Below, in pieces: positions 1-42,691 of a DNA stretch of 42,691 bases (position 1 is its first letter; each line of letters opens with the position of its first letter). The position numbers and the translations under genes were made by a program. The DNA is from an uncultured Alphaproteobacteria bacterium. GTDB lineage: Bacteria; Pseudomonadota; Alphaproteobacteria; Rhodobacterales; Rhodobacteraceae. The notes beneath the pieces were generated by a model. It was not told the origin of the DNA, did no database searches, and worked only from the letters and a program-made list of their open reading frames with translations. The DNA lies in assembly GCA_902556405.1 (NCBI GenBank), contig CACDWF010000015.1, forward strand, positions 1 to 42,691, read 5' to 3'.

Positions 1-27
1 TATTTTTTCGTTAAGTTCTCTTGCCAT
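1..27 (-). CDS. 5' end of a divergent gene, product unknown
   Basis: Reading the minus strand from an ATG at 27 gives an open frame of nine codons (M-A-R-E-L-N-E-K-I) that runs off the window edge. Nothing in nine residues identifies a family. It would be divergent from the phenylacetate genes, so a regulator or another catabolic gene of that pathway is possible, but that is position-based inference. There is no strong Shine-Dalgarno; only a weak GG-rich stretch lies upstream. Confidence 0.35.
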
Positions 28-68
28 TCTACCAGCCTATCAATTTATGCGTAATTAATTATAAATAG

Positions 69-83
69 TTTATACGTTATAAA
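69..83. promoter_or_regulatory. Palindrome TTTATA-CGT-TATAAA in a divergent intergenic region
   Basis: A perfect 6-bp inverted repeat with a 3-bp centre sits between the divergent gene at the window edge and paaI. Its position suits an operator for both promoters. It is AT-rich and could also be chance or part of a -10 region. No regulator gene is visible in the window to pair with it. Confidence 0.3.
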
Positions 84-192
84 AGGGTGCTCTTCAACAC
101 CAACAAAAATTAATAGCAAAAAAAATTGCGATTAAATTTTATCTAATGTTACTCTAACTGAAATCCAATTTTTGATTCAATGGAATTGCGGT

Positions 193-618
193 ATGACGCC
201 TTTAGAACGTGCAAAAAAATCTACAGAGACAATGTGGAAGAAAGATAATGCTTCAAAGGGAATTGGTATAAAGATAGAGAGTGTAGCTCCCGGAAAAGCT
301 GATTTAAGTTTAATTGTAAAGCAGAAACACCTTAACGGACACGACATTTGCCACGGAGGATTTATTTTTACTCTTGCGGACAGTGCGTTTGCTTTTGCCT
401 GTAATAGCTATAATCAAGCGGCGGTTGCCCAAAATAACATGATTACTTTCATAGCGCCCGCGCAAAAAGGTGAAAAGCTGTTGGCGAAGGCTAGAGAGGT
501 CAGTCGAACTGGCCGATCAGGGATTTATGATGTGTCCGTTTTTAACGAGAAAGAACAGAAGATAGCGGAATTCAGAGGACTTTCGAGAACAATCGGCGGG
601 CAAAATTTTAAGGAATAA
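193..618 (+). CDS. paaI: Hydroxyphenylacetyl-CoA thioesterase PaaI
   Basis: Hotdog-fold thioesterase of the phenylacetate pathway. It hydrolyses hydroxyphenylacetyl-CoA and related dead-end CoA esters, freeing trapped CoA. The 141-residue product matches the family length of about 140. It carries the PaaI core H-L-N-G-H-D-I-C-H-G-G, with the active-site HGG, followed by a TLADSAFAFACN helix and a C-terminal GIYDVSV-FRG-RTIGG stretch closely resembling E. coli PaaI. An in-frame TTG at 172 would add seven residues but has no Shine-Dalgarno; the ATG at 193 has a modest GGA 8 nt upstream and is preferred. It is followed 4 nt later by paaK, almost certainly in one transcript. Confidence 0.93.
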   Translation: MTPLERAKKSTETMWKKDNASKGIGIKIESVAPGKADLSLIVKQKHLNGHDICHGGFIFTLADSAFAFACNSYNQAAVAQNNMITFIAPAQKGEKLLAKAREVSRTGRSGIYDVSVFNEKEQKIAEFRGLSRTIGGQNFKE

Positions 619-622
619 AATA

Positions 623-1927
623 ATGAGGGATTTAACTCCAAAAAAAAAGGAATTGGAACCAATCGAGATCGCATCTATCGATGAAATAAGAGCCCTACAA
701 CTTGTTAGATTAAAGTGGTCTGTTGACCATGCCTATAATAATGTGGCGTTTTACAAAAAAAAATATGATAAAATTGGAATTCATCCTAGTGATTTAAAAC
801 ATTTGGAGGATTTAAAGCTATTCCCATTTACAACCAAAGAAGATCTAAGGAAGAACTATCCATTTGATATGTTTGCAAACAAGTTAAAGGATATTGCTAG
901 AATACATGCATCATCCGGCACCACAGGAAAACCGACAGTTGTAGCTTACACGAAAAATGATTTGGAAATGTGGGAGCACTTAATTGAGCGATGTTTACGT
1001 GCCTCAGGCATGAAAAAGGGAGATATGCTTCATAATGCATATGGTTATGGGCTGTTTACCGGTGGCCTGGGCTTGCACGGAGGAGCCGAAAAAATGGGAT
1101 TAACGGTTATCCCAGTATCTGGTGGTATGACAGCAAGACAAGTTCAGCTGATAAACGATTTTAAGCCAAAAGGTATAACTGTTACTCCCTCATACATTCT
1201 GTCTATTTTAGATGAATTCAGAACACTGGGTTTAGATCCTAAGAAATCCTCATTGGAGGTTGGTATTTTCGGAGCTGAGCCTTGGACAAACTCTATGCGT
1301 AGCGAGATTGAGTCGCAATTTGATATGCATGCAGTTGATATCTATGGACTATCAGAGGTACTTGGACCCGGAGTGGCTAATGAGTGTGTTGAGTCAAAGG
1401 ACGGTTTACATGTTTGGGAAGATTATTTTTATCCAGAGATAATCAATGTTGAAACTGGTAATATTTTAGAGGATGGAGAGAAGGGAGAATTGGTTTTCTC
1501 ATCTTTATGCAAAGAGGCCTTCCCTATAATTAGATACAGGACCAAGGATTTAACAAAATTGATGAAGGGGACTGCTCGTTCTATGCGTAGGATGGAAAAA
1601 ATAACGGGTCGAAGCGATGATATGATGATTATTAGAGGAGTAAATATCTTTCCCACTCAAATTGAGGAACAATTATTGAAAATAGATAGTTTATCCCCTC
1701 ATTTCCAAATTAAACTGATTAAGGATGGAAGAATGGACAAGATGATAGTGTATACTGAGCACTACGATTCAGAAGATGTGGAACAATCCTATGCGGAAAA
1801 TTTGTCTGCCAACCTTAAAAAACGTGTAAAGGACATTATGGGGTTAAGTATTGAAGTCAATGTTGGAAAAAAAGGCTCAGTGCCAAGGTCTGAAGGAAAG
1901 GCCGTCAGAGTAATTGATGAAAGATAA
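623..1927 (+). CDS. paaK: Phenylacetate-CoA ligase PaaK
   Basis: AMP-forming ligase that activates phenylacetate to phenylacetyl-CoA, the first committed step of aerobic phenylacetate breakdown in the cytoplasm. The 434 residues fit the PaaK family. Visible landmarks are the phosphate-binding loop SSGTTGKPT at about 97-105, a GLSEVLGPG adenylation motif near 242-250, and the C-terminal TGRSDDM-RGVNIFPTQIE hinge typical of PaaK. The ATG follows an AAGGA Shine-Dalgarno. The gene sits between paaI (4 nt before) and cysK (18 nt after). The ring-epoxidase genes paaABCDE are not in this window, so any complete pathway must lie upstream or elsewhere. Confidence 0.95.
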   Translation: MRDLTPKKKELEPIEIASIDEIRALQLVRLKWSVDHAYNNVAFYKKKYDKIGIHPSDLKHLEDLKLFPFTTKEDLRKNYPFDMFANKLKDIARIHASSGTTGKPTVVAYTKNDLEMWEHLIERCLRASGMKKGDMLHNAYGYGLFTGGLGLHGGAEKMGLTVIPVSGGMTARQVQLINDFKPKGITVTPSYILSILDEFRTLGLDPKKSSLEVGIFGAEPWTNSMRSEIESQFDMHAVDIYGLSEVLGPGVANECVESKDGLHVWEDYFYPEIINVETGNILEDGEKGELVFSSLCKEAFPIIRYRTKDLTKLMKGTARSMRRMEKITGRSDDMMIIRGVNIFPTQIEEQLLKIDSLSPHFQIKLIKDGRMDKMIVYTEHYDSEDVEQSYAENLSANLKKRVKDIMGLSIEVNVGKKGSVPRSEGKAVRVIDER

Positions 1928-1945
1928 TATCAAAGGGAGGAACAA

Positions 1946-3013
1946 TTGGAAAAGCGAATAACTAAAGGAAAAAGCAAGCTTTATGAGAGCGTGACTGAAA
2001 CTATAGGGGATACGCCCTGTATAAGAATAAATACTCTAGCACCCAAGCATGTAAATATGTATGTAAAGGCAGAGTTTTTTAATCCCGCCAGCTCAGTTAA
2101 GGACCGTCTAGCAATAAGTATTATAGAAAACGCTGAGCAAAAAGGCTTGCTCAAGCCAGGCCAGACAGTTGTTGAAGCAACAAGTGGCAACACTGGAATT
2201 GGATTGGCAATGGTTTGTGCCGCTAGAGGCTATCCGCTTGTGGTTACGATGGCAGATAGCTTTTCGATAGAGCGAAGGAAAATCATGAGGTATTTAGGTG
2301 CAAAAGTTGTTTTGACGCCCAGAGCTGAAAAGGGTTTTGGAATGTATAATAAGGCAAAAGAGCTCGCTGAAAAAAATGGATGGTTTTTTGCACAACAATT
2401 TGAAACAGAAGCAAATGCAGAAATACATCAAAATACCACTGCACAAGAGATTTTGAGTGACTTCTCGGACGTTGGTCTGGATTATTGGGTTAGTGGATAC
2501 GGTACTGGAGGAACTGTTTCTGGAGTTGGACGGGTATTAAGGGAAAAAAGTCCTGGAACCAAAATAATTTTAACTGAGCCAGAAAATGCAGCTTTGATTG
2601 GGAGTGAATTGAAGCAAGATAGACATCTTGACAATACACCAGCTACAAGTCACTCTTCTTGGAATCCCCACTTGATCCAGGGGTGGACACCAGATTTTAT
2701 ACCATTTGTTCTGCAGGAAGCGATAGATAATAACTATTTTGACAAGTTACTTCCCGTTTCTGGTGAGCAAGGAATTACATGGGCAAAAAGATTAGCGCGA
2801 GCGGAAGGAATTATTACAGGAATATCGGGAGGTTCAACATTTGCGATTGCTATGGAAGTTGCAAAAGATGCTTCACCTGACTCAAATATTTTGTGTATGT
2901 TGCCTGATACGGGAGAACGGTATTTGTCTTCACCTCTTTTTGAAGAGATTCCTGAAGAAATGACTGATGACGAGAAAAAAATATCACTGTCAACGCCGAA
3001 TTATCAACTATAG
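1946..3013 (+). CDS. cysK: Cysteine synthase A-like PLP enzyme
   Basis: O-acetylserine sulfhydrylase family: PLP-dependent replacement of the acetyl group of O-acetylserine by sulfide to give cysteine. The PLP lysine is K52 in N-P-A-S-S-V-K-D-R, the substrate loop TSGNTG is at 79-84, and the phosphate-binding GYGTGGT loop is mid-protein. At 355 residues it is some 30-40 longer than typical CysK, mainly through a C-terminal tail after PDTGERYLS. The start is a TTG, supported by a strong GGGAGG Shine-Dalgarno 5 nt upstream. Only 18 nt separate it from paaK, so it is probably cotranscribed with the phenylacetate genes, an unusual partnership. A related beta-replacement activity cannot be excluded. 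Confidence 0.9.
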   Translation: MEKRITKGKSKLYESVTETIGDTPCIRINTLAPKHVNMYVKAEFFNPASSVKDRLAISIIENAEQKGLLKPGQTVVEATSGNTGIGLAMVCAARGYPLVVTMADSFSIERRKIMRYLGAKVVLTPRAEKGFGMYNKAKELAEKNGWFFAQQFETEANAEIHQNTTAQEILSDFSDVGLDYWVSGYGTGGTVSGVGRVLREKSPGTKIILTEPENAALIGSELKQDRHLDNTPATSHSSWNPHLIQGWTPDFIPFVLQEAIDNNYFDKLLPVSGEQGITWAKRLARAEGIITGISGGSTFAIAMEVAKDASPDSNILCMLPDTGERYLSSPLFEEIPEEMTDDEKKISLSTPNYQL

Positions 3014-3218
3014 TTAGAATGGAAAAATTTCTACTTGATTCGTTTTGTCCACGTCGGTTTAGAATCATGATAAAAAGATTTTTTTTTGAGATAATCTTTC
3101 CAAAAAAACATAAAAAATAAAAAAAAGTATTTAAAATCAATTAATTATGGAATATCTACCGATTCTTAGAAAAATTCTCAAAAGGATCTTCATTTATAAA
3201 GTCAAGTCAATAGCTTTT

Positions 3219-3239
3219 TTATCAACAATTTTATCCACA
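3219..3239 (+). promoter_or_regulatory. Two tandem DnaA-box-like 9-mers
   Basis: TTATCAACA (3219-3227, one mismatch) and TTATCCACA (3231-3239, perfect consensus) lie 12 bp apart in the 281-bp AT-rich gap after cysK. Weaker relatives, TTATCAACT at 3001 and TTGTCCACG near 3044, lie just upstream. They could be DnaA titration or regulatory boxes, or chance: a single perfect box is expected about once in a window or two of this composition. The rest of the gap (3014-3294) holds only A/T runs that I can see. Confidence 0.25.
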
Positions 3240-3294
3240 GGCACTATCTCATTGAAATAACTGAAAATTTAGTTTTTTTATTATAGTAAATTGT

Positions 3295-3528
3295 TTATGT
3301 GCTGCGGCCGGTTCCTGGTTTCACTATGCACACGTATCTGATAGTTACACCATTATCAAGACCAATCTGTTTATCACGATTCGGTTTTTGATTCAGTGAT
3401 CTGGCAGCTTCGATACATTCGTTTTTTGTAAGATAGGATCGGTTTAAATCGGAAATTGAGTGCGATATTTCAAAGCCCATACCTGTCACAATAGAATAAA
3501 GAAATAAACCCCACATCTGGTCGACCAT
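3295..3528 (-). CDS. Small hypothetical protein (77 aa)
   Basis: I do not recognise a family. The case for a real gene is a strong AGGAG Shine-Dalgarno 7 nt before the ATG at 3528, plus the free-standing position between convergent cysK and the divergent cyclotransferase gene. The product has a hydrophobic N-terminal stretch (about residues 4-17, MWGLFLYSIVTGMG) that could be an anchor or weak signal. A polar region follows with two cysteines, in K-N-E-C-I-E-A-A and Y-V-C-I-V. That cysteine pattern recalls small exported proteins of alphaproteobacteria, but this is inference only. Confidence 0.6.
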   Translation of the reverse strand: MVDQMWGLFLYSIVTGMGFEISHSISDLNRSYLTKNECIEAARSLNQKPNRDKQIGLDNGVTIRYVCIVKPGTGRST

Positions 3529-3633
3529 CAGATAACTCCTTTTATAACGAAAAATTACTATTGGTTATTAATAATACTACTTGTAATTTCCTATTCATGA
3601 TAGACCAATAAATGTCTTCATTAGGAGAAATAG

Positions 3634-4095
3634 TTGACAAAAATATATTTGGCATATGGATCGAATTTAAACCATCGACAAATGGTGGACAGGTGCCCCG
3701 ATGCGAGTTATCTGGGAAATACAATGCTGAAAAACTGGAGACTAATATTTAAGTCGGTCGCTACTATTGAAAAAGATTTAGGTAAACATGTACCTGTAGG
3801 AGTTTTTCAAATCACTGATGAGTGTGAAAAAGCTCTGGATATTTATGAAGACTACCCACAGCTATATGATAAAAAGGAATTAGATGTCATATTAGAGGGC
3901 ACTCAGGTGACAGCAATGACCTATATCATGGTTGGAAAATATGGTATTGCTCCACCATCTAGAAAGTATTTCAATGTGATTAGCGAGGGCTACAAAAACT
4001 GCGATTTAAACTTAGATTTTTTAATGGAGGCCCAGGAATATTCTATAACAGCTGACAGTGGTAGAGGATATGAAAGCGCCAGATGGAACCGATAA
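3634..4095 (+). CDS. Gamma-glutamylcyclotransferase-like protein
   Basis: Belongs to the GGCT/AIG2-like fold, which cyclises gamma-glutamyl amines or peptides to 5-oxoproline. The diagnostic N-terminal YGSNLN loop is at residues 8-13, and the presumed catalytic glutamate is E72 in D-I-Y-E-D-Y-P. A C-terminal GYKNCDLNLDFL segment follows, with 153 residues in total, normal for single-domain members. The start is TTG, supported by an AGGAG Shine-Dalgarno 6 nt upstream. The exact substrate cannot be read from sequence. It stands alone and ends just before a bidirectional terminator shared with the permease gene. Confidence 0.85.
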   Translation: MTKIYLAYGSNLNHRQMVDRCPDASYLGNTMLKNWRLIFKSVATIEKDLGKHVPVGVFQITDECEKALDIYEDYPQLYDKKELDVILEGTQVTAMTYIMVGKYGIAPPSRKYFNVISEGYKNCDLNLDFLMEAQEYSITADSGRGYESARWNR

Positions 4096-4125
4096 AATTT
4101 TTTATCTAAAATTTCGTAAAAAAAG

Positions 4126-4160
4126 TAAGGGCAGTACAAAATACTGCCCTTATTGTTTTT
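4126..4160. terminator. Bidirectional intrinsic terminator
   Basis: An 11-bp perfect stem, TAAGGGCAGTA (4126-4136) and TACTGCCCTTA (4142-4152), with a 5-nt loop. T-rich sequence follows on the plus strand and an A run precedes it, giving a U tract for the minus strand. It sits between the convergent ends of the cyclotransferase gene and the NCS2 permease gene and should stop both. Confidence 0.9.
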
Positions 4161-4165
4161 AGACA

Positions 4166-5521
4166 TTAGTCTTCCTCGGGAAGTACTAGATTAAGTATAA
4201 CGGCCACTAAGGCTGTTGGTGCAACAGCTGAAGTCGCCAAAATATAAAGTGTCTCTGGTAAATATTGCACAGCGGTGGGAACTAGGTTGAAACCTAGTCC
4301 GATGGCTAACGAAATGGCAATAATGACCATATTTCGTCTGCTTAGTTCAACTTCCCTTAGAACATTTAATCCCGCAGCAACGACCATTCCAAACATTACT
4401 ATAACACCACCCCCTAATACGGGAAGAGGCATAGAGGCTATAATAGCACCTATTTTTGGGATCAAGCCACAGACAACCAGAACGATTGCCCCAATCGTCA
4501 CAACGTGCCGAGACATAATTCCTGTCATACCTACGATCCCAACATTTTGACTAAAAGAGGTGTTTGGTAGACCACCGAATACGCCGGCCACTGCGCTACC
4601 TAATCCGTCTGCATAAGTTGCGCCCGATATTTCTTCATCGGAAGCGTCCCTTCCGGCTCCAGCCTTGGTAGTTGCTGATGTATCACCTACCGTTTCTATA
4701 GCAGAAACAATGCATACTAGCGTTACTGCAATTACGGCGCCGAGACTGAACTCAAATCCGTAAGGTATTGGTTGCAATCCCGAAAACCAGCTTGCCTTAC
4801 CAACTGAAGCAAAATTTACCATACCCTGAACATATGCAAGAATATATCCTGCTATAATTCCAATCAATACAGCGGCGTTAGAGATTAAGCCTCTGCCAAA
4901 AAATTTACAAAGCAAAGCGACAATTACTACGGTGCCTGCTACGCTCCAATGCATAAGTGAACCAAAGCTATCCGCTTCCATCTGGAACTTTGCCGCGCCT
5001 CCAGCGGCATACTTAATAGCAACGGGAATTAAATAGAGACCAATAGCTAAAATAACTAGCCCTGTAACTAATGGTGGAAATAGCCACCTGATCTCTTTTA
5101 TTACAGCACCAAGTAGAAAGTGAATTATTCCTCCAATTATACAAGCTGTTAGTACCACTGACATCGCTTGTTCTGAAGAGCCGCCATTTTTCACTATTCC
5201 TGCAGCCGTTAAACTTAAAACCCCTACAAAGGCAAAACTAGTTCCCTGCATAATGGGTAATCTTGAGCCCACTGGCCCAAAACCGACAGTTTGAAATAAA
5301 GTTGCTACCCCTGCAAATAGCATAGCCATTTGAATGAGATATACCATTTCTGGGCCAGCAAATTTAAATCCTGCGCCTAAACCTCCTGCCACAATCACCG
5401 AGGGAGTTACATTAGAAGCGAACATTGCAAGGACATGCTGAAACCCTAGAGCTGTAGCTTCTCCCATAGGTGGTGTGTTATTTGGATCCGAATAAGGACC
5501 ACTTTTATTATTATTACTCAT
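4166..5521 (-). CDS. NCS2 family purine (xanthine/urate/uracil-type) permease
   Basis: Inner-membrane nucleobase/cation symporter of the NCS2 family, 451 residues with about 12-14 membrane segments. Diagnostic motifs are the ETVGDTSATTKA stretch in the TM8 region and the P-N-T-S-F-S-Q-N-V-G signature that follows. The start at 5521 has an AAGGAG Shine-Dalgarno directly upstream; the longer reading to 5563 does not. NCS2 members carry xanthine, urate, uracil or guanine. The neighbouring genes all serve purine breakdown, so a xanthine or urate substrate is the best guess. It is divergent from the ABC importer operon (157-bp gap), which probably shares its regulation. Confidence 0.92.
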   Translation of the reverse strand: MSNNNKSGPYSDPNNTPPMGEATALGFQHVLAMFASNVTPSVIVAGGLGAGFKFAGPEMVYLIQMAMLFAGVATLFQTVGFGPVGSRLPIMQGTSFAFVGVLSLTAAGIVKNGGSSEQAMSVVLTACIIGGIIHFLLGAVIKEIRWLFPPLVTGLVILAIGLYLIPVAIKYAAGGAAKFQMEADSFGSLMHWSVAGTVVIVALLCKFFGRGLISNAAVLIGIIAGYILAYVQGMVNFASVGKASWFSGLQPIPYGFEFSLGAVIAVTLVCIVSAIETVGDTSATTKAGAGRDASDEEISGATYADGLGSAVAGVFGGLPNTSFSQNVGIVGMTGIMSRHVVTIGAIVLVVCGLIPKIGAIIASMPLPVLGGGVIVMFGMVVAAGLNVLREVELSRRNMVIIAISLAIGLGFNLVPTAVQYLPETLYILATSAVAPTALVAVILNLVLPEED

Positions 5522-5678
5522 CAATTTCTCCTTATATTGTTGTTGATAGAGTACTAGACACAAGATATGCTAATTAAATATTCATGGCAATATATTAACG
5601 CTACGTAAGGTTTTCGGTGGTTAAACTGTGACAAAGTTCCTACACTATTTAAATCCAACTAATTAAAAGACAGGCAAG

Positions 5679-7193
5679 TTGAATAATAAAATTGAAAATA
5701 CTTTATTCCAGTGCAGAGCGATAAATAAGGAATTTGGAAACGTTAAGGCTAATGACGATATTTCTATAAATGTTAGTAAGTCCCAAATTCACGCGTTATT
5801 GGGTGAAAATGGAGCAGGTAAATCTACGCTTGTAAAAATCATCTATGGGTTACTACAGCCAGACAGCGGTAGCATGACGTTTTCAAATAAGGATTTCACA
5901 CCAAAAAGTCCAAAAGATGCAAGAGCTCTTGGCGTCGGTATGGTGTTCCAACACTTTTCTTTATTTGAACCTCTGACAGCATTTGAAAATATACTATTAG
6001 GATTAGATAAAGAACTTGGGGAAAATGAGCTGCGTGATAGTGTGATAACGTTATCTGAAAGTTATGGTTTGGAAGTAAATTTATCCTCTTTCATAGGAGA
6101 TCTATCGGCTGGAGAACGGCAGAGAGTAGAAATTATCCGTGCTTTAATACAAAAGCCCAAGCTGTTGATAATGGATGAACCAACATCGGTTCTCACACCA
6201 TTTGAATGTGAGAGCTTATTTAAGACTTTGAAAAAATTGGCGAGCGAAGGCACCTCTATTCTTTACATATCGCATAAATTAAAAGAAATTGCTGATTTAT
6301 GTGATACGGCATCAGTTCTTAGAAAGGGTGCAGTAGTTGGAGAGTATGATCCAAAAAAAATGACTGCAAGGGAGCTGGGGGAGATAATGGTTGGGCAATC
6401 ATTATTCGAACCTAAACCACCCGTAGCAACAAATAAAGGTGATAGAGTACTTTCGGTAAAAATAAATGAAGTTAAACCTGATACACAATTTGGGGTAACC
6501 TTAAAAAATATTGATCTTGAAGTTTATCAGTCTGAAATACTAGGCATTGGAGGAGTAGCCGGCAATGGGCAAGAGGAGCTAATGCAAATTCTGACAGGAG
6601 AGAAAAAAGCTCAGAGAGTCTCCATAAAATATATGAATAATAATGTTGAGATGCTTAATCCTCGTGAAAGGCGAGAAATCGGACTAGCTTTTGCTCCTGA
6701 GGAAAGACTTGGACACGCAGCTGTTGGAAATCTAAATTTATTAGAGAATAGCCTTATAACAGACCCCAAAAAACGCTTTCAAAAGAAGATGGGTTTTATC
6801 AATTTTAGCGAATTAAATGAATTTACAAATCAAATTATTGAGAAATTCAACGTCAAGACTACTAGTGCAAGCGCACTTGCTTCCTCTTTGTCTGGTGGAA
6901 ATCTCCAGAAGTTTGTTGTCGGGAGAGAGATTGCGCAAAAACCTTCTTTATTCATAGTAAACCAACCTACATGGGGTGTAGATGCGCTCTCAGCTGCAAA
7001 TATAAGACAGGCAATTGTTGAAATAGCGAATACTGGAGCTGCAATAATTTTAATAAGCCAAGACCTAGATGAGATCCTGGAAATATCAAATAAGGTTGCT
7101 TTTTTGACTAATGGAAATCTTTCAACTCCTACCAACACTGCAGATATAAAAACAGATGAGATTGGAGCAATAATGGGTGGTATAAGCGCTTAG
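5679..7193 (+). CDS. BMP-type nucleoside/purine ABC transporter, double ATPase subunit
   Basis: Two fused ATP-binding domains (504 aa), the arrangement of YufO/NupA-type importers. Domain 1 is canonical: Walker A GENGAGKST at 42-50, signature LSAGERQR near 143, and Walker B LLIMDEPT. Domain 2 is degenerate at Walker A (GVAGNGQEEL) and reads NQPTWGVD where a catalytic glutamate would be, as is usual in this subfamily, while keeping signature LSGGNLQK. Only the first site is therefore expected to hydrolyse ATP well. The apparent start is TTG with a weak AGGC Shine-Dalgarno. It is the first gene of a four-gene importer operon, 11 nt before the first permease. Confidence 0.93.
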   Translation: MNNKIENTLFQCRAINKEFGNVKANDDISINVSKSQIHALLGENGAGKSTLVKIIYGLLQPDSGSMTFSNKDFTPKSPKDARALGVGMVFQHFSLFEPLTAFENILLGLDKELGENELRDSVITLSESYGLEVNLSSFIGDLSAGERQRVEIIRALIQKPKLLIMDEPTSVLTPFECESLFKTLKKLASEGTSILYISHKLKEIADLCDTASVLRKGAVVGEYDPKKMTARELGEIMVGQSLFEPKPPVATNKGDRVLSVKINEVKPDTQFGVTLKNIDLEVYQSEILGIGGVAGNGQEELMQILTGEKKAQRVSIKYMNNNVEMLNPRERREIGLAFAPEERLGHAAVGNLNLLENSLITDPKKRFQKKMGFINFSELNEFTNQIIEKFNVKTTSASALASSLSGGNLQKFVVGREIAQKPSLFIVNQPTWGVDALSAANIRQAIVEIANTGAAIILISQDLDEILEISNKVAFLTNGNLSTPTNTADIKTDEIGAIMGGISA

Positions 7194-7204
7194 GAGCATG
7201 CTTT

Positions 7205-8284
7205 ATGTTTAAGTTAATTCCGAGAGAAAATGTTTCGCCGGTCCTTTCTTTGCTAGGCCCATTATTTTCGGTTGGATTTACAATGTTGATCGGAGGAGTC
7301 TTATTCTATTTTTTAGGCGTAGATCCGTTTGCCGCCATAAAAATGATATTTTGGGATCCTTTAATGAGTGAAACATTTTCAACATACTCTATTCCCCAAA
7401 TTTTTATAAAAGGTGCTCCTTTAATTTTGATTGCTCTTGGCCTTTCTGTTGGCTTTAAAGCAAATGTCTGGAATATAGGAGCAGAAGGTCAGTACATTAT
7501 GGGAGCCATTTTTGGTGCATCATTCGCACTTTCTCTTTATCCTTTAGAAAGTATTTTTATTTTTCCTACAATGGTCCTAATGGGTATCCTTGGGGGAAGT
7601 TTGTGGTCGATGATCCCAGCTCTTTTGAAAGTTAAGCTCAATGTCAACGAGATACTAGTTTCTCTTATGCTAGTTTATGTAGCAGAGCAGATACTTGCTC
7701 TTGCATCGTTGGGGTTCTTAAGAAATCCCGATGGTGCTGGGTTTCCCGGTTCTCGTAATTTGAGTCAATATTCTTCTGCCTCCAACTCTGAGCTTATTGT
7801 AGGAACAGGAATACACTTAGGAGTTCTGCTTTCTTTATTGATGGTCGTTTTTTTCTACGTGCTATTATTTCGGCACAGTCTAGGCTTCAAAATAAAGCTA
7901 CTTGGAAACTCGCCAAAGGCGTCAGGTTTCTCTGGCGATAACCCCAACAAGCTCATCTTTCTTTGTTTAACTTTGTCCGGAAGTTTAGCTGGGTTGGCTG
8001 GAATAATGGAAGTTGCTGGACCTGCAGGACAGATCAACATTGACTTTAATGTCGGCTACGGATTTACGGCTATAATAGTAGCATTTCTTGGCAGGCTAAA
8101 CCCTATTGGAATTTTTTTCGCTGGTATAGTTATGGCACTGACTTATGTTGGGGGAGAACTTACGCAATTTATGCTTAATTTACCAGCTGCCGCAATTCAG
8201 GTTTTCCAAGGAATGCTTTTATTTTTCTTACTCTCATTTGATCTTTTTGTGCATTACAAAATAAAACTTAAAGGAAATAAATAA
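7205..8284 (+). CDS. BMP-type ABC transporter permease 1
   Basis: Inner-membrane subunit of the nucleoside/purine importer (YufP/NupB-like), 359 residues with about 8-10 hydrophobic segments. The family-typical A-N-V-W-N-I-G-A-E-G-Q motif in the first half matches the coupling region of this permease class, and an FNVGYGFTAIIVAFLGRLNP stretch lies near the C-terminus. AGGAG overlaps the upstream stop and serves this ATG. Its stop codon abuts the ATG of the second permease, so the two are translationally coupled, as expected for a heterodimeric channel. Confidence 0.93.
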   Translation: MFKLIPRENVSPVLSLLGPLFSVGFTMLIGGVLFYFLGVDPFAAIKMIFWDPLMSETFSTYSIPQIFIKGAPLILIALGLSVGFKANVWNIGAEGQYIMGAIFGASFALSLYPLESIFIFPTMVLMGILGGSLWSMIPALLKVKLNVNEILVSLMLVYVAEQILALASLGFLRNPDGAGFPGSRNLSQYSSASNSELIVGTGIHLGVLLSLLMVVFFYVLLFRHSLGFKIKLLGNSPKASGFSGDNPNKLIFLCLTLSGSLAGLAGIMEVAGPAGQINIDFNVGYGFTAIIVAFLGRLNPIGIFFAGIVMALTYVGGELTQFMLNLPAAAIQVFQGMLLFFLLSFDLFVHYKIKLKGNK

Positions 8285-9217
8285 ATGGACCTTTCAGAAA
8301 TTAATTTTGCTGTCTTGGTTGCTAGCCTGATCGTGGCTTCAACACCTCTTGTTTTAGCGGCTCTTGGCGAGTTGATTGCTGAAAAAGCTGGTGTCTTGAA
8401 CCTTGGTGTAGAGGGTATGATGATAATAGGTGCGGTTTCCGGATTTATAGTTGGAGTAGAAACTGGGTCTGCCTATGTGGGGATAATAGCAGCAGCAGTT
8501 GCAGGGGCACTACTTTCTCTTCTCTTCTCTTTTATTATTTTGATAATGCAAGCCAATCAAGTGGCGTCGGGCCTAGCCTTAACTATCTTTGGTCTGGGAA
8601 TAGCAGCTCTCATGGGTCACCCATACACTGGTATAAAATCACCACAAATTTCAACGATTTCAATTCCTATTCTTAATGAAATCCCGATACTCGGAACAAT
8701 GTTTTTCCAGCATGATTTGGTTGTTTATCTGTCGCTAATTTCTGTGTTAACGGTCTGGTATTTTTTAACGCGTACGAGAGCGGGACTTATTCTTAGATCA
8801 GTAGGAGAAGATCATAATGTAGCCCATTCATTAGGTTACAGAGTGAAAACTATAAGGTTTTTGGCTATTACTTTCGGTGGAGCTATGGCTGGTGTGGGAG
8901 GAGGATATTTATCACTTGTTAGAGTTCCTCAATGGACAGAGGGAATGACAGCTGGTGCGGGCTGGATTGCACTTGCTCTTGTCGTCTTTTCAGGTTGGAG
9001 ACCTTTTAGATTACTTGTAGGTGCCTATATTTTTGGTGGTATAACAATTCTTCAGCTAAACTTACAAGCAATTGGGGTGAATATAAACATTGCTGTATTA
9101 TCAATGGCTCCATATCTTGCAACAATATTGGCTTTAGTGGTAATATCGATGAGTCGATTCCGTGGGAACAGGGGAGCTCCGGGATGTCTAGGTACATCGT
9201 TTGTGAAAACAACTTAA
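8285..9217 (+). CDS. BMP-type ABC transporter permease 2
   Basis: Second membrane subunit (YufQ/NupC-like), 310 residues and strongly hydrophobic. It has the E-K-A-G-V-L-N-L-G-V-E-G-M-M motif characteristic of this partner permease and an LGYRV-TIRFLAI-FGGAMAGVGGGYLS stretch in the second half. The ATG follows the previous stop with no gap (TAAATG), so translation is coupled. The solute-binding protein gene begins 24 nt downstream. Confidence 0.93.
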   Translation: MDLSEINFAVLVASLIVASTPLVLAALGELIAEKAGVLNLGVEGMMIIGAVSGFIVGVETGSAYVGIIAAAVAGALLSLLFSFIILIMQANQVASGLALTIFGLGIAALMGHPYTGIKSPQISTISIPILNEIPILGTMFFQHDLVVYLSLISVLTVWYFLTRTRAGLILRSVGEDHNVAHSLGYRVKTIRFLAITFGGAMAGVGGGYLSLVRVPQWTEGMTAGAGWIALALVVFSGWRPFRLLVGAYIFGGITILQLNLQAIGVNINIAVLSMAPYLATILALVVISMSRFRGNRGAPGCLGTSFVKTT

Positions 9218-9241
9218 ATCTAATACAGAAATGGAGATAAA

Positions 9242-10324
9242 ATGAAAAAAGTAATTAAATTTTTATCGGCATCTTTTTTATTTGCAGTGATGGCTTTGAA
9301 CGCAAACCTTGCTATTTCAGCGGATTATAAAGTTGGCTTTATATATATTGGTCCTCCAGGTGATCATGGATGGAACTATCAGCATGATGTAGGAAGAAAA
9401 GCTGTTGATGAGGCTTTTGGCGGAAAAGTTGAGACAGTCTTTCAAGAGAATGTTCCGGAGAGTGCAGATGCTGAAAGGGTCATGACCCAAATGGCATTAG
9501 CTGGTGCGGACATGATTTTTGCTACTTCATTTGGTTACATGGATCCAGTAATCAACGTTGCTAAGAAATTTCCGAAAGTAAAATTTGAGCACGCTACCGG
9601 GTATAAGACAGCAGATAATGTCTCTACATATAGTGCAAGGTTTTATGAAGGTAGGTCGGTGGTAGGCCATATTGCCGGAAAGATGACAAAGTCAAATACA
9701 ATTGGTTATGTCGCGTCATTTCCAATTCCGGAAGTGGTTCGGGGTATTAACTCAGCATACTTAGCTGCAAAGAAAGCCAATCCTAATGTTGAATTCAAGG
9801 TTATTTGGATTTTTACTTGGTATGATCCAGCTAAAGAAGCTGATGCTGCCAAAACCTTAATCTCTCAAGGAGCTGACGTGATACTACAGCATGTTGACAG
9901 TTCTGCGATTATGACCGTTGCCGAAGAGGCCGGAGTTTATGCTTTTGGTCAAGCCTCTGATATGAGTGCTTTTGGTCCTAACGCCCATTTAACCGCTATA
10001 ATCAACGGTTGGGCACCATATTATGTAGAAAAGGTAAAGCAGGGTATGGCTGGCACTTGGAAAGGTGGAGAGCAAACTTTTGATGGAATTGGAGCCGGTA
10101 TGGTTATTATCGGAGAGTTAAATGATAAGATTCCTGCTAGTGTCAAGAAGGAGGCGATGGCAATCAGAGATGGGATTGCTTCGGGAACGCTTCATTCATT
10201 CACAGGTCCAATCAATAAGCAAGACGGTTCGCCTTGGCTTAAGGCTGGTGAGACAGCTGATATTGGAACACTCCTTGGAATGAACTTCTATGTTGAGGGA
10301 ATTGAAGGCGATATTCCAAAATAA
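9242..10324 (+). CDS. BMP family periplasmic substrate-binding protein
   Basis: Solute receptor of the importer, 360 residues. The N-terminus is a clear Sec signal (MKK, a hydrophobic stretch, then a likely cut after A-I-S-A before DYKVGF). It has no lipobox cysteine, so the protein should be free in the periplasm rather than a lipoprotein like many Gram-positive homologues. The GPPGDHGWN motif near the mature N-terminus is typical of BMP/PnrA proteins that bind purine nucleosides or bases. An AATGGAGATAAA leader supplies the Shine-Dalgarno. Placement before guaD and the ureide genes argues for a purine ligand. The gene ends at a strong terminator. Confidence 0.93.
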   Translation: MKKVIKFLSASFLFAVMALNANLAISADYKVGFIYIGPPGDHGWNYQHDVGRKAVDEAFGGKVETVFQENVPESADAERVMTQMALAGADMIFATSFGYMDPVINVAKKFPKVKFEHATGYKTADNVSTYSARFYEGRSVVGHIAGKMTKSNTIGYVASFPIPEVVRGINSAYLAAKKANPNVEFKVIWIFTWYDPAKEADAAKTLISQGADVILQHVDSSAIMTVAEEAGVYAFGQASDMSAFGPNAHLTAIINGWAPYYVEKVKQGMAGTWKGGEQTFDGIGAGMVIIGELNDKIPASVKKEAMAIRDGIASGTLHSFTGPINKQDGSPWLKAGETADIGTLLGMNFYVEGIEGDIPK

Positions 10325-10341
10325 TCTATCCTACAGAAAAT

Positions 10342-10371
10342 AAAAAAGGCCCTAAAAAGGGCCTTTTTTTT
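10342..10371 (+). terminator. Intrinsic terminator after the importer operon
   Basis: GGCCC (10348-10352) pairs with GGGCC (10359-10363) around a 6-nt loop, extended by an A6/T6 stem and ending in eight T residues. It closes the ABC importer transcript; some read-through into guanine deaminase just downstream is possible. Confidence 0.9.
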
Positions 10372-10386
10372 GGAGACTAATAAAAA

Positions 10387-11673
10387 ATGAAAATATTTAA
10401 AGGAAGAATTTTTTCGTTTTTAAGGAAACCAGAAGATATTAATGATACTGGTAGTTACGTCTATTTAGAGAAAGGAGGGGTAGCATTTGACAATAAGGGA
10501 ATTATTATTGAAGTCGACGAATATTCCAAACTTAGTAAGAAATACGAGAATATTGAAACAATAGATTTTGGATCTAAAATAATCTTTCCAGGGTTTATAG
10601 ATCTACACAATCATTTCCCCCAAACACAGGTAATCGCATCATATGGAACCAAATTACTTGAATGGCTGAATAAATATACTTTCCCAAATGAAAGCTTATT
10701 TGTTGATGATAAGCATTGTGAAAGAGAGTCAAAAATATTTTTAGATTTATTAAATGATAACGGCATTACGACTTCCGTTTCATTTGGATCAGTGCATCCT
10801 AATTCAGTCGACTATCTATTTCAGGAAGCGCATAGAAGACACATGTGTGTTATTGCTGGTAACGTGTTGATGGATAGGAATGCACCAGATAAAGTTTTAG
10901 AGAAAGCGGATAAAAGCTATTTAAGTAGTACAGAGATAATTAGTAAGTGGCATAATGTCAGCCGTTGCAAATATGCTATAACACCTAGATTTGCAATAAC
11001 CTCCACTCCAGAGTTGATGGAAGTTTCGCAAACCTTGTGCGCTGAAAATAAATCATGTTATGTGCAAACACATCTTTCTGAAAATATAGATGAAATTAAA
11101 ACAACGCTGGAATTATTTCCAGATCAAAAAGATTACTTATCTATTTATGACAAATATAAGTTGCTCTCGAACAAAACATTATTAGCTCATTCTATACACT
11201 TGGAAATGAACGAGATTGATAGAATGAAAGAAACAAATTCTATTGCTGTCCATTGCCCAACATCAAACCTGTTTCTCGGGAGTGGCCTATTTAAATTTAA
11301 AGATTTAGAAGAAAAAGGAGTAAGAACTGCAATAGCAACAGATGTAGGAGGTGGTACATCCTTTTCAATGTTAAGAACGCTTGACGAAGCTTATAAAATT
11401 CAGCAATTAAAAAACTATAGCCTTAACCCATTAGCTTCATTCTTTTGGTCAACTATGGGTAATGCAGAGTGTCTAGGACTTCAGCACCAAATCGGAACAA
11501 TCAAGACTGGAAACTACGCTGACTTAATAGTTATAAACAGTAAATGTACTCCTTTAATGAGACATAGAATGGAAAAATGTAAAACAATTGAAGAAGAACT
11601 CTTCATTCTTCAGACCTTGGGAGATGACCGAGCGATAGAATCAGTATTTATTGCCGGAAAAAAAATTAAATAA
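10387..11673 (+). CDS. guaD: Guanine deaminase
   Basis: Zinc-dependent amidohydrolase that deaminates guanine to xanthine and ammonia, feeding guanine into the pathway encoded around it. The 428 residues match GuaD length. The metal motif H74-N-H76 lies in P-G-F-I-D-L-H-N-H-F-P-Q-T. The following Q-V-I-A-S-Y-G-T-K-L-L-E-W-L segment is specific to guanine deaminases, and later metal or active-site motifs include QTHLSEN, LAHSIHL, HCPTSN and the ATDVGGGTS aspartate. A GGAG Shine-Dalgarno sits 11 nt upstream. It faces uraD tail to tail with a 2-nt gap. Confidence 0.93.
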   Translation: MKIFKGRIFSFLRKPEDINDTGSYVYLEKGGVAFDNKGIIIEVDEYSKLSKKYENIETIDFGSKIIFPGFIDLHNHFPQTQVIASYGTKLLEWLNKYTFPNESLFVDDKHCERESKIFLDLLNDNGITTSVSFGSVHPNSVDYLFQEAHRRHMCVIAGNVLMDRNAPDKVLEKADKSYLSSTEIISKWHNVSRCKYAITPRFAITSTPELMEVSQTLCAENKSCYVQTHLSENIDEIKTTLELFPDQKDYLSIYDKYKLLSNKTLLAHSIHLEMNEIDRMKETNSIAVHCPTSNLFLGSGLFKFKDLEEKGVRTAIATDVGGGTSFSMLRTLDEAYKIQQLKNYSLNPLASFFWSTMGNAECLGLQHQIGTIKTGNYADLIVINSKCTPLMRHRMEKCKTIEEELFILQTLGDDRAIESVFIAGKKIK

Positions 11674-11675
11674 CC

Positions 11676-12158
11676 TTACAGCAGATTTTTCAGCCTTATT
11701 TCTGCAATTTTGTGTATCTCATCGATAGCTTTATTGAACTCTTTTTTAAAACTATTTTTCAGTCTCACTTGAATGTTTCTAAAGACTTCTTCTTTATTAA
11801 GTCCTGATACAGCAATAATAAAAGGAAATTTGAACCTATCCATATAGTCTTTATTTAAACTACTCAATAGATTATATTCATTGCCAGAAAGACTATCTAG
11901 ACCAGCTCGGTTTTGCTCTTTCTTTGAATGGGCTGTTAGGTTGTTCCGGTGTCCCTTCTTAACACCTAATTCTGGGTGTTCTAAAATAAGGTTAATCTTG
12001 GATTCATGATCCATCTTGTTTACATAATCCTTCATTAAGCTCAGTATTTCCAAGGGTGACAAAGTATCTAAACGGTGAGATTCGTATATTGCAAGCGCTA
12101 TATGAGGTGAATTTTCATACAAGCTGCCATAATGCTTAATGAATTTTTCTTGCTCCAA
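11676..12158 (-). CDS. uraD: OHCU decarboxylase UraD
   Basis: Converts 2-oxo-4-hydroxy-4-carboxy-5-ureidoimidazoline (OHCU) to S-allantoin, the last step of urate to allantoin. The 160 residues match the family, with Y-G-S-L-Y-E-N-S-P-H-I-A at 10-21, the LEHPELG motif, LTAHSKKEQNRAGLD, and the FKFPFIIAVSG core followed by an RLKN-EF-KA helix. The start is TTG; no in-frame ATG occurs before residue 42, and AAAGG lies upstream. It is divergent from uraH, which encodes the preceding enzyme, so one intergenic region probably drives both. Confidence 0.92.
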   Translation of the reverse strand: MEQEKFIKHYGSLYENSPHIALAIYESHRLDTLSPLEILSLMKDYVNKMDHESKINLILEHPELGVKKGHRNNLTAHSKKEQNRAGLDSLSGNEYNLLSSLNKDYMDRFKFPFIIAVSGLNKEEVFRNIQVRLKNSFKKEFNKAIDEIHKIAEIRLKNLL

Positions 12159-12206
12159 AATTTGCCTTTTCTTTGGTTGTTTTTTATCTCGTTATAGTTA
12201 CCATGT

Positions 12207-12222
12207 AAAAAAAAAAAAAAAA
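12207..12222. repeat. Run of 16 adenines between uraD and uraH
   Basis: An uninterrupted A16 tract lies in the 77-bp divergent gap, 13 nt before the uraH ATG and about where its 5' leader or Shine-Dalgarno should be. No other Shine-Dalgarno is obvious except AGAG right after the tract. Such tracts are prone to length change and could alter expression, but this is inference. Confidence 0.7.
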
Positions 12223-12235
12223 GAGCTTTTAATAA

Positions 12236-12589
12236 ATGACAGGTCTTACCACACATGTTTTAGATTTAACGCAAGGGAAACCTGCGGATGCACTTGAAAT
12301 TAGTTTTTATACTACGCAGTCAGACAGGAAAGAATTGATTGCTAATTTTGTAACTAATTCTGATGGAAGATTAGATAAGCCAATATTCGACCAGTCTAAC
12401 ATTCGAGAAGGATGGTATGAAATGGTGTTCCATGCTGGAAAATATTTGATGGTAAAACATAAAATGAGAGAAGCCGATTTATTTTTTGATAATATTTCTA
12501 TCTGCTTTCAAATTAATGACCTGAAGCAACACTACCATGTACCTCTGTTACTATCTAAGTTCGGCTACAGTACCTATCGAGGAAGTTAG
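12236..12589 (+). CDS. uraH: 5-hydroxyisourate hydrolase (transthyretin-like)
   Basis: Hydrolyses 5-hydroxyisourate, the product of PuuD, to OHCU, the substrate of UraD. At 117 residues it is a classic cytoplasmic form without a signal peptide. It has both family signatures: N-terminal L-T-T-H-V-L-D-L-T-Q-G-K-P-A, and C-terminal H-Y-H-V-P-L-L-L-S-K-F-G-Y ending in the diagnostic YRGS. The conserved catalytic histidines are present at residue 7 and in the HYHVPL motif. The puuD ATG starts 1 nt after its stop, with puuD's GAGG Shine-Dalgarno inside the uraH 3' end, so the two are coupled. Confidence 0.94.
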   Translation: MTGLTTHVLDLTQGKPADALEISFYTTQSDRKELIANFVTNSDGRLDKPIFDQSNIREGWYEMVFHAGKYLMVKHKMREADLFFDNISICFQINDLKQHYHVPLLLSKFGYSTYRGS

Positions 12590-12590
12590 C

Positions 12591-13826
12591 ATGGATTTTG
12601 ATTATCTTGAGTGGATAGAATTTATGGTTCGATGGTTCCATGTAATTGCTGGAATTGCATGGATAGGATCTAGCTTTTATTTTATTGCGCTCGACCTAAG
12701 TCTTAGAAAATCGCCCTCATTGCCTAAAGAGGCACATGGAGAGGCTTGGCAAGTTCATGGAGGTGGTTTTTATAATTTGGTAAAATATCTCGTGGCTCCA
12801 AATCATCTACCCGATCACTTAACTTGGTTTAAGTGGGAGGCTTATGCTACATGGATTACCGGTGCAGCGCTATTCATACTCGTCTACTATCTTGGTGCTG
12901 AACTATATCTAATTGACTATGAAAAAATAGAATTGTCCAAAACTGCTGCTGTTTTGATATCAATAATCGGTGTTATATTTGGATGGGTGATATATGATCA
13001 AATATGCAGAGTACTGGTTGGAAAATCTAATTTAGTATTATCAATTGTCCTTCTAATATTTTTTGCATTTTTGTCTTGGGCATCCTATTCAATACTAAGT
13101 TCGAGAGGGGCTTTTATGCAGATGGGAGTAACTCTGGGTACGATAATGGTAGCAAATGTTCTTATGGTAATTATTCCAGGTCAGAAAAAAGTTGTAGCAC
13201 AATTAATCGCCAAAAAGACACCCAGCCCTGAATTTGGAATACGTGCAAAACAAAGATCTCTTCATAATAATTATTTGACTCTTCCTGTAATCTTCATAAT
13301 GATTGGCAATCATTATCCTACCGCCTATGCTACCTCTTACTCTTGGGTAATAATTGTATTAACCATTATTATAGGAGGCCTTGTTAGACATTTTTTTAAT
13401 GAAAGACACGCTGGTAATAGGACGCCATATTGGGTTGCCATTCCAATTGTAATCCTATCATGGGGTTCTCTTATGTTGTCTGAAGTTGATGAACCGAGGT
13501 TGGATCAACTATCGCTAGAAAAACTAAGCCTTATCGAAGGCTCATTTTCAAAAGAATTCAAAGATAATATAATGGAGGTGACGTCGTATAAATGTTCCAC
13601 TTGCCACGTTATGGAGCCATCTTGGGAAGGAATGAGAAAACCTCCTAAAGGAATTTATTTAAGCGAATTCAGTCACTTGATTAATAACTATGAAACTATT
13701 TATAAGCAGGTTGCAGCATCAAGGGCGATGCCACCTGGCAATATTACTTTTTTAGAAGACGAAGAGCGATTATTATACGCAAATCTTTTTCACAAGATCG
13801 AGGAAATATTAAGAGAAGAGAATTGA
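12591..13826 (+). CDS. puuD: Membrane urate oxidase PuuD with cytochrome c domain
   Basis: Integral-membrane urate hydroxylase, unrelated to uricase, that oxidises urate to 5-hydroxyisourate and passes electrons to its fused cytochrome c rather than making H2O2. The 411-residue product has about eight membrane segments in the first 300 residues, with histidine-bearing motifs such as R-W-F-H-V-I-A-G-I-A-W-I-G near the N-terminus. The heme-binding C335-S-T-C-H339 follows, and a later MPP is a candidate axial ligand. A start at 12537 is rejected because the ATG at 12591 has a GAGG Shine-Dalgarno. It overlaps puuE by 4 nt. Confidence 0.92.
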   Translation: MDFDYLEWIEFMVRWFHVIAGIAWIGSSFYFIALDLSLRKSPSLPKEAHGEAWQVHGGGFYNLVKYLVAPNHLPDHLTWFKWEAYATWITGAALFILVYYLGAELYLIDYEKIELSKTAAVLISIIGVIFGWVIYDQICRVLVGKSNLVLSIVLLIFFAFLSWASYSILSSRGAFMQMGVTLGTIMVANVLMVIIPGQKKVVAQLIAKKTPSPEFGIRAKQRSLHNNYLTLPVIFIMIGNHYPTAYATSYSWVIIVLTIIIGGLVRHFFNERHAGNRTPYWVAIPIVILSWGSLMLSEVDEPRLDQLSLEKLSLIEGSFSKEFKDNIMEVTSYKCSTCHVMEPSWEGMRKPPKGIYLSEFSHLINNYETIYKQVAASRAMPPGNITFLEDEERLLYANLFHKIEEILREEN

Positions 13827-14740
13827 ACAACACGGAAACAAAACTTAGAGATCTAGAAGGTTACCATGGCGAAATTCCCCACTTTAGCTGGCCTGGGGGT
13901 AGAAAGTTGGCGGTTCAATTCGTTTTGAATTTAGAAGAAGGTGGTGAAAATTCAATTATCTATGGAGATAAGCATTCTGAGACCTTCCTTTCAGAGATCA
14001 TAGGTGCTGAGCCATTTTTTGGTCAACGACATATGTCGATGGAAAGTTTGTATGAATATGGTACTAGAGCTGGTGTTTGGCGAATTTTAAAACTCTTCAG
14101 AGAAAGACAAATCCCAATAACAATTTTCGCTGTAGCACAAGCTTTGGAAGAAAATCCAAGAATTGTAGATCAAATTTTAAAAGATAATCATGAGATTTGT
14201 TCCCATGGACTAAGATGGATAAATTACAAAGATGTGCCCAGAGCCACTGAAAAAGAGCACATGCAAAAAGCAATAGAGATTCAAAAAAGAATTTGTGGAG
14301 AAAGACCTATGGGTTGGTACACAGGTCGTACCTCAGAGAATACAAGAGATTTGGTTTGTGAAGAAGGAGGCTTTCTTTATGACTCAGATGACTACAGTGA
14401 TGACTTACCATTTTGGTCTAAAATGACAAAAAAACCGCACTTAATTATACCCTACACTCTTGATACTAATGACATGAGATTTCTAACCCCGCAAGGATTT
14501 CATAATGGCGAGCATTTTTTTAATTATCTTAAGGATAGTTTTGATTGTCTTTATGAAGAAAGGCATGAAGGTTCTAAGATTATGAACATTGGACTTCATT
14601 GCCGTATAATTGGAAAACCGGGAAGGTTCCCGGCACTAAAAAAGTTTGTTGATTACACTCAGTCATTCAGCGATGTCTGGTTTACAACTAGAATAGAAAT
14701 TGCGAGGCATTGGAGAAAGGTACTACGACATGAAAAATGA
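13823..14740 (+). CDS. puuE: Allantoinase PuuE (polysaccharide-deacetylase fold)
   Basis: Hydrolyses allantoin to allantoate. This is the PuuE type, a NodB/polysaccharide-deacetylase fold unrelated to amidohydrolase allantoinases. At 305 residues it matches the family, with N-L-E-E-G-G-E near residue 35, YEYGTRAGVWRILKLF around 72, HEICSHGLRW in the middle, and GWYTGRTSENTR plus LYDSDDYSDDLPFW after it. It starts at TTG within ATTGA, overlapping the puuD stop by 4 nt, so it is translationally coupled. Its own 3' end overlaps the allantoicase start by 11 nt. Confidence 0.93.
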   Translation: MNNTETKLRDLEGYHGEIPHFSWPGGRKLAVQFVLNLEEGGENSIIYGDKHSETFLSEIIGAEPFFGQRHMSMESLYEYGTRAGVWRILKLFRERQIPITIFAVAQALEENPRIVDQILKDNHEICSHGLRWINYKDVPRATEKEHMQKAIEIQKRICGERPMGWYTGRTSENTRDLVCEEGGFLYDSDDYSDDLPFWSKMTKKPHLIIPYTLDTNDMRFLTPQGFHNGEHFFNYLKDSFDCLYEERHEGSKIMNIGLHCRIIGKPGRFPALKKFVDYTQSFSDVWFTTRIEIARHWRKVLRHEK

Positions 14741-15725
14741 AGACAAACTAATAATGTCAAAAAAGGTTAACTTGGCATCACCGAAAGCAGGGGCAAAAAT
14801 CATTGATGTGTCTGATGACTTTTTTGCAAAATGTGATCGAATGTTAAATGACACTGATCCCATTTTCATTGATGATAAATATGATGATCATGGAAAATGG
14901 ATGGATGGTTGGGAAAGCCGTAGAAAAAGAGTAGAGGGAAACGACTGGGCTATTATTGGCTTAGGAGGCAGGTGTTCTATAGAGGATGCAATAATTGATA
15001 CTAGTCACTTTACTGGGAACTATCCGCCAGCCGCCTCGCTGGATTTCTCATCTAACCATAGTTATGAAACAGGATCTTTGGACTGGCATACACTCCTTGA
15101 AAAACAGATTTTGAGAGGAGATCACATAAATGAATTTAAGCTCTTAAAAAATGAACATGTAACCTATGTAAGATTAAATATTTTTCCAGATGGAGGTGTA
15201 GCGCGGCTAAGACTTTTTGGAGATCTTATTCCCTTTTCTCAGGACACGTCCAAAGATTTAGAATTATCTGCTCTAAAAAATGGGGGCAAAATTGTTGGGT
15301 ATAATAATGCACACTATGGCAACGTAAACGCTCTCCTGTCCGAAGGTAGAGGAGATACAATGGGTGACGGGTGGGAGACTCGGCGTAGACGTGTCCCTGG
15401 AAATGATTTTATAATCATTGAGTTAGGAACACCTGGGCTGATTTCGAATGTAGAAATAGATACTTGTCACTTCAAGGGTAATTTTCCAGATAGAGCTTCA
15501 ATTCAAACAATTGATTTAAAAAATGAAAAAGACAAAATAAAAGCATTTGAAGCTTCTAGTAACTGGGAATTTTTTTTAGATGAGAAAAAATGCAAACCAG
15601 ACTTTATTCATAACTTTGGAAAAAATGATTTCTTACATGAAAAAATGGTCTCCCACGTGAGATTAAACATCTATCCTGATGGGGGAGTTTCGAGATTTCG
15701 AATTTTTGGTCAACCAGTAAGCTAA
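14730..15725 (+). CDS. alc: Allantoicase
   Basis: Converts allantoate to ureidoglycolate and urea. The 331-residue protein shows the two-fold internal repeat of allantoicases. The first copy has DGWESRRKRVEGNDW and IDTSHFTGNYPP; the second has DGWETRRRRVPGNDF and IDTCHFKGNFPD. Each ends with VRLNI(F/Y)PDGGV(A/S)R-R-FG. The chosen ATG has GGAG and AGG 9-15 nt upstream and lies inside the puuE 3' end; an ATG at 14754 giving MSKKVNLAS is a reasonable alternative. The ureidoglycolate lyase ATG follows 1 nt after the stop. Confidence 0.93.
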   Translation: MKNEDKLIMSKKVNLASPKAGAKIIDVSDDFFAKCDRMLNDTDPIFIDDKYDDHGKWMDGWESRRKRVEGNDWAIIGLGGRCSIEDAIIDTSHFTGNYPPAASLDFSSNHSYETGSLDWHTLLEKQILRGDHINEFKLLKNEHVTYVRLNIFPDGGVARLRLFGDLIPFSQDTSKDLELSALKNGGKIVGYNNAHYGNVNALLSEGRGDTMGDGWETRRRRVPGNDFIIIELGTPGLISNVEIDTCHFKGNFPDRASIQTIDLKNEKDKIKAFEASSNWEFFLDEKKCKPDFIHNFGKNDFLHEKMVSHVRLNIYPDGGVSRFRIFGQPVS

Positions 15726-15726
15726 A

Positions 15727-16242
15727 ATGCACTTAAATTTAGAAAAGCTGACCGTAAGCCAGAAGTTATTCGAACCTTTTGGTGATGTAATTTCAAAAGG
15801 GATGGAAAATAATAAATTTCTGATAAATCAGGGATATTGTGAGAGGTTTGATGAGGTAGCAACAGTACAAGTACTTGACAGAAAAGCTAATCCAATCATT
15901 TCAATATTTTCTGCTACTCCTAGAAAAAGACCGATAAAAATTGATTATCTGGAGATGCACCCTCTAGCGTCTCAAGCTTTTATGCCAATACAAAAAATAG
16001 ATTGGCAAGTAGTCGTGGCCAATGATAAGGACGGATCCCCAGATCCTTCTTCAATCAAGTATTTCGAAGTGCCAGGTGATGTAGGTATAAATTACAATCC
16101 AAAAGTTTGGCATTTTCCACTGCTCGTTAATACAGCTCAAGATTTTTTGGTTATCGATAGATCATCAGCATTGGATGCAGGCAAAGAAAATTTAAGAGAG
16201 TTTTTTTTTCAACGCAATGGTAATGAGATTTACATAGAGTGA
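15727..16242 (+). CDS. allA: Ureidoglycolate lyase AllA
   Basis: Splits ureidoglycolate into glyoxylate and urea, ending the pathway. The 171 residues fit AllA (DUF/cupin-like fold) with FEPFGDVI near the N-terminus, LINQGYCERFDEV, PIISIFSATPRKRP, the M-H-P-L-A-S-Q-A-F-M-P motif, and V-W-H-F-P-L-L plus DFLVIDR near the C-terminus. The usual E-R-H-P-L reads E-M-H-P-L here. Its 3' end overlaps the end of xdhB on the other strand by 13 bp with no terminator between, so the two transcripts must run into each other. Confidence 0.9.
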   Translation: MHLNLEKLTVSQKLFEPFGDVISKGMENNKFLINQGYCERFDEVATVQVLDRKANPIISIFSATPRKRPIKIDYLEMHPLASQAFMPIQKIDWQVVVANDKDGSPDPSSIKYFEVPGDVGINYNPKVWHFPLLVNTAQDFLVIDRSSALDAGKENLREFFFQRNGNEIYIE

Positions 16243-18554
16243 TCATTATGCACCGCAGCTAAAATTTTTGAAGGTGTTGCGGGAGCATTTAATAAATCTG
16301 CATTTGATGTTTCGCTAGCCATCGAGACGGCATTTTTCAAAGCCAAAAAGTGAGAAATCGATAGTAATAAAGGGGGCTCACCGACAGCTTTAGATCTAAA
16401 TATTGTCTTCTCTTCATTAGGAGTATTCTCTAATAGCTTAATATTAAATTCAGGTGGTACATCTCGGCTTCCAGGTATTTTATACGTTGAGGGGCCAAGA
16501 GTTAAAAGTTTGCCTTCTGGATTAAAATATAGTTCTTCACACGTTAGCCATCCTATACCCTGGATGAAACCTCCTTCTATCTGCCCTCTATCAATTAGGG
16601 GGTTGAGAGAGCTCCCACAGTCTTGAATGATGTCTGCCCTAAGTATTCGACTTTCTCCTGTATCAATATCTATAATTGCTTCGGATACTGCCGCTCCCCA
16701 TGTGAAATAAAAATAGGGGCTTCCCTTAAATTTTTCCTGATCCCATGAGATTTTTGGTGTTTTATAAAAGCCCGTTGATGAAAGAGATATGCGATTTTCC
16801 CAGCAGGAAAACGCTAATTCTTTAAAGGTCATGCTTTTATTTCCGCTTAGTATCAGACCGTTCTTAAATTCAATAGAAGAGGGTGGCTTTTGAAAAACTT
16901 TGCTCGCATGTTTAAGCATTCTTTGCTTAATAACAGTAGCTGCTTTCCACGCAGCCATACCATTAATATCGGAGCCAGACGATGCAGCTGTAGCTGAGGT
17001 GTTTGGGACCTCATCCGTATTTGTTCCAGAAATATGTACATAGTCGATAGGAATGTTGAAACATTCTGAGACAACCTGAGCCACCTTAATAAATAGGCCT
17101 TGTCCCATCTCTGTTCCACCATGATTTAGTCTCACCGAACCATCTGTGTATACATGGACTAAAGCTCCTGCTTGATTTAAGGATACTTTATTAAAAGATA
17201 TCCCAAACTTGGCAGGCATGAAGGCAATTCCTTTTCTGTAAGGCTGATTTTTATTAATTTGCGACGTGTTAAACCTTTCTACAAGAAGCTTTCTTTTTTC
17301 TAGACCTGCAAAAGTTTCCATCTCATTTATTATTTTTTCAATTTTAATATTTTTAACTATTTGCCCATAGGGTGTTTTAATTCCATTTTTAGGGGAATAA
17401 TAATTTTCACGTCTAAGCGCATCTAAATCGATTCCTAGAAATCGAGAAATTCTTTCAAGAATAGTCTCAATTGCAAGCATTCCTTGAGGTCCACCAAAGC
17501 CTCTAAACGCCGTGTTAGAAACGGTGTTTGTTTTGCATATATAGCCTCGTGCGGTAAAATCTTTAAAAGAGTAACAATTATCTAAATGGGTCAATGCCCT
17601 CGACATTACAGGAGCTGATAGGTCGCAGACATTACCTGCATTGCTAAGCAATGTTATATCTAATCCCTTGATTTTTCCTTTTTTGTTGAAACCTACGGAG
17701 TATTTCACTTCAAAGTCATGACGTTTGCCAGATGATGCCATGTCATCTTTGCGATTAAGCCGAAGCTTAACAGGCTTATCCAAAATGTATGCTCCTAGAG
17801 CTGCTATGGCGGCGTATATTGTTGACTGGCTTTCTTTACCTCCAAAGCCACCGCCAAGTCTCCTGACCTTGCTAGAGACCTTGGCCGCTGGAATATTTAA
17901 AACGTTGGATACACCATGCTGGACTTCAGTTGGGTGTTGTGTGCTTGACCAGATTGTGAACTCAGAGTTCTCATGCGGAATGGCAAGAGCAATATGTGTC
18001 TCCAAATAAAAGTGATCTTGACCTCCCATAGAAAATGAACCCTTAAGTTTATGGGGTGCCTGCTTAATCTGTTCGTTTGCCTTACCTCTCTCAAAGTGAA
18101 TTGGTTTTAAAAAAAAGCTTTTTTTCTTGAACGCTAAATCCAAGTCTAATATCGGTGTTTTATCTTTTTTATAGACAATCTTCACTTCATTTACAGCTGC
18201 CCTTGCTCTCTCCATTGATGAGGCAACAATGAGCCCGATAGGTTGGCCTACATAAGTCACCTCTTTTTCTGCAAAGATTGGCTCATCTGCAAAAATAGGC
18301 GCTATATCATTCTTACCAGGTATGTCTTTTGCTGTAATAACTGTAATGCTTGGATCAAATTTTTTTGCTTTTTCGGTCTCAATAGAAGTTATCATACCAG
18401 ATGGTATTTCTGAGAGGATAAGAGCTCCATGCAAAGTATTTTCTGACAATGGAATATCGTCTATGTACTCGGCTCTTCCCGTAAGTTGTCTAAAAGACGA
18501 GTCTTGGTAGTGAGACTTTCCAACTGAAATATTATTTTTGTTATCTAACGCCAT
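16230..18554 (-). CDS. xdhB: Xanthine dehydrogenase, molybdopterin-binding subunit XdhB
   Basis: Large Mo-cofactor subunit (774 aa) of xanthine dehydrogenase, which oxidises hypoxanthine and xanthine to urate. Molybdopterin-contact motifs run in order: GQDHFYLETH, RRLGGGFGGKE, AFRGFGGPQG, TAASSGSDINGMA, and the catalytic glutamate region K-A-V-G-E-P-P-L-L-L near the C-terminus. The ATG at 18554 overlaps the xdhA TGA by one base (TGATG), so the subunits are coupled; a TTG one codon earlier is less likely. The insertion chaperone XdhC is not in this window. Confidence 0.94.
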   Translation of the reverse strand: MALDNKNNISVGKSHYQDSSFRQLTGRAEYIDDIPLSENTLHGALILSEIPSGMITSIETEKAKKFDPSITVITAKDIPGKNDIAPIFADEPIFAEKEVTYVGQPIGLIVASSMERARAAVNEVKIVYKKDKTPILDLDLAFKKKSFFLKPIHFERGKANEQIKQAPHKLKGSFSMGGQDHFYLETHIALAIPHENSEFTIWSSTQHPTEVQHGVSNVLNIPAAKVSSKVRRLGGGFGGKESQSTIYAAIAALGAYILDKPVKLRLNRKDDMASSGKRHDFEVKYSVGFNKKGKIKGLDITLLSNAGNVCDLSAPVMSRALTHLDNCYSFKDFTARGYICKTNTVSNTAFRGFGGPQGMLAIETILERISRFLGIDLDALRRENYYSPKNGIKTPYGQIVKNIKIEKIINEMETFAGLEKRKLLVERFNTSQINKNQPYRKGIAFMPAKFGISFNKVSLNQAGALVHVYTDGSVRLNHGGTEMGQGLFIKVAQVVSECFNIPIDYVHISGTNTDEVPNTSATAASSGSDINGMAAWKAATVIKQRMLKHASKVFQKPPSSIEFKNGLILSGNKSMTFKELAFSCWENRISLSSTGFYKTPKISWDQEKFKGSPYFYFTWGAAVSEAIIDIDTGESRILRADIIQDCGSSLNPLIDRGQIEGGFIQGIGWLTCEELYFNPEGKLLTLGPSTYKIPGSRDVPPEFNIKLLENTPNEEKTIFRSKAVGEPPLLLSISHFLALKNAVSMASETSNADLLNAPATPSKILAAVHNDHSM

Positions 18555-19972
18555 CAAATACTCATTATCGAATGTTGTTTCTCACCACTTATGGTGGATC
18601 TTTGCATTTTTTTTATCAATCCAACCATTGCGGCCGATCGATATTTTGCTGTCCCTCTAAGATCACTTATTGGAGAAATATCATGACTTAAAGCAGTTAG
18701 TAGAGCGCTTTGGTTAAAGCGTAGATTACTATCCTTTAATAACTTACTCGTTTTATCTAATAACAAAGGCGTGGGTCCTACGCCCCCTGCAGATAAAATA
18801 ATATTTTCTACAGTGTGGTTTTTATCCATCTTAAATTTGGCTGCCAGCGATAAAGTTGATATATCTTGATCATACCTTTTTGATAGCTTCCAAGAAAAAA
18901 TTGAATCTTCCTTTTTTGTTTTTGGTACCTTAACCATGTATATAAGCTCATTGCGTTTTAGAGCGTTTTTTCTATATCCCTTAAAAAAATCTTTAATAGG
19001 AATAGTTCTTTCTCCTTTTGGACCGAGTAGAGACAATTCAGCCTCCAATACGAAAAATAGGGGAGCTAGGTCACCAATAGGGCTCGATGTCCCAAGATTC
19101 CCTCCAACTGTTGCGGCTGTTCTTATCTGTGGAGAACCAAACCTAATAATTGTATCCAAAAAGGGGGAGAAAAATTCACGGCATAACTCTTCGAATCTAG
19201 ATAGTGTAACACAAGCTCCTATTTCAAATGATGAAGTCTTAGTCTTAATTGTAGACATTTCTTTAATATTATTCAGAAATAATATTTTCTGTTCTTTAAA
19301 ATTGGAGTCTTCCGCTTCAAGGTTCCAGTCTGTACCTCCGGACAAAACAGTATAATTTTTTTCCCTTGATATAAATTCAATAAGTTCTTTTTTAGAGTCT
19401 GGGTAAATGTAAGTTGTCTTTCCAAAAATTGCGGTCTTTAACTTTGAGCCTTTACTATTTATGGGCATTGGAAACTTAATTTTTTCTTTGAGAGATTGGA
19501 TCCCGTCCACTATTGGTCTATACCCTGTACAGCGACATAAGTTTCCAGATAGAGAGTCATGGATAACGCTCTCAGAAGGGCTTTTATGTTTTTCTTTTAA
19601 TGCAAGCGCTGCCATTACAAAGCCAGGTGTGCAAAACCCACATTGCGACGCCGCCTCGGAGTTCAGTGCTTCAATTAAAGTTTTGGCAGAGCTTAATTTG
19701 CTAGCACCTTCAATTGTTACTATATTTTTATCAATTAATTGTCCCACCTTTAAAATACAAGAGTTTACTGGTGCTAAGGATCCTTTTTCATCAAAAATCA
19801 ATACAGAGCATGCACCACAGTCTCCCTCTGAGCACCCCTCTTTTGTCCCAGTAAATTTACAATTATGCCTCAAAAAGTTTAGCAAGCTTATATTGCTGTC
19901 TATATTACGTGCGTAAACTTTCTTAAAATTTACATAAAAGCTAGGTTCCGATTGTTTATTTTGCTTTTCCAT
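18554..19972 (-). CDS. xdhA: Xanthine dehydrogenase, Fe-S/FAD subunit XdhA
   Basis: Small subunit (472 aa) carrying electrons from the Mo site to NAD+, fused as in Rhodobacter capsulatus XdhA. The N-terminal plant-type [2Fe-2S] cluster uses C47, C52, C55 and C72 (GCSEGDCGAC). The second [2Fe-2S] domain uses C111-x2-C114 and C146-x-C148 (CGFCTPG, LCRCTGY). The FAD domain follows with LSGGTDWN near 210 and the TVGGNLGTSSPIGD loop. The ATG at 19972 follows GGAT. With xdhB it forms a two-gene operon converging on the ureide operon. Confidence 0.95.
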   Translation of the reverse strand: MEKQNKQSEPSFYVNFKKVYARNIDSNISLLNFLRHNCKFTGTKEGCSEGDCGACSVLIFDEKGSLAPVNSCILKVGQLIDKNIVTIEGASKLSSAKTLIEALNSEAASQCGFCTPGFVMAALALKEKHKSPSESVIHDSLSGNLCRCTGYRPIVDGIQSLKEKIKFPMPINSKGSKLKTAIFGKTTYIYPDSKKELIEFISREKNYTVLSGGTDWNLEAEDSNFKEQKILFLNNIKEMSTIKTKTSSFEIGACVTLSRFEELCREFFSPFLDTIIRFGSPQIRTAATVGGNLGTSSPIGDLAPLFFVLEAELSLLGPKGERTIPIKDFFKGYRKNALKRNELIYMVKVPKTKKEDSIFSWKLSKRYDQDISTLSLAAKFKMDKNHTVENIILSAGGVGPTPLLLDKTSKLLKDSNLRFNQSALLTALSHDISPISDLRGTAKYRSAAMVGLIKKMQRSTISGEKQHSIMSI

Positions 19973-20131
19973 TATAAGTTATCCGGCTCTACTCGCAGTT
20001 TTATCATACATCATTGTGGGACTTAAAAATATTGTAATTTTCCTGAAGCTAAATATGAGTTAAATTTAGGGTTCATTTATTGTAAAATAACAACAAAGCA
20101 ATTTTTTTATGGTCAAGGGAGTTTAGAGGAA

Positions 20132-20617
20132 ATGCCTAGTTTTGATATTGTTAGTAAATTGGATATGCAGGAAGTTGAGAATGCGATTTTCAATGCTAGT
20201 AAAGAGATCAACCAGCGATATGATTTTAAAGGTTCGAAGACCGACATTGAGAGAAATGGGAACTCGTTAACTGTAGAAACAGAAGATGACTTGAAAGCAA
20301 AGCAAGTTAACGAACTTTTAATAGGCCATTTTGTTAAAAGAGGTATAGACCCCAAAGCCCTCAAAGTTAAATCAATGGAAAGCGCTTCAGGTAATCGAGT
20401 AAGGCAAAACTATGATTTGCTGGAGGGGATTGAACAAGACACATCAAAGAAAATTATTTCTTCTGTCAAGCAGAGTAAGTTAAAAGTGCAGGTAAAAATA
20501 CAAGGTAATGAGCTTAGGGTTTCAGGGCAAAAGAAAGATAGTCTTCAGGAAGTTATTTCGTTAGCAAAAAAGCTCGATTTACCTCTTCCTTTACAATTTA
20601 TAAATTTTAGAGATTAG
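20132..20617 (+). CDS. yajQ: YajQ family nucleotide-binding protein
   Basis: YajQ-like protein of 161 residues; family members bind nucleotides, and some bind cyclic di-GMP. The sequence is a near-canonical match: MPSFDIVSK start, INQRYDFKGSK at 26-36, then VKRGID, GNRVRQ, a KKIISSVKQSKLKVQ stretch, and a C-terminal DLPLPLQFINFRD. GAGGAA lies just before the ATG. It is monocistronic by layout and overlaps the 3' end of the M32 peptidase gene on the opposite strand by 4 bp. Its target here is unknown. Confidence 0.95.
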   Translation: MPSFDIVSKLDMQEVENAIFNASKEINQRYDFKGSKTDIERNGNSLTVETEDDLKAKQVNELLIGHFVKRGIDPKALKVKSMESASGNRVRQNYDLLEGIEQDTSKKIISSVKQSKLKVQVKIQGNELRVSGQKKDSLQEVISLAKKLDLPLPLQFINFRD

Positions 20618-22086
20618 ACCTCGTATATGTCGGAAAACTTTTCATCTAAATAATTCAAAAAGGGCTCAGGCGTAAAAGCCTTTCCTGTAGCTTTTTTGAT
20701 CAGGTCAGCAGGTTCGTATAGGCTTCCATGCTGATGTATGTTCTCTGCTAACCAAGTGGTTGCTAATGACACGTCACCTTTCTCAAATCCGTCTGCAAGA
20801 CCAGGAATATCTTTTTGCATTTTTTCAAATAAACAACCGGCATTTAAGTTACCTAAAGTGTAGGTTGGGAAATACCCAAATGCACCGATTGACCAATGAA
20901 CGTCTTGGAGAATTCCATCAGAGGCTTTTTCAACGTCACGGTCAAAATATTCCTTGTATTTTACGTTCCAGGCCTCAGGTAAATCCGGAACTTCCAAATT
21001 TTTTCCAATTACCTCTACTTCGAGCTCAAAGCGAAGCATTATATGTAGATTGTAGTGAATTTCGTCTGCTTCAGTTCTAATAAATCCGGTTTCAACCTTA
21101 TTAACCAAACGGTAGAATTCTTCCTCATCTCTAATACCAAATTCTCCAAAATAGCTTTTCATTTTCTTGAACAGCCACCGAGTGAATTGCCTAGATCTTC
21201 CTATTTGGTTCTCAAATATTCTAGACTGACTTTCATGAATGCCTAAAGATACGCCAGAACCGAGAGGCGAGTGTAAAAAGTCTGAAGACACGTTTTGCTC
21301 ATAGCAAGCGTGCCCCACTTCGTGAATAGTACTGTATAAACAGTTAAATGGGTCCTTACTATCGACTCGGGTAGTAATTCGCACATCATCCCCACCACCT
21401 GAACAAAAAGGATGCGCTACAGTATCAATCCTACCTCTATCAAAGTCATAGAAAAATGTCTTTGCTATTTCATAAGCGAGTTTTAATTGTTTTTCAGTAT
21501 TGAAGTCGCCTTCTAATACGGGTTCGGAAAGTTTTGCTTCACTTACTCTCTGCCGCAAATCTAAAAGTCTTGGCTTCATTTCTTCAAAAATACTGGAGGT
21601 CTCTTTTTTTGTCATTCCAAATTCGTAATCATTTATTAACCCATCGTATAAATCTCCACTAGGAGATAGAAGGGATGCCTCTTCTCTCTTTAAATCAATT
21701 ACCTTCTTTAAGTGAGGTGAAAACTCAGAAAAATCATTATTTTGTCTAGCTTTTTGCCAGGCCATTTGTGCTAAGGATGTGGTTGCAGCCAAATCAGATG
21801 CGAGTTTGCTCGGTATAGCTAGCGCTCTGTCAAAGTCTCTTTTTATTAGTATGTATGCTCTTTTTTGAAAGGGTGTTTTAGGTTCGGCCTCTTCCAATAA
21901 CTTTCTGACTGTCGAATTTTTTTTTCTATCGTGAATAACTTCCTCAAGTGCACCCATCTCCATCGCCCGGGAATTGCCACTCTTAGATGGCATCATTGTC
22001 TCCTGATCCCAGGCATTTCTCCCAGCTACGGATTGAAGCAAACCGGTCGTTTTATTAAAACTGATTAGCTGATCTATAGCGTCCAT
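20614..22086 (-). CDS. M32 metallocarboxypeptidase (Taq type)
   Basis: Zinc carboxypeptidase of family M32, 490 residues as usual for the family. The zinc-binding H255-E-V-G-H259 lies in Y-S-T-I-H-E-V-G-H, preceded by the M32 marker HPFCSGGGDDVRITTR near 225-240 and followed by ESQSRIFENQIGRS with the third-ligand glutamate. The C-terminal GNLNAGCLF and HQHGSLYEPADLI segments are also typical. It removes C-terminal residues from peptides in the cytoplasm. The MAPEG gene upstream on the same strand is 45 nt away, so cotranscription is possible. Confidence 0.94.
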   Translation of the reverse strand: MDAIDQLISFNKTTGLLQSVAGRNAWDQETMMPSKSGNSRAMEMGALEEVIHDRKKNSTVRKLLEEAEPKTPFQKRAYILIKRDFDRALAIPSKLASDLAATTSLAQMAWQKARQNNDFSEFSPHLKKVIDLKREEASLLSPSGDLYDGLINDYEFGMTKKETSSIFEEMKPRLLDLRQRVSEAKLSEPVLEGDFNTEKQLKLAYEIAKTFFYDFDRGRIDTVAHPFCSGGGDDVRITTRVDSKDPFNCLYSTIHEVGHACYEQNVSSDFLHSPLGSGVSLGIHESQSRIFENQIGRSRQFTRWLFKKMKSYFGEFGIRDEEEFYRLVNKVETGFIRTEADEIHYNLHIMLRFELEVEVIGKNLEVPDLPEAWNVKYKEYFDRDVEKASDGILQDVHWSIGAFGYFPTYTLGNLNAGCLFEKMQKDIPGLADGFEKGDVSLATTWLAENIHQHGSLYEPADLIKKATGKAFTPEPFLNYLDEKFSDIYEV

Positions 22087-22131
22087 AAAGCTCTCTATTT
22101 TCTGATGAGATGGTTATTTTTTTCGAAAAAG

Positions 22132-22524
22132 CTAGCTAATGGACATTGCTGACCAATATAAATAGAGGATGCTTAATAAACTTGCAACCCAACCTGCAGA
22201 TCTTAAGCCGATGATATTCAAACCATATGCAATCACATAAACGAGACGAGCCCAAAAGAAAACTTGAACGGCTAGCATTGTATTCGCATTACTGGTTTCG
22301 GTCATCACGAGTGCTAGGATCACTGGAGCTATCATCGCCAATGCAATGACACAATTTAGAACAGTGCGCTCTAATCGTCCGGTAATACCTGAAAAATTTA
22401 CGCCTTCTCGACTACTAAACACGGGCATAATGCCAACGTTTGCCAAGCTAGTAAGCTGTTGGACGAGGGTAGTTGCTATGATTAAAAGTCCGTAGAGACA
22501 TATATAGTATAGTTCGACGCTCAT
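22132..22524 (-). CDS. MAPEG family membrane protein
   Basis: Four-helix membrane protein of the MAPEG superfamily (130 aa), whose eukaryotic members are glutathione-dependent. The marker G-R-L-E-R-T-V-L-N-C-V-I-A-L lies at the start of the second half of helix 2, followed by FFWARLVYVIAYGLNI. Hydrophobic segments are at roughly 5-24, 55-75, 82-100 and 108-127. Bacterial members are mostly uncharacterised, so the substrate is unknown. A GAGG lies about 9 nt upstream of the ATG. It is divergent from the flavin-binding protein gene. Confidence 0.88.
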   Translation of the reverse strand: MSVELYYICLYGLLIIATTLVQQLTSLANVGIMPVFSSREGVNFSGITGRLERTVLNCVIALAMIAPVILALVMTETSNANTMLAVQVFFWARLVYVIAYGLNIIGLRSAGWVASLLSILYLYWSAMSIS

Positions 22525-22604
22525 TTTTTTTATACCTCATATTTTTTTGTTACACATTCGAAAATAGTTTATTATAAAACTGTTTCAACTACAAAAAATG
22601 CACG

Positions 22605-23210
22605 ATGGATGAAATTCAATTAAGAAATCTTTATGGTCCTGCCACCGAGAAAGCATCTGCGAAGATAATGAAAAGCTTGGATCAACATAGTGTTAGTTTC
22701 ATAAAAGCATCCAATTTTCTGGTCATGGGAACTTTTGACGGCGAGGATATTGATCTTTCTCCTAAGGGTGATCCCGAAGGTTTTGTGAAAATTATGTCTG
22801 ATGATCGCATCGAAATAGCTGATAGACCTGGTAACAATAGGATTGACGGGCTTCTAAATATTTCTAGAAATGCTATTGTCTCCTTAATATTTTTTATTCC
22901 AAAAGTAACAGAAACACTTAGAGTGCAAGGGAAAGCCACGATATCAAACGACCCAAAAGTTCTCGAAAATCATAAATTAAAATCTAATCTGCCAAAGACA
23001 GTGACAGTTATCAACCCAACAAAAGTATTCCTACATTGTGGTAAAGCACTACTTAGATCAAGTCTATGGAGGCCTGAAAGCTGGCCTCATAAAAGACCCA
23101 TACCCACGCTATATGAGATGATTGAAGATCAGACCGGGTTAAATTGTGAAATAAAAAAAGAAAACGACATTATAGAAATGTATGAACGTGAACTTTACGA
23201 AAATAGATAA
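22605..23210 (+). CDS. Pyridoxamine 5'-phosphate oxidase-like FMN-binding protein
   Basis: Split-barrel flavoprotein of the PNPOx-like class, 201 residues. Features are FLVMGTFDGEDIDLSPKGDP at about 38-57, the IEIADRPGNNRIDGLLNI motif typical of this subgroup, then VTETLRVQGKA, and a C-terminal FLHCGKALLRSSLWRPE. These proteins act as F420- or flavin-dependent reductases or unknown oxidoreductases; this is not necessarily pyridoxine metabolism. Its TAA overlaps the ATG of a small downstream frame by one base. Confidence 0.85.
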   Translation: MDEIQLRNLYGPATEKASAKIMKSLDQHSVSFIKASNFLVMGTFDGEDIDLSPKGDPEGFVKIMSDDRIEIADRPGNNRIDGLLNISRNAIVSLIFFIPKVTETLRVQGKATISNDPKVLENHKLKSNLPKTVTVINPTKVFLHCGKALLRSSLWRPESWPHKRPIPTLYEMIEDQTGLNCEIKKENDIIEMYERELYENR

Positions 23211-23392
23211 TGAATGTAACCTCTATGAATTATTTTATAAAAACAAAATGTGGATTAGAAAAGTACAATATGCTCAAGTCACGGAAAGGCATGTACGCAA
23301 AGCTTAGATTTTACTGGTTCGTCTTTTTCGCATCAATAAGAGACTTAGGCCACAAAAAGAGGATCGAAAAAACTCAAGTTAAAGCTGAGTAA
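23210..23392 (+). CDS. Possible small basic protein (60 aa)
   Basis: The frame begins in a TAATG overlap with the preceding gene, which is the main argument for it. The product is lysine- and arginine-rich with a short aromatic hydrophobic stretch (R-F-Y-W-F-V-F-F-A-S). I recognise no family. It overlaps the 3' end of the convergent DsbA-like gene by 19 bp. It may be real and coupled, or chance. Confidence 0.35.
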   Translation: MNVTSMNYFIKTKCGLEKYNMLKSRKGMYAKLRFYWFVFFASIRDLGHKKRIEKTQVKAE

Positions 23393-24012
23393 TCTCCTGT
23401 AACCTTCGCACTAATAAGAGCTAATTTTTCACTTCCCCAAAATATTTCTTCTTTAAAGACAAAAGTTGGCACCCCAAAAATTCCCTTAGATAGTGCGGTA
23501 TCCATTAAAGAGGTTACACAGTTTTGATTGTTGCTTCTCCAAGATATGAAATCAGCGCTATCTAGTTGAAATTTGTCGATTAAATTTAAAAGTACCTTTT
23601 CATTTTCTATGTCTAGCGCTCTTTTCCAAAACAATTGAAAAGACTCACGCAAAAATGGCAATAAAGTCGACGCCGATTTTTCTTTGACCCATAAATGAAC
23701 CATAGAAAATAATGAGCTATCCCAAATTTTTTGAGTTCCTAAGATTGTTTTCCCTTGTAGATTAGCCATCCTTCTGCAATCCATGTAGGAATATTTAACT
23801 CGGCGCCATTGATGTGCCGTTCTATTCGAAGAGATTATTTTCCCTTCGTTATTGACCGTCGCACTTCCTAAATAGTCAGCAATATCCAGAGTGTATGGCA
23901 ATAGACTCCACTGTAATCCCAGTTGATCAAATATTTTTATCGCAGGGTCTAATGCCAAATAGGCATATGGGCTTTTTATGTCGATGTAAAAATCAATCGA
24001 ATTATTAGACAT
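23374..24012 (-). CDS. DsbA-family oxidoreductase / 2-hydroxychromene-2-carboxylate isomerase-like
   Basis: Thioredoxin-fold protein of 212 residues resembling HCCA isomerases and kappa-class GSTs. The N-terminal F-Y-I-D-I-K-S-P-Y-A-Y-L has serine where DsbA has the active-site CxxC, so it should use glutathione rather than act as a disulfide oxidase. The C-terminal G-I-F-G-V-P-T-F-V-F contains the cis-proline, followed by F-W-G. HCCA isomerases act in naphthalene-type aromatic breakdown, but the substrate cannot be assigned here. Just upstream on the same strand lies the broken cupin gene. Confidence 0.88.
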   Translation of the reverse strand: MSNNSIDFYIDIKSPYAYLALDPAIKIFDQLGLQWSLLPYTLDIADYLGSATVNNEGKIISSNRTAHQWRRVKYSYMDCRRMANLQGKTILGTQKIWDSSLFSMVHLWVKEKSASTLLPFLRESFQLFWKRALDIENEKVLLNLIDKFQLDSADFISWRSNNQNCVTSLMDTALSKGIFGVPTFVFKEEIFWGSEKLALISAKVTGDYSALT

Positions 24013-24077
24013 GAGTAACTCAACTTAAATGGTTTTTTTGTGACATTATCTAGATTTATTAAAAGTTAAAATTTAGC

Positions 24078-24442
24078 TTAATCGGTCTTCGCGTATGTTT
24101 GCGCTGCGGTTGAGTTAAATTCAAACGCTACTACTTCCTCGTCACCTACTACCCAACCATTATGATCGGGTTCAATAACATAAACGTCACCAGGCCCAAA
24201 AACCTTTTCCGTGCCGTCATTATGCTTTGCGGCCATTTGACCAGAAATAACCGTTCCAACATGCTTTGCTTGACAACTTTCTCCTCCAACCATCGGCCTA
24301 ACACATGTTTCCCAACTCCACGCTGGCTAAAGAACGAGCTTTGCAGCAGCTATTACCCTTGATCACAAACAGATACCTTTGCCTTATTAGGCGCTCTCGC
24401 TTCATCTGGATTATCAAATGATTTCTTCATTACCGTAGTCAT
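24078..24442 (-). pseudogene. Broken cupin-domain gene (frameshift plus amber)
   Basis: The minus-strand reading starts at an ATG at 24442 behind AAGGAG and gives M-T-T-V-M-K-K-S-F-D, continuing to D-Q-G, then stops at 24355-24350 (TAA TAG). Shifting frame by one base near 24356-24358 recovers V-I-A-A-A-K-L-V-L, a TAG at 24329-24327, then P-A-W-S-W-E-T-C-V-R-P and the intact cupin barrel (GGESCQAKHVGTVISG, then FGPGDVYVIEP and a C-terminal VVAFEFNSTAAQ). Related cupins read L-Q-P-G-W here, so CAG to TAG plus a one-base loss explain both lesions. The intact protein would be about 121 aa. Confidence 0.8.
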
Positions 24443-24457
24443 ATTTGCTCCTTTTTA

Positions 24458-24474
24458 AGTTCAAATGTAAAACT
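24458..24474. promoter_or_regulatory. Putative operator AGTTC-N7-AAACT (site A)
   Basis: Imperfect inverted repeat 15 nt upstream of the cupin pseudogene start and just outside its Shine-Dalgarno. A TACTAT -10-like hexamer (24481-24476, minus strand) abuts it. The left half and the A-A-A-T-G-T spacer match the perfect site before the gene at 38500; one half-site base differs from GAACT. It probably binds the same regulator as the sites at 34482 and 38518. Confidence 0.5.
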
Positions 24475-24556
24475 AATAGTATTTTTTTCCAAATTAGAGT
24501 ATAAGTATATTCCTTGAAATTAACCAAATAGTTTTTATCTCTCTAGAAGAAAAAGA

Positions 24557-25672
24557 ATGAACAATCCTGCGATAGAAAATTTTAGTAGTGAGATAACACC
24601 AGCATTTCAGTTTGGCCTTCCCTATCTTTTTGCACCATTAATGATGATCTCGTGGATATTCGGGGGGTGGACAATACTTCTTGTGCCAATATTTGGGTAT
24701 GTCGTTATTACATTTTTTGATGCTTTGATAGGAAAGAAGCTAATCAAGCCCAATGAAGGTAGTGGCGTTTCGGAGGACCGTTATAAATATGTTCTTTATG
24801 GCTGGGTTCCCGTACAGTTCTTTTTGATCTTTGGCAGTTTATCTACAATATTTATGTTTGACCATCTTAGCGGCATTGAAGCATTTTTTCTTATGATAGT
24901 TCAAGGCATCATATCAGGTGCAGTGGGAATTGTCTTTGCACATGAGCTTATGCACCAAAAAACAAAGTTTGAGAGATTTTTATCAGATCTATTGATGGGG
25001 ATGGCTCTATATGGTCACTTTAGAACCGAACATGTTCTGGTTCATCATCGGCATGTTGGAACACGTAAAGATGCGGTCACTGCAAGATATGGGGAAAATT
25101 TCTATAGATTTTTTATCCGTGTGGTTCCTGAGTGTTTTTTGTCTTCTTGGAACACAGAAAAGGAGCTATTGCAGAAGAAAAATTTGCCTTTGTGGGATTT
25201 TCAAAATCCTTTTTATATTTATGTCGGTCTCATGCTTTTCTTTTTATTGCTAGCTTTCCTAATCGGAGGGATACTCGGCGCCGTATGTTTTTTCATACAA
25301 GCTTTAGTTGCGGTATTACATTTGGAGGTCGTAAATTACATTGAGCATTACGGTCTTGTGAGGCAGAAGTTAGACAATGGAAAGTTTGAGCCAACTCGAC
25401 CGCATCACAGTTGGAATGCTAACGAGCACGCGAGTAATCTTTTGCTGATTAATCTTCAAAAGCACTCAGATCACCATGCGAGACCAAACAAGAAATATCA
25501 ACATCTCCAATCATATGATGCAGACAACGCCCCTCAGTTACCTTTTGGCTATCCTTTGATGGTGCTTTTAAGTTTAATTCCACAATTTTGGATGAAAGTT
25601 ATGAATCCAAAAGTCTTGGAGTGGAGAAAACGTTTTTATCCAGAATTACAAGAGTGGTCGGAGGGCCCATAA
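24557..25672 (+). CDS. alkB: Alkane 1-monooxygenase AlkB
   Basis: Membrane di-iron hydroxylase that oxidises medium-chain alkanes (or a related substrate) to primary alcohols. All four AlkB signatures are present in 371 residues: HELMHQ (129-134), EHVLVHHRHVG (158-168), NYIEHYG (260-266) and LQKHSDHH (300-307). About six membrane segments flank the histidine boxes. No rubredoxin domain is fused and no rubredoxin or rubredoxin reductase gene lies in the window, so the electron donors must be encoded elsewhere. It abuts the GYD-protein gene tail to tail with no gap. Confidence 0.93.
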   Translation: MNNPAIENFSSEITPAFQFGLPYLFAPLMMISWIFGGWTILLVPIFGYVVITFFDALIGKKLIKPNEGSGVSEDRYKYVLYGWVPVQFFLIFGSLSTIFMFDHLSGIEAFFLMIVQGIISGAVGIVFAHELMHQKTKFERFLSDLLMGMALYGHFRTEHVLVHHRHVGTRKDAVTARYGENFYRFFIRVVPECFLSSWNTEKELLQKKNLPLWDFQNPFYIYVGLMLFFLLLAFLIGGILGAVCFFIQALVAVLHLEVVNYIEHYGLVRQKLDNGKFEPTRPHHSWNANEHASNLLLINLQKHSDHHARPNKKYQHLQSYDADNAPQLPFGYPLMVLLSLIPQFWMKVMNPKVLEWRKRFYPELQEWSEGP

Positions 25673-25996
25673 TCAGGTTCCTGGAGGAGTGTAGGAACTA
25701 GCAACATTTTTCGCCATCTTGAGAGCTCTATCTATATCGATCTCACTGAGCGTTACGAGATCCTTGATGGCTCCGCTAGCATTAACGGCAATGGCCGCGC
25801 CCAAAGCAACATCTTCGGATGGAACTTCGAAGGTTACTACGATATCGTATTGACCTCTAGTAAACATCATATCTGTAAGTGTTGCGCCTGCGCTACTAAC
25901 AACGGCTTCCATTACTTTTCTTCTTTCAGAATAACTGCTTCCAATCATACCCTTCCATGCTGACTCATTATATTTTGCTAAGGCTATTACTTTCAT
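25673..25996 (-). CDS. GYD domain protein
   Basis: Small soluble protein (107 aa) of the GYD family, with a ferredoxin-like dimeric barrel. The family name motif appears as G-Q-Y-D in R-G-Q-Y-D-I-V-V-T-F. Also typical are KVIALAKY at the start and GAAIAVNASGAI in the middle. Function is unknown across the family. The Shine-Dalgarno is weak (GGTGG). It converges on alkB with adjacent stop codons. It is followed 40 nt away by ung reading the same way, but its own promoter position is unclear. Confidence 0.85.
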   Translation of the reverse strand: MKVIALAKYNESAWKGMIGSSYSERRKVMEAVVSSAGATLTDMMFTRGQYDIVVTFEVPSEDVALGAAIAVNASGAIKDLVTLSEIDIDRALKMAKNVASSYTPPGT

Positions 25997-26036
25997 TTTT
26001 AATATACCACCTATAGATTAAAATCTTAATCCTTAT

Positions 26037-26711
26037 TCACAGTTCCCAATTAATGCAGGGAATACCATTTTCATCTAAATATTCGTTTGTTTTTGAAAAT
26101 GGTTTTGAACCAAAAAATCCATTTGCAGCTGAATATGGTGAAGGGTGAGCACTCTTTATAATTAGATTTGCATCCCCGATTAAAAAGGTCCCTTTTTCCT
26201 GGGCTTTTTTTCCCCATAAAATATACACCAAATTTGTTTTCTCTTGATTTAGTAAAGAAAGTACTTTGTCGGTAAAGATTTCCCAACCCTTATTCTGGTG
26301 GGATGCTGGTTTGCTCTTTTCAACGGTCAATACAGTATTTAACAGCAAAACACCTTCTTTCGCCCACTTTTCAAGGCTTCCCGACTTAGGTCGGGCTATG
26401 CCGATATCTGATTTTAACTCTTTAAAGATATTTTCAAGAGATGGGGGCGGCTGAACACCATCTTTTACGGAGAAACTTAGACCATGTGCTTGTCCCCTAC
26501 CATGGTAGGGGTCTTGACCTAAAATTACGACCTTTACCTTCTCAAACGGAGTAAAGTTAAACGCTGAAAAGATTTCTGATCCTATGGGAAAAATTTCCTT
26601 TCCCACCTTTTTTTCCGTCTTCAAGAAATCACTTAATTGTCGCATGTAGGGTTTTTTGAACTCATCAATCAGCCGCTTTCTCCAGCTTTCTTCAATATTG
26701 ATAGTAGACAA
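26037..26711 (-). CDS. ung: Uracil-DNA glycosylase
   Basis: Family 1 UNG that removes uracil from DNA at the start of base-excision repair. The catalytic water-activating D67 lies in GQDPYHG (65-71). The uracil-recognition loop LLLNTVLTV, the Y-I-L-W-G-K-K-A strand, and the minor-groove loop HPSPYSA all follow in the right order. The 224 residues match the family. The start is TTG with AAGGA 5-6 nt upstream; no upstream in-frame ATG is seen. Confidence 0.95.
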   Translation of the reverse strand: MSTINIEESWRKRLIDEFKKPYMRQLSDFLKTEKKVGKEIFPIGSEIFSAFNFTPFEKVKVVILGQDPYHGRGQAHGLSFSVKDGVQPPPSLENIFKELKSDIGIARPKSGSLEKWAKEGVLLLNTVLTVEKSKPASHQNKGWEIFTDKVLSLLNQEKTNLVYILWGKKAQEKGTFLIGDANLIIKSAHPSPYSAANGFFGSKPFSKTNEYLDENGIPCINWEL

Positions 26712-26793
26712 GTTATTTCCTTACTAAAACTGAGATGCAATTCTTTATGTAATAGTTTAGTATAAAAAAAGTGCCCATGGATACCTTATTTTA

Positions 26794-28074
26794 ATGATTG
26801 AAAAAGAGCTTTCCGAAAAAATAAATATTGAAGTTGATAAACTTTTTGATGATCAAATAAGGTTCACTCAAAAGTTAACTAGATTTCCTTCTTTACGTGG
26901 GCAAGAGCATACAGCTCAAGATTTTCTCTTTGATGAATTGACAAAGCGAAATTATGCAGTTGATAGGTGGACGGTGAATGTGGAAGACATTAAAGATCAC
27001 CCAGGATTTTCACCAGTAAAGGTAGATTATTCAAATGCAATAAATATAGTTGGTACCCATAGACCCAAAAAAGAGATAGGCAGATCTCTTATACTTAATG
27101 GCCATATTGATGTGGTTCCAGAGGGACCTTATGAAATGTGGTCACGCAACCCCTTTGATCCAGCAATTGAGGGAGACTGGATGTATGGTAGGGGAGGGGC
27201 AGATATGAAAGCAGGTATTGTCTCTAACATATTTGCATTGGACGCCATAAGAAGCCTAGGTTACCAACCAGCTGCACGTGTTCATATTCAGTCAGTAGTA
27301 GAAGAGGAATGCACAGGAAATGGTGCGCTAGCATGTTTGGTTAGAGGATATAATGCTGAAGCTGCAATTATTCCAGAACCAGTAGATGATAAACTAGTTA
27401 GAGGAAATGTTGGTGTTTTGTGGTTTAAGGTAAGTGTAAAAGGTTTGCCTGTACATGTAAGAGAAGCAGGGTCTGGTCAAAATGCAATTGAAGCATGCTT
27501 TCCCATAATAAAAGCACTAAGAAAACTTGAGGAGACGTGGAATGCAGAAAAGACAAATTATAAATATTATAAAGATACTGAACATCCTATAAATTTTAAT
27601 GTCGGTAAAATAAAGGGAGGTGACTGGGCTTCTTCTGTCCCATCTTGGTGTGAATTTGACTGTCGGATTGCAATTTTTCCTGATTGGGACCCAAAAGAAA
27701 AATCATTAGAAATAGAAAAATGCATTAGAGAAGCTTCACTAAGTGATGCTTTTCTCTCAAATAATCCTCCTCAAATTGAGTGGAATGGATTTTTTGCAAA
27801 AGGCTATGTTTTAGAAGAGGGTACTGAAGCTGAGAGAGTATTAGGCGAGGCACATTTTCTTGCTTACGAAGGAGATATGAAGAGCTTTATTAGCCCTGCA
27901 TACCTGGATGCTAGAGTATTTATGGTATACGGAGATTGCCCCTGTCTGGTATATGGGCCATATTCGGAAAATATTCATGGTTTTGATGAAAGAGTAAGCT
28001 TGAGTTCCGTCAGGAAAATAACAAAGACAATAGCTCTATTCATCGCAGACTGGTGTAAACTGGAAAAGATTTAG
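26794..28074 (+). CDS. M20 family deacylase (ArgE/DapE type)
   Basis: Di-zinc amidohydrolase of the acetylornithine deacetylase/succinyl-diaminopimelate desuccinylase class, 426 residues. Metal ligands sit in L-N-G-H104-I-D106-V-V, G-R-G-G-A-D137-M-K, and the VVEEECTGNG glutamate pair at 170-171. The dimerisation domain (about 205-320) is normal, as is the C-terminal HGFDERV histidine. Without arg or dap neighbours the substrate cannot be fixed; an N-acyl amino acid or carbamoyl compound is possible. It is monocistronic by layout. Confidence 0.88.
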   Translation: MIEKELSEKINIEVDKLFDDQIRFTQKLTRFPSLRGQEHTAQDFLFDELTKRNYAVDRWTVNVEDIKDHPGFSPVKVDYSNAINIVGTHRPKKEIGRSLILNGHIDVVPEGPYEMWSRNPFDPAIEGDWMYGRGGADMKAGIVSNIFALDAIRSLGYQPAARVHIQSVVEEECTGNGALACLVRGYNAEAAIIPEPVDDKLVRGNVGVLWFKVSVKGLPVHVREAGSGQNAIEACFPIIKALRKLEETWNAEKTNYKYYKDTEHPINFNVGKIKGGDWASSVPSWCEFDCRIAIFPDWDPKEKSLEIEKCIREASLSDAFLSNNPPQIEWNGFFAKGYVLEEGTEAERVLGEAHFLAYEGDMKSFISPAYLDARVFMVYGDCPCLVYGPYSENIHGFDERVSLSSVRKITKTIALFIADWCKLEKI

Positions 28075-28102
28075 TTTTAAGAAATCTTTAAAATCTGAAC
28101 TA

Positions 28103-28801
28103 CTAATCTGGCATCATCCCTGTTGGCACAGCTTTACCGTTCATAATCAATTTTGGATCTTCTTTAATTCCAACTAGTTTGGGCCTGCTATTCAGATATT
28201 CGGATACGCCATTAAGATTTTCTATCGCGCTAAAAAAGTTAACAATACTGGGCCAATCATCGAAGGTAGTGGGCTTCAAAACGCGAATCATCGATAATTG
28301 ATGGTATACCCCAAAATCACAGTATGACGGGTTATCTCCAAGAAAAAATGGGCCGCCTTTATACCTCTCTAAATATTTATTGAAATAAAATATCTTTGGC
28401 TCAAAACTAGTTAAAATTGTTTTCTTGAGAGCTTCATATTCCTCTCCGGTCTTAAAGTTTATTGTCGCGTTGAGGGGTTGGAATAGCTCTTGGCTTGACT
28501 CGAATATAGCGTCGGCTATTGCTCGATCTTCCTCATTCGCAGGAAGGGTATTCGCTAATTTAGCTGTAAATCGCATTATTGAGCCACTTTGCCAAATCGT
28601 GGTTTGGTTATCTACGATAAGAACAGGTAGCTGACCAAACCCAATTTCTTTTTTCATTTCCGGCCAAGATTTTTCAAAATATTCCCACGCCATATGATAG
28701 GTGTAGGGAACGTTGCCATAGCATAATTGCATTTGTATAGCTTCTGTAAAAGCGCGCATTTTAAAATACACGAGATCCAGTTTCGGAAAAGATTTCTCCA
28801 T
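28103..28801 (-). CDS. Glutathione S-transferase family protein
   Basis: Soluble GST-fold protein, 232 residues. The N-terminal thioredoxin domain has FGQLPVLIVDN with the cis-proline, followed by a G-S-I-M-R-F glutathione-contact stretch at about 70-77. The all-alpha C-terminal domain includes FFLGDNPSYCDFGVYHQLS, the GST helix-6 motif. The catalytic residue is not obvious. A TTAGGAGACACCCC leader supplies the Shine-Dalgarno. It likely detoxifies electrophiles, which fits the several oxidases and GST-fold genes nearby. Confidence 0.88.
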   Translation of the reverse strand: MEKSFPKLDLVYFKMRAFTEAIQMQLCYGNVPYTYHMAWEYFEKSWPEMKKEIGFGQLPVLIVDNQTTIWQSGSIMRFTAKLANTLPANEEDRAIADAIFESSQELFQPLNATINFKTGEEYEALKKTILTSFEPKIFYFNKYLERYKGGPFFLGDNPSYCDFGVYHQLSMIRVLKPTTFDDWPSIVNFFSAIENLNGVSEYLNSRPKLVGIKEDPKLIMNGKAVPTGMMPD

Positions 28802-28916
28802 GGGGTGTCTCCTAATTCTAAGTGCAGCGCAAACAACAAATGAAGCTGTTGCGTTACTAATGAAGTTAATTTACTCATTAGGAGTATATCATAAATTATT
28901 TAAGGATTAGCCCTTT

Positions 28917-29330
28917 TTGTTAATAACAATTATTTTTTCAGCTATTGAGGCTATTCTTCTTTTTTTAGGGATATTTTCTCCTTTTGCAAGGATACAAGAA
29001 TTCTGGATTTTTAAGGAGGAGTTTTCAATTCATAGTTTAATTATTGCTCTATTTGACCAACAAAATTTCTTGCTTGGTGGAACAATTTTGGTCTTTGGTG
29101 TTTTAATCCCTTTAATGAGGCTATGTACAAATTTTATACCAATCGCTAGACTGAAAAATTTAAATTTACATAAATTGGCTATGGTGGACATATTCTTAAT
29201 AAGCTTTCTTCTCTTCTCTTCTCAACTGTCCTATTTCTTTGAGGTCAGTCTACTGAAGGGGTTTTATTTTTTGTTTGCAGCATTGGTTGTAAGCTACGTA
29301 AATCACTGGACTATGAAGAGTATGAAATAA
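28917..29330 (+). CDS. Single-domain PqiA-like membrane protein
   Basis: Membrane protein (137 aa) resembling one half of paraquat-inducible protein A. It has about four hydrophobic segments (2-22, 48-66, 84-101, 106-124) and PqiA-like stretches F-S-I-H-S-L-I-I-A-L and LHKLAMVDIFLIS. PqiA proteins help lipid transport to the outer membrane with MCE proteins, but no pqiB-like gene is nearby. The start is TTG with AAGGA 10 nt upstream. Its TAA overlaps the next ATG (TAATG), so the next gene is coupled. Confidence 0.75.
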   Translation: MLITIIFSAIEAILLFLGIFSPFARIQEFWIFKEEFSIHSLIIALFDQQNFLLGGTILVFGVLIPLMRLCTNFIPIARLKNLNLHKLAMVDIFLISFLLFSSQLSYFFEVSLLKGFYFLFAALVVSYVNHWTMKSMK

Positions 29331-29734
29331 TGTCAGAAAATGAATTACTTATTGAAAAAGAAAAATTTCTTGGTCGGTTGGTAGAAATAAACTGGTATTT
29401 TATGGCAATAAAAAAAATAACAACCACTGCCAAAAGAAAAAAATTCTTAGCGATTTTGGAGAAACAAATTTCCCAAGAAGCAAATGCCTCAAATGTCATT
29501 TTTGTAGAAGAGCATGGAGATGTGTATGTTTGCATGATATTCAGGGCTAAAAGTATCATTAAAAAAGTTGTGATTGATGTTTTGGACCAAAACCTCAGAA
29601 AACCAATTCAGCCAAATTTGCAAGCAGGAAATGTCTACATTTATGGAGCTTCTGGAACGATTTTTCAACCAAGTGTCAAAAATGGTCATCCAGATATTAT
29701 AGATAGTGAAAAATCCGGTGATTTTGATGCTTAG
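29330..29734 (+). CDS. Unknown protein coupled to the PqiA-like gene
   Basis: I recognise no family in these 134 residues. It has a lysine-rich N-terminal helical region (about 1-55), then a beta-rich stretch, NVIFVEEHGDVYVCMIF, and a G-N-V-Y-I-Y-G-A-S-G-T-I-F segment, with a polar tail. It has no signal peptide or strong membrane helix. The one-base overlap with the upstream stop indicates translational coupling, so it probably works with the PqiA-like membrane protein. Confidence 0.75.
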   Translation: MSENELLIEKEKFLGRLVEINWYFMAIKKITTTAKRKKFLAILEKQISQEANASNVIFVEEHGDVYVCMIFRAKSIIKKVVIDVLDQNLRKPIQPNLQAGNVYIYGASGTIFQPSVKNGHPDIIDSEKSGDFDA

Positions 29735-29769
29735 TATAATAAAAATACTATCTCTTTGAGATATTCACA

Positions 29770-30654
29770 TCAATGGGCGATTTTTAGTGCCTTTTTACCT
29801 AAATGAATTGTTACAGGTAATTCCCCTAAGTATTCTCCATCTCCTGAGACAATTGAGCTCCATGTATCTGAGGTGAGACTTTCTATTTTTAAGCTCCGAA
29901 CGTGAGTATTTGTCACTGCATGATGGAATATATGCTTTCCAGAGAAGACCTTAATTAATAATTCCACAGCTTGAAGTCGACTAAGTTTCTTTGCAAACAA
30001 TAAGTTTAATTTGTCTCTGAACTTTTTTGCATCAGGAGCAATATACATCCCACCGCCAGTATATTCTGAAGCAGCCCCTGCTAATATAAGGTTCCTCATC
30101 TCCATTTTTTGGGACTCGGTGGTAACAGCATACTTATGTGATTTTAAGTTAATGAAGCTTATTAATGCAGCGGAGGCATATAATAGTGGCCCTTTAAGCA
30201 CCGGTATCTGAGAAGCACGAAATGAAGCCTCACTTAATAATCCAACCCCAGCATTCGTTAGAGAAATTCGGCTATTATCTGAAAAGACAAGTTTCAAATA
30301 CCTAACCGACTTAAAATTACGACGCCGGATCGCATCAATTGCTTTTTCCAGTGTGCTGATATCCAGAGATCTAGCAAAGTCATTTCCTCTTCCGAATGGA
30401 AGGATAGCCATGTTACAAGAGCAATCTATTGCTTTATGGGCAATTATATTTATGAAGCCATCACCTCCACAGGCCACGATAAAATATTTCCTCAACATGA
30501 ACTCCTGCGCCTTTTTCCCAGCATCTTCTGCAGACTTTGAAAAATAAATTTTGGGTTTAGAGCTGGGATCTATACTGTCAATCACGCGTTTTTTATTCCT
30601 CTTTGATAGCTTTCCTGATATTGGATTCACTATATAAACAATTTTTTCTTTCAT
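29770..30654 (-). CDS. Diacylglycerol kinase-like lipid kinase
   Basis: DAGK/YegS-type lipid kinase with 294 residues. The ATP-binding GGDG is at 63-66 in V-A-C-G-G-D-G-F-I-N, followed by LPFGRGNDFARSL, the standard second motif. Members phosphorylate diacylglycerol, sphingoid bases or similar lipids at the membrane. The N-terminal VNPISGK is also typical. The Shine-Dalgarno is weak. It is divergent from the DMT transporter gene. Confidence 0.9.
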   Translation of the reverse strand: MKEKIVYIVNPISGKLSKRNKKRVIDSIDPSSKPKIYFSKSAEDAGKKAQEFMLRKYFIVACGGDGFINIIAHKAIDCSCNMAILPFGRGNDFARSLDISTLEKAIDAIRRRNFKSVRYLKLVFSDNSRISLTNAGVGLLSEASFRASQIPVLKGPLLYASAALISFINLKSHKYAVTTESQKMEMRNLILAGAASEYTGGGMYIAPDAKKFRDKLNLLFAKKLSRLQAVELLIKVFSGKHIFHHAVTNTHVRSLKIESLTSDTWSSIVSGDGEYLGELPVTIHLGKKALKIAH

Positions 30655-30780
30655 AATTTTTCAGAGGTATAACTATAACTGTAGAAGTTAGAGTTTAAAC
30701 AGAACGGGCTTAAACAACAAATAATTATACAAACCAAGATTTGTGCTCTACTAGTGTTTAAACCAACCACCAAATTTAAA

Positions 30781-31668
30781 ATGACTAAGTTACTCAACAA
30801 GCGATGGAATGGAATAGCGATTGTATTATTGTCTTCAATCTTTTTTGCGTTCGTTCCGACGTCTGCAAAAGTTGCTTTGGATGGTGGCGTATCTCTAATG
30901 GCTTTGCTAATGTCCAGATGTCTTATCGGTTTAATAATTCTAGGCCCTTTGACATATTGTCTGCGGGAACCCATTTTTGTAGATAGAAAAAAAGTTCCTA
31001 TATTGATACTCGTTAGTATTATTTCAGTTTGTTTAATCGCATCAACTTACCACGCTATTGGTTACATTAGTATCGCTCTTGTCTTAATGATTATTTATCT
31101 GTTTCCCATCGGGGTAGCCCTTATTACAACAATTAAAGGAGAAGAACATTTATCACGAACTCAATGGTTAAGTATCATAGGTGTTCTATTTGGTCTAGTT
31201 ATCCTAATTTTAGATGAACCATCAGAGACAAGTTTATACGGAATCTTTATTAGTGTTATAGGTCTCTTATTATTTATCGCATTTATATACTTCACGGGGA
31301 AGTTAGTGAATGAGATAAGCTCAGTTACGATAAACTTACAGTTGAGTTTTTTCAGTGTGATTTTGTTAATAATATATATCTTATTTGTACCTATGGAACT
31401 TTCGCTTCCTTCCAATAACTATGGTTGGTTAGGTATACTAGGTAATGGAATGTTTTACGTCTTAAGTTATGTTCTCTTTTTTATTGGCTCGAAAGCTATA
31501 GGTATTACAACGGCTTCTGTTTTAGCTTTAACAGAACCCCTTTTTGCTACGATTGTAGCACTTTTTATTCTCAGTCAGTATTTGTCGTTACAGGAATTAT
31601 CTGGTTTTATTGTAACACTTTGTTTTTTGTCTTTATTCTTGATATTTGCTCACAAAAAAGATGGATAA
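30781..31668 (+). CDS. DMT/EamA family transporter
   Basis: Ten-segment drug/metabolite transporter made of two EamA repeats (295 residues from this start). The first repeat covers about residues 8-135 and the second about 145-290, each with alternating hydrophobic helices. S-I-F-F-A-F-V-P-T-S-A-K near the N-terminus is typical. An upstream GTG at 30754 would add nine residues; neither start has a clear Shine-Dalgarno. Substrate unknown; amino acids, nucleosides or small metabolites are typical exports. Confidence 0.88.
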   Translation: MTKLLNKRWNGIAIVLLSSIFFAFVPTSAKVALDGGVSLMALLMSRCLIGLIILGPLTYCLREPIFVDRKKVPILILVSIISVCLIASTYHAIGYISIALVLMIIYLFPIGVALITTIKGEEHLSRTQWLSIIGVLFGLVILILDEPSETSLYGIFISVIGLLLFIAFIYFTGKLVNEISSVTINLQLSFFSVILLIIYILFVPMELSLPSNNYGWLGILGNGMFYVLSYVLFFIGSKAIGITTASVLALTEPLFATIVALFILSQYLSLQELSGFIVTLCFLSLFLIFAHKKDG

Positions 31669-31747
31669 AAAATTATTTTTAAATTTAGTCAAAGAGAATT
31701 AAGTTATACAGTAATGTATTTAAAAAAAACCTTCTTACATTCCTATT

Positions 31748-32392
31748 ATGGAAAATAATTTAAAAAAAACTCTAATGTCTCAAATGCTCGAGCATGTCCC
31801 AGACCTTGGATGGAGCTGGGATGCTTTATATAAAGCCGCAAAAATTGCCAAAAAAACTAAAAATCCCAATAGAGAAGAATTGCAAACTCTTTTTGGCAAT
31901 AAAATCTCAAATATAATAGAAACGTTCAACGATAAATTAGACGAGGATATGTATGCTATATTTAATAACGATAACAAAAAAGATCTTGGGACTACTGATA
32001 CAGTAAAGGCACTTATTTTATCTAGGCTTAAAGCATCTACAAATGACAAGAGTATCATCAAAACTTCTCTTCTTTTTATGGCACAGCCGAGAAATGCGTA
32101 TGATGCATTCAAACAGGTAATGAAAACGTCCAATAAAATTTGGGAAATAGCAGGCGATACCTCGAGCGGAGGAACCTTCTATTCAAAAAGACTTATCTTG
32201 TCAGGAGTATATTCTTCCACTTTAGCTCACTGGCTTGCAAAAGAGACCCGAAGTGTTGGAGAGTCTGAGTATTTTCTGGACCGAAGGCTCGATGATGTCA
32301 AAAAATTTGGTAAAATTTCTAAACAGTCTATTGATGTATTTGAGAAAACTAAACGTGAGCTAGGCTCAATTATTACAAGAAAGTATAGATGA
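31748..32392 (+). CDS. COQ9 family protein
   Basis: COQ9 homologue (214 aa) that supports ubiquinone biosynthesis, probably by presenting lipid intermediates to hydroxylases. Features are an N-terminal helical region with GWSWDALYKAAK, then the COQ9 core: I-W-E-I-A-G-D-T-S, Y-S-K-R-L-I-L-S-G-V-Y-S-S-T, and Y-F-L-D-R-R-L-D-D-V near the C-terminus. COQ9 is common in alphaproteobacteria and mitochondria, which supports the taxonomic guess. No strong Shine-Dalgarno is seen. A GST-like gene follows 43 nt later. Confidence 0.88.
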   Translation: MENNLKKTLMSQMLEHVPDLGWSWDALYKAAKIAKKTKNPNREELQTLFGNKISNIIETFNDKLDEDMYAIFNNDNKKDLGTTDTVKALILSRLKASTNDKSIIKTSLLFMAQPRNAYDAFKQVMKTSNKIWEIAGDTSSGGTFYSKRLILSGVYSSTLAHWLAKETRSVGESEYFLDRRLDDVKKFGKISKQSIDVFEKTKRELGSIITRKYR

Positions 32393-32435
32393 GACCTAGT
32401 TCCTAACTATAAAATTAAAGTCATATAGAAAATAA

Positions 32436-33218
32436 ATGAGCGAAAAAATCAGAATATTCTCTTACTTGCCGAATCCGAGGGTATGGAAGTCTTTAATAAC
32501 GGGTAGGCTTGGTGGAGTAAAAGTAAAGGTCCTGGGAGATAAACCAAAAAATTTAGTTGATTGGTTATGGGACTTCGATGCAGTGAAGTTAAGTAATTTA
32601 GAACCTGATGAAATAAAGCACTTTGAAAGACAGGGGAAAAGGGGGTTTGAGGGAAGTCTCTACAAAACGGATAGCTTTCTTGATAAGCATCCATTTGGCA
32701 CGGTACCCGCTGGGTTCAATAGCGATGGTTCGATAGGAATATTTGAGTCTAATAGTATAATGCGAGCAGTATCTCGAAGTTCTACTATTACCTCACTATA
32801 TGGAGATAGCGATCCTTATTTACAATCACGAATAGACAGTTTTCTTGATGCTAATCTTGTCTTTTCAAGAGAGTTTCAAGTATATGTTTTAGAATTAAAG
32901 TCATTAAATGATCAGTTCTATAACAGAATGAAAGCAGCCTATTCATTCTATTTGAGTGGTATAGAAAATGCTCTATCAACAGGAAAGTTCATCTCCGGAT
33001 CATGTTTGACAATAGCTGATATCTCATTTGTATGTGATGTTGCACAATTTTTAAGAGAAAGAGATCGACAAGCCGTCATAAATGAGCAGGGATACGAGAT
33101 TATATCAAAGAATTTTGAGCACGATTTTCCTAAATCATGCAAACACTTGCTGACCTTATATAATAAAGAAGAGTTTCAAGAATTCATGAAAGGCTATCTT
33201 GATGGGATCTTGAATTGA
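32436..33218 (+). CDS. Glutathione S-transferase-like protein
   Basis: GST-fold protein of 260 residues. The N-terminal R-I-F-S-Y-L-P-N-P-R-V-W-K thioredoxin strand resembles eEF1B-gamma/GST proteins. F-G-T-V-P-A-G-F holds the cis-proline, and F-E-S-N-S-I-M-R-A the glutathione contact. The C-terminal domain has FISGSCLTIADISFVCDVAQF, the helix-6 motif. Activity and substrate cannot be read. It ends 15 nt before the convergent MFS gene, with no terminator between. Confidence 0.82.
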   Translation: MSEKIRIFSYLPNPRVWKSLITGRLGGVKVKVLGDKPKNLVDWLWDFDAVKLSNLEPDEIKHFERQGKRGFEGSLYKTDSFLDKHPFGTVPAGFNSDGSIGIFESNSIMRAVSRSSTITSLYGDSDPYLQSRIDSFLDANLVFSREFQVYVLELKSLNDQFYNRMKAAYSFYLSGIENALSTGKFISGSCLTIADISFVCDVAQFLRERDRQAVINEQGYEIISKNFEHDFPKSCKHLLTLYNKEEFQEFMKGYLDGILN

Positions 33219-33233
33219 CAATTTATATTCGGA

Positions 33234-34460
33234 CTACGTAGCCTCCGAATACACCAGCTTCTCCTTTATGGGTAGATGAATAAGAGCTGCAAAAACTGCG
33301 AGTGCGGCGTCCAATAGCCATACAGTAGTATAGTCTCCAGTAATACTGAAAAAGAAACCTCCAAGATATGCTCCAAGAAAGCCACCGATCTGATGTGAGA
33401 AAAGCGCAAAGCCAAAAAGAGTTGCCATGAATTGTGGTCCAAACATCTTTCCTACAAGTCCAGCCGTTGCAGGAATAACAGAAAAATAAGTTAGCCCTAA
33501 GGCAGCAGAAAACAATATTACAGAAATTAGGTCCTTAGGAGATATAAGGAATAGTAGCACGATTACACATCGCGCAAAATATGTGTAAGCTAGGAAAATT
33601 CGCATGCTTCTTTTTGAAATATACCAACCTGCAAATATACTTCCTACAATATTAAAAAGGCCAATGATGCCTAAGGACCACCCAGAGACGGTAGGTGGTA
33701 AGCCACAAACTTGGATGACCCCAGGCATGTGGGTAGCGATAAAGGCCACATGAAATCCACAAACAAAAAAGCCGGCGACCAAGTAAATATAGCTAGGTGT
33801 CTTAAATGCAATGCTCAGGGTTTCGGACAAGCCTTTTGTCCCTGTACTCTCGTCCTGATTTGATCTATCCCGAGATCTGAGCAGAAATGAAAGAGGCAAC
33901 ACGAATAATAAAATTATTGATAGAAATAAAATACAAGACACCCAGCCAAAATTTACAATTATAAAACCTGCGATTGGGGCCAAAATAAGTTGTCCTACTG
34001 AAGATCCGGCATTTACTAACCCGAAAGCCATACCAACTTTTTCTTGAGGAATAAGTTTGTTTACAGATGCAAGAACTACTGGAAGACCAGCAACCCCAAT
34101 TCCGATAGAGGAAATTATTCCCAATGATATTGCCAGAGTAAACGCTGTTGTTGAATAAGGAATTAATATAGTACCTAGAAGACCGAGTAAAATACCAGCT
34201 GTTAAAGTTTTTCCGGACCCATGTTTGTCTGCAATCATTCCAGCGAAAGGTGATATAGCACCAAGTACTAATTGGCCGAGGGCAAAGGCAAAACTAATTT
34301 GTAAATAGTCTAATGTTTCAGATTGATTAATACCCTCAATTGTAAGTGAAAGAGAGTTTCGGCTCCCAAACATCGCTGCAACGATACATGATGCCGCTAA
34401 AACAATTAGTAAAAATTTTTTGTCTGTTTCTTGCTCTTTCGAGACAGCAGGTGATGACAT
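33234..34460 (-). CDS. MFS transporter
   Basis: Major facilitator (408 aa) with about 12 membrane segments in two halves. The loop 2-3 region reads G-M-I-A-D-K-H-G-S-G-K-T, close to the MFS signature, and a P-L-S-F-L-L-R-S-R central loop near 195 separates the halves. Substrate unknown; monocarboxylates and drugs are common in this branch. AAGGAAG lies upstream of the ATG, and the putative operator AGTTC-N7-GAACT begins 21 nt upstream, so it probably belongs to the same small regulon as the gene at 37880. Confidence 0.9.
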   Translation of the reverse strand: MSSPAVSKEQETDKKFLLIVLAASCIVAAMFGSRNSLSLTIEGINQSETLDYLQISFAFALGQLVLGAISPFAGMIADKHGSGKTLTAGILLGLLGTILIPYSTTAFTLAISLGIISSIGIGVAGLPVVLASVNKLIPQEKVGMAFGLVNAGSSVGQLILAPIAGFIIVNFGWVSCILFLSIILLFVLPLSFLLRSRDRSNQDESTGTKGLSETLSIAFKTPSYIYLVAGFFVCGFHVAFIATHMPGVIQVCGLPPTVSGWSLGIIGLFNIVGSIFAGWYISKRSMRIFLAYTYFARCVIVLLFLISPKDLISVILFSAALGLTYFSVIPATAGLVGKMFGPQFMATLFGFALFSHQIGGFLGAYLGGFFFSITGDYTTVWLLDAALAVFAALIHLPIKEKLVYSEAT

Positions 34461-34481
34461 TATAATATAACTTCCTTATTA

Positions 34482-34498
34482 AGTTCTCAATTAGAACT
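34482..34498. promoter_or_regulatory. Putative operator AGTTC-N7-GAACT (site C)
   Basis: Perfect 5-bp inverted repeat with a 7-bp spacer, T-C-A-A-T-T-A, 21 nt upstream of the MFS transporter start. With a TTTACA -35-like element upstream, the -10 would fall inside the repeat, as for a repressor. The half-sites and spacing equal those of site B at 38518. Confidence 0.6.
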
Positions 34499-34602
34499 AA
34501 AAAAGAGCGTTGTAAAGGGAAATTAATTGCCATTTCAATTTAAGTGATTTTTCTTTAGCACCAATGTGGTAACATGCAAAAGTTATAAAGAACGGAGAAT
34601 CT

Positions 34603-36060
34603 GTGTACCATCAGCTAGACGATGATAGGCCAAAAGATGAGTGTGGTGTCTTCGGGATATATGGGCACGATGATGCCGCAACGATAACCACGCTTGGATT
34701 ACACGCGCTTCAACATCGAGGACAAGAGTCCGCAGGCATTGTTACGTTCGATAAAAATCATTTTCATGCAGAAAGAAGAATTGGTTTAGTAAGTGAGCAT
34801 TTTACGAAACAGAGTGTTATAGATAGACTTTCTGGGAATACGGCTATCGGACATGTTCGTTATTCAACTACTGGTGGAACTGTTTTAAGAAATGTACAGC
34901 CTCTCTTTGCCGACCTTACTGTTGGGGGTTTTGCAATAGCCCATAATGGAAACCTCACAAATGGGCTCACGTTAAGACATGAGTTAAAAAAAGAAGGAGC
35001 TATCTTCCAATCTACTTCGGACACAGAAACGATTCTTCAACTAGTAGCACGGTCAAAAAAAGGTAATACAATTTCCAGATTTATCGATGCACTTTCTCAG
35101 ATTGAAGGCGCCTACGCTTTAGTTGCATTAACAAACAAAAAATTAATCGGCGTACGAGATCCACTTGGGATCAGGCCATTGGTTCTTGGTGAATTAGACG
35201 GAAACTATATTCTGACGTCAGAAACCTGTGCTCTTGATATTATTGGTGCAACGTTTGTCAGAGAGGTGGAAAATGGTGAGATAGTGGTAATAACTGACAA
35301 TACTATTGAAAGTATTAAACCCTTCCCGCAAATCAAACCAAAGCCATGCATTTTTGAGTATATCTATTTCTCAAGGCCTGACAGCATCGTAGGGGGATTA
35401 AGTGTTTACCAATGTCGCAAAGCCTTTGGTAAAGAACTGGCTAAAGAATCTTTTGTGCAGGCTGACATGGTCATTCCCGTTCCAGACAGTGGGGTGCCGG
35501 CTGCAATAGGCTATGCCGAACAGTCAGAGATACCCTTTGAAACTGGAATAATTAGGAACCATTATGTTGGCAGAACATTTATTGAACCCCAGCAGTCTAT
35601 CAGAGCATTCTCAGTCAAGCTAAAGCATAATGCTAACAAGATTTTGGTTGATGGAAAAAAAGTAATTTTAGTCGATGACTCCCTGGTTAGAGGTACGACC
35701 TCTATAAAAATTGTTAGAATGATGCGGGATGCTGGGGCAAAAGAGGTACATATGCGCATCGCTGCACCGCCTATAAAGTATCCTGATTATTATGGAATCG
35801 ATACGCCGGTAAAAGAAAACTTACTAGCTGCTAATCATAGTCTTAATGAAATTAAAGATTTTTTGGATGTTGATAGTATAGCCTATTTGTCGATTGATGG
35901 CCTATACCGTGCAATGGGTCATAAAAATGGAAGAGATCCTTCAAACCCAATTTACACAGATCATTGTTTTACAGGAGATTATCCGACTAACCTTATGGAC
36001 CAGAGTGGGGAAGAAAATATTAGGCAGCTATCACTACTTTTTGAAACTGAAAAAGAATAA
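34603..36060 (+). CDS. purF: Amidophosphoribosyltransferase PurF
   Basis: First enzyme of de novo purine synthesis: glutamine plus PRPP to phosphoribosylamine. The 485-residue protein starts at GTG behind CGGAG. A short propeptide (1-13) is followed by C14-G-V-F-G-I, the nucleophile exposed after processing. The glutaminase domain shows ALQHRGQESAG and GHVRYSTTGG; the PRPP-binding domain has VILVDDSLVRGTTS. Of the four cysteines that hold the [4Fe-4S] of Bacillus-type PurF, only K-P-C and D-H-C-F-T-G are obvious, so a cluster is doubtful. Confidence 0.96.
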   Translation: MYHQLDDDRPKDECGVFGIYGHDDAATITTLGLHALQHRGQESAGIVTFDKNHFHAERRIGLVSEHFTKQSVIDRLSGNTAIGHVRYSTTGGTVLRNVQPLFADLTVGGFAIAHNGNLTNGLTLRHELKKEGAIFQSTSDTETILQLVARSKKGNTISRFIDALSQIEGAYALVALTNKKLIGVRDPLGIRPLVLGELDGNYILTSETCALDIIGATFVREVENGEIVVITDNTIESIKPFPQIKPKPCIFEYIYFSRPDSIVGGLSVYQCRKAFGKELAKESFVQADMVIPVPDSGVPAAIGYAEQSEIPFETGIIRNHYVGRTFIEPQQSIRAFSVKLKHNANKILVDGKKVILVDDSLVRGTTSIKIVRMMRDAGAKEVHMRIAAPPIKYPDYYGIDTPVKENLLAANHSLNEIKDFLDVDSIAYLSIDGLYRAMGHKNGRDPSNPIYTDHCFTGDYPTNLMDQSGEENIRQLSLLFETEKE

Positions 36061-36068
36061 ATCTGTTT

Positions 36069-36707
36069 CTATCTAACAATTGTAAAGGTCACATCATTTT
36101 CTAGACTGTCATCTTTTATAATACGTGTTGGTCCAAACTTTGATACGCAAAAATCTATGATTACAGATGTATTTGCATAATAAATATTTTGTGAAGAAAT
36201 TTTGCTTGTTTTAGATGATTGTAAATTGAAAATCATCGCAGTTTTTGCATAAGCCCAGCATTCAGAAAGGCAACTAAAAAGATACTGTTCCCATAATGCA
36301 ACATCCTTTGTGGTTGCCAGGTTATACGTGCCAGACATAGTTACAAAGGTTTTTTCTGATAACGGTCTGCTACCAATATTAAATCGTATATTTGGCTCCA
36401 AAAACTTTCTAGAACAATGTTCTATAAACTTCGAGTTAATATCAAAGCCCTCATAGTTAAACTCAGTTCTATCTAGGTTCCTGATGAGATAATCAGCGAA
36501 GGAACCGTACCCACAACCAATATCAGCGATTTCAAAGACACTTTGGTTTCGTGATATTTTTTTTATTTCCTTTAGTATTAAGCTGAAACGCCTTTCTTGA
36601 CGCGTATTTGAAGCCCAAAAAACTCCTTTAGCTGTAGGGCCAAACTTTTCGAACCTTTCTGAGTATCGAGAATTTATCTCAGCTTCTAATATTGCCCTAC
36701 TTTTCAT
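36069..36707 (-). CDS. SAM-dependent methyltransferase
   Basis: Class I methyltransferase, 212 residues. Motif I is I-A-D-I-G-C-G-Y-G-S-F near 75-85, then the acidic motif II residue in Y-E-G-F-D-I-N, and FVTMSGTYN near 122 as the post-motif strand. The N-terminal region (1-40) resembles the substrate cap of small-molecule methyltransferases, and the substrate is unknown. No strong Shine-Dalgarno. It converges on purF with 8 nt between stop codons and has no neighbour of related function. Confidence 0.82.
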   Translation of the reverse strand: MKSRAILEAEINSRYSERFEKFGPTAKGVFWASNTRQERRFSLILKEIKKISRNQSVFEIADIGCGYGSFADYLIRNLDRTEFNYEGFDINSKFIEHCSRKFLEPNIRFNIGSRPLSEKTFVTMSGTYNLATTKDVALWEQYLFSCLSECWAYAKTAMIFNLQSSKTSKISSQNIYYANTSVIIDFCVSKFGPTRIIKDDSLENDVTFTIVR

Positions 36708-36803
36708 TTTTTAAAACAATCAAATTACAATTCATTTATTCCTATAGTATATTAAAATTGCCCGAGGAAAATCCTCTGCTTCTAATTTAACATAAAGAAA
36801 AGA

Positions 36804-37820
36804 ATGGAAAAATTAAAGATGGATGCGAGTATGATGAAAGCTATAACCTACAGCGAGTTCGGTATGTCGACCGATGTTTTAAAGTTGAGAGAACTGCCTG
36901 TCCCTAAAGCAGATAAGGGCGAGGTTCTAGTCTCTCTCGAATTCTCTGGATCCAACCCATCAGACGCTAAGTCAAGGGCTGGGAATCGACCCGGAATTAC
37001 AAAACCGCAGTTTGAGGAAATTGTACCAAATTCTGACGGCTCTGGGATTATCACGGCAGTAGGTGAGGGTGTGGATCAAAATCGAATTGGACAAAGAGTG
37101 TGGATATGGAACGGACAATGGCAACGACCAAATGGAACTGCCGCCGAGTATATTACGGTACCAAGCGCTCAGGCTGTTGAAATGCCAGATGATATGTCTT
37201 TTGAAACGGGTGCTTGTTTGGGAATTCCTGGACTAACTGCATCATATTGCACCTTAGGAGACGGGGAACTGAATGGAAAAACAGTATTTGTATCGGGAGG
37301 AGCAGGAGCAGTAGGACATACGTGCATACAGTTGGCCAAATGGTCTGGTGCTAATGTAATCGCATCCGGATCTGAAAATGGATTCGAACACATTCGGGGA
37401 GCGGGTGCAGACCATGTATTTGATTATAGAGATCCCAATTTATCCAAAAAGATTTTAGACATATGTCCGGCAGGAGTTGACCGAGCTATAGAAGTGGAAT
37501 TTGGGGAGAATGTAAATCTCTTGCACAAGATTGTCAGACAAAATGGAGAGATCTCTCTTTACGGAGGTGCAAAAAATATGAACCCAACATTTCCTTTTGG
37601 ACCCTACCTTTTCAAGGCGTTAAAGATTAATATTGCATTGATTTATATTTTGCCTAAGCAAGACAGAGATCTTGCCATACAAGCGCTACATGATGCTCAT
37701 GCAGACGGTGCTCTTAAGATGGCTGTTGGTTGTGTTTTTAACCTGGAGGAATGCGCCTTATCTCATGATGCCACATTAACTCCTGGTAGAAAGGGTAGTG
37801 TTCTTTTAAAATTAAAATGA
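36804..37820 (+). CDS. Quinone oxidoreductase-like MDR enzyme
   Basis: Zinc-independent medium-chain dehydrogenase/reductase of the NADPH:quinone reductase group. The 338 residues have KAITYSEFG at the start, a GroES-like fold, the Rossmann motif V-S-G-G-A-G-A-V-G-H-T near 165-175, then A-S-G-S as NADP-binding strand end. The zinc-site cysteine/histidine set of alcohol dehydrogenases is absent. Three Met codons (36804, 36819, 36831) compete as starts; none has a strong Shine-Dalgarno, and KAITYS suggests a late one. It likely reduces quinones or enones. Confidence 0.88.
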   Translation: MEKLKMDASMMKAITYSEFGMSTDVLKLRELPVPKADKGEVLVSLEFSGSNPSDAKSRAGNRPGITKPQFEEIVPNSDGSGIITAVGEGVDQNRIGQRVWIWNGQWQRPNGTAAEYITVPSAQAVEMPDDMSFETGACLGIPGLTASYCTLGDGELNGKTVFVSGGAGAVGHTCIQLAKWSGANVIASGSENGFEHIRGAGADHVFDYRDPNLSKKILDICPAGVDRAIEVEFGENVNLLHKIVRQNGEISLYGGAKNMNPTFPFGPYLFKALKINIALIYILPKQDRDLAIQALHDAHADGALKMAVGCVFNLEECALSHDATLTPGRKGSVLLKLK

Positions 37821-37845
37821 TATATTCTGTCTTATAGGCAACAGC

Positions 37846-37872
37846 CAGACAGAAAGTCTGCCCGTCTGCGGG
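37846..37872. other. Two adjacent small hairpins between convergent genes
   Basis: CAGAC-AGAAA-GTCTG (37846-37860) and CCCG-TCTG-CGGG (37861-37872) sit back to back in the 59-bp gap between the MDR gene and the unknown gene at 37880. There is no T run, so any terminator role would be weak or factor-assisted. Confidence 0.4.
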
Positions 37873-37879
37873 ATCGCGT

Positions 37880-38500
37880 TTAAATATGCATCAACATTCG
37901 CGAAGATTTAAGCGTTCCTAAATCGTTAGCCTTCTCAACTAGAGCAACAAAATCGGGGTTTTGTGACATTGCGTCTACTGCCGTTCCCCAATGCTCCAAT
38001 GAATTAAATCGATAAACCACGCCCATCATCTCATGGTCTGAGGCCAACATAGGCACACCAACTCCCATCGAAACATCAAGACTTTTCGTAAGCGCATCCA
38101 TTTCAGGCGCAAGTTCAAGAGCTTGCGAAAGATTTTTTCGAGGCATGTGATACATGCGTTGAACAAGAATTGGCCTCGGGGGATTGGTAGGAGCTCCATA
38201 AGCCATCCTAAAAAGGTTTGGACCTCTCAGTTCTCCTGCGGGGCTCGCTGAGCGTTCATCCATGAGTGCAGCCATGTCAGGGTCTCCAGAAAAACTCTGG
38301 AAAGCTGTCGCTCCCTTGGAAAATGACTCATACATACTCATGAGGACTAAATCACCTACACCCTGCCCAACAATTACTCTCCACAAGCGAGTTGTTGCTC
38401 CATGCTTGGCCAGAATTTCACTTCCTCTTTGAAATCTGAGCTCAGCTAATTTTTCTTTGCCTACGTCAGGTGTTACTTCTCTAATAGATACTACATTCAT
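37880..38500 (-). CDS. Unknown protein with two ferredoxin-like halves
   Basis: The 206-residue protein appears to consist of two alpha/beta halves of about 100 residues. Half 1 has VVSIREVTP, LWRVIVGQG and LMSMYESFS; half 2 has PILVQRMYH, GVGVPMLAS and GVVYRFNSL. That suggests a NIPSNAP-like dimeric alpha/beta barrel, which is inference. A start at 38524 is rejected because AAGGAGGGA precedes the ATG at 38500. The putative operator AGTTC-N7-GAACT lies 17 nt upstream of the start. Family and substrate are unknown. Confidence 0.75.
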   Translation of the reverse strand: MNVVSIREVTPDVGKEKLAELRFQRGSEILAKHGATTRLWRVIVGQGVGDLVLMSMYESFSKGATAFQSFSGDPDMAALMDERSASPAGELRGPNLFRMAYGAPTNPPRPILVQRMYHMPRKNLSQALELAPEMDALTKSLDVSMGVGVPMLASDHEMMGVVYRFNSLEHWGTAVDAMSQNPDFVALVEKANDLGTLKSSRMLMHI

Positions 38501-38517
38501 TGGTCCCTCCTTTTTTA

Positions 38518-38534
38518 AGTTCAAATGTTGAACT
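38518..38534. promoter_or_regulatory. Putative operator AGTTC-N7-GAACT (site B)
   Basis: Perfect inverted repeat; with its spacer it is a 7-bp AGTTCAA/TTGAACT repeat around ATG. It starts 17 nt upstream of the gene at 38500. A minus-strand -10 hexamer TATAAT (38540-38535) abuts it, so bound protein would block the promoter. Confidence 0.65.
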
Positions 38535-38561
38535 ATTATAGAAACTATTTTTTAAAAAAAT

Positions 38562-38629
38562 ATGACAAAACCTTCTTATTAAAAAAAAAATTGATAAAAT
38601 ATTACCGAGTATATTAACAAATTTGTCAT
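38562..38629. repeat. Inverted ATGACAAA / TTTGTCAT pair between divergent genes
   Basis: ATGACAAA (38562-38569) and TTTGTCAT (38622-38629) face each other across 52 bp of A/T-rich DNA between the gene at 38500 and hemG. The right copy touches the hemG start codon. They could be paired regulator sites or chance in this AT-rich gap. Confidence 0.3.
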
Positions 38630-38631
38630 AA

Positions 38632-39156
38632 ATGAAAAAAACTCTCATTATATATTCCACTACAGATGGGCAAACAAAAAGAATATGTGACCGGATTATG
38701 GAGTTTTCTAAAAGAAAATCGGAAATAACTCTATGTGAAATAGACAATGCTCCTCAGATTGATTTGACCCAATACAGAAAAATAGTGATTGGAGCCAGCA
38801 TTAGATATGGAAAACATAATCCGCTAGTGTATGAGTTTGTTAAAGTAAACAGAGATGAGCTAGAAAAAAAATCTACTGCGTTTTTCACGGTAAATGTTGT
38901 TGCTAGAAAAAAGGAAAAAAACCAACCGGATACTAATCCTTATATGAAGAAATTCTTAGAGTTATCAGGGTGGCAACCTGATAAATCGGCGGTTTTTGCG
39001 GGAAGGATTGACTATCCTAGTTACAGGTTTTTAGATCGCCTAATAATTCGATTTATCATGCTCATAACAAAGGGTCCGACCGATACAAGCCAGACGTATG
39101 AGTTTACTGACTGGGTTAAAGTTGAGGAGTTTGCCAAAGAGATTTTTAAACGATAA
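38632..39156 (+). CDS. hemG: Protoporphyrinogen IX dehydrogenase HemG (flavodoxin-like)
   Basis: Oxidises protoporphyrinogen IX to protoporphyrin IX in heme synthesis, passing electrons to the quinone pool. The 174-residue protein is a long-chain flavodoxin with the FMN phosphate loop S-T-T-D-G-Q-T near 9-15, IGASIRYGKHNP around 51-62, FFTVNVVARKKEK in the long insert, and the HemG-specific VFAGRIDYPSYRFLDRLIIR. The C-terminal half closely follows E. coli HemG. No Shine-Dalgarno is obvious. HemG is better known from gammaproteobacteria than alphaproteobacteria, so transfer is worth testing. Confidence 0.92.
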   Translation: MKKTLIIYSTTDGQTKRICDRIMEFSKRKSEITLCEIDNAPQIDLTQYRKIVIGASIRYGKHNPLVYEFVKVNRDELEKKSTAFFTVNVVARKKEKNQPDTNPYMKKFLELSGWQPDKSAVFAGRIDYPSYRFLDRLIIRFIMLITKGPTDTSQTYEFTDWVKVEEFAKEIFKR

Positions 39157-39159
39157 AAG

Positions 39160-39185
39160 CAGGAGAGGGCGATTACCCTCTCCTG
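39160..39185. terminator. Terminator between hemG and hsp20
   Basis: A perfect 10-bp stem, CAGGAGAGGG (39160-39169) and CCCTCTCCTG (39176-39185), with a 6-nt loop lies between the two convergent stop codons. T-rich sequence follows on the plus strand; the minus-strand side reads CTTTTATC. It probably ends both transcripts. Confidence 0.85.
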
Positions 39186-39192
39186 ATCAGTA

Positions 39193-39642
39193 TTATTTTA
39201 TTTTAATGAGACGTGGCTTCTTTTCTTCTGGAACCACTCTTTCCAATTCTATGGAGAGCATGCCATCTTTAAGAGCGCCATCTTTAACAACAATATCGTC
39301 GGCTATTGTAAACTTTCGGGTAAAGTTTCTTGAAGCGATACCTCGATAAACTTTATTATCGCTTTCTTCCACTGTTTTCATCGACTTGATTGTCAACACA
39401 CCATCCGCTAGCTCTACATCTATATCGGATTTAGTGTAGCCAGCTAGTGCCATTTCTATTGTGTATTTGTAATCATCGTGCTGTACGATATTGTAATGTG
39501 GGAAGCCCACATTTGTATCGCTTTGATGTGCTGCATAGTCCCAAAGGCGATCAAACGTTTTATCGAAACCGACTGCGAAAGGTGAAAATGTATTAGTGTC
39601 GAATGCCTGTAAGGCACTTCTTAGTGTGCTTAAACTATTCAT
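39193..39642 (-). CDS. Small heat-shock protein Hsp20 (IbpA-like)
   Basis: ATP-independent chaperone that holds unfolding proteins, 149 residues. An N-terminal arm (1-40) precedes the alpha-crystallin domain (about 45-135), with Y-N-I-V-Q-H-D-D-Y, M-A-L-A-G-Y-T-K, D-G-V-L-T-I and the GIASRNFTRKF loop. The C-terminal L-I-K-I-K resembles the I-x-I/V oligomer motif. A good AAGGAG lies upstream of the ATG. Its upstream region has both a sigma-32-type promoter and a ROSE-like leader, so heat should control it at two levels. Confidence 0.93.
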   Translation of the reverse strand: MNSLSTLRSALQAFDTNTFSPFAVGFDKTFDRLWDYAAHQSDTNVGFPHYNIVQHDDYKYTIEMALAGYTKSDIDVELADGVLTIKSMKTVEESDNKVYRGIASRNFTRKFTIADDIVVKDGALKDGMLSIELERVVPEEKKPRLIKIK

Positions 39643-39647
39643 AGTTA

Positions 39648-39698
39648 TCTCCTTTATTAAGCAAGATTTATGTGAGTGGACCCTATTAGGCGTCCACC
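39648..39698 (-). ncRNA. ROSE-like RNA thermometer in the hsp20 leader
   Basis: On the minus strand, the leader first forms a GTGGAC/GTCCAC hairpin (39697-39676, inner pairs CCT/AGG). It then carries U-U-G-C-U (39664-39660) facing the Shine-Dalgarno AGGAG (39653-39649), with 4-6 nt between. U-U-G-C-U opposite the Shine-Dalgarno with a G-G mismatch is the hallmark of ROSE thermometers, which mask the ribosome site until heat melts it. The leader length of about 60 nt also fits. The folding is hand-made and approximate. Confidence 0.55.
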
Positions 39699-39706
39699 TT
39701 ATTTAG

Positions 39707-39733
39707 ATGGGTACTGAAAAAAAAAATTACAAG
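39707..39733 (-). promoter_or_regulatory. Sigma-32 (RpoH)-type heat-shock promoter of hsp20
   Basis: The minus strand reads CTTGTAA, then 14 nt (mostly T), then ACCCAT, close to the RpoH consensus CTTGAAA-N13/14-CCCCAT. It ends about 65 nt before the hsp20 ATG, leaving room for the ROSE-like leader. Confidence 0.65.
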
Positions 39734-39758
39734 ACCCTGTTCTAGAAAAGTTAAATTT

Positions 39759-41654
39759 TTATTTCTCAGATAGTCCATAAGGTTTTAGGGCAGATATTAA
39801 CTCGTTAAGATATGTTTTATCGCGTGCAGTGATATATTCTTTATGAATAATTTCACCCGTTTTACCCTTTCCGTCGATGGCTTTATGTAGCTCGAACATT
39901 TTTTTTGCTATCTTTTTATTTCCCTTTAGCTCATACAGATAAGCTAGTTGCAAATATAGTGTTTGATCAACTCCACTCCAATTATGCTTTTCATTTAATT
40001 TCTTAAGAGCGAAGCTCTCAGATTTGTCATATTGTTTATTCTCAATTAAAGCGTGATTGTACATATAAAATATCCACGCCGCATGGTGGGGATTCGACAA
40101 CATTATTTTTTCATAGTTTTCTATTGCTTCTCCTAGATTACCACAGGAGTGAATAACTATATTGGCTGTTGCTAAATCCGAAAGATCTTTTACTTCTTTT
40201 ATCAATGTGGGTATTCTACTACAGGCTTTGTCATACTTTTTTAAAAATAATTCGATCATGCCTGCTAAAGTTTTAGGCGTTGTCCAATCAGGAAACTCAT
40301 CAATTGTATTTAATGCTATAGAATAGGCTTTTTCCATATCTCTTTTGGGATCATCAGACATTCTCATAGTGACTTTTCTCCAATGAACCCATGCCATCAT
40401 AAAATTTAATCGTCGGTGGTTTGGATCTAGCTCTATAGCCTTTTTCCATAGCTTTTCGGCTTTTTCACTTCCCTCCACCGTTTTAAGGCCAAAAGCAGCC
40501 CATGCATTGAGAAAATGTCTATACGCTTCTGGGTTAGTGAAATAATTTTTCTGGGATAACTGTGATCCGCTTGTCTTAAGTCTCATCTGCTCTAAAATGG
40601 ATATACTTATCTTTTCTTGAACAGGAAAAAGTTCCTTTAACTCCTTAAAGTCAAAAAGTTTTGACCATACAACCTCACTCTTTTTGAGATCAGTCATTTG
40701 TAAGGTAACGCGATAGGCTCCTTCAGCACCCTGAACATCTCCTCTTAAAAGATATTGAATGCCGTAGTTTTCTTTTATCTCGCTGTCAGAGTAATTTTTC
40801 TCTTGAACATATTTACCAGTGCTAGAGGAAGATACCAATATTGAGTCATTTATTGATAAGGTAGAGATAATATTACTTGTTATTCCAAATCCTATGAAGT
40901 CATTATCAGATTTCCCGGTTTGATTTTCAAATGGAATGACCAAAACCGAGGGTTTATCCGTTGGTAGAAGTACAGGGTTTTTAACGGGAGTGTTTTCAGA
41001 CTGCAAATACACAATTAATCCAACAAAAGTGGCTATGAAGAATGCTGCAACAGACCCCAAATAATGTAATGTAAATTTTGAGGATGTCCTGAGAGTTCGT
41101 TTTTGTGATTCACTTAAAAGAATGTCATACGCATGAAAAGCGTTTTCTTTTACTTTTTGCATCCCAAGATCATTGAAGGTTAAATTTACTTTTCCATTAA
41201 CCAAGTCAAATATTGACTTGGAAATCGTTACTCCTGAAGGTTGGGCAAACGCTTCTAGTCTAGCTGCAATATTAACGCCATCTCCAAGAAGATTTCGCTT
41301 CTCTTTTATTACGTCACCCATATGTATTCCGACACGAAATTGTAACTTTATTGGAAGATCATTCTGAGAGTAAAATTCATTAACTCGTTCTTGAAATTCA
41401 GATGCGCATTCAACGGCTGATACTGCACTTGGGAATTCGGCAAAGAAAGAGTCGCCACCAGAATTAAAAAGACGGCCTTCATATTTTTTGAATAGATCTT
41501 TTAGAATATTTTCGCATGCTCTGAGAGTTTTTACTGACTCACTCTCATTTTTTTCCATGTGCTTACTGTAGCCGACAACGTCAGTTGCAAAAATAACCGC
41601 TAGTTTTCGATTTATGGTACTAATTTTAAGTTCCTCATGTTGGTTTGAAAACAA
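39759..41654 (-). CDS. Class III adenylate cyclase with TolB-like and TPR regions
   Basis: The 631-residue membrane-anchored protein has a cyclase domain (about 15-180) with metal-binding D25 (F-A-T-D-V-V-G-Y-S) and D68 (N-S-G-G-D-S). The transition-state N128 and R132 lie in G-D-G-V-N-I-A-A-R, so it should make cAMP. One membrane helix is at about 197-217. A TolB-N-like domain follows (P-S-V-L-V-I-P-F-E-N, about 235-340), then TPR-like repeats to about 600. The only in-frame start seems to be TTG at 41654, with GGAG just 1 nt upstream inside a GTTTG-TTTT-CAAAC hairpin, so the start is uncertain. Confidence 0.87.
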   Translation of the reverse strand: MFSNQHEELKISTINRKLAVIFATDVVGYSKHMEKNESESVKTLRACENILKDLFKKYEGRLFNSGGDSFFAEFPSAVSAVECASEFQERVNEFYSQNDLPIKLQFRVGIHMGDVIKEKRNLLGDGVNIAARLEAFAQPSGVTISKSIFDLVNGKVNLTFNDLGMQKVKENAFHAYDILLSESQKRTLRTSSKFTLHYLGSVAAFFIATFVGLIVYLQSENTPVKNPVLLPTDKPSVLVIPFENQTGKSDNDFIGFGITSNIISTLSINDSILVSSSSTGKYVQEKNYSDSEIKENYGIQYLLRGDVQGAEGAYRVTLQMTDLKKSEVVWSKLFDFKELKELFPVQEKISISILEQMRLKTSGSQLSQKNYFTNPEAYRHFLNAWAAFGLKTVEGSEKAEKLWKKAIELDPNHRRLNFMMAWVHWRKVTMRMSDDPKRDMEKAYSIALNTIDEFPDWTTPKTLAGMIELFLKKYDKACSRIPTLIKEVKDLSDLATANIVIHSCGNLGEAIENYEKIMLSNPHHAAWIFYMYNHALIENKQYDKSESFALKKLNEKHNWSGVDQTLYLQLAYLYELKGNKKIAKKMFELHKAIDGKGKTGEIIHKEYITARDKTYLNELISALKPYGLSEK

Positions 41655-41891
41655 ACTCCGATAGCGATATAACGCAAACAGGTGTTTTTGTAACTTTATT
41701 CCTCTAATCTAGAAGGTTTCAAGCCAATTTATGCATCTAGATTCTATATAATAGTATCATCTTTATTTATTTAAAAACTAAAAGGGCTCAGCGTTTAACT
41801 TCTCAAATTAGTGCTCACAAATTAAATAGAGTCATAAAATATAAATAGTATTTTGACATCAACGCTAATTTGTTCGAATATTCTGGTATAA

Positions 41892-41924
41892 ATGAAAAAA
41901 ACAATTTGGGAGTACGTGGTATGA
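41892..41924 (+). other. Possible 10-codon leader peptide
   Basis: ATG at 41892 opens a 10-codon frame (M-K-K-T-I-W-E-Y-V-V) whose TGA overlaps the ATG of the secreted repeat protein gene (ATGA). It contains that gene's Shine-Dalgarno. No attenuator hairpin is seen and its translation is unproven, so it could be chance. Confidence 0.2.
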
Positions 41925-42691
41925 ATAAAAAGTATATTATACCAGTAGCGCTTTTAACGAGTATGACCATATTACAGTCGCCAGCTTACAGTCAGCTGAC
42001 ATTGCCCACAGTAACACCTAACCAGACATTTGGTTTTCAACCTAATCCCAATCCTGGTCAGCCAGCTCCCGGAGGAGGCTTTAATCCAAACCCTGGACAG
42101 CCAGCCCCTGGTGGCGGTTTTGGTGTTAGACCGAATCCCGGACAGCCAGGTGCGCAGGGCGTAAATAACTTAATGAGAGAATGGGAGCTGGAACCAGACC
42201 CAGCCAAGAAAAAATTGATTGCAATGGAAATCCAAGAGAGTCTCGGAGTAAAAGCTGATGGCATAATTGGCAACCAAACTATGCAAGCTATCCAACAGTC
42301 CGGTGGAATGCCTGGTGGAGGAGGAATGGGACAGCCAGCTCCTGGCGGTGGTTTTAATCCAAACCCTGGGCAGCCAGCCCCTGGTGGCGGGTTTAATCCA
42401 AATCCAAGACGGCCAGCCCCAGGCGGTGGTTTTGGATTTAGACCGAACCCTGGACAACCAGCCCCAGGCGGCGGTGGTTTTTTTGGTAATCTATTTTCCC
42501 CGAGACCCAATCAGCCAGGTGCGCAGGGCGTAAATAACTTAATGAGAGAATGGGAGCTGGAACCAGACCCAGCCAAGAAAAAAATGATTGCGATGGAAAT
42601 CCAAGAGAGTCTCGGAGTAAAAGCTGATGGCGTAATTGGCAACCAAACTATGAAGGCGATTCAGGAACAAGGAGGAATGGGACAGCCAGCT
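41921..42691 (+). CDS. Secreted Pro/Gly-rich repeat protein with peptidoglycan-binding-like modules (5' part)
   Basis: An open frame of 257 codons reaches the window end without a stop, so the gene is partial. GGGAG lies 8 nt before the ATG. A Sec signal (MNKKYIIPVALLTSM..., likely cut after P-A-Y-S near 24) is followed by short repeats around G-Q-P-A-P-G-G-G-F-N-P-N-P. Two nearly identical 47-residue modules begin Q-P-G-A-Q-G-V-N-N-L and contain a helix pair plus L-G-V-K-A-D-G-(I/V)-I-G-N-Q-T-M, which resembles the second half of PG_binding_1 domains. It is probably an exported or cell-envelope protein. Function unknown. Confidence 0.8.
   Translation, partial: MNKKYIIPVALLTSMTILQSPAYSQLTLPTVTPNQTFGFQPNPNPGQPAPGGGFNPNPGQPAPGGGFGVRPNPGQPGAQGVNNLMREWELEPDPAKKKLIAMEIQESLGVKADGIIGNQTMQAIQQSGGMPGGGGMGQPAPGGGFNPNPGQPAPGGGFNPNPRRPAPGGGFGFRPNPGQPAPGGGGFFGNLFSPRPNQPGAQGVNNLMREWELEPDPAKKKMIAMEIQESLGVKADGVIGNQTMKAIQEQGGMGQPA
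42143..42283 (+). repeat. Coding repeat, module copy 1
   Basis: 141-nt unit inside the secreted repeat protein, differing from the copy at 42512-42652 by three substitutions, two of which change the protein (L to M and I to V). The flanking Pro/Gly-rich sequence is also partly repeated. The units start 369 nt (123 codons) apart, so the frame is kept. Confidence 0.9.
42512..42652 (+). repeat. Coding repeat, module copy 2
   Basis: Second 141-nt copy of the module at 42143. The text after it (E-Q-G-G-M-G-Q-P-A) repeats the start of the Pro/Gly-rich linker, so more copies may follow beyond the window. Confidence 0.9.

Follow-up and report, generated by a model that had tools for sequence, protein, structure and literature searches.

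Three copies of an inverted repeat, AGTTC-N7-GAACT, precede scattered genes in the window (the whole 42,691-nt stretch of DNA analysed here, from an uncultured member of the Rhodobacteraceae), and they are confirmed as real and conserved sites (Table 1). They are probably the operators of one HxlR (MarR/DUF24) winged-helix repressor, which in the window's genome is most likely the protein P0003. The original prediction of a small regulon under one regulator is supported, and among the candidates it named (MarR, TetR and HxlR) HxlR is the best supported.

Table 1. Operators, adjoining -10 hexamers and downstream genes in the window.
Feature	Position	Strand	Basis
Operator AGTTC-N7-GAACT (exact) before NIPSNAP-like gene	38518..38534		Wider model match 38510-38541
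TATAAT -10 hexamer abutting the 38518-38534 operator	38535..38540	-	Sequence
NIPSNAP-like tandem dimeric alpha+beta barrel protein, 206 aa	37880..38500	-	Sub-threshold NIPSNAP and predicted structure
Operator AGTTC-N7-GAACT (exact) before MFS gene	34482..34498		Wider model match 34473-34505
MFS transporter, 408 aa	33234..34460	-	Pfam MFS_1, E 1.9e-39
One-mismatch operator variant before cupin gene; left half AGTTT in gene orientation	24458..24474		Wider model match 24449-24478
TACTAT -10-like hexamer, one base from the 24458-24474 cupin operator	24476..24481	-	Sequence
Cupin gene remnant, interrupted in the present assembly	24078..24442	-	Three-frame translation

All three sites, two exact and one with a single mismatch, lie upstream of minus-strand start codons as had been claimed, with gaps to the ATG of 21 nt (MFS), 17 nt (NIPSNAP-like) and 15 nt (cupin). 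The -10-like hexamers described at two of them are also present, abutting the site before the NIPSNAP-like gene and one base away from the site before the cupin gene. In a script scan of related loci, such a hexamer adjoined the site in the NIPSNAP group only, at 16 of the 18 NIPSNAP-family loci scanned and at 0/11 cupin, 0/13 MFS and 0/3 nitronate monooxygenase sites. For the protein first described as having two domains of unknown kind, structure prediction gives a tandem dimeric alpha+beta barrel (mean pLDDT 94.5; best structural match 2pgc). The cupin, noted earlier as a pseudogene, has a reading frame that is broken in the present assembly and open in relatives, where 121-aa versions occur, one of them with a sub-threshold Cupin_2 match.

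The strict motif is rare in the window. Two exact matches were seen versus 0.05 expected, in agreement with the earlier estimate of well under one by chance, and none of 300 first-order Markov sequences reached two. With up to two mismatches allowed, 22 matches were found versus 21.7 expected; thus, only the strict motif is significant in the window. The window's genome (G000; 2.19 Mb, about 80% complete) contains three exact sites versus one for the reversed control, and at up to one mismatch there was no enrichment (58 sites versus 84 for the control). The enrichment anticipated in a whole-genome scan therefore fails at relaxed stringency, as does the expected scarcity inside coding regions: 34 of the 43 one-mismatch sites examined, a subset of those listed, fall inside open reading frames. 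In its relaxed form the motif is thus frequent by chance alone. Without enrichment in window or genome the relaxed motif was discarded as proof, which therefore rests on conservation and not on frequency. A directional pattern gave 25 matches versus 5 for the control in 22 genomes of the genus, with 18 of the 25 rows preceding NIPSNAP genes. Across the family, the pattern TAGTTC-N7-GAACTA occurred in 11 of 394 genomes, fewer than its reversed control in the same table, and the dispersed regulon is therefore not family-wide.

Conservation before orthologues, the comparison on which the original prediction was to stand or fall, was found for all three genes. With the window's own genes counted, a site within one mismatch precedes 13 of 16 MFS orthologues and 17 of 23 NIPSNAP-family genes (30 loci were given and 23 scored, seven without a match starting at residue 1, including L024, being dropped); the NIPSNAP paralogue in the window's own genome (L037) is one of two without a site. 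The same AGTTT variant as at the window's cupin stands before 11 open cupin genes of relatives, and two further cupin relatives (L181 and L250) carry a diverged site. The half-sites stay in register amid variable surrounding sequence, even in paralogues as far apart as about 47% identity.

Further genes with the site upstream encode nitronate monooxygenase, DUF1330 proteins, enoyl-CoA hydratase, MATE transporters and others, as judged from 59 matches (39 + 20) examined out of a longer list; L192, from the exact genome scan, is not among them. Matches lying in one long frame, by eye parB (L182, L191, L239, L240 and L244), were dropped as coding, as was L253. A GST/flagellin site, AGTTCATATTTTGAATT, is uncertain and was not counted; it lies inside an extended open reading frame in L162 and L163 and a short one in L255. 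A match at an electron-transfer-flavoprotein-like gene (L237 and L238, by eye) was likewise uncertain and not counted.

The window's genome encodes a single HxlR/DUF24 protein, P0003 (146 aa), which lies outside the window at G000:C7:53117-53554 and scores 51.9 bits against the HxlR-type winged-helix model (curated cut-off 20.8). One HxlR match was found in each of 14 of the 22 genus genomes, which are incomplete. The helix ISRNLLTERLK is unchanged in the 14 aligned genus orthologues, and an N-terminal cysteine, Cys11, is invariant in 25 aligned sequences. This protein is the likely regulator because related HxlR genes carry the same site at their own promoters. Across Alphaproteobacteria, 18 of the 69 related HxlR genes studied had AGTTC-N7-GAACT at 9/10 or better in their promoters, whereas 0/298 control windows of the same loci did. 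Scored against permuted motif-and-gap controls, the motif ranked first of 420 (control mean 0.48, next highest 9). The 298 control windows, mostly downstream, begin within the gene and are largely coding, as are the 331 used for a general HxlR sample. The related sample combines 29 loci with 40 further matches, near-duplicates included; six better-ranked matches were left out (two already included, one near-duplicate and three for room), and the lower-ranked L422 was taken in while other lower-ranked matches were left out.

When loci were divided into quartiles by their tree distance from the genus HxlR, motif matches numbered 10/37, 9/37, 4/37 and 0/40. The other 51 of the 69 related promoters scored below 9/10, including that of L358, one of the three nearest relatives. 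The general sample showed a weak excess at 9/10 (5/84 promoters versus 2/331 windows), and at 8/10 the motif came no higher than eighth of 420, with CAGTT-N4 and ACTTG-N7 among those above it. The related and general samples have one gene (L315 = L374) in common. In the nearest relative, L354 (45% identity), a perfect copy, AGTTCAATTTTTGAACT, lies between the HxlR gene and a MATE gene whose product shares 53% identity over 447 aa with a MATE protein of the genus. The gene for that genus MATE carries GGTTC-N7-GAACC, 15 nt upstream of its TTG start, and belongs to a genome (G009) with no HxlR detected.

An autoregulated gene carrying the same site had also been anticipated, and none was found in the genus at the MarR and HxlR loci checked; the genus HxlR loci have no site within one mismatch. 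Autoregulation is common, not universal, among HxlR-type regulators. Autoregulation through AGTTC-N7-GAACT is suggested by the promoter sequences only for HxlR relatives outside the genus. From this link between the motif and HxlR promoters elsewhere we infer that the genus HxlR binds the sites described here. A dimer would occupy the two GTTC/GAAC half-sites near the transcription start and block RNA polymerase, and an electrophile or oxidant acting on Cys11 may then release the repressor. The proposed regulon would consist of scattered genes for NIPSNAP-like and DUF1330 barrels, MFS and MATE transporters, nitronate monooxygenase, enoyl-CoA hydratase, tautomerase, quinone-reductase-like MDR, GST and cupin.

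Control by another conserved regulator of the genus, such as a MarR or LysR-type protein, is unlikely. GTTC-N7-GAAC does fit the T-N11-A shape of LysR sites, and MarR proteins recognise palindromes of similar size. Furthermore, a clear MarR match was obtained in 6/6 genomes searched, and one perfect site in the family adjoins a MarR-like gene (L267). However, the wider model matched at 0/12 MarR (PF12802) loci of 6 genomes, and up to two mismatches gave scattered matches only, one of which, with a single mismatch, lies well beyond the HTH match of L201. The association with HxlR promoters, established by a promoter test run on HxlR relatives, also argues against another regulator. The regulator survey comprised HxlR, MarR and TetR. 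TetR does not appear to be conserved in the genus, with one TetR_N match in the three genomes searched (1 in G000, 0 in G003 and 0 in G008). Another perfect site elsewhere in the family adjoins an IclR-like gene (L265).

In the window the palindrome sits 15-21 nt upstream of the start codon, a position that would also suit a hairpin in the 5' leader RNA, immediately upstream of the ribosome-binding site, but such a hairpin is very improbable. The fourth stem pair is present in only 13 of the 24 distinct sites listed, and the left half-sites vary while the right half is constant, with no compensating change; these are therefore DNA operators rather than hairpins. In the NIPSNAP group, the abutting TATAAT is expected to put the transcription start inside the site, so the left arm would be untranscribed. 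Chance resemblance combined with close kinship of the genomes would account for a relaxed motif that lacks genome enrichment and whose examined matches lie mostly inside open reading frames. It is extremely improbable nonetheless, as it is opposed by the constancy of the half-sites amid variable sequence in diverged paralogues, by the excess of the directional pattern over its control, and by the same motif marking HxlR promoters in other families.

The alphaproteobacterial LexA (SOS) box, a direct repeat GTTC-N7-GTTC, shares the GTTC half-site and 7-nt spacing with the window sites. However, the latter are inverted, and no SOS gene was seen among the targets. The three occurrences of GTTC-N7-GTTC or GAAC-N7-GAAC in the window coincide with none of the operators, which rules out a LexA box and upholds the distinction made originally.

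By sequence and predicted fold, the genus HxlR belongs to the same family as YodB, CatR, HypR and QsrR, the MarR/DUF24 redox repressors of Bacillus and Staphylococcus (YodB 5hs7, E 3.7e-10). Its best predicted-fold match is PA1607, with YodB, HypR, QsrR and B. subtilis HxlR among the others. The operators of YodB, CatR, HypR and QsrR appear different from AGTTC-N7-GAACT. Unlike in those systems, the genus targets are scattered, with no autoregulation through the site. The N-terminal cysteine is Cys6 in YodB and Cys7 in CatR, and the targets in those systems are of the quinone/electrophile kind (PMC6798810, PMC10458429); Cys11 lies at about the same place, and the proposed genus targets would be of the same kind. 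The only NCBIfam match at E<=0.01 was Campylobacter jejuni RrpB (NF047364; E 3.6e-12), and the genus protein is not an RrpB because its 46.5 bits fall far under the 175-bit cut-off. In other Alphaproteobacteria, HxlR-MATE, HxlR-SDR, HxlR-thioesterase and HxlR-DsbA-like pairs have the same operator between both genes, and the MATE target is common to these and the genus. There the site lies in the regulator's own promoter, whereas in the genus it is dispersed and absent from the HxlR promoter.

HxlR repressors are very common, with operators known for few, mostly in Firmicutes. In titles and abstract openings, no alphaproteobacterial HxlR operator and no paper with the AGTTC-N7-GAACT motif was found, and the literal string GTTCN7GAAC appeared in none. 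Tentatively, in this marine streamlined genus, where TetR repressors are nearly gone (one match in three genomes searched), one cysteine-bearing HxlR may have shed the operator at its own gene and come to govern, as a dispersed master regulator, the detoxification of electrophiles, quinones and acyl compounds. The ancestral local operator would then stand before about seven genes here and about a dozen gene kinds genus-wide, among them adenylate cyclase genes, which would link the regulator to cyclic-nucleotide signalling. If the proposed HxlR control is right, it would give a large group of alphaproteobacterial HxlR proteins an operator that can be tested, point to a common role for the functionally uncharacterised NIPSNAP-like, DUF1330 and cupin proteins, and reveal how a local switch expanded into a regulon in a genome that has few regulators.

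The original prediction placed two perfect copies of the operator AGTTC-N7-GAACT and one copy with a single mismatch upstream of minus-strand genes, and a sequence scan confirmed all three (see table). It also held that well under one perfect match would arise by chance; 0.05 exact matches are expected, against the two found, and none of 300 Markov-1 sequences contained two. In the whole genome, the strict motif occurs three times versus once for a reversed control, whereas once a single mismatch is allowed the control outnumbers it (84 versus 58). Equally common occurrence in coding regions had been named as evidence against the prediction, and 34 of the 43 one-mismatch sites examined lie inside ORFs. 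Since the relaxed motif is rarer than its control and falls mostly in ORFs, frequency alone is weak as proof.

Conservation upstream of orthologues, the other expectation, was borne out, with the site held in register before the MFS, NIPSNAP-family and cupin genes of genus genomes (58–91% complete; those identified by name derive from single cells or metagenomes of uncultured Alphaproteobacteria). Among 16 MFS orthologues, including the window's own, ten have a perfect site, three have one mismatch and one has two; no site is visible in the two most diverged (~72% identity). For the NIPSNAP family, 17 of 23 scored loci (own gene and paralogues included) are within one mismatch and four have two, leaving two without a site, one being an own-genome paralogue (L037). 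All 17 of the closest NIPSNAP sites share GAACT as the right half, and their left half reads AGTTC, AGTAC or AGTGC. A directional pattern, TAGTNC-N6-TGAACTNA, gave 25 matches versus five for its control across 22 genomes (one palindromic site being counted on both strands), and 18 of the 25 precede NIPSNAP genes. The window's NIPSNAP-like protein has relatives in 20 of the 22 genus genomes, and 59 genomes from beyond the genus yielded none. The cupin gene is interrupted in the present assembly (24078-24442), which may reflect either a pseudogene or an assembly error; at least 11 relatives carry an open 121-aa gene with the window's AGTTT...GAACT variant, and two further open relatives (L181, L250) have a diverged form.

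As a stem, the site would form its fourth pair in only 13 of 24 distinct sequences (the remaining pairs in 22–24), and no compensating changes were found at that pair in the 24. Of 18 NIPSNAP-family loci scanned by script, 16 have a -10-like hexamer next to the site; the scan detected none at 11 cupin, 13 MFS or three nitronate monooxygenase sites (three of nine loci of the last group being retained). Transcription should thus start within the site in the NIPSNAP group, to which this reading is limited; in the other groups the promoter was not located. The sites are best regarded as putative DNA operators close to the transcription start, and therefore most simply as repressor sites.

A sequence-only model of the site (R1) was run on the 22 genus genomes, and 59 matches were read from a longer list, extending the candidate regulon (see table). 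The 325-aa nitronate monooxygenase/FabK-like gene has the site upstream in at least nine genomes, including the window's own. The predicted structure of the NIPSNAP-like protein (mean pLDDT 94.5) is a tandem alpha+beta barrel, closest to the marine protein 2pgc and monooxygenase-like barrels. A relative of the site, approximately AGTTCATATTTTGAATT, lies in several genus genomes between genes that by eye are GST-like and flagellin-like (L162-L165, L169, L178, L246, L252).

Sites, candidate regulator and site-associated genes (L, loci; G000, own genome).
Feature	Location	Remark
Perfect site, MFS gene	34482-34498	21 nt upstream of start codon, minus strand
Perfect site, NIPSNAP-like gene	38518-38534	17 nt upstream of start codon, minus strand
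One-mismatch site, cupin remnant	24458-24474	15 nt upstream of start codon, minus strand
Candidate regulator, HxlR	G000:C7:53117-53554	outside the window
Nitronate monooxygenase/FabK-like	L170, L171, L173, L174, L176, L177, L180, L183, L190	family tested on L173
DUF1330	L166-L168, L172	site on divergent side; at least four genomes including own; family tested on L172
118-aa protein, unknown family	L243, L248, L256; L249	at least three, plus L249 by sequence
Class III adenylate/guanylate cyclases	L001, L179, L241	three genomes; site ~13-33 nt before start codon
Small putative barrel proteins	L099, L175, L193	by eye; no Pfam family over cut-off
Enoyl-CoA hydratase	L015	own genome; single case
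Tautomerase	L095	single case
MDR quinone-reductase-like	L089	single case
GST	L254	single case
MATE	L247	single case
162-aa unknown protein	L105	single case
Divergent from outside HxlR: MATE	L354, L378	family tested
Divergent: enoyl-CoA hydratase	L355	family tested
Divergent: thioesterase	L362, L403	family tested
Divergent: SDR	L374, L295	family tested
Divergent: DsbA-like	L373, L389	family tested
Divergent: alpha/beta hydrolase	L364	family tested

Candidate regulators were surveyed in three families, TetR, MarR and HxlR. TetR regulators are almost absent, TetR_N matching once in G000 and not at all in two other ~2 Mb genus genomes (G003, G008). MarR_2 gave one clear match in each of six genomes (L195-L200) and six weaker ones, one just above cut-off, while HxlR gave a single match per genome in 14 of 22. 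The predicted autoregulated gene bearing the same site did not emerge: R1 matched none of the 12 MarR or 14 HxlR loci, and within one mismatch the motif was absent from the HxlR loci and matched once among the MarR loci, far past the HTH match (L201). The genus HxlR promoters (L111-L123; e.g. L122, just before 1447) carry a different element after the -10, approximately TGACGTNNCGTAAACT, in most orthologues listed, which may be the operator of some other regulator. In other genera of the family, a perfect TAGTTC-N7-GAACTA adjoins an IclR-like gene, next to which lies a Rieske oxygenase-like one (L265), and also a MarR-like gene (L267), all named by eye.

Outside the genus, the motif is associated with HxlR promoters. 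The 146-aa genus HxlR was compared with 386 genomes of the class (117 with E ≤1e-10), and 69 of the better-ranked relatives were read, taking 254 nt before the domain as promoter. Matches at nine or more of the ten half-site bases occurred in 18 of 69 promoters, a count that ranks first among the 420 permuted motif-and-gap combinations (next highest 9, mean 0.48), and in none of 298 control windows from inside and after the same genes; at eight of ten, the count (35/69) equals that of a one-base shift of the palindrome. In a general sample of HxlR relatives, 5 of 84 reached 9/10, versus 2 of 331 control windows; three of the five (L280, L304, L315) have a recognition-helix region, ITRH.LA.RL, resembling by eye the genus ISRNLLTERL. 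The 8/10 count in that sample (17/84, eighth of 420, mean 6.6) is not decisive. Counts at 9/10 fall with FastTree distance from the genus HxlR (10/37, 9/37, 4/37, 0/40; support values not examined). Both samples include near-duplicates, and L315, identical to L374, is common to both.

Furthermore, 22 site-bearing HxlR promoters were inspected for a divergent gene, with families tested on some and others judged by eye or unnamed. At L354, whose HxlR is the closest relative of the genus protein (45% identity), a perfect site and a MATE gene are 16 nt apart, and the MATE product shares 53% identity over 447 aa with a genus MATE in G009. The gene for this genus MATE has GGTTC-N7-GAACC (8/10) 15 nt upstream of its TTG start; HxlR was not detected in G009, a genome 76% complete. 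Identity is 30% between the enoyl-CoA hydratases of L355 and the window's genome, and 18% between the DsbA-like protein of L373 and that of the window, which lacks a site; at most, these are parallels in kind.

The HxlR proteins YodB and CatR, for instance, are repressors that quinones or diamide inactivate via an N-terminal cysteine, with quinone reductases, nitroreductases and dioxygenases as targets (PMC6798810, PMC10458429). The genus HxlR likewise has an N-terminal Cys11, invariant in 25 sequences, and comparison of its predicted structure (mean pLDDT 76, with a poor prediction for the tail that starts at residue 116) indicates an HxlR fold; the genes behind the genus sites are similar in kind. 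On these likenesses we propose an electrophile-released repressor: the genus HxlR would bind the sites and repress the genes that carry them, and an electrophile signal may free it from the operator through a cysteine switch.
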